DNA of 64,000 bases from Onchidella celtica. Lineage: Eukaryota > Mollusca > Gastropoda > Systellommatophora > Onchidiidae. The stretch lies in the NCBI GenBank assembly GCA_963931925.1, contig OZ007570.1, positions 64,349,370 to 64,413,369 of the forward strand. The letters are read 5' to 3'. Within the stretch, counting starts at the first letter, position 1. Every line of letters begins with the position of its first letter. Positions 1 to 64,000 of this stretch are shown here, piece after piece. A program made the position numbers and the translations under genes. Under the pieces are notes generated by a model. The model ran no database searches. It was not told the origin of the DNA and saw only the letters and a list, made by a program, of their open reading frames with translations.

Positions 1-2002
1 ATTCACTGCTAAGTCTCTGATCTTCCCTCGGGCTAATTCCCTCGATTTCTCACTGCTGTTCATAATAATCTCTGAATCCCGATGTTCTCATTTCCTAATG
101 GAACTAATCTGGCCCACTGGCGTTCGCAAAATAACGTTCTTGAAATCAAACCTTATTAAGGAATAACTCATTTTGCTGGATTTTCATGATTCCCTTGAAG
201 TCAGAATCAAAACTGCGCACGCCTCGCTTGTTTTCAGGCTTTTAAAATAATACAAACACAATACATATGGAACGGATTTCAAGTACGTTATCCGTTCATA
301 GCGTTTCAGTCAGCGACAAATACACCAAATTATGATGAAGTTTGCTGGCGAAACGTTGAACCTAAATTGACAGCGGTCTGCACAAAGCAGGTCCACCAAC
401 TTACCGTCCATGATCATTGACATTATATTAATAATAATATATTGTTATAATGCAAGAATAAGTAGATCCAATGCAGCCAATGGAGAAACGTATAAACACT
501 GATAAGAGTTTAATATTATGGTTGCAAATTTAAACTACATGTAAACAACAGTTTCAAAATTCCACTGTGACTTTCCCTGCAGATTCATGTTCTCGAGTAG
601 AGCATATTATGTTGTTACGGAGAACATTCATTCATGGTGACTGATGGGGGGGGGCGCGCTAATGATTGGTAGGACAAGCAAAACAGGGCCATTTGCCGTA
701 CATGCGTTAATAGTGAGCATTCACCCTTTTAAATACTAGGATTAAAAAACAATGTACAAATCTTTGCTATGTGTCTCAAAAGCATTCCAAGTGCTATTCA
801 CAGACATTCCTAGTGCAGAAAATACGGTCGCATAGATAACTAAAGTACAGTGACGCTGACAGCTACCACCCTTCCTTAAAAAGCAAATTTTATTTTCAGT
901 GACCTTATATTGTTTCATACATGACAGGTTGGGCTATACAAGGTTAAACGATTTCGAAACTAGGAACTACCGTGCGCCAGGAAAATACTGCGTCAAGCTC
1001 AAGGCAATGGGGTGCAAGGAATTCAAAGGGAGAAACATGAAAATCAACATCACAAGTGCATGGCAGACAATGCTCAAACATGGATAAATCCGAAATCAAA
1101 CACATCCAAACCTGGTGCGTGATAGAGATAAAGATCTGACTGCAGTGCATGACATAACAAAAGAAAGTAATAATTAGGGGAAGGGGGCAGAAATAAAGAC
1201 AGAGATCATGAATGTAATGAAGAAGATTTTTTAAAAACACACACCCCCTCCTTCTCTCTCCTCCCCCCCCCCCCCACGTTTTCAAAGCAGGAGACACTTT
1301 TTGAAGGCTCATTGCTTTTGGCCTTTGCACATCAAAGTATAAAATATAGAGTTTTAGTCCACAACATTTCATTTAGTTTTCATGAGGCATGATCCTTGGA
1401 TACTGTAGAAATTATACATTCAAAATACGTTTTACGTCTCTGCGTCAGATTATTGTGCCTAAGCAATCTCTGCTTCCAAATAATGAAATGGTACCATCAT
1501 TGCCCTTTTTTGTAAGTTAAGAGTCTATTCATTTTGCATTGCCGAGAACTCTACAAAGTAACAGCGTAAAACATCAACAGGGTCACAGACAAACCCGAAC
1601 TAGCGAATTTGGCTGAAACAAAGCGAAGTATCAACATAAGTTTGCCCGCCCCTTGCATTTAAGCAGGTACAGCGTGGAGGAAGACGCGCAAAGACAATAT
1701 TTCTTTAACATTAAAGGGCCGGGGTTGTACGAGGCACGTGTCTGTTGACACAGAAAGCCGAGGTGTAGATCTATTGACGGGGCCAAACAAAGCCAACAAA
1801 CACTGACACCTCTATGTGAGCTACAAAACTCGTTCCGCTGAAGACAAGTTGGTGCTCTCTTTGTGCGCAGGTTTTTATCCAAGGACTGAAGACAGCGGGC
1901 AAGGCATGACTAGATAAATGTCAAGTTTTAAATGTTAACAGTTGTACAGTCATTAAGTGCAGGTTCCTGTCGATTCCCAGGATGGCTGTGTCACCCAGTG
2001 CA
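1..2002. other. Unassigned AT-rich DNA
   Basis: No supported gene. A G-run at 646-654 and a C-run at 1263-1275 are the only simple tracts. Short ORFs have no recognisable domains. Confidence 0.5.
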
Positions 2003-2385
2003 ATGGCTTTTGAGACGTTAACCCAGGGATTTTAAAGTCAATTTTTCTATGTCTCTGAAAGAAAATGGCAACTTAAGACTGTATTTGTTGCAGAAAGGCC
2101 TTGGTCATAGTTAACCCAAGGATTTAGAAGTCAATTTCACAAGGTCTTTGAAAGAAAATGGTAAATTTTTACTTACGACAGCTTTGTAACACAAAGGCCT
2201 TCGTGAAGATTAATTTAAGGACTTAGAAGACAATTTCACAAGGTCTTTGGAAGAAAATGGCAATTATTTACTTACAGCTTAGTATCACAGAGGCCTTGGT
2301 AAATGATTAAGAGTCAGAAGTCAATTTCACAAGGTCTTTGACAGAAAATGGCAAATGGTCACCTAAGGCTGTGCCCAACAGAAAC
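2003..2385 (+). repeat. Diverged ~97-bp tandem repeat, about four units
   Basis: Unit starts fall near 2003, 2096, 2194 and 2290. Each unit carries AGGCCTTGGT-type sequence, GTTAACCCAAGG or a variant, GAAGTCAATTTCACAAGGTC, then TTTG(A/G)AAGAAAATGGCAA. Units have drifted by substitutions and small indels. No ORF spans the array, so this is non-coding satellite-like DNA. Confidence 0.8.
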
Positions 2386-2389
2386 TGAG

Positions 2390-5300
2390 ATTCCTTTCCA
2401 ACGTTTTTGTCTTGTGGATGTTTTCAGTCCAAGAGCATATTGTCATCAGTTTGTGAGGCAAACTGCTAGGATATACCATACCGTCATCAATACACTTGTT
2501 TTGGAAATCCAATTATGTACATAGAGGTGGCATGGGAGACGGAGAAGAAGAAATTTGCAAATAATAAGTAATTTTATTCCAGTCACTGGGTGTTCACAGC
2601 TGGTGAAAATCTGTTACTTACATGAAGCTTGTTTGTTTCTGTAAAACAGGAACACAACAGGAAACTGCTGCTTAGAAATGGATAATTTTAAATAAATAAC
2701 ACACAGTGTCAAATCAACGGGGACAACTTTAAAATGAATCAAATTTCCGAGCACATAACGCAACCAAAAATAATAATAATAATAATAATAATCTCTAAAT
2801 CCATACTGTTTAAGCGGTTTCCGTAAACAAAAAGGGCATTTGAAACGCTGCCACATCAGAATCCGGTTAATCGCTTCTGAGATTACATGGTCTGCTGGAG
2901 ACAAATACCACGTCATGCTGCCATATAGATCTGGGTTTGATTGCTGGAGCGAAATTACAGGCAAGTAGGACAGGGGAGAAGATAAGTTTGCACTTGTAAG
3001 ACACAAACTCTGCAGCCTGAGTTGCACTGACGTAATGATGATGGGTTGTCTGCAACAATATTTCTCTTTTTTTTTTTTCCTCCCCCTTCTTTTCGCGATC
3101 CACCCAACAACATTGGGAGAATACCTGGTGCGACCCACCCGGTCCGTCAACGTTACGGCTTTAACACTGTTTTAACGCTGCAAGTAATTATGGCCACCAT
3201 TAAATCATTCAAACAAAAACAATTTCAGGGCTTTAGTAGTGATTTTAAAAGTCAATCAATTAAAATAAATGCCCCTTAGAATCAGAGCATGTTAAAATAG
3301 AGCATACTTAGGGACCCACTGCCGATTGCTTTGAGATCATACTTCCGAGAAACGCTTGCCTGAAAATGCTGCTTCATACTCGGAATCGATAACGATGTTT
3401 GACGATTAATCTTGATGCAATATTACCCTCACACTAACTCTGCAAAAGAGTGACAAAACTCCTCCGATCTGCAGAAAATGGTGGGAATATTCACTCTCTC
3501 CGGATCGAGTACTCCGTCTCTCCTGAATAATTTCGAGAAATCGAATCCCCAGATTCCCCGGCCCACCTGTAGCTGACAGAAAACAAGAAATGTGCTCTTG
3601 TCCTGGTTTGATTTTTCCCTGTTGCTGTCAGTCACGCATGAATGTTCGCCCATGTGTACATGCTTTGTCTCTCTTCTCTCCCCTGCCACACTGGCTGTTG
3701 TTCTTTTCTGTAGATGGATACGACCGAAAGATTGCTAGCACGACCAGAATTTGCTTTTTGGTTTTTTGGATAGAAAGTTAAGTTAGTTAATCTTCTCTTC
3801 GCTCTTCTATCCCTCTCCCCCTCCATTTCGCCCCCATCGTTTTATCTCTCTCCTCACGAACCCTTGTGTCTCCCATTCTCTCCTTTCATCATTTTGTCAT
3901 TTCCTCTCCCGTCTCTTCCTAATTGTCTGGTCTCACGATAACGAACTCAACAAATGAGAGGATGAAAGGGCGACATGAAAGAATCATTGCAGTACATGTC
4001 TATTAACTTACACAGGCTCGTCACCATGGTGACGACAAAACATGCCTCTTCGGGCAGTTCGACTTAAAGCTGTACTTACATGTACACTGTTTCAGGAAAA
4101 GCGACTTTGGCACTGTTGTAATAATTACGAACTCTTTATCTTGCACTGTTGCAATGTATTCCTATACCATTTTTCCTACTTGTTGATACACTGACTAAAG
4201 AAACTGTGAACACAATATCCCAATTTCCTTCCAAATCAGCACCAACACACCCTCACGTCCCCATAGACATGCATAATCCATTCTCCATCCCTTGAAATGC
4301 AAGTCCCGTGCTCTGACTGTCAAGATGAAAATAATAATACATCTGTGCATGTAAACAGAACACCTGCATTTTTCAGGTCACCGTAAAGTATTTCTTCACC
4401 AATAACTGTCAGTGAATATAGAGATGCTTGAAAGAGAGAGAGTGTGTGTATGAGAGAGAGAAAGAGAGAGATGCCTGAGCCATTTCTATATATGGGAAGA
4501 TCTAATATACTACGGATTTACATGTACTTATATAATTTGTACTACGTAATTGCACTCTTGTATGTATGGCTGGCTGGCTGGCCGGATGGATGGATGGAAG
4601 GATGAAAAGACGGATGAACGGCTGGATGGGCGAAAGCAGGAATCAACTCAGACCCGGGACGACCAGGGTGAGCCGACATCTTAAAGAAAGGATGTCAAAA
4701 CCGAAGACCAACTTCTTTTTCCAAGGAATCCAGCTCAACAGTTACTTTCATGTACCCGCTTTGTACTTGTACCAGACAAAGAATAAAACAAAACACCTGA
4801 GAAGAAAATCTACCCCCGTATTTGTTGATCACCAGTCAAACTTTCCCCCCTAACTAACAGTAAAACAGCCGTACGGGAACTCAGCATGACAACCGCGCCT
4901 GAGTAAATTAGACAGAGCTGACACTTGTAAAACGTTTCCATTTTTCTTGAGCTTTCCATTCCACCATCTCTACTGGGCCCCTGGCATCCCTTGGGGGGCC
5001 GTGGACGGGTAATGAAAGTACAAAGACAAACAGATTACAAGAAACAAAGTCGCTTAAAGTAAACACGATGGGGTGTTATTCACAGCTTTCGATTTACCCT
5101 GGTCAATAATAAACCCGGGGCTGAACTGCTGGGGCGGAATCTGAGTACAGAAAGAGAAAGGATTCTCTAGTGAGTGGCACAAAAGAAACATTTAGATCTC
5201 CTAGGAAATCCATGCGGTCTTGTATTGGTCATCACTAAACAGGTCAAATATGGATAGTGGAGAGTTTTAGCTTTTGTGGCGCATCAGTTTTTTTAAGTCT

Positions 5301-5595
5301 ATAGGGCTTGCTATGAGGCTTCCAGAATAAAGTCTGAAAGTCTGTAGTCTACTCTCGAAATATAACTGCTAAATATACAAATACAGAGACCTGTAGTTTA
5401 TAAATATGGTTTCAAAGAGAACAAAGCAGAACTTTAGAGAAACATGCACAATATTAAAACAACGTCTCCTAGGTGGTGACACGGGACACCTGTCAGTGTT
5501 AAATTCTGTTATAAAATCCAGTGTTATTGTTAAGCAGGACAAAATCTGACAATGGCTACACAGAGCACAGCTTTCCTTTCAGTTTGAGTTTGACC
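2390..5595. other. Unassigned DNA with simple tracts
   Basis: No gene seen. Holds (AAT)n at 2767-2792, a T-run near 3066-3078, a pyrimidine-rich stretch at 3786-3925, GA repeats at 4434-4472 and a GGAT/GGCT repeat at 4566-4625, plus the X-box palindrome listed separately. Confidence 0.5.
4019..4034. promoter_or_regulatory. Perfect 16-bp palindrome matching an RFX X-box
   Basis: CGTCACCATGGTGACG is a perfect palindrome, and its core GTCACC-AT-GGTGAC fits the X-box consensus bound by RFX winged-helix factors (RYYNYY-AT-RRNRAC). No gene is identifiable nearby, so the target is unknown and this may be chance. Confidence 0.35.
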
Positions 5596-5763
5596 CTTTG
5601 AGTCTGGGTTTTACAGCGCGTCGGCATGATAACGGCCACTTTGCGCCTTTCAACGACTATTTGGGTACTTTATTTATGTTTGAAACCCAGAACTTCATCA
5701 ATTGAAATTTCACAAACAGAATTAAACAGTTTTGTGTACATTTTATTACACTGGTAAAATTCT
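5596..5763 (+). repeat. Dispersed repeat, copy 1 (pair with 13392-13608)
   Basis: TTGAGTCTGGGTTTTACAG, GATAACGGCCACTTTGCGCC and GGGTACTTT match the copy at 13.4 kb in the same order. Further blocks are ATCAATTGAAATTTCA and CACTGGTAAAATTC. No coding content or termini are recognisable, so the family is unknown. Confidence 0.6.
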
Positions 5764-8700
5764 CACAAGTTGTTTAGTACAGATCTGGAAAGAGTTTTGA
5801 AAATGCGTATGAAAGTTTTCAAATCAAATTGCAGACCTTAGCCTCTTTTAGAAAAGACAACACACGCTGTGGGTCCACTTCAGAAAATATTTTTTTCATG
5901 GCTCCGCAGGCATAGTGCTTCCTTCTTATGTACATGAAATCTACATATTCAGTCAAAATATGCTTTAAAGTAGTTGGCAATATTGCCATCGTTAAAAAAT
6001 ATATGTGAACAACAAACAAGGTGACTGTGAAAACTATTTTTTCTTGTGGACTAACTACCACACAAGAATACAGTCTGATTTTATCAGTGGCGATGTCTTG
6101 AATAGCATACAATTTCTCCACACTTTGGAGTTGCTGTAAAGAAACTACAAGGCCTGAAGTGAAAACTAACACCACCTAGTTCCTGATGTCTTGATCTGAA
6201 GAAAAGTCTTCATCAATACTAAGTGTTGAATTCTCCGCTGACACAGGACGGAGGTCCTCGTTCTGTAACATAAACTTGCTGAAACAAACACACGTGAGCC
6301 TCTGTACTGCGAACGGTAATCACCTATCTGCTCAGCTGTCTGATATTGGGGACACATGTCAAAGCTTGCTCTCTCACAACCTACCCGAAACACACGATGG
6401 TTTTTCCCATTATCCACTCATTCTATTTCTGCCATGATAAATGTGTTTCCCCGTTTTCTGCCAATGTTTTTACCACTGCAGGATTCAAATCTGGCTCAGT
6501 TCTCTAGGGAGAATCTATCTCGCTAACATGTGAATTTTTCCTATTGAAACATATCCAGCCGTTCAAAAGAAGAAAAGGTGTGCTTATTACTATTGCGTTA
6601 TTGCAAATTATCAACTCGGTAAGTTTTTGATGGCACCTTTTGTCAGACAATCTGTAAGGGAATAATAACCGCCATAACAATGACATAACTTAGATGACAA
6701 TGATGCCTCCAGTATTCCTCATTGTGATTATTTGGCCGTGCTTTCCTTATTTAAATCGACATTTTCAGATAAAGAAATAAACAACGGAGGGGTGACAAAT
6801 AGGAGAAGGTGAATTTTAACTTTGCTGTGGTGAAATTTAAAGAGGTGAAGCAGGCGAAGGCGCAACTGTCCTTTTTTCCCCTCTTAAATAATATTTTATG
6901 CGCTATGTACTCTTGATCTGTCTAATGTAAACCAACGTTTCTGGCAAAACGTTACCTTTCTTGCAGTGATCATGAACACAGTTAGGACAGTAGGACGTAG
7001 GGTTCGGCACAATGATTCTGTGCGAAGGCTAAATGCTCCACACATCAGTTGAAACAATATCTTAAACGATACAGGATTCACTCTGGAGTGTAAAGCTGAA
7101 TCTAGCCTCTCTCTGTAATACTGCCAGAAAATATGATACGCTCAGGGTTGTAAAATGTCGAGAACCACAAACACGATCTGGCGACACACAAAACAAATGT
7201 ATGACATGTCAAAGAAACCCCACATACCTGTCTATTACAAGCCTTAGACGACCTCAGTATAGCAATAGAGAGGTGTCATGATACTGATAACACCCCAAGA
7301 AAAAGGTGTTCCGCCTTGTTAGAGGGAACTGACCTACTTTCGGAAAGGAGAAGCAATCAGTTGCTGTCACTGCATTTCCTACTGCTGAAATATGTTGAGC
7401 TGGCTTTTGCTGACAACCGCAGAGAGATGAGGGTGCCTCATGAGCTATCCATCCATCTATCCATTCATCCATTCGTGCGTCGATCCGTCTGGCCGTTCAC
7501 CCATCTGTCCATCCATTCATTCATCCACTCATTCAGGCAGCAATCAGTGGATCTGTCCGTCTGTCTCTCGGCCAGTCAGTCATCGGTCGGCGGTCAGTGG
7601 CTCTGTGTTTCTGTCTGTCTGTCTCGCCAACCTCTATCGATCTATCCGTACTTCACAAATCTCAACAACAAAAAAATAACAAAATCGAATCTCACGGAAT
7701 TCGATTATACTGAGTATTGTGAAATTGGGAACTAAATTAGACAACTTATTTCGAGGCGTTTATCCAATAAACATCATCGGCTCTTGAAACTGAGTAACTA
7801 CCTATTCTTGAAGATCTTCCATAATAAGAATGGTCATTAAATTACCACGAGTTCGTGTAAGTGGCAGCTGCACTTCTCTTATAATAACCAGATAAATAAT
7901 TATATTGCCTTTCCACTATGATTCTATACGGATCTGGATCTCCATGAGCGTGTCGCTCTATCTTGAGACGGACTGAATACGAAATAACACACTGGTGCTT
8001 TAGAGACACTCAAACGCTAATCAGTGTGAACGCCAAATATACAGCAACGCAGTTCCAATTCCTGCCATTGACCGACCTTCTTCTCAACAGCTCCACAAGG
8101 GACATTCCTCGGAGTTAAGAAATCGTTACAAAGCTGTTCTTCCATGCGGTATTTACCTTTTCTTTCAATGTCTACTTCACAATTCAATGATCTAGCCCGG
8201 GGATTTTCAAACAGTGGGGCGCCACACACCCGGCAGCGGCTTGTAGAAATAGATGACGGCATTGCCTTTTACGGTCGCAACCTAAAGACATTCAATAACA
8301 TTACGTTAGACAATATACTGAAATGATATGTGGGACGATGCACACTGATAGCACCTGAATTCTAATCGTATTTGTGGAGAAAAGAATGTACTGATTAATT
8401 TGCACAGTCATACAATAGTAAAAATCAAATACATAATGAAACATGTCCGCTTGGTTCTCCGACAGTTTTAAGCACAGACACAGATCTTTATTTACCCTAA
8501 AGTGAAAGCGGGCCATGATAAACGAACGCAACCAGAAGTTACTTTAGGATGTTTAAAACATGTTTCTTCAGTTTGCAGTCTGAAAACTAATGGCCCATGA
8601 TCTCCACACAACCCATGATCCCTGATCTAAAGACAAAATTGAAAGATTACTTTAGCCGATAATTTCGCATTGAGCCACGAAAATAAAATGTTGCCAAATG

Positions 8701-8958
8701 TTGCTGTATGTAAGGGATAGGAGTTGTCACTTCTAATTCCGTTATCGCTTGTATCAAATGGCTTGTGAGTGTATCTCTGATGATTCCGGTGAAAAGCGAA
8801 TATGAAGATAGTGGCGCTTTCTCTTGTCTTAGCCTAGAATGAAAGAGGAGACAATACGATTTACGGACGGCACCAGCTGCCAGGGAACAAAAAGAGGCGA
8901 ACGAATCTACGTTTTTTTTGCTGTTTTCTCGTATAATTACTGCCTTACAGTATGTTAT
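5764..8958. other. Unassigned DNA
   Basis: No gene seen apart from the tetranucleotide repeat listed. Near 8200, GGGGATTTTCAAACAGTGGG resembles a hAT terminal repeat, but no partner end was found. Confidence 0.45.
7437..7640 (+). repeat. Degenerate CCAT/CTGT tetranucleotide repeat
   Basis: A 200-bp run of CATC/CATT/CTGT/CGTC tetramers (for example CTATCCATCCATCTATCCAT). ORFs in both strands are repeat translations. Confidence 0.85.
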
Positions 8959-9012
8959 GTGTGTGTGTGTCTATGTATACAATGTATGTCTAGCAGGGAG
9001 AGAGAGGGGGGG

Positions 9013-9081
<69 letters not shown>

Positions 9082-9082
9082 T
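8959..9082 (+). repeat. (GT)n, poly-G and (GA)n microsatellite
   Basis: A short GT run (8959-8970), a G-rich run (9005-9014) and a long (GA)n array (9015-9081) lie directly before the LINE/SINE tail at 9.1 kb. Confidence 0.95.
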
Positions 9083-9099
9083 TGCAGATAGAGAGAACA

Positions 9100-9158
9100 C
9101 GACTTTCTGTAAAGCGCCCAGAACAAATTGTTTGGATTGGGCGCTATATAAATGATCT

Positions 9159-9189
<31 letters not shown>

Positions 9190-9190
9190 A
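9100..9190 (+). mobile_element. LINE/SINE 3' end with L2-type tail
   Basis: CTGTAAAGCGCCCAGAAC, then GGGCGCTATATAAATG, then (ATT)n at 9160-9190. The paired GCGCCC/GGGCGC and the TATATAAATG-(ATT)n end match the 3' end of the LINE at 18.4 kb, in the opposite orientation. Only the last ~90 bp are recognisable. The body upstream is replaced by a (GA)n array. It sits directly before the Helitron remnant. Confidence 0.6.
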
Positions 9191-9209
9191 AGAACGATAA
9201 TCATCTGTT

Positions 9210-10199
9210 CTTCAAGCTGCTTTGGCAGAGATAGAAGATATGGTGTTGGACATGGGAGGACTTCAGCTCACACATTATGGCCTTCCTCACCATGAAAGAG
9301 ATGCTGTGCAGAGAGCTGGAGCGGACTACAGGCGGGAAATGACATATGACATCGGGAAGGAGAAGGAAGTCTCTGCGAGAAATATCCAGTTACTTAATAC
9401 AGAGCAACGTATTGTCCATGATGAGTTTGTTACAGCTGCACTTAATTCTGAGAAAGGGTACATATCCATTGTGCAAGGAACCAGACAGCATATCTCTGAA
9501 TTCATTTGGAACCACAGTATTAACTACAAATGACCTAATTACTTCTATCCAGATTTTTTGCAGAACCATACTAGCTCATCATGGCTGGCAGAACGGGCCA
9601 TATTGGCACCACTAAATGACACTGTACCCACCATCAATGCCAGACTTACTCAAATGATGCCTGGGCTGTGCAAAGTTTACACCTCCTTTGATAGCACTGT
9701 TACGGAAGAGGAGGCAGTGCATTATCCCACAGAGTTTCTTAATTCAGTAGAGGTCGCTGGGCTTCCGTCTCACAAACTTACCATTAAAGTTGGGATGCCA
9801 GTTATGATTATGCGGTCTCTCAACCCACCACGTCTAATGAATGGCACAAGGTGCACTGTCTGCAAATCTACCCCCAATGCTTTAATAGTGCAGATATCAT
9901 CAGGACCGTATAAGGGGGAAACACATGCCATTCCACGGATAATTTTGCAGCCTTCTGACAGTGCATTGCCCTTCACTTTTCAACGGCGTCAATTTCCCGT
10001 TTAGCCATGTTTTGCCATAACTATAAACAAGGCTCAGGGCCAGACTTTAAAAACCATGGGCTTGGATTTAACATCTCCAGTATTCACACATGGAATGCTA
10101 TATGTGGCACTGTCCAGGACAGGAACAAATAAATCTGTCTTTGTGTTGGCTGCGGAATATCAGACTCGCAACGTCGTCTATCCAGAAGTTCTACAGTGA
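9210..10199 (+). pseudogene. Helitron Rep/helicase remnant (Pif1-like helicase, internally deleted)
   Basis: Pieces of the C-terminal Pif1-like helicase of a rolling-circle Helitron. From 9210 the frame reads LQAALAEIEDMVLDMGG, then LNTEQRIVHDEFV, typical of the block just before Walker A. The sequence then jumps, without GxGKT or Walker B, to the GTTVLTTNDLITS block near 9510. A frameshift near 9548 leads to PDFLQNHTSSSWLAERAILAP and the later block with KVGMPVMIMRSLNPP. A TAG stop (10002-10004) breaks the frame before the last motif, which continues as ITINKAQGQTL and YVALSRT to the natural stop at 10197-10199. The deletion, frameshift and stop make it non-functional. The Rep domain is not present in the window. 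Confidence 0.85.
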
Positions 10200-10270
10200 A
10201 GGTATGTCACAATAGTTAACCCATTGTCATCATCTGTCACTGTCACACTGCCTTTTCTTTCTTTCCTATT

Positions 10271-10285
10271 CCGTTCGTAGAACGG
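10271..10285 (+). other. Candidate Helitron 3'-terminal hairpin
   Basis: CCGTTC-GTA-GAACGG forms a six-pair stem with a three-base loop 72 bp after the helicase stop codon. Helitrons end with such a hairpin a few bases before CTRR. Here the following bases are GTAATCAGG, with no clean CTRR, so the exact terminus is not fixed. Position and orientation fit the helicase remnant. Confidence 0.5.
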
Positions 10286-10289
10286 GTAA

Positions 10290-11690
10290 TCAGGCTTGTC
10301 ATTTATATACACTGTTACATTATTGTTATCTGTATAACTAAATCTGATACATTAAATGAAAGTGAATGAGTGCTTCGAACAGTATGTTATTTTAATAGAT
10401 TGATAGTTCAGTATTACATTTTGAGGAACTTTTCATGGTAAAAGAGGCCTAAAAAGTCGGTCACCAATCAACATTCTCACCACCACATGCAGCAGTGGTT
10501 ACAAAAACACCGAGTCAAAAACCGAAAGTTTGTCAGTATGGGTATGCTGAATTGGCCAGCGGTCTTGGTATTGAGCTATTACTTTTCAATGGTCAATGGG
10601 AAAGTGATGTACAAGTGGACGTCGCTTTATAAACCTTGTCACTGGAAATTTACTCAGAATTTATCTCAGACGAGAAAGTTGCCTTGGTCGTGTAAAAAAA
10701 AAAAAAAAAAAGCGTCCAGGACACTGACATCAACAATATGATTTAATACATGAAATGACGTGATCGACACAAGTCTACCCCTCTTCTCTGTCCATATTCA
10801 CACTCTCATAATTCTCCTAATGATCACTGATAACATGTTCTGCTGACAGTGCTTAGCTGGAAGTCTGTGATTCCCCGAATAAGGTCACTTTTTCGGCCCG
10901 AGGGACGGGGGTGTCAAAAGAAAAGCGAACACCTGAAGTTCGCCAAATAGCAGGTTGTTTGCTGCAAGACAAACGTGTCTTGGGGGACCCCACAGTGGCT
11001 GCTAGCACGCTCTGCCCTCTTGACCTCTTTTCGCAGTTCAAAGACAGTGTTCATCTCCAGCGCCCAGGTGCAATCACTCGCTGGCCCTACGCACGCACTA
11101 GACCACCTGTCTCCTCACGTGCACCAGCGCTGAGCGAAGCCTGGACGGTACACAGGGTGAAAGCACTCGTCATCGGGCACTTGCCCTGATCTCCATCTCT
11201 CTCTACCCTCAGGAAAGGAATCCTTCACTGGCTCTGCAAAATGGGCCATTTTTTCTTCATTTCTATCAATCCTTTCTTCCTGAACTTAGCTAGGTTCGTG
11301 TTTGCTTTGACCTGCTACAGGCTGTACTTGCTTCCCTTCTCCTCCTTTGTCCCCTACTCAATTTGTTTTTCTCTTTTTTTTCTCCAGCTTCTCATCTTTC
11401 AGTTCATCCTTATTTCATCCTTGTACTCCTTTTTTATTTCTTTGTATCCTCCTCCTCCCCCCTGTTCTTTTTTAATATTATTATACTCGAATGGCCTCAG
11501 CTAGTTCAGACGCTAATTTTGGGAACATGAACAATGATGTGAAGTCGTCGAAAAATAAGTGGGTTCTGCTTAGGTACACTTATTTACATTTCTATATCAA
11601 ATCTCACTATTTACTTTGAGATACAAATGGTAGGTTTTCCTGCAGGGATAAAAAAAAAAGAGTCTAACTTTTCCTTATGGCATTTCATTG
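10290..11690. other. Unassigned DNA
   Basis: No gene seen. Contains an 18-base A-run (10694-10711) with no polyadenylation signal before it and a pyrimidine-rich block at 11325-11480. Confidence 0.5.
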
Positions 11691-11697
11691 CCCTATA

Positions 11698-11992
11698 GAC
11701 CCTTTTCATTTACCGTCCTCCATATCACGTGATTTGCAAACAAAATGGCGGCGTGCCCCACTTGTAGGGCGGAAGCGGTGGACAAAAGTTCGAACGATGA
11801 CATCCTCTTGTTGGGCACCTAACTGTACAAACCCATTACGTGCTGGTTCTGGCATAAAAATGCATATTTGCTTAGACTGTGCACATATGCAGACGCCATC
11901 ACTAAGGCAAGTGGAGGTTTTTGCCCTACACGGTGCTTTTCGATGCCGTGCGGCTCCCCGCAAACAACCGTAACGCGGAAGTGAAAAGGGTC
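11698..11992. mobile_element. Short inverted-repeat element carrying a THAP-like zinc-finger start
   Basis: GACCCTTTTCATTT at 11698 and its inverted counterpart AAGTGAAAAGGGTC ending at 11992 form short terminal repeats 295 bp apart (the first 11 bases match exactly). Inside, from the ATG at 11797, the plus strand encodes SSCWAPNCTNPLRAGSGIK, which resembles the first C-x4-C of a THAP zinc finger. THAP domains form the N-terminus of P-superfamily transposases. The domain loses similarity after about 25 residues. The flanking 8 bp do not match. I infer a non-autonomous P-like derivative, with moderate confidence. Confidence 0.45.
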
Positions 11993-12063
11993 CATACTAT
12001 TTCCTACACAGATCTTTCTGTATGCTACCCACTTACCAAAACGCATGACAATTATTTTTGAAG

Positions 12064-12307
12064 AGCGCTTTTCCAAAACTGGGTAAGTCACATTTTGCAT
12101 GAGTTATGGCCCCTTTCAGATAGTCATTCAAATTTAGTGTAAGACGCGGTGTAAGTGTTCAATTAACACTTGCTATGTCCCGTCCTTATCTTTGGATAGT
12201 TTTAACAGTTTTAAGTTTTAATTGACTTTAACTGAGTTTTGAATGACTATCTGAAAGGAGCCGTAACTCATTCAAAATTTGACTTACCCAGTTCTGGCAA
12301 AAACGCT
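12064..12307. mobile_element. Foldback/MITE-like element with ~70-bp inverted arms
   Basis: The left arm (12064-12132) and right arm (12238-12307) are inverted repeats at roughly 80% or more identity, sharing AACTGGGTAAGTCA, ATGAGTTA and CCTTTCAGATAGTCATTCAAA. The loop is about 105 bp. Weaker similarity continues outward with gaps for another ~50 bp on each side (around 12010 and 12350, containing A-ATCTTT-TG). There is no coding sequence and no proven target duplication. Its left border nearly abuts the THAP-containing element. Confidence 0.65.
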
Positions 12308-12854
12308 CTCCAATTCACTTCGCAAGAACATGATTTCACAAAGATTTTCTATTACCAACACCGCAACCTTTTGAAGACCTTACCAGGTTAGCAAACTGAA
12401 ACTTTCAATGATCACACTTCATGCTAATGACAAAAAAGGACTTACACAGAGATTTAAATAAGGAACAGAAGACAGACACCTTTTAATATTCTGTCCTGAC
12501 AATTGCATTCACCGCTCCTTGTTTAAAATATTCACTATATACATCATCTGATGTTATAGAGCCTCTACAGTTTTTTTTTCCGAACGATGGAATACTTTTA
12601 GATGTTATTTGAACAACCATTAACAAAGAAGTTAAATCTACAGTTCTGTTAAGGTCCGGTCAGCCTTGAGCACTTACACAAATCAGCCAACCTCATAAAA
12701 CTCTGCCCAGCCTTCAATCACCTCCTAATAAGCACCTCCTTTTGTCCAAATCTCCGCCTGAAGAGTGGCTCTGCATAGAACACTATTTGGCAGGAAAAAC
12801 CTCTGAGAAATAGCAAGTCCGCATCTCCAGTGTGCGTCATCTTAATGCCGTGTG

Positions 12855-12960
12855 CCAAAAAGAGGTAACTGCCGAACATTATTTATGCATACCTGTCAAG
12901 GAGGCTAAGCTAGTGGGCAGGTAAATGCATTATTAAAAGGTAGGTGAGCAGTTAATGAAG
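12855..12960. repeat. Imperfect inverted repeat around TTATGCATACCTG
   Basis: TTATTTATGCATACCTGTC (12879-12897) is mirrored by GGGCAGGTAAATGCATTATTAA (12915-12936). TAACTGC lies further out on both sides, so the arms are about 40 bp with gaps. A third copy of the core occurs at 15910-15929. The nature of the repeat is unknown. Confidence 0.35.
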
Positions 12961-13391
12961 CGACCTGACTAGGTTAACACTCATCAATCAACACATGGGC
13001 ATTATGAGATCTGGCATCTCTCTTCACTTTCTTGCTCGTGGATTCCTGGGCTGCATCTTTCACATCCTTATTACTTCTTTTATTCCACACCTAACCAGCT
13101 CTTCTGCAGTAAAGGGATGGGTGAGCGTGCACTAAAGCGCATTCAGAACCAATGAAAACCAGCCACTAAGCTACCGTAATGCATGGCTGAACAAATTGAC
13201 ACCGGCCAGATGCTATAACAATTAATCTAGTGCTTTTCCTTCCAGCCCCATTCTTGATCTGACTCCTCTTATTTCTAAACCATTCTTCCTGTTTGATCAC
13301 CATCACCATTATGAAAACACAATGTTCCCAAAGAAATGAAATGCACAGCTTCTCCTTTCTTTTCATTTGCCAAACTGTGACTTGGTTTTGG

Positions 13392-13608
13392 TTGAGTTTG
13401 GGTTTAACAGTGAGACGGCTCGATAATGGCCACTTTGAGCCCTTCGCAGATTTTTTAGTACTTTAACAGATCTACAGCTTGACTGTCACTTGTGTCAGAG
13501 CTTGGTCAATTAGAATTTCATTAATAAGAATCTAAAGGAAGAGGCCCGTACAAAATATCGTTATGTAAATGTTATGTTCAAAATCTTTAAATTAACTGGT
13601 AAATTTCA
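13392..13608 (+). repeat. Dispersed repeat, copy 2 (pair with 5596-5763)
   Basis: TTGAGTTTGGGTTTAACAG, GATAATGGCCACTTTGAGCC, AGTACTTT, GTCAATTAGAATTTCA and AACTGGTAAATTTC occur in the same order and orientation as in copy 1, with about 50 bp of extra sequence in the middle. Confidence 0.6.
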
Positions 13609-13609
13609 G

Positions 13610-16600
13610 CCTCCCGAAGGACAAGACACGCCGCGGGTCAATGTTGGATGCAAACTGTGAGACTGACTTACTATCACTAATGCCACTGCGGTCTTTGTTT
13701 TCGGGAATTTTGGCATATTCTCTCGACTTTCATGTACCACCAATGCCCCTCCCTGTAAAATATCTATTGATAAAAAAAAAAAAAAAAGTCATACGTCATG
13801 TAAAAGTTTTAAAATCAACAGTCGGGTAGATGCAAAAATATAAAGAAATACTGTTCGTAATGACATTTGAAAGTGTATCAGAAATAACGCTTTGGGCACC
13901 CAGGTTGTCGTGTTATTGAAAAATTATAGACTTTTAGACATTTGGGAATGCCAAGCCAGACAGAACCCGACACGTCAAATCAACATGCTCATCTTACACC
14001 ACAAATTAAGTTACGCCAGCAGATTATGTAACTTATAATTCGGAAAAATGATTGGCTTTACTTGAACTGTTCAATATCTGCACATTTTTGGCTTTTCACC
14101 TTTCGTCACCTCCAAAAAAAAAGAAACCGACCTTTTGTTTTACCGTTTAAAGGCTGGCGCACTCAGCAAAAGAACATAAACAACTTAACAAAAACCCTGG
14201 CCTGTCTTTCTCTCCATTTTCTTTTTTTCCAACAGTCACTCTTGTGTAGGCGTGATTTTCCGGGATTTCCCAAACTCTGGGCAAAACAAGAAAAAATGAA
14301 CACTTGTGGTGTATGGCATGGAGTCTACTACTGTCACATCTTTGTCGTTCAATGACGTTTGAGAAGGCAGTATAACGTTCTGCTTAAGGCCAATCTTTAA
14401 AATTTGTATCATTTATATTCAATACAAATAGGAGGATATGCTTATAATAATAATTCACCAATTTTCCAAATCACTAACCTTTACAGGGCCAATTGGGAAT
14501 CTTAAGAAAGCGGGCATTTTGCTTCGGGGGATGAGGTGGGGTGGGACTGGATTGTAGTTCTAGAAAGCCGGTAACATACTGCAACTTGCCTCGTGCCCGG
14601 GTGTGTGTATGGGTCTTTACAAATTTGGGGGGGGGGGGGTGTCTCTACAAAAGATCGATCAGAATTCAAAGATGTCCATGATGTTAGCTCTGATCGCACA
14701 ATCCTTTTAACGAACCATTGCTACAGAGATCCTCCGCTGCACATATTCAAATATAGGCCAATTCAGGTGCAAAGACTAATACCACCATTAGTGACAGGTA
14801 CAAATGTATAGCCCCCGTCAGCTCACCACCACATTACTCAGTCAGTGAGTCCCTGCACCCATTGTCTACAGGTGCATTCAGGCAGGTAACAAGTGTCTGC
14901 TCACCGCCTCAGTAACAATGGAGTTTTTGGGCGCAGCTTTTACCATGCCGCAGTCTCTCTGCATAACTCATACATAAAGGTAAAGAACACTTGGACTGTT
15001 TACAGTGACTAATGTCCTAGACAGCAGGTCACAGTACATGAGGCATCATTCCTCTCGCCCCGTCCTCTCTGACTCCCACAAAACTACCTTGCGGTATTAA
15101 TACAGCTAATGTAGTAGGTAAGACAAATCACTTTGTTGAAACACTTCCAAGTCATTCCAGTCTGAAATACATTATCTCTCCTTTTGCTCCTTACATGTGC
15201 TTAGTTAAACCTACCACGCAACAACTTCAGAACTCCCCTTCGTCTTAATGTCATCCACACACAATGCTGTCTTTTCAACGGACAAATAAAATGAAATCAT
15301 CACAAAGCTGGCTAAACATCCCGTCTCAAGCCGGTTACGATGTAAGTGAAGCATTCTGAGCTCAGCAGCTCCAAACATAGTAAACCTCAAACAGAAGATG
15401 CGAACTCAAGGTTCGAAAACTTAGTCATTTTCTTTCCAAAGTAACCAGAAACATTTTTACCTGCATTATATCCTAACAGATGTCCAATCTTTGTCTTTCT
15501 CTCCTTTTATAAAAGCTTTTTGTATTTCAAGCTATCAGATTCTATCCATTAATATGCTTCTGTAAGCAACTAAAGTATCAAATTTTTCAGGGCTTCCTGA
15601 CTATCTTTATTATATAATATTATAATAAGACCTAATTCATGATTTCAAAATCGTACCGTCACAAAAGTATTCTTGCAGCTGCGTGCAGTTCAAAATCACC
15701 TGCAATCTATTGTTAAAGTTATAATTATGCTCTCAAACACCGACTGCAAATAACTCAAAAACCTTCTCCTTTTCCATGTCAAACATCTTGCAGTGTTTTG
15801 TATTCCCTTTATTTTTTTCTCTGTTTACATTATCGAAGTAGTTGTTCCACATACCAACAAATACAATAAACAAACACATCACAACTCTGTCGTCTCAGAT
15901 CTTCCCGCGTTATTTATGCTTACCTGCCCACGAGTTACCGGAAGTTGTCATGGGAGACAACTCCAAAACTTGTTAATGATTGTCAGAATGCGTTTTGGGG
16001 CTCTCACCTTCCCAGGTATGTGGGCAAGACGCAAGTAAAACTCACAGACAATGCACGGGGGCAAAAGGTCATGACGGATATTAGCAGTGAGTGGTAGCGA
16101 GGAGAACATTCCAGAACAATGAGATGACCCCTGGACGGTCGTGGGATCCGGAATAGTTGGGTTACTGACAGTGCAGTCCGGTTGTTTTCAGAGTTTGCAC
16201 TCTGGTCGTGTAATGTATTTACACACTGTTTCGAATAACGACCAAAAGAGAAACGTAAGTGTTTTTACTTTCATAATGCTGGAGGTTTCTATTTTTGTTT
16301 TATTTGATAATACTGTCGTAATGAAGACCATATGGGCCAATGCACTTTTTAGCATCGTTTTACAGCTTAAATATCCTCTAGCTTTCTGTCTGGTTATAAT
16401 TTTGCATGAGAAATAGTTCCTTTTGGTCAATAATAAAAATGGATCAAAGAATAAAGCGGAGCAAATCGAGAAAAAAATTCTGTCACCCGTAAAACTTCCT
16501 TTTTGATACATACGGTCTTTTTTCGCAAAACGGTAAGATTATAAAAACTTTACAAACTGTGTAATTACTGTCTTTCTGTGTTGCTAAAAATGAATGACAA

Positions 16601-17590
16601 GTCGGAAAAGAACCGATGAAAACAGAGAAATGGCATAAAATATTCGACGACACGTTTTAAAACTGTCTAGCTTTAGAAAGACAAGCACACACACCAATCT
16701 GCATCTAAGACGGAGAAGAGGGGATAATTACACAGACACATAAATCCTCAGACGGAGACACTGGAGCACAGACATAATATACACCACACACACACACACA
16801 TGCAAGATAAACGAATGTGATATATGAACTGTGCACATAATGTACCTTTAAATGAAACATGATTGCCGAAACTTCGAACCAGATTTTAAAATGGCTTGAA
16901 AAAGAAAGCACATACTAACACGCACACTAAATCTGTCAAGACATCTAGAAGGAAAAAAAATAACAAAGAACAGACATAACATATAAAAAGGTACAGAAAA
17001 AAAAAAAGATAAAAAGAAGGAATGGTGGAGGAAAATCAGATAGACACGAATTAGGAAGAAGATCAAAGAAAGACCGGATGAGCTGTCATGTGAAGAAAGA
17101 CGCACGACCTGTTGTTTCTGTTAGCCTTGACTTACATTTCACATGCAGGCTGACGCACGTTCCCCTCGCTCTGTCTATCTCTACAGCACATACCCACTGT
17201 GCCTGAGTGCCAAAACTGGCTGGTGCCTGATCTCTATCTGTATTGGCGTATTCAACGCAATAAGGCGGCTTTTCTCTCATTCTCTCACCACACCCTCTCT
17301 CCACATCAAGTTCAATGCTCTACTGAAAACAGAGGCAAGTCTTGGCATCCATATCAAAATTACCGCTCTGTAGGCCTATATGTACATGCCCGCCAAGAAA
17401 CAATCGCATCTTTATTCTTTCCTCTTCTTCGCCGTTCCCTCCTTCCCATTCCTCTTATATTCTGAGAACAACATTATTCTTTTTCAATCTTATACCACTG
17501 GGATTCGTCTTTGTCCCAACCAGTACAATTTGTCAGGGTTTGATGCTTCTTCGGTTTTCTGATAGGCTCTCGTTTCAGTGTCACACATAG
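13610..17590. other. Unassigned AT-rich DNA
   Basis: No gene seen. Contains an A-run at 13772-13787, a G-run near 14628-14639 and a short (CA)n near 16782-16799. GTTGTC-ATGGGA-GACAAC at 15946-15963 is a small perfect hairpin. Confidence 0.5.
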
Positions 17591-17595
17591 GCTAG

Positions 17596-17639
17596 GTGCG
17601 ATCATACAACATTGCAATCGCATCGCGGTCGCGTCGCAC
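17596..17639. other. CpG-rich 44-bp hairpin-forming segment
   Basis: The segment opens with GTGCGATC and closes with GCGTCGCAC, which can pair. Between them are many CG dinucleotides (AATCGCATCGCGGTCGCG). It stands out from AT-rich surroundings. The function is unknown. Confidence 0.4.
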
Positions 17640-17832
17640 TTCTTTAGTTTTGGCGAATCAATGGAGATGTGCACACGTGCTAGACATGGGCACATTCCAG
17701 AGTCGATAGGAACATGAAACTAAGACACGACTGTAACATGACAGCAAGTGGTATGTTCGTACCTAGTCTTACATACACTTTAGTCACATGGAAAATGATG
17801 GTTTGTTCACTAGCCATGAGGTCGGCTCATTC

Positions 17833-17834
<2 letters not shown>

Positions 17835-17879
<45 letters not shown>

Positions 17880-17928
17880 CGTGCGTGTGTGTGTGTGCGC
17901 GCGCGCGTGTGCGTGTGTGTGTGTGTGT
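17835..17928 (+). repeat. Compound (CT)n-(GT/GC)n microsatellite
   Basis: (CT)n at 17835-17872 runs into a (GT)n/(GC)n array to 17928, alternating purine-pyrimidine and able in principle to form Z-DNA. Confidence 0.95.
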
Positions 17929-18436
17929 CATTCTTTTTTTGTACAGTCAAACACCAAGAGACGAGAATAATATCTCACGTCACCTCCAGCTTGTTTGGCC
18001 AACGGAAACCAGTTCCAAAATAATTTCTGAATTTTAATTGTCCAAGAAACGATTATATCGGTCCAATTCCAATGACTAAATATTGTTATCGTGCTGCGTA
18101 TACTGTACTGCGGTATTTACTTAGATGGTTGCATCAAGTACACATCGTTGTAGGAACAATGGTGGAGGTGGATGCGGTCGAGCTGACGATGCAGACAGAA
18201 AAGTGGGTGGTTACTTGATGCAATAGATATCGACAATGACATTGGACACGCTGTGATGACAGACTCAATGATTATGATGAGTGGCATTTCTGGCATCGGC
18301 AGACGTAATTCTACATAATCTGCATACTCTGTAACTTAGAACATTTTGCTTATTATGCGTCATCCTTTCCTGCCCCCACTCACATCCAACATGTACACAC
18401 ACAACCAAGAGACCAAAATGGCGGATTAACCGCGAT

Positions 18437-19673
18437 TAATAATAATAATAATAATATATACATTTATATAGCGCCAGGACTAAAACATTAAAAGCTCTAG
18501 GCGCTGTACACAGTAAAAAATCATAAAAGCACATTCAAATAAACTTACACACACACAGACAAACTAGTTTTATACATCCATAGCAAGCTATAAAATTCAG
18601 TTTTTAAAAAGAAATGTTTTTAACCTGTTTTTAAATATGTTTAGAGAGGCAGAATTTCGAACCTCTTGTGGTAAAGAATTCCACACACAGGGACCAAAAC
18701 AACTAAAAGCTCCATCTCCATAATTTGATGTTTTACACCTGGGAACAACCAGTTTGTTTTCTGTAGTAGATCTTAAAAATCTATCAGACTCATGTTTTTT
18801 CAAAAGTTCCGAAAGATAGGAGGGAGCTGAACCTTCAAGACATTTGTAAACCAAAACTGCAGCTTTAAATTTTATTCTGTTTTCAACAGTAAGCCAGTGA
18901 AGTTGGTCAATAAGGCTTGAGGCAGATTCTCTTTTTGATTTTCTAAAAATCAGTCTAGCTGCATTATTCTGAATTATCTGAAGGCGTTTTATTTTGTTGC
19001 TCGGAATTCCAAAGAGCAGAGAGTTACAATAATCAAGCTTTGAAAACATAAGTGAAGTGATAAGTATTCGAGTTGCCTCTTGGGATATGAATGGACGAAT
19101 AGAGCTGATGTTTTTTAATTGAAACATTAATGATCGACATAATGAACTTATTTGATTTTCCATGCTGAGATCTGATTCTAAAATTGTGCCTAAGTTTTTA
19201 ACTTTATTCACGTTTGCTACAGTGCTTTCACCAATATTTAATTTTACATTTTTAATTGCAGTAATTTGTCTTTTCTTTCCAATAATCATAACTTCTGTTT
19301 TGTCTTCATTTAGCTTTAGTTTGTTTTGGTTCATCCATTCTTTTGTGTCCATAATACACTTTTCACTATCTTTTATAACATTGTCAACATGACCTAAAGT
19401 CGTACCAGGGTGATATAGTTGGACATCATCAGCATACTGATGGTAATAAAGACCATGATCTTTAAAAATATTAGACAGGGGCCCAATGTACATAATAAAG
19501 AGAGTGGGACCTAAAACTGAGCCTTGTGGAACACCATATGGCAGTATGTATTCTTTTGATTTTATGTTATCTGTTACAACAATTTGTTTTCGGTCACATA
19601 GATAGGACCTGAACCATTTCAGAGCTATACCAGAGATCCCATAGGTTGCTTCTAATCTGCAAAGATTAAACAC
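18437..19673 (-). pseudogene. 5'-truncated L2/CR1-type LINE: C-terminal reverse transcriptase and 3' UTR
   Basis: The coding part (18597-19673, 358 codons, open to its start) is the C-terminal two thirds of a non-LTR reverse transcriptase. Motif B is GVPQGSVLGP at residues 47-56 and the catalytic YADD box is at 80-83, inside GLYYHQYADDVQLYH, wording typical of the L2 clade. The thumb and C-terminal region runs to a natural stop. The sequence begins just after where motif A should lie, so motif A, the N-terminal fingers and the endonuclease are gone, the usual 5' truncation of target-primed reverse transcription. The ATG-less start is therefore a truncation edge, not a real start. The 3' UTR contains an AGCGCC-type hairpin and GGCGCTATATAAATG, and ends in an (ATT)n tail at 18436-18456. 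The clade call comes from motif wording plus the tail. Confidence 0.88.
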
Positions 19674-19679
19674 AATTTA

Positions 19680-21528
19680 ATGGTTGTCTTTTTTCACATG
19701 GCATTTTTACGGCAACAAAAACGGGAAGGAATTAACACCGATGTTTTATGCATAAATTATCGTCTAATCAGCTAACACAACTTCCGATTGCCGGAATGCC
19801 AGCAAGTAATTAGACAGCAAAAAAAAATAACATTATTTTTGCGAGCTGAACGTAATTGCCAGGGAGATGAGTGCCGGAGTACGAAGCGGTTATTTGATCC
19901 AGTGTAGACCAAACTGTCCTCTACAAGTTAGTATAGACCATTTCCGGCCAGATTAACGTGGCCAATTTCGCCGACCAACGGCTCAGTGCGGCCAGCTGGC
20001 CAAACCTAACCCCAACACCTTCCAAAAAGGAAATTCATCGTACGCGTGCAAAGAAAACCGGCTGCTCAATTAGTCATCACAGACACTTCAGGTTGTGTGT
20101 TTGTTTTTGTGTGTCTCTTGTTGGTATTAGTTGTTTTTGTATGTGTGTGTGTGGGGGGAGGGGGGAGAACAGTTATGGAAAAGATGAAGATGAAAGATGA
20201 AGACATCAGGTTTACAAAAATTGATGACGCTAAGAAATGTAACAAACATGCCCAACTGTTACAGTGCTACGAATAACTTCATTGTCTGGCTAAATTTGAG
20301 CAAATGACAAACTTATGTGTTTTTATCTGGATATTGTTGGGAGGATTTTTATTGTTTTTTTTTTTTTTCAATTTGGCGCTTTTCCTTGGTACAGGGGAGG
20401 ATAGGGAAGGAGAGAATGGGGAAGGGGGGGGTGTCACATTTCCCGGTGCAATTACACCTCCATGCCACAAGAATGTCAGGACTGCAATATTCGGGGGTGG
20501 TGATTACCCACACAAAGCTTGGCTATAATCTACCCCGACGCACAGAAAGTGGCAAGAATGTGAACCCATTACCGCCATTGTGTCACTTTTGCAAACAATT
20601 ACCTTAACTCAGAAACAGCTCTATTGAGACTGCAGACTTTCCCTTCCACCCGTAACGACTACCTAAGAAACAACAACAACCACAACACAACGTGCAATTC
20701 CCTAGGGGGATTAGAAGTACAAAGAACAAAGGAAACAACAGATTTTACATTGCGACTGTCAGCAGAAAACACGCATTCGTACCTGGTAAAGTACTATGGA
20801 AAACAACCGTAGCACTCTACCAGCTTCACTGTAGCCACAGAATGACATTTTTGCCATTAAACTGTTACTATTCAAACACTGCTATTGCCCTATTACATCC
20901 CGGCCATTTGGCAAGTACAACTGTAACATTTACAATCAAATGGCAATAGAATGCGGGTTTGGGAACTGTTCTTGAACCAATAAGAATCCCAATGCTGACA
21001 GACAGACAAACGGTTCCAGAAGAATTTAGGTCAGAATTAAAACAAAAACACTAGTGGAATTTTGACATCAAGTTTTTTTGGGTTTTTTTTTTTGCCATTT
21101 GTCCTGCCGGGAAAAAGAAATAATGCGAAGAGTGACAAAAATCTGATATCCCAAGCTCTCACTCGCCTCTATTAGGCCCATGGGAAAATAACCATTATTT
21201 TTGTTTGCAGTGAATATTTGAAATTATTTCAGCTTAAAATGTTTTTCACCTGAATTTCGTAAAAAGCATGCTGAAGCTGGTGTTCTCTAAAATAACATGT
21301 TTTAACCCTGTAGTCCCCACCCCTCCCCGTTTTTCTGGCAGTGGGGGAAATTCTGAATTTGTTCTTATGGGGCTCAATGAAGGGGTTTTTGTGATCAGTG
21401 CTCGTAGTGTACGCTGTAGAAATTACTATAAAAAAAAAAAAAAGTAACTTTACTCGAACTGAGTTCTTGTAGGAAGTGCCACTGTGTATCACTGGTGATA
21501 CATGGGGCCTACAGCCATAATATGCCTC
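19680..21528. other. Unassigned DNA
   Basis: No gene seen. Poly-T, poly-G and poly-A tracts occur (20357-20369, 20420-20430, 21431-21443). Short ORFs in both strands lack domain signatures. Confidence 0.5.
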
Positions 21529-21536
21529 CCTCTCTC

Positions 21537-21593
<57 letters not shown>

Positions 21594-21650
21594 GTATCTC
21601 TCTGTGTATGTGTATGTGAGAGACAGACAGACAGACAGACCGAGAGAGAC
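21529..21650 (+). repeat. (CT)n/(CTGT)n followed by inverted (GACA)n
   Basis: A (CT)n array with CTGT interruptions (21529-21605) is followed within about 15 bp by GAGAGACAGACAGACAGACA (21617-21648). The halves are complementary and could fold into one hairpin. Confidence 0.9.
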
Positions 21651-22489
21651 TAAGATACACCGATGAGGACCGGCGAGAACGTAATAAAAAAGTAACAGAA
21701 ATGAGCACAGAAAAAGTTACTGGGCTATCTGACTGAATTTATATCTGGCGATATATCAATGAAGATGGCCCAGGATTGTCCATGATTAAGTATGTCATCG
21801 GGTCATACTTGTTTAAACAAGGGAACCTACCACCCGCAGGACAAACTGACCTGGTCATATTCGGATATCCGAACTATTAACTGGTGAATGGAATCAATAT
21901 TTTCTTGCTAGTGTCCCGGGGGAGGGGAGGGGGGAGACAAGAAGAAAAGGAGGCTGGCGAGGCACGGCATAAAGATGGTCATGGCAAGCCAGAATTAACC
22001 ATGGGCAGTCTAAACGTCCCATGCCTAAAGTCAATTAGAAACTAGCACAATGGTGGTCAGAAATGTAACTAGACAGTTGAAACGTTCTTAAGTTACAGAC
22101 AATTAGAAACCAGCTATTGTGCGGTCACGTTCTGATACCGAAAGTTGCCTGATGATGTGTGGACAGGTTATAACTTTGAAAATAACTGGGCTTTGCTGTG
22201 TGGCAACATCCATAGTATGTCAGTAAGATTTAGTTAGTTTTTAGGGTGTGTCGGCTCAATGACGTTCATACCACACTCTATACAATCTACGAAAGGGGTC
22301 GTACGTGAATAAACGTCATAGACTATAGCTTAAAACGACAGTCCAACCATTTGCAATGACAGATTTCTGCACATTGTCATTAGAAATATATTATCCTAAA
22401 ATGATAATATAAGACGACCTGAAAGAAAGTTGTGTACTATTATGAGGTTCTACAAGCCATAACTTGCTTCGAAAGATTGACTCTTCTAC

Positions 22490-22637
<148 letters not shown>

Positions 22638-23489
22638 TTCCGGTGCAGATTTTGAAAAAAAAGAAAAACATCTGCGGGATGGAATTTCTCACAGTGAATT
22701 CCTCACAAAAATAACGACAGGTTGGGTTTTTCTTAAGATACAAAAACTGAAACACTGATATTTACAACTTTCACATTTGGCTTCAAGCTTGTTTCTGATT
22801 ACTGTTTATACAAAATCATATCAGAGAAAATCCTGCACTTGGTTGGCTGGAATCCACAAAATACACACCTGATCAGCAAACACAAATGGCCAGGTGGTCG
22901 CAAGATGGATCAGTAAAATATTTTAGCCAAAAATACCGTTTGCCAAATTGGCTTTGCTAACAAACACTGCATGAAAACTGTAAACGTAAAAGCTTTCCGT
23001 AATGTGACACGATGCCATTTTTAATGTGAAGCTACAGCTTGGCAGGTGGGATTCAACATCAAAGGACACAAGCTTTAATGTGAAATGTTGGCCGAAGCAG
23101 TCATTTTTCCTGCCTACCTTGAAAGAAAAATGTGTCCTCTTCAGAAGAAAACAACCCCGATTGCCTGTTTAAACAATGCCGATTGCTTTACGTCAAGTGT
23201 TCCAAACAGATTTGTGACTCTTCTTCATGACGCCATTAGGCTAAGCCCGACTGTCTTACAGAAAAGCGAACAAAGGCATGGATGGACGGATGGATGAGTG
23301 AAGAGAGATAAAGGGAGAAACAAACAAGCAGATAAAATGGTAGACGGGACCGCGCGTAGGTGGCTTGGTTAGCGAATGCACCTTTTTTGTCCTTTCGAAG
23401 AGTCTGCAGAAGACGGAGAACCCGGCCTAACATTCAGAACAAAGAAATAATAATGTGTAAAAATAACTTACCTAAACGGTAGGTATTAA

Positions 23490-23549
23490 ATGGTAAAGAG
23501 GACACTCCTAAACAAGGTCAGAAAAAGACAGGGAACATTCTTTGGACAT
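23490..23549 (+). pseudogene. RTE-like LINE C-terminal fragment, left part (interrupted by a solo LTR)
   Basis: Twenty codons in frame ending in RQGTFFGH. This matches the region just before the conserved GHVMRR and TGK..GRRSRGRQR segment near the C-terminus of endonuclease-reverse transcriptases of RTE-like LINEs. The fragment is cut at 23549 by the solo LTR and resumes at 24591. A stop codon lies just upstream of 23490, so nothing more of the LINE can be followed to the left. Confidence 0.65.
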
Positions 23550-24590
23550 TGTCACAAGTGGAGTGAGTGCAATTAAGGGGATTGCTATAGAGCGGGTGTA
23601 TAGTTGTAGGATTGACTCACGGGATAGTTGAGGCTGCTCACCTATATTGACTTCTGTTAGTTAACGTGAAAGCGTGGAATGACACGATAAAAGTGCGTAG
23701 TTGTTGAGGTGGCGTTTGGAGTAATGAAAAGTCACTGCAGGCTGAGAAGTCCAAGAGGACAGACGTGAAAGAGAGCAGTCGGGAGTTGTAGTGTATTCCA
23801 GTGAAGACTGGTAGGTTGAATTATAAGGATTGATAATTGTGGTGATAGATCTGCTATATTCTGATGATGACAATGATGCAAATGAGTTATATGCGAGGAC
23901 TTAAGGAATGTGCAAGTCATTTGTTACTGTGTAAATAGATGTGAACAATGAGCGACATACGTATGTTAGGAGCAGGGATTCCTAGCCTAGTCGGAGTGCT
24001 GTGTAATACTGTGGGGGTATGCTACAGTGGAGAGGTGCAGCTGTATGGTGGGTGAACTGTGGAATGTTATGTGTACGCTTGATGGTTCGTAGTGAGTGGT
24101 GAAGTGGATAGTCGATACATAGTATTATAGAGATGTGATGTTATTCTTTATAGGTGCCGGGGACAGGCCAGCATAAGTGAGGTGCATGGGTTGGGCAGTG
24201 AGGCCACCCGCAGGACAGTGAGGGCACATTATCCGTGGCAGTCTGACCACAGTCAGGAACGATGTGTATTAAGATATTGATGGGAGATTAAGATATTGGT
24301 GTGAGGTTGAGTACGGGCAGTGAGACGTCGTGCTACAAGGCAGTGCAGCCATTGCCGTATTGTTTGGCTGAGGCCAATTATCATATTGTAAACGAGTGAT
24401 TATCCTAGAGAGGAACGGGAAGGGGAATGAATGCTTAAGGGAACGAGTGAGATGTTGTACTTATTGGATTGTCGTTATTAATGTTATAATAAATGTGTGA
24501 GCCTGTTTGATTGTTTTGTTAATTGTTATACTTGTCTGTTCGTGACTGTTACTGTCAAATAGTACATCTCCCAATCTGGGATTTGCTACA
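23550..24590 (+). mobile_element. Solo LTR (1,041 bp) of an LTR retrotransposon
   Basis: The segment starts TGTCACAAG and ends TTGCTACA, so it has the canonical TGT...ACA ends, and it is bounded by the 5-bp direct repeat GACAT (23545-23549 and 24591-24595). It has no ORF of interest. The plus strand is G/T-rich with few C. An AATAAA hexamer lies at 24488-24493, about 100 bp before the end, placing R/U5 to the right and supporting plus orientation. No tRNA primer site or gag-pol follows, so this is an LTR left after LTR-LTR recombination. Removing it with one GACAT copy rejoins the LINE reading frame exactly, which is independent proof of the borders. A 5-bp duplication and length near 1 kb fit Ty3/gypsy or BEL; the family is not resolved. 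Confidence 0.85.
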
Positions 24591-24800
24591 GACATGTAAT
24601 GAGAAGACGAGTACTGGAACATTTGGTAACAACAGGGAAATTCAGTGGAAGAAGAAGCCGGGGTCGACAACGCATAAAGATGCAGGAATGCACATCACCA
24701 ACGACGTCATCAGGGCTACGGAAGATCGCGAGAGATGGAGGGTCATGATCGCCAACGCCTGCCGGCAGGGCACTTGATAATGATAATGATTTATCGGGAA
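24591..24800 (+). pseudogene. RTE-like LINE C-terminal fragment, right part and 3' tail
   Basis: After the LTR the same frame continues with VMRRRVLEHLVTTGK and GRRSRGRQR, both hallmark C-terminal segments of RTE-like endonuclease-reverse transcriptases. A frameshift follows. The last 25 codons (DVIRATEDRERWR then MIANACRQGT) are in another frame and end at the natural stop 24775-24777. Right after it comes a short TGATAA/TGATAATGAT tail (24775-24791), as RTE elements have. The reverse transcriptase core is absent. Confidence 0.7.
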
Positions 24801-26960
24801 GCAATGCCATTAAAGGTAAGGGTATGAAAAATGACTTAGTTTTCGAGCCAGGGCTATGGTTAATTACTGAAGCCAATAACTATTCATATTTGATGTGGGT
24901 GATCCCATCCTTATAAACAAGACCGGTTTTATTCCAGGTTATTTGTCTAAGTATCAGGCCCACCTGAGGACATGAAATCGGATTGAAGTTCTTTATTTTT
25001 TGGGCTATCGCCTTGGTATTCACACCTGACTTTTCCTGCTGATGTTGTTACTCTTTCTTCTTGTTTCTTGTCTTGGATTTCTTCTTTTTCTTGTTCTTTG
25101 TCTGTACATTGACCCCTCCTCCCTCCAACTGCATTTAAAAAAGGAATTGCCTCGATCTTGGTCCCAAAATGCCTCCACCTCCAGTCCAGTACGTAGTTGT
25201 ATATATTGGTGTTTGGCTTTAATGAACTGCCACTGACGGCGAAGCAAAAACTACCAAAGTCTTCACTGAACTCAGTAACAAACAGACAAAAAACCACCCC
25301 GGGGACGGAAAGGATGGAACCCGCACCGCATGATTTAGGAAGGAGTCTGTTGCCATTAAATATTCAGTATGGAAAAACTGACCACTAATCAACAGAGCTG
25401 TCAGACTGGCTAAGCTGTCCGGCACTGTCCGGCTGGTCTCCGGCCTTCAGGAATTTCGAGGATATTCTTTACCACTCGAGCCCCACTTTACTTTCCCTCA
25501 CAGTTCTAATATTATCCTGGGTCGGCGGAGATGGCTTTGCTTATGAAATCTCAGAGGAAACTATACAATTAATAATAATAATAATAATGTATAGCATTTA
25601 TATAGCGCATATCCATTTAAAATGCTCTATGCGCTTTACAGAAACAACATGTCAACCACAGAGCAGAATGGAGCTGCCTGCGAAGCGCTCAACACACTGC
25701 ACTGCTTCTTTCTCTCTCCCTGTCTCGCTCACTCTCTCTCTCTCTTTGTTTCTTATAAACTGGCCATAAGACGCCACTGAAGTACAATAATCTTCGGGAC
25801 CAATTTCGTAAAGGTCACTCGAACAACAGTTACTGGTAAAGGACTATTAACAATGTCTCTTATTTTTTCTTCATCTATCAACTTTTGCCACTTGGTTTCT
25901 TCAAATTCCAAGGAACTTTAACTTTTCTGTGATGTTTGACTTGATTTTTCTAGCTTTCCTGGGCCTCCGAGACAATTTTTTTCCTTTCCTAATTTTCATG
26001 AGTTTTCCGCAGTGATTTGTGTTTTGTCTTCCTTTCTTAATTTTCGATGTTTTCTTCTTTTGTGTGTGTGCCCCTGTCTTGTGCGTCTTCATATTCTTGC
26101 TCCTTACGAAGTTATAAGTTGCCAAATCTATATTATGTGCAGCTTTACTTTCTCATCTTTTCTATTTTTCATTTCCACGCTTCATTAACGTTGTTGAAAG
26201 CCTGTTGTTATTTAACAACGCCGCTAAAGAATCAAGTGAGTTGTCCTTGAAATAATGCTGTCTAGTTTATTTTTTGTTATTGAAAGTTTGCCTCTCCAAA
26301 TTTTCTGGCATCGGACATCAGAGATAACTGCCATTGAGCTCACGTTACGAACTAAAAAATAATCTTAAGCATGCAAATTCTGCTCAGCGCACCCACAGCT
26401 TACATAACTGCCGCATGTTCCGTGCAAGGCCAGTGCAGTTCGTGAACTACTGCACTTGCAGGCGTGCATGAATTTTTCACGTCAGTCAGTTATAAGGTGT
26501 GAGGTAGATCACAAAACCTAATAATATGATTTTCCTCTTTCTTTGGTTGTATGTTTCTGTGTAATTTATTCTCTGTGATTTTCGGTTCAGAGAATATTTC
26601 AAAACGACTATAATTATAAATGGAAGGCCATCAAGGATTTAATCTTCCTGGCTTACGTAATCTAAAATAAGTGGATAAATTCTTATTAAAAATTCGTTCC
26701 AAACAAGCTTTATGGATCCCCAAATTCAGCTTCATTTACCGCCTTATGAAAAGACTTTTTTTAAAAATTCATTTATTTATTTATTTATTTAAATGCTGAT
26801 TTTCCAATTCAAGGCTGATTCTTATTCCACAGATATAAAACTCTCGACACCTTCTTCAAACATCCCATCCTTTCTAATGTTCATTAGAAAGTACATACGT
26901 TGTTTTTGTTTTTAAAATTTGAGAAACTGCTCATAATGCGTATGTATTATGGACTTTAAA
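24801..26960. other. Unassigned DNA around one L2-type tail
   Basis: Apart from the tail at 25.57 kb and an ATTT repeat near 26766-26791, nothing recognisable. The pyrimidine-rich stretch at 25030-25120 produces incidental ORFs. Confidence 0.45.
25571..25645 (-). mobile_element. LINE/SINE 3' end with L2-type tail
   Basis: On the minus strand: TGTAAAGCGCATAGAGC, ATGCGCTATATAAATG, then an (ATT)n tail at 25571-25588. It has the same architecture as the tails at 9.1 and 18.4 kb. No coding sequence or tRNA-like head is visible beyond it. Confidence 0.6.
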
Positions 26961-26965
26961 TTAGG

Positions 26966-27170
26966 AGGGTGGGCGAGAGAGAGGAGGGGGCGGGGAGGAG
27001 AAAGAGTAAGAGAGAAAGAGATATGGGGACAGGAGGAGAGAGAGAGGAGGCAGAACATGAGAGGAGATGAAGATAAGGAAACAGAGGAGAGAGCATGAGA
27101 AGAGAGAGAGAGAGAGAGAGTGCGACAGGGAGACAGAGAGAGAAAGAGCGAGAGAGAGTGGAAAAAGGAC
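26966..27170 (+). repeat. Degenerate GA-rich simple repeat
   Basis: Purine-only GAGA/GGAG tract with interruptions. Long ORFs on the opposite strand are Ser/Leu-rich translations of the repeat and are not genes. Confidence 0.85.
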
Positions 27171-27857
27171 ATACAGACAAAAGGAAATAGTGATTCTAGG
27201 ATAACCACAAGAACGTGCACACCGTCACACTGACATTCTCCCATATCTGTATCGGCCCAATGACTCCAGCGCAAAATGAGAATACAATGAAAAAAAGCTC
27301 TTGGCACATCAACTAAACGCAAGGCAGACTCACTGAATCTCACAGCGACAAACCTGTTCATGAGTGTTTACATCCAGCAGCGAGAGCAGTGCACTCGTGT
27401 CTACACCGGTTCACCCTGCTGTTGTTTTGCTGAAGTTCAGATGGATTCCTACGATAAAGATGATTCAATAAACAACTTTACTCACGATCATAAACCTGTT
27501 GCACAGCCACAAAATTCCCAACACACAACAGCTAAATCAAAACAGAAAATTTTCCATTCCCTTCCCCTCACAGTTCATTTTTATTTCTATTCTTCATCTC
27601 ATCAGCTCCCAGGAAGAAGTGCAACGTGCACTGTAGTTATAGAACTTTAAGCTTCAGGTCGGTTTACGATGTTTCTTTATAAACTGTACATTTTTCGGCA
27701 CCTTCCACGCTGAGTGAAGTCTTTCATTTTCTTTATTCTAATAAAATATTTCCAGGAATGTCCATCTCTCTGTCTGTCTCTCAATTGTTTACACGAAATC
27801 GCGGTGTTATGTATCATTAGCATTATTATTAAGGGTCCTGGTGGTATTAATTAATAT

Positions 27858-28016
27858 TCTTAAAGCTGCAGCTGCTGCTGCTGCTGTTGTTGTTGTTGCT
27901 GTTTTCATTGTTGATGTTGTTATGTTGATCTTGTTGTTGTTGTTGATGTTTCTTGTTCTTGTTGTTGACGATGTTGTTGTGCTGCTGCTGTTGTTGTTGT
28001 TGTTGTTGTTGTTTTG
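27858..28016 (+). repeat. (GCT)n/(GTT)n trinucleotide repeat
   Basis: About 50 units of GCT and GTT with interruptions. ORFs through it are homopolymer-like (Val/Leu or Thr/Gln) and have no neighbouring coding sequence. Confidence 0.9.
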
Positions 28017-28389
28017 TTATAGGCTTGTAGCTTGTTAAGGTAACTCACAAACTGGCCATGTTTTGTAAAGCAATTAGTGAGGATTTGGGAGGGTGGGGAG
28101 CACATCTGCAAAGAGAAATAATCCACTGGAAGACAATGGAGACCAGGGCAAGAATCTAATGTAAGCAAAACAAACATGTCACATGTGGAAACAAAAAAAC
28201 AGCAAGGCTAATGCAAGATAGAGAGAAATATATTATGGCAGTCAATCACTGTTTACATCTATAAATAGAAAATCCAACTTCGGCGCTGCGAACTTGCCAA
28301 AAGTTACATTATGGATGTTTGTAAATTTACTGATGTTATCATTCCTCCTGCGTCATCCATACTGACCTTGAGCTCTGGTCTCCTCTTGA

Positions 28390-28715
28390 AACACGCACTC
28401 TCATACATATTCTACACCACACATTCACAAACACGGGCGCACACAGTACACGCACTCATACACACATACGCAAGCACATACAAATGCACACACAGACATG
28501 TATACTTATAAACACACATATATACACACATGAAACACACTCACAAGCATAAACACACCTGAACACACTCGCAAAACACACACATGATATACACGCTTAA
28601 CCAGACTCACAAAGACATAATATACACACGTGCTAAACCATACATACCTCCACTTGCAAACACAGACATACATCCACACATGCGCATAAACACACTCATA
28701 TACACACAACACATG
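28390..28715 (+). repeat. Degenerate CA-rich simple repeat
   Basis: Over 300 bp of irregular CACA/ACATA repeat with frequent CACACATA and ACACTC units. Confidence 0.85.
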
Positions 28716-28719
28716 TGTC

Positions 28720-30242
28720 AGTCCAAAACGGGAGATACCAGGAAAATAACGATGCTTCATTTGGGAAGCTACAAAATAACGTTGCCAGGATTTCATCTTG
28801 TTTGCCTTGTCGTGCCAAAGGTGTCTCGTATGAAACAAGTTGACAGAATGCCGGCTTGTCAAACGGACGTTTACCAGCAAAGTATAAACACAGAAATCGT
28901 CTTTACATTAACATTCAAAAGGTACAACCCATCTTTTGAGCCGCACAGACATCGTCCTAAAACTAACAAGTGATAAACAGGTTTCATTCTAAAACTAACA
29001 AAGCCTTCTAAAGACACCCATTTAGAGCCAATGACGACCATAAAGACCTCACCTTAAACCAACAAAATTGATTTTCCAGCCCTAATAACGCCAGGTTCAG
29101 GGAGTTCTTATTTACATGAATGAACATCACAGTAACATAAGCTACTCGTGAGCAGTTTTTATACAAATGAGTAATACATTTATTTCTGCTCTTTCTGGCA
29201 TTTCTACAGAACCGGCAATTTGAAGCGAGATTTACTCATGCAGATTTACTAAGCAAATCAATTATCTCAGCACAAGCTCAAAAGCCGTGCTCTGCGCGGA
29301 CCACCCAATCACTGCCCCACCCGTCACCTTCTTCTCCCTCTACATAATTATGTCTCAGCAAACGAAAATAATTCCCAAACCAAGCAGCAAGGTATTCGTG
29401 TGTTCTAAGTTTAGCCGCGAATACATCCAATAGCTTAAATCAGCCGACAGCGGTGACCTACATACAACACGAAATGTTCACGTCACAGATTATGTGCTCG
29501 TGAAAACAAGGGATCGGAGGAGGGCAGACAGCGACACAAAGCAAACTTTAAAAAAATGAAAAACAAAACCAGTAAAAAATAATAATTAAAAATTCAGAAC
29601 TTTGGTGTACCCTCCACGGTATTTGAAACGTACCTGCAAACTTTAGTAATTGTAGATGGCCTAATAAAGGTCTTTTGCGTTCAAAAGGTACAGAATTTGT
29701 TAATTATATAAATATACAGATTTAATACGGAGATACGGACAATGGCTAGTTTAATCAGTACTGCTCTTATTCGAAATATAAATCACCCGAGTATCGGAGA
29801 CACTGGATATCGAGACGGCTCGTCTTGTAGGCGTATCATCCATGCCAGCAATGCAATAATTCGCACCACGCCCCTTCATAACTGAACGAAGAAGAGTAGT
29901 ATCACAGAGCTCTGTGAATAGTACTCACCGTGTTTATATGCGTGCAAGTTGTGGACATGTAGTGAAAGAAGGAATGGTCCGTCTCGGTATTCTGTGTCTC
30001 GGCGAGTATCTTACTACGTTTTAACCAGTCTCAATTTACATTTCGAGATCGACTTTATGGAACTTACGTTCTTGAAAAAAATTTAGCTTCTCATAGATTC
30101 ACCACGGGGTTCACAGAAACGTAAAACTGTAACCTTCCAGTGCACCGCGTCTTTTACTTAATTTCAATAATTTGGCCGATAGTAGGCAGGTGAAGGAAGC
30201 CTGAAGTAATATGAGGATTTAGGGGACATTTTAAAAATAAGT
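28720..30242. other. Unassigned AT-rich DNA
   Basis: No gene, repeat array or element termini seen. Confidence 0.5.
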
Positions 30243-30682
30243 TTTTGTATTTGTATTTGTACAACTCTTTAATCCCATTTGGGAAATTTGCCTTTGTGCC
30301 ATTGCAGCTCAGTTTTAGTCCGTGCAGGCACATCGTCGCCACAGTGCAGCGCCGGTCGGCGGTTTTGGGGGGGGGGGGGGGGGGAGGAGGAAGATGAGGG
30401 GGGGGGGGTGGTAGGGATGAATTTTTTAAATTTAATTTTGCCCGGACAGCGGCCTGTTCGGCCTGCTCTTTTCGATTTCCAACTGCCAAGGTATCTTTAA
30501 CGTGCGCAACGTGCACACGGGCCCTCCGAATTTTTTCGTCCTTATCCGAGAAGACTAGGTGCTCGATCCTACCCCCTATAGAATCAGGGACACCAAAATA
30601 TGAGAAAAATCCCAAACTTCCAAAATGCCTGCACCGGCCGGGTTTTGAACCCGGGAGCCTTGGCATGAGACCTCGTCGTCGT
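30243..30682 (-). mobile_element. tRNA-derived SINE with internal poly-C tract, copy A
   Basis: Read on the minus strand: a decayed A-box region, a B-box-like GGTTCAAAACCC (30641-30652), then the shared body with GAGGGCCCGTGTGCACGTTG, TTAAAGATACCTTGGCAGTT and GAGCAGGCCGAACAGGCCGC. Next come a long C-rich block (G-rich on the plus strand, 30367-30412) and a 3' domain with GCAATGGCACAAAGGCAAAT. The end is TTTCCCAAATGGGATTAAAG plus a TACAAATACAAA tail. TCCC-AAAT-GGGA can form a small stem. The 3' end is fuller than in copy B, while copy B keeps the better head. The ORFs overlapping it are incidental. Confidence 0.8.
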
Positions 30683-30689
30683 TCCCCCC

Positions 30690-33600
30690 CCCCCCCCTTT
30701 CAGCAAATATAAAGCCCTTACAGATTTTTTTTTTTTCTTACAGCAATAAACTTTGGGATCTTAAGTTTCGTAGAGTAATTAGACATGGAGACAATCAAGA
30801 CCAGAACACCAGGTTTATAGGACGCCACGATCGTTAAAAAAGATAAATGTAAAACATAATGGTTCTTTCACACTGATATTGATAGCATGTACCGGAATTA
30901 AATCTAAACGTTCATGTAAAAACCTATAAAATTAATTAGTTTGCTACCGAATTCAGAAACAAGTGAGTTTAGAACGTATTTTCGATAACAAACCGGCCGC
31001 TTTACTGCATCTGTAAAATCTGCACCGCTGGAAGAGATTTCAGCAAACTTTCATGCTGTCCGATTTCCCTCTTCCCATTTTCCCATCTTTAACAGAATCA
31101 CTCCCATGTGCCGCTCTGGATGTCGAAACTGGTAAGACAGTGGACCATGCGCCGCACCGACCGGCTATGAGGAAAAAACAAGAGCTCTCCTCAAATGACT
31201 TGAAAGTCACACCAAAGGGGAAACATTCTCTGTTCCATTTCCAGTGATTCTTCTGTTTGAGATACCTTCTTCTTTGGCAAACCATAATATGTATATTCTC
31301 CAACCGTCGTAGAATGGGATATCTGCAGAATTTCTGAGGTCAGGAGTGAGTCAGTAAACAGAATATGGTTTTCAAGCAATCAAGTTTCGGTTTCATCTCT
31401 CAGTTTGTGCGTCCTTTTCTCCGCCTCATCCACATTTCTTCCATCCACCTCTTATTCATTCGTTCCCTACCATGATTATGTCCATCCTACAGAATAAAAA
31501 TCTGTCTGCCCAATCTATTAAAACAAACTGGGTTTTTGTTTTGCATTTCCTATTTCTAAATTTGCATCAACAACATCACTTTTTCAGTATCATGCGTTCT
31601 TCACTGGGCAGAGTACTTCACCTCCTGTCAAAACCTTTTCATGGGCAGGAAATTTACAACATCCTCAAATGACGGGATAAGGGGGAGATAAATTCTTTAA
31701 ACCGCAAATTCTTAAAATAAGCAATCAAATAAATTATTATAATGACAGTTTTTAAAAAAAAATCTTTTCACGTAAAACAGTAGCCAATGATAGTTATCAT
31801 TTGTGAAGTCAATCGGTAAGAAATAGCGCAGTGAAGAACAATAACTAAGTTTGGCCACCGGTTGTAATATCCAGTGCAATGATTATCATAAGCTAACTTG
31901 ATCGTGGTTTAATTTTCGTTCGAGTTTCCCTGTGACTGTTTTCAGTAACGAGCAGCAATTTCCTTTTTTATGTCTATGATCATGACTTAATGTGCTGTTT
32001 GCCCCCAAAACTTCTGAAAAGAAAGAAAAATCACCTGATGCTCTGCTCCTCAGACTGCCGTGGAATAATACTCACCTGGAACTACGAAACGAAACAGAAG
32101 GTAGGTGATCCCGTGGATTCGGAAATCTGATTTACTTTATGTCATATTCAATCTTGGGATACCCGCTCTTCACTATTATTGGATAATTACGTTAAGAACA
32201 CCTGGGAAAGGTGAATGAACTCTAGGAACCTCTGAATAAGACAATATTATACTTCCGTATTGACCTTTCCTTCTAAGCCCAAGTTATCAAAACGGAACAA
32301 TGCAATTTTAGAAAATGGGAGAGCTATTAGCAACAAAACAACTCTCTTATACAGCCATTATTTGTTAGACCTGATCAACACAATATTGATCACAATCTAG
32401 GGCTTCGTGATCCTTTCGCGAAATGCCATTAACAAAGCTTTACAGTTTGAAAATTTGCGTCCGCCAAAGGTGCTGCGATTATGACCAGCATCGACGAATG
32501 TGTTAATCTATGTCATGATAAATAATCTACCGCCATTTTTCCTGCTAAGTTCGAGCGGCAGAATCACCCTCTCTGAGTAATACCGCCTAGTCTTTATGAA
32601 TAATGTACCAGTCTGGTTATTACAGACTGATCCAAGTCATAACAAAGTCTTCTTTTCGTGATGGCCTGCCACAAGATTCTCACTTCAGTCAGGTCGTGTT
32701 ATTGTATTACGTCCTCTCTTTGTCCGCATCTTGCTTGACTTAACACCGGCCCCAACGTTACCGCCAGGTCTGCGTAAAAGCTTTCTGTGTATTTGCGGCG
32801 TTATCCGACACAATTTCGTGTGAGTAACTTATACGATAACACGACATAGCCAGTCTAGGTTGATATTTTGTCTACCCGTTGCTTCAGCAATATGATGGAG
32901 AAGCTGAGAAGACCGACACTTAGACACATCGCACTTCCCTCACTTCAGGTCTGTAGAATAAGAATCCACGGAAGAAAAAAAAATCTCCGGAAATCCTAGT
33001 GCATCATTTCAAATGTTTTAACACCAGCTGTGTCGTGTTATGAGAACGAAAAGCGTAAAGGCCGTACACACATAAAGACAATGGTACAGGAAATGAAACA
33101 AATATATCCCGTGGGGCTCCCGCTTTATTCTTTCCACATTTTCCATTTTGTGATAATTAAAAAACATTATCTGTCGCACAAAATGTTATGACCCACACAG
33201 AAAGATTGAGCCCATTAAATTTAATTCTACAGTGTGTATAAAATAATATTCAACGGTGAATATGATTTAGATTGGGATATACTGCAGTCTTATCCCGTAA
33301 AACGGCACAGATCATAGAAGCCTATCACTATCAGAAGCTGAATCATAGAGTCACAAATCAGACACTGTAGAGGTTTACAAATGTCAGCGAGAAAACTATT
33401 CCATTAATGTACTAAAGATGTCCTTGCCGCTGATTTTGGTTGTAGGTTGCACAATTCACACTGTTGTAGATGGGGCGGATAATGATCTAGTACACCGTAC
33501 AGTTTACCTCGTTGAAAGTCTTGCCATTGCAAAAAATGAGCTCTACCACCAGGGTGGATCAAACAAAACGAAATATATGTAGCATTAGATCTGGCACCTT

Positions 33601-36600
33601 GTGGGGAAAAAAGAGACTTGCCACACGGTCGTGCCAGTTTCAGAATCAACAAAGTCGAGTGTGCCGACAGAATGATGTGGGGAACAACCCAGGACAGACA
33701 AGAGGAAAAGAAGAATGAAGGGATGAAATGAAGAAAAGGAAGACACTAAAACAAAGAAAAATAAAAGATGATGACAAACAAATGTCAAGCAACAATGCCA
33801 CCAACAAACAACATAAGTGAATAAATAAATAATAAATAACACTAAAAAAAAGATCTGAGAACACAGTTCAAAGATTCATTCCAGACATTTCTTTCTTACA
33901 CAAGAATATTCTGTGTTTAGCATTCATTAAATATTGATTCTCTTCCTCCTGTTCCTCGGTTTGTTTGCATGGGTTCAATAAATCTGTATGTATCCTTTCC
34001 TCACCCTCTACCTTTACCATCAACATCTTTCCTCTAAACTGTCTTCCTAATGCCAGAAATGGTCATTCCACCCGTTCTCTCCATGTTTTCTCTTCTAATC
34101 AAGCAAAACAGACTGAGGGAAACAAACCTGGAAAATCCAGCCATGCCTCCTTAACGCCAACCGGCTCCGGTAACTAACAAAATTTGTATTTATCCCCAAT
34201 AAACAAGTAATCAGTTGATTTGCTGGCATCTTTAGCTCAAGCAATGGCAACATGCTGGCTCCCATTTCTCCAACTAAAGAAAACATCACAACACAGATCT
34301 GACTCAAATTAACCCTTCGTTTAAAGGCATTCCTTTCTAGCATGTGAAAATTACGCCAGTTCAACGAGCTCCTATCAGTGAACAAAACGTTTTGTTGTTT
34401 TTACAATACAAACGTAACATAAACGGTAGATATGAGGGAAGACAGGCTAAAAATGTGTCCTCCCTTGATGAATCCAAGTAGATACAACTTGGATAAATAA
34501 CATGTTTTCGCTGTTTGTCAACTAACTTTGTCCTGAATAGTTTTAGACCGTAAGTCGGTGTGACTGAGTAACTGAGTAAAGCAGCCTCCTGTGTTGTACA
34601 AGTAGTGAAAAAGAGAGAGGATGTTGTCATGTGTACGGAAAAGCCGTTTCTGCATAAACTGAAACACTCTTCCTTTTTGCTACTTGATGAATTTTTGACA
34701 TTTCCGTTGCCGTTTCCAGAACTGTACACATGAAAACCTAGCTTTAGCTACCATCGCAATCTTTAGTACTCAAAAGAACAGCTTCAGGACACTGCAGTAA
34801 GTCTCCTCCGTAAGGAGCAAAATAATACAAAACCTTCAGAGTTTATGGAATGAATAGATAGTTACTTTAGCTAGGAAGTTGGTAGTCTCACAAATAAAAG
34901 GTTACGCACTTCGCAAAGTTGAAATGATTAAGAAAGTAGAGAGACAAGCTGTAACTATTGTAGACAGTGTAGGAATCAACCTGCATTAGGTACAAGTTCG
35001 CAGATTTATAATGTAATACTGTCATATTATTAAAATACGAATACTGAACGGCTGATATGGCATCAGAAAACAGCACGACCGCCAACTAGAAAGACCTTGG
35101 CGACTCCGAATGATCACAACAAGTTGGAAGAGCGGACTTCAAAGTTAAAGATAATCTGGTTTATGTCAGCTTTACTGCTCGCTCTGATGCTGAAAAAGAC
35201 GCCGTTATCTCCGGCGAAATTTGCCCTCCATTTCGTTTTCTGCATAAATCAAAGAGATTAGAGAACAAGAGCTATTTTAATTTGTTTAAGGAAAACACGG
35301 AAAGTCAGGAATTTTGTTGATAAATTGGTTGATTAAACATACTGCGTGGCGATTCACGCGCACGCACACAGACACACACACATGAGCCTACCAGCCGAAA
35401 ACAATAGTCCTACATGAGCCACTAATTTGATACTTATATTTAAAATGAAAAGAAAAGCCCTTCTATAAAAACAACTATGATCAGCAAAGACATGGCTGTT
35501 CAGTGCCCCAGGTACTAAACTCAACACTGCTCTTGTCTCACGGAAAACATAACGGTTACGTTCTTTTGTGGCTGACAGACATGGTGTAACAATGATGACT
35601 GAGGAGGTGGTGGTTATAACGGCTGGTCGTACCTCTCTTGCTGTTGTAGATGAGTATTCGATATGCTGGCAATGGAGATGAAGGAGAGGGTTATGATAAA
35701 GATATTGGTGATAACAACATTGGCGGCAAACATGGTATTGATGGTGCTGTTCCTTCTCGTACACGATAATAAAAACGAGCAAAACCTGGAAATTAACCAT
35801 GACATTATCAGCCTCTTTCACTGTTGTTTTTCATCTCACAGTCGGTAACAGCCTGAAGTTAGTATTGAATTTACCACCTGTAAGAAAAATGTTTCCTTAG
35901 ATCAATGAGCAAAGCTGTTTGCCAGGGTATTACTGGACGTTCTCTGAGAAACAACAAATGATGAAATTAATCAATCACTGACACTGCTCTATGTATTTCA
36001 TGTTTTCCCTCAACTTCTTCTTCTGTAGGAAAACTCATTCTAGCCAGATGAATGTAGCCTCCTTGTCTGAAGACGTTACAGTCAGTATGTCTTTGAACAT
36101 GGAGAATGACCAAAAGGCCAAAGAAATTACATTTGGTGAGAACAGAGGATTTGGTCGCGATGGAAACAGAACTGATGAAGTCCACTTCTAACATCCATCG
36201 TGTAGCAAGTAAAGTGTACTGTATTTCGTTCTGCTTCAAGAAGAGCAAAATTACAACACAAAACGGATTTCCCCATGAATCTTGAAACGAATGAGTTTCC
36301 AGTTGTAACTGAATTTTGCTCAGTGAGAGGTTTGTCAATGAGAGTCGATTCAATATGGAGAAAGCGCAAGGGAACTCCAAGTGACAACAGCCGTTCCGTT
36401 TGTAACATCAGCACTTAATGAATTTGTTAATTCTGAACTAAACTGGCCAAAGTGATTTACTTTCTGCTTAAGCTCTGTTATTTTCACGATTTCACTCAAT
36501 TTCATATTTACAGTGATGATCGCATGAGCAAATCTCCCTCTTCCTGTGTGTCTTTTTTACTTTCTCTTCGAACGATTTTTGGTGGATTAAATTAATCAAA

Positions 36601-36984
36601 GTTGTCATCTTTTAATCAAATCAGTATTGACGAGAGAGTGTCTCAGATTTTGAAGTTTCCAGAAAACATCATGCAGAAAATGCCATTACTGTGATCAATG
36701 TCTTGGACTGCATTTTTCGTACCCCGGCTAAATGCAAAGTCTCCATGCTGTCAGCCGGAACACTTTCAGCATTGTCAAAGTTAAAGTACGTTACAATGGC
36801 AAATTGTGAGGCAGAGAATACAAACAAATTGTGAGGCTAGTGTAAAAATTAACCTACAAGGACAAAAATCTTCATTATTATAAGAAAAAGTATATTAGGT
36901 GGCGAACCTAAGACTGAAACGGGGATAAAATCAAACAAAACAGTTAATCGGGGGAAACATGACCAGTATCTCTTTCTTGATTCT

Positions 36985-36986
<2 letters not shown>
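30690..36986. other. Unassigned DNA, 6 kb with no supported feature
   Basis: Long AT-rich stretch without convincing coding sequence. ORFs are under 160 codons and lack family motifs. AATA repeats near 33820-33840 are the only simple tract of note. Could be intron or intergenic. Confidence 0.45.
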
Positions 36987-37057
<71 letters not shown>

Positions 37058-37100
37058 CTCACTCACTCACATACACACGCAAGGGTGCGCGCGCGCGCAA
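36987..37100 (+). repeat. Compound (TC)17-(AC)17 microsatellite with GC-rich end
   Basis: (TC)n at 36987-37020 passes directly into (AC)n at 37021-37054, then ACTC repeats, then GCGCGCGC near 37088-37099. Confidence 0.95.
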
Positions 37101-40100
37101 CAAGCAGACAGGCAAACATATACTTGCACTCTCAACATTCTCAATCTTCTTCCTTCATTCGAACTTTGTGGTAACTGCAATACAATCAAATCCTGCCCAG
37201 TTCCCACTGATGAGGAAACATCCAATATCAAGATTTACAAGTAATGTTATGACTTGCTTCGGCAATACCGCCCATACAACGTTTATACGTGCCAATCTAC
37301 AGATTTTACCGCTACAGTAAATATGTTTTGGCAGCCCTCAGATCTCCTGTTAGTTTTGACTGATGTAATCAGGCATTGAATTTTATTGTTGTGGGTTTCC
37401 ATAAATCTCGTTTTAGTATTCATAACATTGGTGTCGCTTCACACTAGACTGCTCCGACGTCATCATGATATACATTTAGCGCACAAAAGCCCCAAGCATT
37501 CGCTTGCGTCAATGAGCCCGATCGCTGAGGCGGCAGCAAATTTCTTCCAGCGAGCCCTAAAGTTTCATATTTGTTGGCCATGCCGCAGGCCCTGAAGCAG
37601 ACAAAACTCCAACAGCAAGCTGTGAGCTGTACATGACACTGTAATATCTGGTGTTGGATTCAATAAATCCAACTTAACAGGAATGTAAAACAGAAGAGAA
37701 GAGCGAGAGCGGAAAATAACAGACATGTGCAGACTTAAACATAACCCTGGAGTAGCATAAACACAGCGGAGATATCCTATTGCTACTGATACGTTATGGT
37801 AAATTGTCCCCATCATGCAAACGTATTCAGAATATTGTGTCTGGCCAAAGTTAAGAATTCGTGGGCGGTCTCCAATTCCCTGATATCAAATTTGAACGCA
37901 CTTTTTGTATTCATAATGGCTCATGAAATAACTTAATGCATTCCGATTTCTCAATGTTTGCTATCGGCTTTTGCATGAGATCTTATTTATTTTACCACAT
38001 ATGGTACATTCCATTTACATTGCGGATAAAGTCTTCAGAATTAAATATGGGTGCTCGGATGGGCACAAATGCTACTCTCAGACCACCTCTTGGCAGGCTG
38101 AAGAAATGTACTTGGCCATCCAAAGTTTCCAGAGCGCTGACCACGAGCGGACAGCCAACATCCTTCAAGGGAGATTACATCGTTCACAATTATCCTTAAC
38201 TCATTTTAATGTGCATTCCCAATTATGACCTAAACCAGAAATGGTATACAGTCTTTGCTTCAACAAACTCTGTCCAGTGACAAACCGTGGCTGACAATTT
38301 TTATTGATAGCATAACACACACTATGATTCAGAGGGACTGGAAATTAGTTTGGCTTTTGCTTCTGTCACGAAAGAGACTATAATTATGAGCTATGACAGA
38401 TAATGTAGCCAAATATAACATTTCCACCCATATCGCTTTCATCAAGGAACAGTACAACATGGTAATGCAATAATACAATACGTCCCTGGCGCCATTCCCA
38501 AAGTCTGTGATTAGTTTCGTATTGTGAGATCTTCCTTTAAAACAATGCATCACATCTCTGCGTCATTTCACCCAATCACTGTCATTCCCTATGCACAATA
38601 ACAATGTATAGGTTTTTCTTTTTTGGCTCACGTTGCCAGCCAATGTTTACTGCCAGTCGCCATCACAAATTGGGCTGTCTGATGTTCATCATGGCTCATT
38701 CTCTGACTGTATCCCGGACCTCAGGGATAAATAAACCATCAGACCTCCGGTAAACTATTATCTCATCAGCATTTACCTTATCCACCCACACTCAGTTCAA
38801 ATCCCGATCATATATACCCACACATCCAGAGATAAGACAGAAACTGTGTTACTATCAAATAGAGCTTTCGGCACTGGGTTTGTTTAAAAAATTATCTTTT
38901 CAATTCTATTTGTTTATTGTGGGCGGGGGATGAGTGAGGAGTGGAAGTTTCAGCTGGAAGGAAGATATACATTGCTTCCAGATAATCTGATTCTGCCTTC
39001 AGTTGTGCATGTAAACACACACAGACTGCATCTGTGGCGTCGCCTCTTCCTCATGACGTAACAAACTTAGTCATGTTACAATCACATCTGTCCTGCCTGT
39101 GTTTACCTAACAAAAAACTGCAGTCCTGGGGCCACTGATTTACTAAATATAAAACGTAAAAAACCTCAAGGCTAAAGTATCACAATCTTGGCCAGGTTTC
39201 AAAGGGAGAACAGGTGTAAATAGGTAGGAATGTGAAGCTTTGATGAAGTTGTGAAAGTTCTTCTAGCACAATAAAACCATACTGAGGCGAAAGTTTATGA
39301 CTGCCATTTGGCACATAATATGACCCAGCTATCAGTTTTTGAAGAGAAACAACAGCGATCCCTTGCCGACTTCTCTGTAAATCATCCGTCTCCTATCTTT
39401 CCTGGATTTTAACCACACAAGCGCGATATCAACAATGAAACACTGCAACTTAAGCTTTTTACCTCTGGCTTCTAATGAAATCAAAGATTAGAATTACCTA
39501 AAATTGGAAACACGTAGTGAGGCCACAGCTCGCCAATTTTTTTCTGATGAAGACAGATCACATTAGAAGTGTACCTGTTTTCCGGCTAGAACGGGAAAAG
39601 AGTATTTAAAGAGCTGAGCCCATTACAGAAGCAGGTCTCGAGTCTTTGTCTTTTTTGCAAAATGCCGTCACCATGCAGCGCTGCACTGCACTATTCACCC
39701 TCCTTTCTTACCAATGTCATCATGTCAATACTGGAAACCCACGTCATTTTAAAGTCCGTGTACTGCTGAACTAGACAAAGGATTGGTCTGGAAGAAACTT
39801 TATGAACAGCTAAATTTCTATCAACAAATAAGTAATCGTGATAAATATTTATATTCTTGCTATCATTTCAGCGCTTTTAAATCAACGTTACAAGTTTCAG
39901 AACTTTGGATGGGACACCAGGCATTTTAGGCCTCTATTTACGGTAGCTTTCACGTGGCCAAGTTCCTCTGATCAAAATTACTCACCATATTTTGTTATTC
40001 TCTGAGCAAGGCCACAGTTACAAAAGCACAGCAGTTCTGCCACAATATTTACTGTACTTTTTCCACGCCAAATGAATCCGGCGTCAGACAATGACATAAT

Positions 40101-40640
40101 CCACCATGATCCAGCCTGTTACCAATTTAGCGGCACAAATTACTAGTGTCCCCCTCAAGGGAATCAAATGGTACAGCTAACAAGAGGCACACAAGACAAT
40201 GGTATTGTCAGAGCCACAACAGTCATTATGTCAAGGTAAATGAGTTTCACGTTTGCCAGAATGTTTGGCCCTGACACTGCGGAAATTACGCATGGGGTTG
40301 TATTGTGGTGCATTTGTGCACGTTTTGGGAGAGCGGATTATGGGAATGGCCAGTGTAAAATGTGTAAAATTGAATGCAAATATACGTGGTGCCTGGCTGA
40401 CTTGTGTTTTGTATGAGTGTTATTTTGGTTACTTTTCCCCCATTCTTTATCATCGAGCTAACACTCCCTACCTAAACAGTGTCAAGATGTTTACCGTTGT
40501 CCATGACACCGCCAAGCCCGAAAGTCTGATTGTCCGGTCCCCAATTCCGGATAATTAGATATCTGGTAAAAAAAATTCGATGGTTTTCTTGAAGCATTGC
40601 GTAGTTTTTCATTATGGCAAGCCTATCATATCAGGGGCCT
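37101..40640. other. Unassigned AT-rich DNA
   Basis: No gene or repeat element recognised. Confidence 0.5.
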
Positions 40641-40644
40641 GAGC

Positions 40645-40790
40645 CCCAGTCCGGCCACTGACGAGTAATTGTCTTAAGACGCCGCCAGAAATCTATTGGG
40701 CTCGTCTCCGCCCACAGCGGAATTCAAACTTAGAACTTCTCACACCAGGGGTATGCGCTCTAAGCAATGGGCCATCGGGCCACCTTTTAA
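40645..40790 (-). mobile_element. Different tRNA-derived SINE head
   Basis: On the minus strand, GGTGGCCCGATGGCCCATTG runs into CTTAGAGCGC (A-box-like). About 45 bases later comes AAGTTTGAATTCC (B-box-like). Spacing and order fit a diverged tRNA promoter. The non-tRNA part continues through GGCGGCGTCTTAAGAC toward 40645. It starts exactly at the (CAT)n microsatellite at 40793. It does not share sequence with the poly-C SINE pair. Confidence 0.5.
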
Positions 40791-40792
40791 GG

Positions 40793-41925
<1,133 letters not shown>

Positions 41926-41929
41926 GTTA

Positions 41930-42315
41930 CGTGGACACATCCGTGGTCTAGAGGCAGGGTGCTCGCCTCTCATGCTGATACGCGATGGTACCGGGTTCAA
42001 ATCCCGGTCGATGCAGGCATGCTGGAATTTTTCTAATTTCTTCCTGTCCCTGATCCTATGGGAGGTAGGATCGAACACCTAGTCTTCTCAGATAAGGTCA
42101 AAAAATTCGGAGGGCCCGTGTGCACACTGCGCACGTTAAAGATACCTTGGCAGTTGGAAATCCAAAAGAGCAGGCCGAACAGGCCGCTGCCAAGCCAAAA
42201 TTAAACTAAATTCATCCCTATCACTCCCCCCCCCTCCCCCCCCCCCCACCCGGCGACGACGTGCCTGCTCCAGTTGTAATTGGGCTGCAATGACACAATG
42301 ACAAATTTCCCAACA
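41930..42315 (+). mobile_element. tRNA-derived SINE with internal poly-C tract, copy B
   Basis: The head has an RNA polymerase III A box (TGGTCTAGAGG, 41944-41954) and a perfect B box (GGTTCAAATCC, 41994-42004). Acceptor-stem pairing is poor, so it is not a tRNA gene. The body includes GAGGGCCCGTGTGCACACTG, TTAAAGATACCTTGGCAGTT and GAGCAGGCCGAACAGGCCGC. A C-rich tract (42226-42248) follows, then a 3' domain with GACGACGTGCCTGC and GCAATGACACAATGACAAAT. Body and 3' domain match copy A on the opposite strand at 30.2-30.7 kb. The 3' end is less complete than in copy A, and no clear target duplication was found. Confidence 0.8.
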
Positions 42316-42319
42316 CAAA

Positions 42320-43860
42320 ATTTCGGACAAAAATCAGTCTTTGATAATGATCTTTTACATTGTTTTTTTTTTTTTAGCCGACGCATTTCCGCTGGGTAGA
42401 ATGGAAAAGTATGATGGGAAATCTCGTTATGGCCAGATGACCACCATTTAAGGAACGGCACTTCAGTTCCCATCTTTAATGAAAGTTTAAATGTTGATTG
42501 ATACATGTCGAACTCAACCATTCACTCTTACATTCACTAACACAAACTCATTAACTGTCCTCCCCAGGCCGGTGGAAAGCTGATGATAGGCCCAAGCCAG
42601 AAAGATGGGAAATGTAGGCCACCATTTCAAACTGCTCGTTATGTGGTTTTCTAATTAATACTAAATACATTCATACATATATATTACATTATCTACTTTA
42701 CCTTTTATGAGCCTTCTTTAAAATATTAGATTTTATGATAAAGAGACCCCCCCCCCCCACTTTTATTGTTTACCAAAGCCCCCCCCCCCCCGAATCCCTG
42801 CTCTGGCCTGGTCCTCCCCGGTAAAACAACAAATCACTGGGGAAACTCGCTCCTGTGAAATTTCTCTCTCGTCATCTCTCAGAAAGAGAAAAGTAGCGGC
42901 CACTTTTCTGCAGACTGTGCATTAATTTTGACTCTGCTCATATCAGGACATGGCTAGCACATTATGCCAGATTTTTGTTTTTTGTTGTGGGGAAAATCAT
43001 CTCCTCAGGCACCCAACACGTATCCGCCAGAAATTAATACTGCCTCCAACAACATTCGGATTTGCCGTCCACAAATGGAGCCAATCAGGGAAACTCTAGC
43101 ATATCTGCGGAAAATATCGCTGTTTCCGTAGCGGGTTTGATCTGACATTTACCTGTGAGTTATTGGCAAAGACAAGGGGGGGGGGGGGAGAAAGCAAACA
43201 GAACTGTCGAGAGTAATCAGAGGAGCTAATCTGTTCCGACCAGGAGTAAAATTTCATTCTTATATCTTAATTTCTTTTTTTCATCAACAACCACGCAACA
43301 GTCGACGCCCATTTTACTATGAATGTGATTCCTTACACTGTTCATAATTAGTGATGTGCTACTATTACCTGGACTACATTGTCCTCCCATTTGTTGATGG
43401 TCCGCGAGCTTGTGAAGCCGTCCGTGGCGGGCTTTTCCATAGAGGGGTCGAGGTGTAAATGCCAAGAGCAGAGATTCCCCTAAAATAAAGACCCCAAACC
43501 TTCATTAACGGGCAAAACAATGCGCTGTTGTCTTACTGGCATGAATATGTGTTGAGAGGATTATGGTCGTTTGGTGTCGGAATTAAGTAGATCTCCTGAC
43601 ACATAATCATTATAATTATATGCACTGATCAAGTCAGCACTGAAAAGAGATTGTCTTCTATGGGCATGCCTTTCTCTTCTTTCTCTTTCTCCCGTGACGC
43701 CATCTTCTTTTCGCCTTCATTTTCGTAATACATAATAAACATGTAATGTGTATGTTTTCTTTCCCATATATATATGTCGTGTCACAATACGCCTACCTGG
43801 ACGATTACTTTTGTATTGGGTTAGCTAGAACCCTGTCACGCATCAGTAGACTAGGGGAGA
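42320..43860. other. Unassigned DNA with homopolymer tracts
   Basis: C-runs at about 42747-42758 and 42780-42791, a G-run near 43179-43188 and a G-rich tract at 43861-43880. No gene seen. Confidence 0.5.
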
Positions 43861-43914
43861 AAAGGGGGAGGGGGGGGCGGCAATGTTTTGCCCCTCTATT
43901 ATTGCCTCTGGGGC

Positions 43915-43922
43915 CTCCAGGC
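43915..43922. repeat. Left 8-bp target-site duplication of the palindromic insertion
   Basis: CTCCAGGC directly abuts the palindrome on its left and is repeated in the same orientation directly to its right. Confidence 0.6.
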
Positions 43923-43964
43923 CAAAGAGGGTTATAGTAACTATAGTTACTATAACCCTCTTTG
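43923..43964. mobile_element. 42-bp perfect palindrome flanked by an 8-bp direct repeat (candidate TIR-only DNA transposon relic)
   Basis: Bases 43923-43964 read identically on both strands: each 21-base arm starts CAAAGAGGGTTATAG and the two arms abut with no spacer. The eight bases CTCCAGGC occur immediately before (43915-43922) and immediately after (43965-43972). An 8-bp target duplication is the hallmark of hAT and P superfamily insertion. The target also agrees with the hAT preference nTCTAGAn at T2, C3, A5 and G6. I infer an insertion reduced to its two terminal repeats. It lies about 290 bp upstream of the piggyBac ORF but is probably unrelated to it. Confidence 0.6.
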
Positions 43965-43972
43965 CTCCAGGC
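43965..43972. repeat. Right 8-bp target-site duplication of the palindromic insertion
   Basis: Second copy of CTCCAGGC, starting at the base after the palindrome ends. Confidence 0.6.
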
Positions 43973-44252
43973 TTAGCTTCCTCGCGCATATGCTGCGCGC
44001 GGTCTAGATAACAATAGCACGTCATTGTTCATAATATCACCTCGCGCTGTCATTGAGCGACCCACTTTGCAAACGGTCGATACCCTGCGCGCTACTCTCA
44101 TGTGACTCATCGACCTACCTTTCACGCCACGGCGCGCAAAGCCCGAGTTTGCAAAGCATCGCACGGCTACACACCTTGTTACTTTATGTGTTCCTAGTCG
44201 TGTGACAACTACACTGCCGGTTAGCGCCATTTTAGATCTGTTTTAACTGAAA
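43970..44252 (+). promoter_or_regulatory. CpG-rich leader upstream of the piggyBac ORF
   Basis: This ~280-bp stretch is visibly richer in CpG and GCGC than its surroundings, with several GCGCGC-type clusters (around 43983-44000, 44041-44047, 44088-44093 and 44131-44137). TTTGCAAA-type octamers occur twice (near 44066 and 44150). It lies directly before the transposase start, so it may be its 5' leader or promoter. No TATA box or initiator stands out. The assignment is by position and base composition only. Confidence 0.35.
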
Positions 44253-46250
44253 TTGGGCGGATACTTTTGTGACCATCATTTCGTATATGTATTGTTACGA
44301 TACGTAATGGCGAAGCCCATGCAGCGAACATTTCCAGCGAGAGAAGTACAAGACGAAATATTTACACAAGGCTCTGATGATGAGGGCGATTTCGATAAGT
44401 CTCTTCAGGATTTTGAAGCCGATGATTGTAACAGTGATGAGGAGTTGTTTGAGGATGTGATAGACATCAAATGTGAAGCAGCAGAAAGTGAGTCAAATAC
44501 ATCGCCAACTCATTTCGGTGGTGATGATAGTGGCGAAGATCACGACAGTGATGAGGATGAGAAAGTGTTTGACAGTAAGGACTTTGGTCAAGCTAATGTC
44601 GGTGGTGCTGATGGTGATACTAATGTTGAAATGTACGATGCCGACACTGACATAGATGAGGAGCAACAAGGAGAACCAGGTGCTGAACACGATGATGCAG
44701 ATGAAACTGAGTGGGTGCGCAATACACACGATTTTCCTCACATCCCCAAGTTTACAGGGCGCCCTGGGTTAAAGGTTCAGCTCCCAGACGACCCCTCAGC
44801 ATTTGACATCTACAGGCTGATCATAACAGATGAGCTCATCGAAGAGTGGACAGTGGAGACAAATCGCTACGCTCGGGGGTTGTTAAATTCAAAGAAACAT
44901 GATACTTTGTCCAGGAGGAGTCGTTTCAGGACATGGAAGCCAGTTACACTGCAGGAAATGCGTGTCTTCCTTGCCATTTGCCTGCACATGGGATTGGTGA
45001 AGAAACCAACTCTCCAGGACTACTGGTCTCGCCATCCTGCCGTGCACTCTTCCTTCTGTCCCAAGGTGATGACACGGGAAAGATACTTGTCTATTCTTGC
45101 CTTCCTTCACATTTCTAACAATGAAACATTCATCCCCTTCGACCAACCTAATCACGACCCTATCCACAAAATCAGACCCTTTGTCACACATTTGAATGCA
45201 AAGTTCAAAGAGTTGTACCAACCTGAAAAAGACGTCTGCATCGATGAAGCAATGGTGCCATTCAAGGGTCGCTCACGGTTCAAGGTTTATATGAAAGATA
45301 AACCCAACAAGTGGGGTTTTAAACTGTACGAACTCTGTGAGAGCGAGTCTGGCTATGTCTGTTCTGTGGAAATGTACTGTGCAGATAAACGCATAAGCAA
45401 TAAACCTGTTGATGTGACCATGAGACTTATGGAACCACTGCTGAACAAGGGATACAGACTATACACTGATAAATATTACTGCTGTCCAGAATTATGGGAT
45501 CGGCTGAGACAGACGCAGACAATGATGTGCGGAACATGCAGGAAAAATCGTCCAGGGATGCCTAGGGATTTGTTTGAAGTCAGACATAAAGCTGGGGATT
45601 TGGACTACAGACGCAGAGGTCAGCTGATCGTGACGAGATGGACTGGCAAGCGAGAAGTTGTCACACTATCCACCTTTCACAAACCTGAACTGCAAAAGAC
45701 AGTAGGGCGGCATGAAGTCAAGGACAAACCATTGGCTGTCATCAGCTACATCAAGAAGTCTAGAACAGACCACTCGGATCAACTCACTTCTTTCTTTCCC
45801 ATGAGACGAAAGTCCCAGAAGTGGTGGAAGAAACCATTTTTCCACCTGCTAACTCTGGTCAGCATCCAGGCCAACATTCTCCTAAACAAGCACCGCAGGC
45901 ATCAGCGAAGAAAGAAAATGTCTCTGGCACAGGTCATAAAGGAACTCATTCTCAGCCTTGCAGAGAAACCTTTAGACTATGACGATGCTGCTGACAGTGT
46001 GAACTTGCCATCGGCCCGCCTACATGAGAGACACTTCCCACAGAAATGTCCCATAACCGCAACTACTGGACGGAAAGCCCGCAGAGTTTGCAAAGTCTGC
46101 GTGGATAAGGCAAAACAAGCTGGTGCGTCGGCAAAAGACATAAAAAACAAGAGAAAACAGACACCATTCTGGTGTCCCAGATGTAAAGTGGGCCTCTGTT
46201 TGGAATGTTTTGAGGTGTATCACACAAAGGTCGACTACACTGCGATGTGA
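44253..46250 (+). CDS. piggyBac-family transposase, intact 665-residue ORF
   Basis: Cut-and-paste DNA transposase of the piggyBac (DDE_Tnp_1_7) family, expected to act in the nucleus on TTAA-flanked ends. What is seen: residues 35-155 are strongly acidic and low complexity, as is usual for the N-terminus. The domain proper runs from about 180 to 545. The catalytic acidic residues fit D331 (in CIDEAMVPFKGR), D406 (in YTDKYYCC) and D509 (in DHSDQL), followed by the family's Lys/Trp-rich segment near 520-530. The C-terminus (599-657) is a cysteine-rich zinc-binding domain with C599, C613/C616, C641/C644, C649/C652 and H657. The length is normal for the family. M19 (44307) is a second plausible start, because residues 1-18 precede the acidic region and look unconserved. 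There is no stop or frameshift, unlike every other transposon protein here. A domesticated piggyBac-derived gene is an alternative to an active element. The family call is firm; activity is unknown. Confidence 0.95.
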   Translation: MGGYFCDHHFVYVLLRYVMAKPMQRTFPAREVQDEIFTQGSDDEGDFDKSLQDFEADDCNSDEELFEDVIDIKCEAAESESNTSPTHFGGDDSGEDHDSDEDEKVFDSKDFGQANVGGADGDTNVEMYDADTDIDEEQQGEPGAEHDDADETEWVRNTHDFPHIPKFTGRPGLKVQLPDDPSAFDIYRLIITDELIEEWTVETNRYARGLLNSKKHDTLSRRSRFRTWKPVTLQEMRVFLAICLHMGLVKKPTLQDYWSRHPAVHSSFCPKVMTRERYLSILAFLHISNNETFIPFDQPNHDPIHKIRPFVTHLNAKFKELYQPEKDVCIDEAMVPFKGRSRFKVYMKDKPNKWGFKLYELCESESGYVCSVEMYCADKRISNKPVDVTMRLMEPLLNKGYRLYTDKYYCCPELWDRLRQTQTMMCGTCRKNRPGMPRDLFEVRHKAGDLDYRRRGQLIVTRWTGKREVVTLSTFHKPELQKTVGRHEVKDKPLAVISYIKKSRTDHSDQLTSFFPMRRKSQKWWKKPFFHLLTLVSIQANILLNKHRRHQRRKKMSLAQVIKELILSLAEKPLDYDDAADSVNLPSARLHERHFPQKCPITATTGRKARRVCKVCVDKAKQAGASAKDIKNKRKQTPFWCPRCKVGLCLECFEVYHTKVDYTAM

Positions 46251-47679
46251 AGGGGGTGGATAGAACTGTGTAAATGCTATGTTATAATCCGATTCTTCCA
46301 TTAACATCTCGCGTTTCATGTATGCACGATGTGTAAATGTTCAAAAATAGATTTACTGGATATTAATCCTGAGAAGGTGAGCTTACTGTGTCTGTAATAA
46401 TATATCATTTTCAATATTTTAGTCATCCTGTTTTCGTAGCAATGATAACCTGTACATTGTATGGTGTACAGAACATTATTCCTGTCTTCTACTCTTACTA
46501 GGTCATACCGATGTTGATTGCCATACTGTAGGTCCGCTGGGAGATTTTCAGTGAATTTCAAACTTTTTCCCTCAGATTTTTTATAAATGTGAATGAAATA
46601 AGAGCGTTCCTACAATGGCAGATGAAATGCGTGGGCCATGCCATATGTGGAAGGCTAACATTTATTTTAAGTCACCTTGACTCCCAGCCTTTGTAAATTG
46701 GAAAAATACATGTATTTGTAGTTGGACATTAAGACACACACGGTGTGGGCAAAAATGACAGGCCTTTTGCTATGTCGCAACAGATAGGTGTTTACTTCTT
46801 TGAAATTTTAAACAAATTTCTTGGCATACTGTTTCAATGTTTTATTACTTCGGAACTACTGACTTTTACACTTTACCAACTGGAATTGACCGTTGTTTTG
46901 TTTTGTTTTTTTGCATGCTTCATTTTCATTGTACTTCATTTTGTCTCTACTACGTGTGTGCGTTATCACTGTAATGATTACACATTATCTTTCGATTGAT
47001 GTCCATTTTTAATGACGAAATTGTCTTTTGTCACATAATTATGCTTTTATCTGCACATTACCTCATTTTATGTACATTAATCAAACCACCACTCCTTCTC
47101 TCTCCCCCCCCCCCTTTTTTTTCCCATGTCTCTTCACTCATTACAAGGATGTCTCAGTATAGAAACCTGGTGGAATTTGGTGGTTTTTCATCATTTTATC
47201 TCACTTCCATGCACTATCTGTAAATCTTGCCATCCCTAATGTTTGCTTACCTCCTTGTTCAGAATTTGCAAGTGCATGTATTTCTTCAATAGAACTCTTC
47301 AGTGATGACTCAAACTAAACGTCTCTGCGAGACAACTATTTCAGTACTGCTTAAATGAATGAAAATTATTCTTCAAGAACCTACCGATCATAAATCAACA
47401 TCTGTGAGATAAACGAACTAAATAATGCAAATTGCTGTGCAAGAAATTATTCTTCCAAGGGACGGCTCACGTCAGAAATCTCTTATCTTATACAATCATG
47501 TACTGTTACCTTTTCGATGGGTTCTTCATCAACAATTTGAAACAAAATACTGTCCACTGTTACTTTAGTGATGGAATAAAACTGTTGTGCAAATTATTTT
47601 AATGCGATAGACGGTTGTATTTTTCTTATGTTTCATTCGATTGTTCTCAATAATAAAGTTAAAATTAAAAAAAAAAAAA
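46251..47679 (+). other. Putative 3' UTR of the piggyBac gene ending in AATAAA plus an A-run
   Basis: AT-rich, non-coding sequence follows the piggyBac stop codon for about 1.4 kb. It ends with an AATAAA hexamer at 47652-47657 and, ten bases on, a run of 13 adenines (47667-47679). This is what a polyadenylation site, or the tail of a retrocopied transcript, would look like. The C-rich/T-rich tract near 47104-47120 is the only other notable feature. No terminal inverted repeat next to a TTAA was found in it. Confidence 0.4.
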
Positions 47680-47835
47680 CACCACTTGATTAAAGTCTTT
47701 GCCACGGGTCAGAGAATGGCATGTGTACTGGCAATGATCTACATGTATTTACTACAAAGTCGGTCGTGCGCAACACCTCAAGATAGGGTGTATAAGAAGC
47801 AAAAGATCAAATGACAATAAAATAACAACGAGAAT

Positions 47836-48170
47836 ATTTCTCAAGTAGGGCAACAGACTCAAAAAGATTAACAGTCTCGTCAAGCTGGTCATGTGAAATT
47901 CCGTCACTGGATTGCAAAGCACACGGATGTTTTCTTATTCTATTACTGAAATTGACACCTCAGGCAAAGGAACGAAAGACGCAAATCACTAAATAACAGC
48001 AAGGTTCTAAATTTTAAAAAGCACGATTTCTAAAGTAGGGCAATGGCTTAAGAAGATTTAACATGCCCGCTTAGTTGGCTATGTGAAATGTCCACAGACG
48101 AAAACAACATTCCAGTGTTTTCCTGCAATACTGAACCTGGATGGGCAGACTAAATCCAAGAATGTAAAAA
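47836..48170 (+). repeat. Diverged ~190-bp direct duplication
   Basis: TTTCTCAAGTAGGGCAAC at 47837 recurs as TTTCTAAAGTAGGGCAATGG at about 48027. Both are followed by AAGATT(T)AACA, GCT(G/A)GTC/TTGGCT, ATGTGAAAT, then TGTTTTC and ATTACTGAA/ATACTGAAC at matching offsets. This indicates two tandem units that have drifted considerably. Confidence 0.55.
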
Positions 48171-49299
48171 AAAAAAACGCTGTGCAGAACTCAGGATTTC
48201 CAACATCCAGTGTCTTCTTGGTGCTAACTGTAACGTTTAAAGGACATTCAATGTGGCAGCTGGGCGCTGATCATCAATTATGTGTTTAATAAATTCTTCG
48301 GGACCTCCACGTTATGAATCTGACAATGTCCAGGAATCTGGAAACTCTTTGGCCGAGAAGATGTTTAGGTTTATGGACAGAATCATTCGTTTCAGCTCAT
48401 CCTATCTGAGACTTCGGGAGCGTAAAATAGCCTATCATTGGACCTAGCCACTCGTGGATGATCTTGAGGGCACGGGAAAGAATACTGATCTAATAGATGA
48501 TATTACGTCCTGCCGTTAGATCAGTTTAACCTCCACCCTTTAATTTCACGCTGTGTCCCATGTGAACCACAGTTTGCCATCACAGGCAACTGCCGCGGCT
48601 CCCAAAGCTCTATCACCTCATTTCAGTTCCCCCTGGTCACTTGCAAACACAGCCTTATTGCAGAGGCGAAACTACAACGAAGGAGACAGACTTTCAACAA
48701 TGCAAAACCGTTGCCAACAAGTATGTATAACTACGTGATTGTGTTTCCATGCTCTAATATACCGAGCAAAGGCACACTGAGCTCCCAACCCTGTGCCCTT
48801 CTTCCAGCAACTTCTTATGAATCACATCCTAGCTCCACCCGCAATTTTATCAGCTTCCAACAACTTTCGTGACACTCCATACGTTTACTTTCATCTTGTA
48901 TGGTGTCAGAGCCATACTGTATAACATCCACTCTACACCCTAGCCAGGGTACCACCTTTGTCAGAGTGACGGCTGGAGATGACTTGAATAATGCAACCAG
49001 CGCCGGCAAAATGACAGTTTATAAGCTGGGTCTCTACGGTCTGCCATCAGTAAATGGGCCCGCTGGCCCTTCAATTTCGGGTTAGGACTATCTCACACAA
49101 CAGACTGGTTATTCCCCGTCTAGATGAGATACTCACGACAGTAATTCCACAGCAAATCTTCCGGAAATCTGCAATATCTTTGTTCTTTATCTCACACACA
49201 TGAGTTCACTGAGTTCTTTCCCGATCTCTATCTAGACTTCCCTATCCTCACCTCCTGCTCCCTCAATTCTTCTTTCATGGTAATATTCTCTATCTCTCT

Positions 49300-49409
49300 T
49301 TCCCCCCCCCCTCTCTCTCTCTCTGTCTTTGTCTCTGTCTCTCTCTCTCTCTCTCTGCCTCCCACTCGCTCTTTCTCTCTCTCCCCTCTCTCTCTCTCTG
49401 TCCCACCTG

Positions 49410-49443
<34 letters not shown>

Positions 49444-49444
49444 T
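49300..49444 (+). repeat. CT-rich interrupted microsatellite
   Basis: A poly-C start followed by (CT)n blocks broken by GTCT, GCCTCCCACTCG and similar short interruptions. Confidence 0.9.
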
Positions 49445-51916
49445 TCCACAAGACCGAGCAATTCCCGTTGCCAGACCATGCTCTGTGTTTACGGTTCACT
49501 TGAAAGCAACAATGTCTTGAATTTGCACTACCCCAGCGATGTTTATAGTCGTCTCAAATAGATGACACATGCTCTGAGATGCTCTAGACAAGCAACAGAT
49601 CATAAATTTGGCCTGTAAGACAAAACAACTTCATGCGTTTGAATCCAAACTGTCTCTTCCATCAACAGATTAAAATCATCTTTACGGTACGGATTCTCTT
49701 TGCCATGACGTAATCCAGGATCAACCAATCAGATGCAAGTATCTGAGACACGATAAGATGCAATACGACCGCGCCAACCGGAAGCCAATGATGGGATCCT
49801 AGCGTGCGGAAGACAATGTGTAATAGTGCCTGATGTCAGGGACAAATGAAAGCAATTGTCTCTATTGTGGCGATTGCATTTAACCTGGGTCATGGAAATT
49901 TAGTCTGAAATCGGGTTAACAACGGAGGAAGAGGCAGCCCCAAAAGAAGTCTACGAATGGAAATTGACACAGTCTTACGACCCAGAACAGTTTCCAAGCT
50001 CTTAAAATAACCAGCCCAATGCTCTTCTTTCCCAATGCTACTCTTCAAAATTTTATCAGGATACTGTAGTATACTGTTGATCGAGTCGCCCAGAGTCAAC
50101 ACCGCCTTCTTAGCATCTACAACCACCGTAACTATTCGGAAACATTTTTTAGTCTATACACACGTGAACCACTGGAAATTATGCGCAATGATTTTTCTTG
50201 TGTGAAAAATGCCGAGTTACTACTTGTAAATGTGGCATCAAATTACTGGATGCGTATCTGTTACTGTTACGGATACTATTTCGAGTCAAGTTGTGTTTGT
50301 TTGTTTAATACATTTTTATAAGAATAATTCCTTGTTCCCTGTAAGATTTCCTTCCCGCCTGTATCCCTGACTGCCGTCACTAATACAGTGTCATGTTACA
50401 TTTATGTAATTTATGTAATTCTTTCCTACGTATTTCCACACACTTCCGGGTCTCGGCATTTAATACAGCCACATATCGACTTCTTCATGGAACAATTTCG
50501 TCCTCTCTTTCCTCACGTCGCCTCCCCTTTCCCCCATTCGCCGACACAACCACTGAATCAGGCACTATCTCAGTTATCAACTGTCGGGATTATTTCATTT
50601 CCTCTTTTGTGTCTGAAATGAATGGCTGAACGCTATTCTTCTATGCCAAATGCATCCTTTGTATAACTATTGTAATCAAATTCCATAATTCCCCAATACT
50701 GCATTTTTTAGCAGACAGTTACACAAAGGGCTTCCCTTACAATTCATACATTTATGCCACAAACACTGTCCAGTGTTGAGTTTCCCACCCCTCCCCTAAC
50801 ACTTGTCCCTCCCTCCTGCCTACGGCAATGAGCAGCACGTGCCAACAACCTGTGGCTCCTGGCGCGCGCCAGACTGATCTCCCAGAGCTGATAGTCCAGG
50901 ATGAGGCAGACAAATTTGATCCAATCGAAGGCCGGGATTTGGCGGATCTAGCACCAGGGGCGGCGCAATTAGGGCACAAAGGGAGAAGTGAGTAATAAAT
51001 ACTGGCATAGACATAGGGAAATACGGATCCAACTCCCACCCCCTCAAAAAACAAAAAACGGGGCAATTGGGAGGGGGCAAATGACATGTTTTGTTTGTTT
51101 TTGTTTTTTCTTTTTATCTCAGGAATCAAGTTCGTCTTTATGTTCTCTCCAAATTTATTTAATGAAAGAAGAAAAAAAAAACTCCAGAATGTAGCCTACT
51201 TTTCACTGTCACCGAAAAACACACAATAGGCCTACATGTATAAGGGGGCTAGCCCCGAATTGTCCACCTAGGCTATACAGTGATTTTATATCTCATAAAT
51301 AAGTGAGCAGAAGACCACTTACCGGTCAGTAGTTCAAGTCAAGCGCCACAGCTGGTATACAAATAATAATGTACATGTATTGATGGGGAGAGTCAAATTA
51401 TGAAGCTTCCTGACGTCTCACACCAAGACCTGCAAAGCTACACTTCGCATAAATACTCAGGACTGGAGACAAATTGCTGGTTGTTGCGAAGGTCCAGTCG
51501 GACCAGGTTAAATAAAAAGAAAATAATATGTCTGTAATCAGCTGCAACGGTTACCCTTCCGCTAGAGAACGTGCCTGCTAAAACTTCCGCCAACAGTGAA
51601 AGCGGAAATGTGTTCTGTATTTACCTGTCTTTTACACTCTCTGCACTTACATTAATTTTTCCTTCCCCTTTCTCTCGCCCTACTTTCGATTTCTCCCAGT
51701 TACCCCACCAGACAACCCCTTCCCCCGTAGCTCCAATGTAACAGCAGAACCGGTTTGAAGGTCTCTGTTTGACAAACTGTCGCAGTTTCACCTCACAAAA
51801 CATCAAAAGTTCGGCCCTACATCTGTTTACTTGATGCAACTGTTATTCCCTCAGGATTGTATACCTTACCGGACGCACAAAATGTAAGCAGGACATTAGA
51901 AAACCTCGCCTCGCCT

Positions 51917-51975
51917 CTCCCCTCCCCCCCCCCCCCTCCCTCTCTCTCTCTTTCTTTCTCTCTCTCTCTCTCTCG

Positions 51976-52013
<38 letters not shown>

Positions 52014-52034
52014 TTCTTTCTATCTCTCTCTCTC
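51917..52034 (+). repeat. Poly-C, (CT)n and (CTGT)n microsatellite
   Basis: A C-rich run, then (CT)n, seven CTGT units (about 51979-52006), then (CT)n with TTTC interruptions. Confidence 0.92.
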
Positions 52035-52733
52035 ATGACCAACCTGTTGGCGTGTATTAACAGTTTCCTGGATTTAGCACATTATAGCAGTCAACGCTAA
52101 CGACGTCATTCCCTCAAAACTGTGCTATGTGTCGGAACCATTCAAAAGCTCTCTATGAGGAAAACTGAGCTAACTGCTAGGCATTGTTTACGAAAACAGG
52201 CACACATCCCCAGCCCAAGTGCTGCAATATCGACCAGGTGACTGCAGAATTCGGCAAATCGTTTTTATTCCTTTTTCGTCTTAAACTTAAACTAAAACTC
52301 CTTCACATCCACCTAACCGGTGTCGGCCCATTTATGCATCTGCTTTGGAAAAGGCTGGTGGGCATGGCAAACAATGTATCAAAATAAGAGTACACGGGCG
52401 TGTTTGATTTGATAGGGACAATGAAAGTAATCGAATTAGGGAGGCGGAGATCGATACCTGAGAAAAGAGAGGGGGAGACTTTCCAGCAATATTATTATGG
52501 TACTGGAAGAAATTCTGAAAGGTGCACTGGTTTCCTTTAATGCCGTTCGCCACTCTAAGAAGAGATCGGTCGATCAATTCTGCATCCAAGTGTTGCAGTC
52601 TTCTGATCGGACGCATCAAATCAATTATGTATCTGATTCCAGCTGATCATATTGTATGCAATATTTCTCTCATTTATCATATTGTTCCACTCAACCGTAA
52701 AAGTGTTGCTATGGATGTTTGATTTCAGAGAGC

Positions 52734-52734
<1 letters not shown>

Positions 52735-52825
<91 letters not shown>
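52735..52825 (+). repeat. (CT)n microsatellite
   Basis: Uninterrupted CT array of about 45 units. Confidence 0.97.
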
Positions 52826-52829
<4 letters not shown>

Positions 52830-53722
52830 GACGCTTTTTCAAATCACGCAAAGCGCAACTTTCAATCCAGAAAAAAGACACGTATGTATGTCTCAGGCAC
52901 AAAATTGCGACTAAAAACGTATGCGTCATGACCTAGTCTGGAACGATCCCACCAACAGTGAGTTAGTGAGCTCAAGTGCAGAACTCCGACCTAGCACACA
53001 TCTACTTCTAAAATCACAATTTACAGACGGCATGTTCTAGCAACAAATTTTTCCCACTTTATGTCCAGCCATGCTCAAGAGACATCACTGAGGCTTAATA
53101 ATTCAAGGCATCTTAATGTCATCCTCTCAGTTTCACGGCCTAAGAGAGTCTTAGCTATAAATAATGCTGACATAAGCTTTGTTAAAGAGAGAAATAATGT
53201 CAGCAGAATGACCACAACCCATTAGGATCAGCACCTCGTTTTGTCGGCTACTGACACTAGTCATTTTGTAGTACATCTCTCTTTGAGAGCTCAGTCGCCC
53301 TGGAGGATACGGTCTACCCTACCAATATTGGACAGCTAAAAGAAGCTTACCAGTTCGCAATGTTCAGTAACTCTGTATTCATAAGCTGTCCTTGACTAAC
53401 GATATAGTTAAGATATTATTTATATTGATCACACAAATCCATAAGACTCAGCCTCAGTATCTCTGGCATTCTCGGCAAATCTAGGACAGTCAGGCCACAT
53501 ACAAATTACTTAGCATTACATTATGAATAATCTTAATTATCCCTGGGGTTTGTCTCGTCGCCCATCTCACGTACTGGCTTATCACAGACTTACTCATTCC
53601 ATGATCTATAGGAGAGCATTTCAAAGTTTTGGCCACTTTTGGAATTCCTGCATGTGGCAAGAAGGTTTGTTCTTACACCTTCAAAACGTTTCATGACATC
53701 GGTATGTCACTTTGTGAGAATG

Positions 53723-53958
53723 TACTGGGTGATTCAAAAAGAATGTACCGATTTTATGACGCTTTGCTGGAATGAATTCTCTTATCGCATTGATGTTGCC
53801 CGTGCTGCTGGTGGTGGCCACATTCAACACTTGTAAGACAGGAAATAAAAAGTTGATTGTGAGTACAATACTTGCGACTTAGCTTGAGTTTTCGATTGCT
53901 TTTCCTTTTTAAAATATTCCGTCATAAAATCGGTTCCTTCTTTTTGAATCACCCTGTA
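53723..53958 (+). mobile_element. Tc1/mariner-type internally deleted element with 38-bp TIRs
   Basis: Terminal inverted repeats at 53723-53760 and 53921-53958 match at 35 of 38 positions. They begin TAC(T/A)GGGTGATTCAAAAAGAA, and each end coincides with TA, consistent with a TA target duplication. Between them, right after the left repeat, lie the last codons of a transposase (53762-53836, ending in a stop). About 85 bp of AT-rich 3' leader follow. I infer a deletion derivative that cannot make a transposase but could be moved in trans by a full-length relative. Confidence 0.82.
53762..53836 (+). pseudogene. C-terminal stub of a Tc1/mariner-superfamily transposase
   Basis: In frame: LCWNEFSYRIDVARAAGGGH then IQHL and a stop. 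The pattern W.EF.YR.DV.R...G.HI.HL is the usual ending of Tc1/mariner-related transposases that carry a DUF4817-type N-terminal helix-turn-helix domain. All of the catalytic DDE domain is missing. Family assignment from about 24 residues is provisional, but the enclosing TIRs support it. Confidence 0.6.
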
Positions 53959-53959
53959 T

Positions 53960-56900
53960 ATCTCACCATGGGCGATGATAAAGTATTTAAAGTCATAACT
54001 CAAAACCACCAAAATCATAGAAATGCCATGCCATAAATGAGATGGGCGACGTGTTTGTTTGTTTTTTCTTTCCCTCCAGATTCTCGAAATGAAATCCCTC
54101 ACCATGTACACTCCTTCACTTTTCAATGAAACTCATTCATGTGATTACATGAGTCATGTGATTACATGAATGTATATATATTTTTTTTAATGATTATGCT
54201 ACATTTTTCTGTGGATTAGATAATTCTTTTTGAATTTTCGTATTAAGAAGTACCGGTACTCAGAAATTCGATTCCAAATGTACCTTTTCCTCTTGTGTCC
54301 GCCCAGTGCTGTTTACACAGACGAAAACAAAGCCGCCAATAACGACCGTTTAATGGCTACTGCCTTTCATCTTTTCTGATCTTTGTCTCCGCCAGATGGA
54401 AAACTGGTGACGTCAGCGTCTGAGCTTTTGTTTAGATCTTTAACTAGGGCACCAGCGGGACCTTCTACACCCAGAACCTTTCCTTTCTTTAGTCTGGTCC
54501 TCGACATGGCCAAAGGCAACCAAGAAATAGTAAGAAAATTTCAAAATTCTGTTAAAATTTTAACGTCTGAACAGCACATGGTTGGATATGTATCTATTGA
54601 CAATCAATGTCGTCATCTCCACATAAATTCTCCACATAGTTCCATCATTCAACTACCACTCAGCAAATGTTCCCATGCGATATTAGAGCATACTCAGGCG
54701 TGTTATGACATACATGTGGGACCATAGTAACTGGATACAAAATGAGCAGGATCACCGATCTGTAAGTGGGTCGGCTGCAAGCCGGGGAAATTTAGCCAAT
54801 GGAATAACAAATTTCACTGGATACAGCAATGTCATCCCACATATTATCGGCTTTATCTCTGCCGTAAAAAGAAAAAAAAAACCTGAGGCCTTGCATGTCG
54901 CCAGCTGACATTTGTGAGTACGAGCATAAGTGTGTTTATTCCTCCGCTGGAGTGGGGGGGACAAAAAGAGCACATGAGAACATGCAGATTACCTTCCTTT
55001 ACAATGCTTCCAAGTAACACTTCAGAGTACATGCTCAAAACCCCACAGCATACAAGAAGAGATACAGGAATATGAAGACGTGGTTGAAACTCACACTTAA
55101 AGGCACATTTTTATATATTTATTTATTTTTACAATCAGGGAACGTAGCGGGCCTCAGGAACTTCGTAGCCTCTGGATGATGAACTTCGTTAACACAGCTG
55201 AGATGCCTTTTCCATATCCCACTTCATGTTCTGCTCGCTCAACGCATATATATATTTATGACAGGTCTTCTGGTTACCCGAGCCCACCAGGCTGCCGCTT
55301 TGGCTACATCCATTTCGATTTCATACTGCGCAGAAACACGTCCTATGTCAAAGACAAGCGACAAGAGAAATACAATGTAACATTGTATCCTCCTCCCTGA
55401 TTTGTTTTAAAAGACTCAAATCCTTTACAAATAAGTCTTGTCAATTTAACCCTTTTATCGTTTCAAGCTTGAAGCCGGCAGAAACTGTGATTTTTTAAAT
55501 TTAAGGGGAGGAATGGAGAAAGAGGACCGATTTTCTAAACATGCATGGGCACACCTTATTTTCTGGTTATCCTAATGCATTGATTCTCATTAAACTGACA
55601 TGATCCAATATATATAGTCTGGACTAATCATTTGGAAGACACAGATAGCTTCTTCTCCTGTAAAAATACGTTAACATGTAAGAACGTCCGAGAAAGTTCT
55701 ACAAATGCGCAGTTCAATCGCCAGTCATATGGTGCTAGAGACAGAAAAATGAACTGAGCCGAGATAGCCCTTGCTCGCTTCCCCTAGATGCCTTGTTTGT
55801 TTGCCATACTTGTAATTAGCGGACAAGAAAGGGGAAGGGCTTGTCTCAATTAGCCAGAGGTCCCAATTTCTGGAGTGCACACGGTCTGGCCGAAGGAAGG
55901 TTTTGTGCTCCCGTATCGCCAGTCGCACATCTCGGTAATTGGCAAAGATTGATAAAGTCCTCGCTAGCCTGGACTTTCTCGTTCATTCACTGGAATCAGT
56001 GGCGAAACCAGGGAGGCTCGGAAGCTACCCCGGCGCTAATCTCCTTTGATCTCTGGTATGGTAACCGCTGGCAATTAGGGGCACGCTGCCAGGAGGGGAC
56101 AGCTGCAGTTTTAAGGTGGGATGTTGTAGGATACGACTGTGGTTATGAAACCAACATTTCGCCATAAAGTTTACAAAGCTGAACACACCAATACCCGAAC
56201 AATGCTGTATAATAGTACTAATAGTATTTACTTAGATCTATATGGACCTTTCGTATTCAGCAGTTCAAAAAGCCGGAGCATGGCACAGCCAGGATTAATT
56301 TTGGTCCTCAAATACCAAAAATGAATCGACCGAAATATGCACTGACTCCAACTCGGCAGGTGGTGCCACGTTAAGGCGTAAAACCAAGATAGAAGCAAAG
56401 AAAAACAAATCTCAGAAATGGTTATTAATGACTTATCTACCGTTGTTTCTACATTTCTCACGTTCTGAAGTTTGCGTCAAGGATTGCAACCCAGTGTCTG
56501 GTCCTATCTTAAACATGTCTATCAGCTCGACGGGCGGGAGTTCGGCACTCCAGTTCATCCTTGATCATCTGAGAACACAGTCCAGTTAGATGAGCTCTCC
56601 TGTCTGACAAGAGACCCCGTGTCTGGTGATATCACCAGAGAGAACGAATTGGTTGACATTTATATCATGACATCTCATTACATCCATGTGAGATTCTGTT
56701 ACTTGCAGATGATATGTCCTGATAAAATAAAGACAGCTGAAGAACCAAAGAACACAATGTGATAAACTGGAAAGGGTTCTTAACAGCTGGAGAATTTTAT
56801 CATAGAGAAAAAGTTTTCTTCTCTCGCCGGCTCTCAAATTCCTGCCACACAGTAACCTTACAAATGACAGTTTCATAGGCTGGCGTCTATCCACGCAACT

Positions 56901-57035
56901 ATTCAAACTACAGGAACGAAAAGCGAACGAAACGATGACGCAAATCCAACTTCTGCATCATTTCTAGTCACCTTAATCTGGCTTTGCAGGTATCTCTTTG
57001 TGAGCATGGGAGGGGATGTACACTAACAATCAGTT
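53960..57035. other. Unassigned DNA
   Basis: CATGTGATTACATGA occurs twice in tandem near 54139-54172, itself an inverted repeat. Otherwise no gene or element is seen. Confidence 0.45.
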
Positions 57036-57055
57036 TTTCGTCTATATAAATGCTC

Positions 57056-57090
<35 letters not shown>

Positions 57091-57100
57091 ATTTAATTTT
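57036..57100 (+). mobile_element. Short remnant of an L2-type tail
   Basis: CTATATAAATGCTC is followed by about twelve ATT units (57056-57091). Only the end of the tail motif survives and the GCGC stem is lost, so this may be a decayed copy or a chance neighbour of an ATT microsatellite. Confidence 0.35.
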
Positions 57101-57175
57101 CGTAATTCTTGATAGAGGTTTAAAATGTTCACGGTTTGAACTGTAACATGGTGATTCATACAATTCATTTCTCTT

Positions 57176-57389
57176 CAGTGGTTCCCAACCGGGGGTGCGA
57201 GCAAACCCCCCCACCCCCCCCCCCCGGGTGGGAGACGACATTTCAAGGGGTACCAAAACTTGGATTTGAAAATTTTAAAATTGCAGTGTACATGCCATCT
57301 TCAAACCAGATATTACTTTCGTAGGGGGTGCGAGAATATATCAGAAGTTTTCTAGGGATGCAGGGTATAGAAAAAGCTGGGAACCGCTG
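57176..57389. mobile_element. hAT-like MITE, about 214 bp
   Basis: The left end is CAGTGGTTCCCAACCGGGGG. The right end, read on the other strand, is CAGCGGTTCCCAGC. CAGYGGTTCCCA is a classic hAT terminal repeat. GGGGGTGCGAG also occurs near both ends in the same orientation (57192 and about 57324). There is no coding sequence. The 8-bp flanks differ (TTTCTCTT versus CAACACAA), so the target duplication has decayed or one border is imprecise. A C-rich tract interrupts the left part. Confidence 0.6.
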
Positions 57390-58012
57390 CAACACAATGG
57401 TCAGCTCACATTACCTCATATTATTATGATGAAAAATGACCACCGCCGGAACCTGTCAAGGAAGCACCTGTTGATGATCCGATTCAGGTTTAAACAATCA
57501 AAAAGTATGGAGAAAAGCAAGTACAGGTTTCCGTGGACTTAGCGAACTCAGGTATTATAAACTTATCTAACCCGCATAAACGCCCTTGAGCAAGCTTAAC
57601 ATTTCACACCCTCAGGCTATGACGCACGTCTGGCTATGAATGAACTTGGCCTGTGTATGGTCCAATGAGCTAAGCTTCCGGCTGTAGCGTGAGACTAAGT
57701 GTAAGTCAATACGCCCTGGGACAACCTCCGGAGATTTACTCCTACAAACATACACCATATCCTAACCGTTCACACAGAATATGTTAGTCATACCTTCTGA
57801 CAATTATGGCCTGGACTCAGTGTTTCTTTACTGATCTCTGGCCGGACGATGACCTAACATTCACTCAAAGAAGAGTAAAATCGGTATCTCTTTCGCTTTT
57901 AGTTTACGCTAAAAAAAAAGCATGTACTTTTTAGAAATCACAAACCAAGAGCTTCCGTTACATTCCGATTCTTAAATAAGCGGTTGGGGGGGGGGGGGGC
58001 GCAGAGGGAGGG

Positions 58013-58048
<36 letters not shown>

Positions 58049-61000
58049 AGGGAGGAGGAGGAGAGGTGATCTACTGCAAGATACTTGATCACGCGTAAAT
58101 GAGTTATAGTTATAGAAACTGTGACACAACTCTGTAGGACAAAAAACTTTCAGTCTGAGGTCTCGGTTTCTCTGTCAGGAAATAGAGTTGGGCTCAAAAA
58201 CATTCCCATTCACATCGCACTTTTGAATATTCGAAGTGTAGTATTAAATAGCGGGAAAGGAAACAGAGCGAGCGAATGACAAGGAACAAAAGAAAGTGAG
58301 TCCTTTGCCATCATTTGGTACTTATTTTTTATGCCAATTCGTATTGTGTCCCTACTAAGATTCAACGCAATGAAACATGGAGGATACCTGGTGCAAGGGT
58401 CCGAGCCCTTTGTTACCTCACTACAATGCTCTTGATCAGGACTTGCCAGTCATGCCCAAGTCACCAACTTGATGAAATCTTGGCTGCAGTTAGTGTTAGT
58501 GCTCGAAGGATCCGCGTTGAAACCACAAACCCGTGCCAAAGACGGATTTACAGCCATGCACGCCGGATTTGCATGTCCCCTGCTCGACAGCCTTAGGCTT
58601 AAATACCCACAAGGTCGGCATGACCTTTGGCTTCAGGTCAGTTTAATTTCATACAACGCACGAGACTGTGGTAAATTTCATTACTGTGTTAAGTAGTGCT
58701 TCATCTCACTAATCGTCCGCATAATATATAGGACACCTGATTCGACCAGAAGGGGCCCAGGGCAAGGCGAAAATGACCAAATTTCTGAAGTGGACAACAA
58801 AAAATATTTCAGGGTCGTCGTCCGCTCGGAGATTTTCAGATCAATGTCTGCACTTTACCCTGTAGCTTAAATTCACCTTGCAAAACACCTCTGGACAGGA
58901 TCTCGCTGCGTATTAATCTGGGAACCAATATCATCATGGATCACGAAGTTTCCCAGAACTGTAATGTCAGAAAACAAACTCACTGACGGAAATGGCGTTT
59001 GAAAACCCGTGTTCGCGAGAATTAAATAGTTGTATTGGCATAAGTACCTAAAAATATGTATAAACGTATTGAAATATCGTTATCTCTTATTGTGAAAATG
59101 CAGCAGGTAGAAAGTTTGTCACACATTATCGCTACTGTATTCACATGGTGTGGCTGAAAATGTTATCATTATCTGTGGGTGAAAGACAGGGGAAGACAGC
59201 AACGTTTACAATTTCCAGTTTATGTCGTTTGTCATTCCGATGATTGTTGTTGCTGCTGTTTGGGTTTAAAGGCGTTTACTGAATTATCATTATAACAATT
59301 ATATTTCTTTTAATTATCGAACATCTTTTATGATGATAGTATCACAGTCATGGGTTCTACGAAAGACCGAGAAAGTATGGACAAAAAAGCAAAATGCTCT
59401 TATTTCTGGGAATACTGCTACATGGCAATACACCCCCATACCCCATCCCACCATTTTTTTTTTCCAAAAGAAGCCATATTTCCATTGCTGTCGACCATTT
59501 TAGTATCTAAGAGCCCAACTTCTCACTTTGATGGTCTTCTTGCGAGAGCTAGGAGAGCCCTCGAGTGCCGAGACTTCCAATTAGAGGGTATCTTTATCAG
59601 GCAACTGGTACCTATTAGTGACTGGGTCCACTTGCTGGGTCTCAACCACCCCATTTATCCTACAAACACGTACCCCTAAATTATACCAAATGACAGACCG
59701 CTTTGTGAGCGCCCAACCAGCTCACGTATACCGTGATAGCACGCCATTTTACTACTCGTCCCAGCTTTACAGGCAATAAATAAATAAATAAGTAAATAAA
59801 TAAATAAACAAATGTTTCACAATAAAAATAAAAAAACTCCAATAGCATTCATCAAATTTCGCACATAATGACGTTACTCTTAACAGGATATGGGATATAA
59901 TGTCAAATACATGTATTTCAAAAAAGAAAACTTGCTATATCGCTAGCAGCATTCATGGGATCATGATATCCTCGTTTGCAATCTACCAGTCTATCGCAAC
60001 GTGAGACGTATATCTTTCCGCTGCTGCTCATTCGATGTCCAATCGGGACGTAACTGATTGAAGATATACCCGATACATTAGGTAGATCTAAATTTAGATA
60101 TTTCTCACGGTAACATAATATAGCCACAGATAATTCTACGCCAGCGTTCTCAAACTGGCGTTATCATACATCAGCAAAAAAAATGAGAGCGCTTAAACTG
60201 CAGCCATCACAACGTTCTATAAATAATTCATGTAAAATATTTCTTCCTGACATCTGATATTTGTGGTCCGCTGGCGAGAAAGGGAAGGGAGGTGGGCGGA
60301 GGTGCATTTCTTGCATTTTCCCCCAGTCTCAAACTCCCAACTTAAGTGCAGCAGCCAAAAACCATAGTACTGAGCTAGTTATCTTTTGTAGCTAAAGCTT
60401 CCCCGAGCACCCCCTCCCCTTCACTCCCTGGGTAAAAAAAAAAACGAACTAATGATACCTCTGTACAGGATCTGAGGAGTAAAAGGGGACATTTTTGAAA
60501 CAGACAAAAGCCATTCGCCATTCCTCTCTCTCTCTCTCTCTCTCCCCCCCCCCTCCCCCCCCCCCCCCCCCCGAAATTCAACCAAAAAAAAATAAATAAT
60601 TACGTGACAAGAGTTTTGTGTAAGGATTTTCTTTTACACCCCAGAAAAAGTTTGAATACTGTGTGGAATATTGCGCATGGAATGCAGCAATGGGACGAGG
60701 GAAATGGCGGGGGGAAACAATTTCATTACACAACAAGTAGGGCATGTTCTTACTGATCGTGAGGATCGTGAAGAACTCACTCGTGAAATGATACTCACGG
60801 GTCTCCTCAATGCAGACACAATGCTAAACAAGCCAGTAGATGCGCAGTTATACCTCCCGATACACACATCCAACTGAAACGCCTGAAGGCACGTGGCTGT
60901 TCCGAGAGAAATCAGCCAATGACAACGAGTATTGTCTAGACAGGAACCAATGGCTGTTCACAGAGCATCCGAGTCACGCACAAAATGACCTGGGTCAACC

Positions 61001-61330
61001 GAACGACTTAAAGCATTAGAGTTTTCTGCTACATGAAGTCTAGTTGGATTATTTTAATGATGTTTCTACAAGTTATCCGTTACTGGTGGGAACAACTGCA
61101 GGTCAGACTTGCAGTACATGTGTCATATGTTTAACAAGTAGTACCAGCTCCTGGTCTGACAAACTAAATCGCATGGCTGGCTGTCTGTTTGTGTGTCTGT
61201 CTGTCTGTCGTCGCCACGCTAGTAAATAACGCACCAAATATAATTTCTGTTTTGCGGAAACGTCGATTTAACGTTATTATAATACCTCGATAAATCCATC
61301 CTACAAAGCCGAAAACATAGTCAGTGACAG
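57390..61330. other. Unassigned DNA
   Basis: Holds a G-run plus (GA)n at 57986-58042, an AAATA repeat at 59776-59812 and a CT plus poly-C tract at 60526-60572. CAGCGTTCTCAAACTGGCG near 60144 resembles a hAT end. A possible tRNA-Lys-like SINE head lies on the minus strand near 60310-60395. No gene seen. Confidence 0.4.
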
Positions 61331-61332
61331 TT

Positions 61333-61334
61333 AA

Positions 61335-61377
<43 letters not shown>

Positions 61378-61393
61378 CAACTAACAGGATTTA

Positions 61394-61460
<67 letters not shown>
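61333..61460 (+). repeat. (AC)n-(AT)n then (GA)n microsatellites
   Basis: (AC)n to about 61354, (AT)n to about 61377, a 20-bp spacer, then (GA)n from 61398 to 61459. Confidence 0.95.
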
Positions 61461-61461
<1 letters not shown>

Positions 61462-62548
61462 TGGACAAGAAAGACCATCACAAAACAAAACAACAAAAAT
61501 AAACGCAACAGATTTCGTATTCAAGTGAAATCAGTTTCGCATATTCATCAATTTCTTATCCGATCAAACCAGCCACTTAAGCACAAACGCGCTGGAACGA
61601 AATCCTCCGTGTTGTATCCGACCTGATAAAGGGAACATTAATAGCAAGGAACACTAACAAGAACATTGCAAGAAAACTCAGTCATCACACGAGCAACAAT
61701 CAATTTCCCGTTTCTCCGGACTTTGATGCTACTGGAAAATAGAGTGGTCCAAATCGGATCTGGTGCCAAAAAACAAGGTCATCGGTGCCAGAGCCGGCTG
61801 TCGATCGCTGATCCAATCTTCACTGTGAGAAGAGGCGAGTAGGTTCCTAATGGATGTCTCCTGATCTGACTAAAATCGTATTGACAGGCCGACACAGTCG
61901 CCCTACCTACCAGCTTCTCAAAAAAGGGAGAGTAGAAAGGTAGGAGTAAGACGGTGACCACTTCTTAATGACCAGGTTCGATGAAAAATAGACATTAAGA
62001 ATAATTTCAGTGCTAGGAAATTCACAGGCAGTTTACAGAATGTGGCTTTAGATGTGTTTTTTTTCTTTAGTCTGAGTTTGAATTTGGAGGCTGCGTGTCG
62101 ACACGATGACACTTGCACTGTGCTCGCAAATTGCAAGACGACAGACAGAATATAGCAGACCGATAAGACAAAAAAGGGCCCTAACATTTGCGTCCTCTAA
62201 CTACTCGCATTCTTTGAGTAACACTACGGCCAGAACTGCAATATTTACAGACCCACTAACAAAATAGGTGGACAAAGTGTGAGCTGTGGAAAGTTTGTTG
62301 ATGGTAAAGTGAAAGAAAATTCTAGACACTCCTATACACAATACATAGGGACGACATTTATTTTAACTTCACTGTGCTCCAATTTCCAATTACCTAAATG
62401 ATTTGTTGAACAGATATTTTAAGGTTGCAAAAGCACGAAAACGGGATAACTGATTTGATCTGGAGAAAATGGGCAAATATCATATTACAAACAAAAACTG
62501 CATTAGCTAAAAAGTAATGCAAAATCCAAAATAAAGCCACAAAAACAG
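61461..62548. other. Unassigned DNA
   Basis: No supported feature. Confidence 0.5.
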
Positions 62549-62782
<234 letters not shown>

Positions 62783-62784
62783 AT

Positions 62785-64000
62785 TATGTTAAAAAGTACC
62801 ATTGTTTGCACGGCTGAGGCCAATGTCTTTAAAGCTGTACTTTTGGGTGTTTTGCTCGACCAAAGCAAGTTTCTAGTCTGAGATAAATAACGAGACCGAT
62901 CTGGATTCTGAAAACCCTTCCTTCTTCCATATGAAACTTTTGAAACAAGACAATCAAAAATGAGTGATCTAAAATGTGAGAAGAATTGTGAAAGTTTTAG
63001 AGCAATCAGCTGATCAGACGAGCGCAATTGTGAAAGCCAAGATACCAGTCGGCCAGTATTTGTTGCGAATTCTGAACAACGCACATTAGCAATATACTGA
63101 AGAAGACTTGAAGTAACATGAAATTAAACTGTTTATTGACAAAGAAACGACTGATTCGTGAGGAAACTTCTTCTCCTTCATGTGAATGAATGAATGACTA
63201 CCTGCCCCGCGTGCTTCATGAGAGTGAAAGAATGACTACCTGCCCCGCGTGAGTCACCTTTTTTCCCTTCTCTACTTCCGCCCGAGCGAAGAAGTAAACA
63301 AACCAGATAATGGGATAAAATAAGCCAAACAGAGTTAGCCGCGGTGCCAATTTGGGAGATTTCTTCTGATATGCAACATACTCCCCACCTTGGACTACTA
63401 AATACATGTATAGAGTCCAAAATAAACACAAATGACTCAAGGGTAAGTGCACATGAAGGCTATAAAACCTCCAATACTAAATAATTCAAACTCACATTTG
63501 GGAAAGAGAAGCAACCGCGACCGATTACGGTACATCAATATGTGTATTGAGTAATGTGGTGTCAAAGAGAATGTAGAATTTACATGTAGTGTAGAAATGC
63601 AGTGTCTTGCAACTTTAAACAATATTAAAGCACTGCCAGTCACTCTTCCTTCACACACACGTCTATTTATATTCCGGAAGACTGCCGGCTTAAGTTTCTA
63701 AACATGAAAGCAAAGTGAATAAATCAAACAGTATGATTTCAAAGTAAATCATTAAATCAAATAAAAGTAGAGAAAGTACCCTCTCAATCTGATTTCACGC
63801 ACCCAGGGTGAAAACAAATCCAGCGTATCTATACCCCAAATGAAGGGGAAATGTTTAGTCTTAACTGAAATGAATAATTCTTGCAACTTTAGAAACGTAA
63901 GAGACTGGACTTCTTCTGAAACCTGAGTCACGAATGGCAAGAAATTGACACTAATGAACAAAAAATTGCAAGCTGATGACATGTTTCTTAAAATTAAACG
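62785..64000. other. Unassigned AT-rich DNA with a short direct repeat
   Basis: GAATGACTACCTGCCCCGCG occurs twice, about 41 bp apart, at 63192-63212 and 63232-63252. Otherwise nothing is recognised. Confidence 0.5.

Follow-up and report, generated by a model that had tools for sequence, protein, structure and literature searches.

The window analyzed here, a 64,000-nucleotide stretch of the Onchidella celtica genome, contains at positions 43915–43972 a perfect 42-bp palindrome between two exact copies of the 8-bp sequence CTCCAGGC, as the first-pass annotation had described. Direct checking of the sequence showed that the palindrome (43923–43964) consists of two 21-bp arms with zero spacer. 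The flanking copies occupy 43915–43922 and 43965–43972, and the repeat is exactly 8 bp long, the adjoining bases differing on both sides. Comparison with the ends of the long transposon copies described below divides the palindrome into 19 nt, TATA and 19 nt. The first part (43923–43941, + strand) is identical to the outer 19 nt at both ends of four of these copies (L011–L014) and would be a TIR remnant of a departed element; the last part (43946–43964, − strand) would be the corresponding remnant from the opposite end. The TATA between them (43942–43945) departs from the element sequence, where AAGA follows, and is treated as junction filler. As a single strand, the palindrome folds much better than shuffled sequences (z = −6.2), which is true of any palindrome.

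Several other features lie in the window. An intact frame of 647 aa at 44307–46250 (+), ∼335 bp after the palindrome, encodes a piggyBac-type transposase (DDE_Tnp_1_7, E = 4.8e-80), with piggyBat as its best solved-structure match, and is perhaps a domesticated gene. This frame was considered as the source of the palindrome and rejected: no convincing TTAA-bounded inverted ends were found among 572 pairs, and piggyBac elements would not be expected to make an 8-bp duplication. Upstream of the frame, a stretch of ∼100 bp within 44036–44163 is 72%–78% identical to five other places in the genome (on C3, C15, C16, C6, and C14). Further away, frames match the Pif1 helicase domain (9558–10004, +) and reverse transcriptase (RVT_1; 18597–19673, −), and two MITE-like inverted repeats are present at 12069–12301 (64-bp arms, 91%) and 53720–53961 (42-bp arms, 90%).

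The palindrome is the sole perfect one in the 64-kb window with arms of at least 12 bp and a spacer of 0–8, and, for elements of up to 3 kb, no other site in the window has inverted ends of at least 12 bp flanked by an exact 8-bp repeat. In three simulations with a first-order Markov model of the window, this combination of inverted ends and 8-bp repeat never occurred. With an independent-base model, ∼3e-8 zero-spacer palindromes of this size are expected per 64 kb, and the chance of an 8-bp flank match is ∼2e-5. Outside the genome, viral contigs gave no match to the exact arm or the palindrome core; prokaryote genome contigs gave two matches to a single arm and none to the palindrome, where about two were estimated by chance from the size of the collection. 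Rfam returned no match above its cut-offs, a tRNA scan found none, and 18 letters of the arm had no match in the full text of open-access papers.

The window's own assembly (1.14 Gb, 43 contigs) was then the genome searched. The 19-bp arm has 28 exact copies, as against none for the reversed control. Half of these (14) are the ends of ten copies or fragments of one element of ∼2.2–2.25 kb, in which the arm continues into AAGAG; 13 sit in 12 short units of 25–52 bp, the window unit included; and one (L026) fits neither class. All 12 short units have 8-bp duplications of their own, the two copies being identical in five units and differing at one position in seven. Copies with different flanks, which the first-pass annotation had anticipated, are therefore present, and its view of the 8-bp repeat as a target-site duplication is borne out by these sister units. 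Four more units (24, 31, 32, and 73 bp) came from two additional searches that used shorter ends, and among the resulting 16 the duplications are exact in eight and differ by one mismatch in eight. Identical junctions recur, a 33-bp form three times and a 27-bp form twice; the full 42-bp sequence has a single occurrence in the genome, all 12 places being listed. When 631 bases around the window unit were used as the genome query, the palindrome alone was matched in two sister units, together with a weak downstream match of ∼100 bases (72%–78%), and no second copy of the flanks was found in the genome. The window unit thus does not lie within a larger repeat, a possibility that had been raised at the outset.

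The duplications follow a common rule, NNC..GNN. At 20 sites (the 16 short units and four full elements), the third base is C and the sixth is G in all 40 flanks. The 8-bp consensus is itself palindromic, near GCCTAGGC, and both copies of CTCCAGGC in the window conform to it. These observations bear on the idea that the palindrome is an assembly artefact or a chance occurrence. Palindromes can be mis-assembled, and the unit is read here from the assembled sequence, but twelve short units with this arm, differing duplications, and a common target rule argue against an artefact; the chance expectation is negligible, and the probability of this explanation is regarded as vanishingly small.

A looser TIR pattern extended the set, matching 57 places in the genome compared with nine in the control. 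Among the 50 places listed, the 8-bp flanks match exactly in 21, with one mismatch in seven, two in three, three in two, and five or more in 17. When flanks were paired across loci as a control, exact matches made up 0% and one-mismatch matches 0.9%. Nine of the 17 failures, counted as such within the 50, belong to a palindromic subtype, CAAAGAGGA(G/A)TA (L053, L060, L064, L066–L068, L081, L086, and L087). The flanks of these units resemble one another (CGGTGTGCC; on one side only in L068), which indicates that the subtype is embedded in a larger repeat. Among the remaining eight failures there may be chance matches or old units.

The element whose ends match the arms is present in long copies that are 87%–97% identical to one another over their shared parts. 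Four of them, L011–L014, have both ends exact, with TIRs identical over 24–25 bp and 8-bp duplications that are exact in three and have a mismatch in one; L015 likewise repeats its 8 bp. L014 extends to 5.5 kb owing to an insertion, the frames of which look LINE-like by eye. In L012, ∼440 bp (∼1995–2436, corresponding to ∼1495–1936 of the element) also stand alone at no fewer than 16 places with 91%–93% identity, and this stretch probably represents another repeat, of higher copy number, that lies within the P-type element. The correspondence between the arms and the outer 19 nt of the L011–L014 TIRs confirms the earlier proposal that the palindrome consists of two abutting transposon ends.

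The first-pass annotation had offered hAT or P as the source of an 8-bp duplication and had looked to longer elements with the same ends for the transposase. Such elements exist at ∼2.2 kb, but P domains were above cut-offs only in a diverged relative. In the 2.2-kb element itself, pieces match THAP (E = 7.5e-4; L011 and L014) and THAP9_C (E = 0.007; L011, L014, and L032), both below the Pfam cut-offs. The relative, L047, is 81%–86% identical, and its open frames match above the cut-offs the P transposase HTH (1e-5), the RNase H N-terminal part (1e-15), and the GTP-binding domain (1.7e-18), the Pfam families being PF12017, PF21787, and PF21788. The best structure match of its GTP-binding piece is the Drosophila P transposase 6p5a (2.3e-7). 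Since this relative encodes P-transposase domains, the window family is assigned to P rather than hAT, and the first of the two original suggestions, hAT, is not supported. A hAT MITE or hAT footprint would agree with the 8-bp duplication, and CAAAG fits a loose hAT end motif. In hAT excision, however, the cuts fall near the element ends, and 19 nt of TIR would not be expected to remain at each side; no hAT domain was found in 16 scanned open pieces of L011, L014, L025, L032, and L047, and those pieces with matches gave P-type domains. Together with the P-type coding of L047, this makes a hAT origin exceedingly improbable. The left end of L047 resembles a diverged form of the same TIR, and a LINE-like frame follows its right part. 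It is therefore a relative and not the working parent, and the fact that the sole transposase-bearing copy examined is diverged, with a diverged left TIR and an interrupted right part, counts against the footprint reading proposed below.

The retention of TIR sequence in the 16 short units has a sharp limit. The longest retained side measures 19 nt in ten units, 20 in two, 17 in one, 16 in two, and 14 in one, and in all 32 ends the match to the TIR stops at or before 20 nt, although intact TIRs extend to at least 24. This cut-off at 19(–20) nt compares with a stagger of 17 nt in Drosophila. The exact 19-mer search supplied 12 of the 16 units, and selection by TIR matches favors ends of at least 19, so shorter retention is under-counted in these figures while the upper limit is unaffected; loose-pattern units with shorter or variant TIRs stand outside the count. 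Most sites of the window's family differ in their junctions, which fall into microhomology and filler classes: overlaps of 1–4 nt in nine of the 16 units, gaps of 2–23 nt in six, and one nested case (L046). Individual forms correspond to the products expected from simple pairings. Pairing of TATA with TATA would give the 24-bp form, pairing of a 3′ TAAC with GTTA in the opposite tail the 27-bp form, microhomology through TA the 32-bp form, and pairing of AC with GT the 33-bp form.

Taken with the P-type assignment, these features make it most likely that the window unit is the footprint of a P-superfamily DNA transposon, left when the element was excised and the donor ends were joined, a reading to which a probability of about 0.92 is assigned. 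Its anatomy and the sister copies support a first step in which insertion of a P-like element at CTCCAGGC would have produced the 8-bp duplication. A transposase acting in cis or in trans would then have cut the 3′ strand at the element ends but the second strand ∼19 nt further in, within each TIR, a position suggested by the retention cut-off in the 16 units and by the 17-nt stagger known for Drosophila P. Each donor end would retain the duplication and a 3′ tail, CAAAGAGGGTTATAGTAAC, and the element would depart. In the last step, the cell would join the two identical inverted tails, probably through polymerase-theta-type joining, with 4 bp of TATA between them as filler. The filler is likely to be templated: the 3′ AC of one tail may pair with GT of the other, TATA be copied, and both TATA ends anneal. 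Because one TIR sequence supplies both arms, a symmetric join of this kind gives a perfect palindrome. Recent formation is plausible from the perfection of the arms and the duplication. No function is proposed for the palindrome, which is regarded as a scar. The first-pass annotation had also entertained loss of the interior after insertion; this comes close, the mechanism now proposed being excision and end joining.

Alternatively, a resident element may have been internally deleted by incomplete gap repair, in which synthesis-dependent repair is followed by end joining. In wild-type flies, most recovered P excision products are described as showing partial repair synthesis and then end joining (PMC2895639), and the 2.2-kb copies here themselves look internally deleted. 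Synthesis would, however, usually keep element sequence past the tails, and such sequence is absent from all 32 ends. In a systematic length search, the range of which left out 47–48 bp and deletion derivatives of 79 bp to ∼1 kb, only two units were found between 49 and 78 bp, one of them a nested insertion. Gap repair is accordingly considered highly improbable.

The nested case led to a second set of units. At L046 (1501–1573; G000:C14:7744500–7744572), a 73-bp stretch holds a scar of the window's family into which a different short palindromic unit has inserted, with 7 bp duplicated. The ends of the inserted unit, CAGAGACCTTA, occur at 36 places in the genome and at none in the control, in units of 22–34 bp (e.g., L048–L052). 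Among the 25 checked of the other 35, the 7-bp duplications are exact in 22, with one mismatch in one, two in one, and four in one; flanks paired across loci match exactly over 7 bp in 1.5%. The duplications tend to GTnnnAC. Galileo, of the P superfamily, is reported to make 7-bp duplications with the consensus GTAGTAC (PMC2775673), close to this pattern, and the resemblance suggests that a second P-type family has probably also left scars. The likeness concerns the duplications; no transposase of this set was seen. A single 33-bp form, CAGAGACC, accounts for 21 of the 36 units, 14 of them identical and seven sharing the same single-base change. Repeated joining through microhomology at AGCT would account for this repetition, and a scar origin of the CAGAGACC set predicts parent ends beginning CAGAGACCTTATATAGCT and CAGAGACCTTACAATAGCT that diverge past TAGCT. 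It is very unlikely that some scars of 22–33 bp, above all this 33-bp form, were re-mobilised as such by a P-type transposase; if true, they would be among the smallest mobile DNAs known.

The same recurrence bears on the original suggestion that the window palindrome is a minimal mobile unit, an ultra-short MITE that a P transposase would mobilise as it stands. Short units with matching target duplications are found at many sites, the 33-bp and 27-bp forms recur in the window's family, and the second set is dominated by one sequence. Exact recurrence could indeed come from amplification of a mobile unit and counts to that extent against the footprint reading. Yet the 42-bp sequence itself has not been amplified at several sites, and the junctions vary among most sites of the family. 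Flies also yield identical junctions independently, one class in Table 1 of the excision study having been isolated 14 times (PMC2895639), and the short units are without the internal transposase binding sites that Drosophila P ends are reported to have beyond the TIR (PMC7776569). A unit mobile in this form is thus judged very unlikely, and the palindrome is better explained as the excision remnant of a full-length P-type element, with tails of up to ∼19 nt joined end to end. Nothing relevant on palindromic or smallest MITEs was found in the open-access literature searched.

As excision footprints, such units record both the former place of a transposon and the cutting mode of its enzyme. In a genome with many of them, the apparent stagger, the target rule, and the end-joining habits of the host become readable from sequence alone. 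They also call for caution in annotation, since very short "palindromic MITEs" may, despite their perfect duplications, be scars rather than mobile units.

Excision scars of what appears to be this kind are known from Drosophila. P transposase, which makes an 8-bp duplication (PMC7776569), is described as cutting the 3′ strand at the element end but the opposite strand 17 nt into the TIR, which produces long single-stranded tails (PMC7776569; PMC2895639). Because of this stagger, the donor breaks keep the duplication and a TIR tail on both sides. The fly junctions in Tables 1–3 of the excision study accordingly have a copy of the 8-bp duplication on each outer side, then at most 17 nt of TIR from either end, and microhomology or filler in the middle (PMC2895639). 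By our own reading of that paper, the class isolated 14 times is a perfect 30-bp palindrome. The D. melanogaster junctions thus resemble the present units in the duplication, the capped TIR on both sides, the joining by microhomology, blunt ends, or filler, and the occurrence of palindromic and recurrent junctions. They differ in that they are laboratory events in Rad51-deficient flies with 17-nt tails, whereas the scars here are natural and the limit is 19(–20) nt (PMC2895639). The apparent stagger of ∼19 nt for the transposase of the window's family, deduced from sequence, departs from the known 17 nt and weighs against the footprint reading, as do 20 other Table 1 isolates in which all or nearly all of the TIR was lost (PMC2895639). 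Zebrafish Pdre2/THAP9 is similar in its 8-bp duplications, its THAP/P-type transposase, and its internally deleted copies but is reported to have a 13-bp TIR, CATACCTGTCAAC, in contrast to a TIR of at least 24 bp, CAAAGAGGGTTATAGTAACAAGAG, in the present element (PMC10983969). Neither a natural genome-wide set of scars nor a stagger of ∼19 nt was met in the open-access literature searched. New here are the natural scar set, the apparent ∼19-nt stagger, and a second set, which has 7-bp duplications and is Galileo-like.
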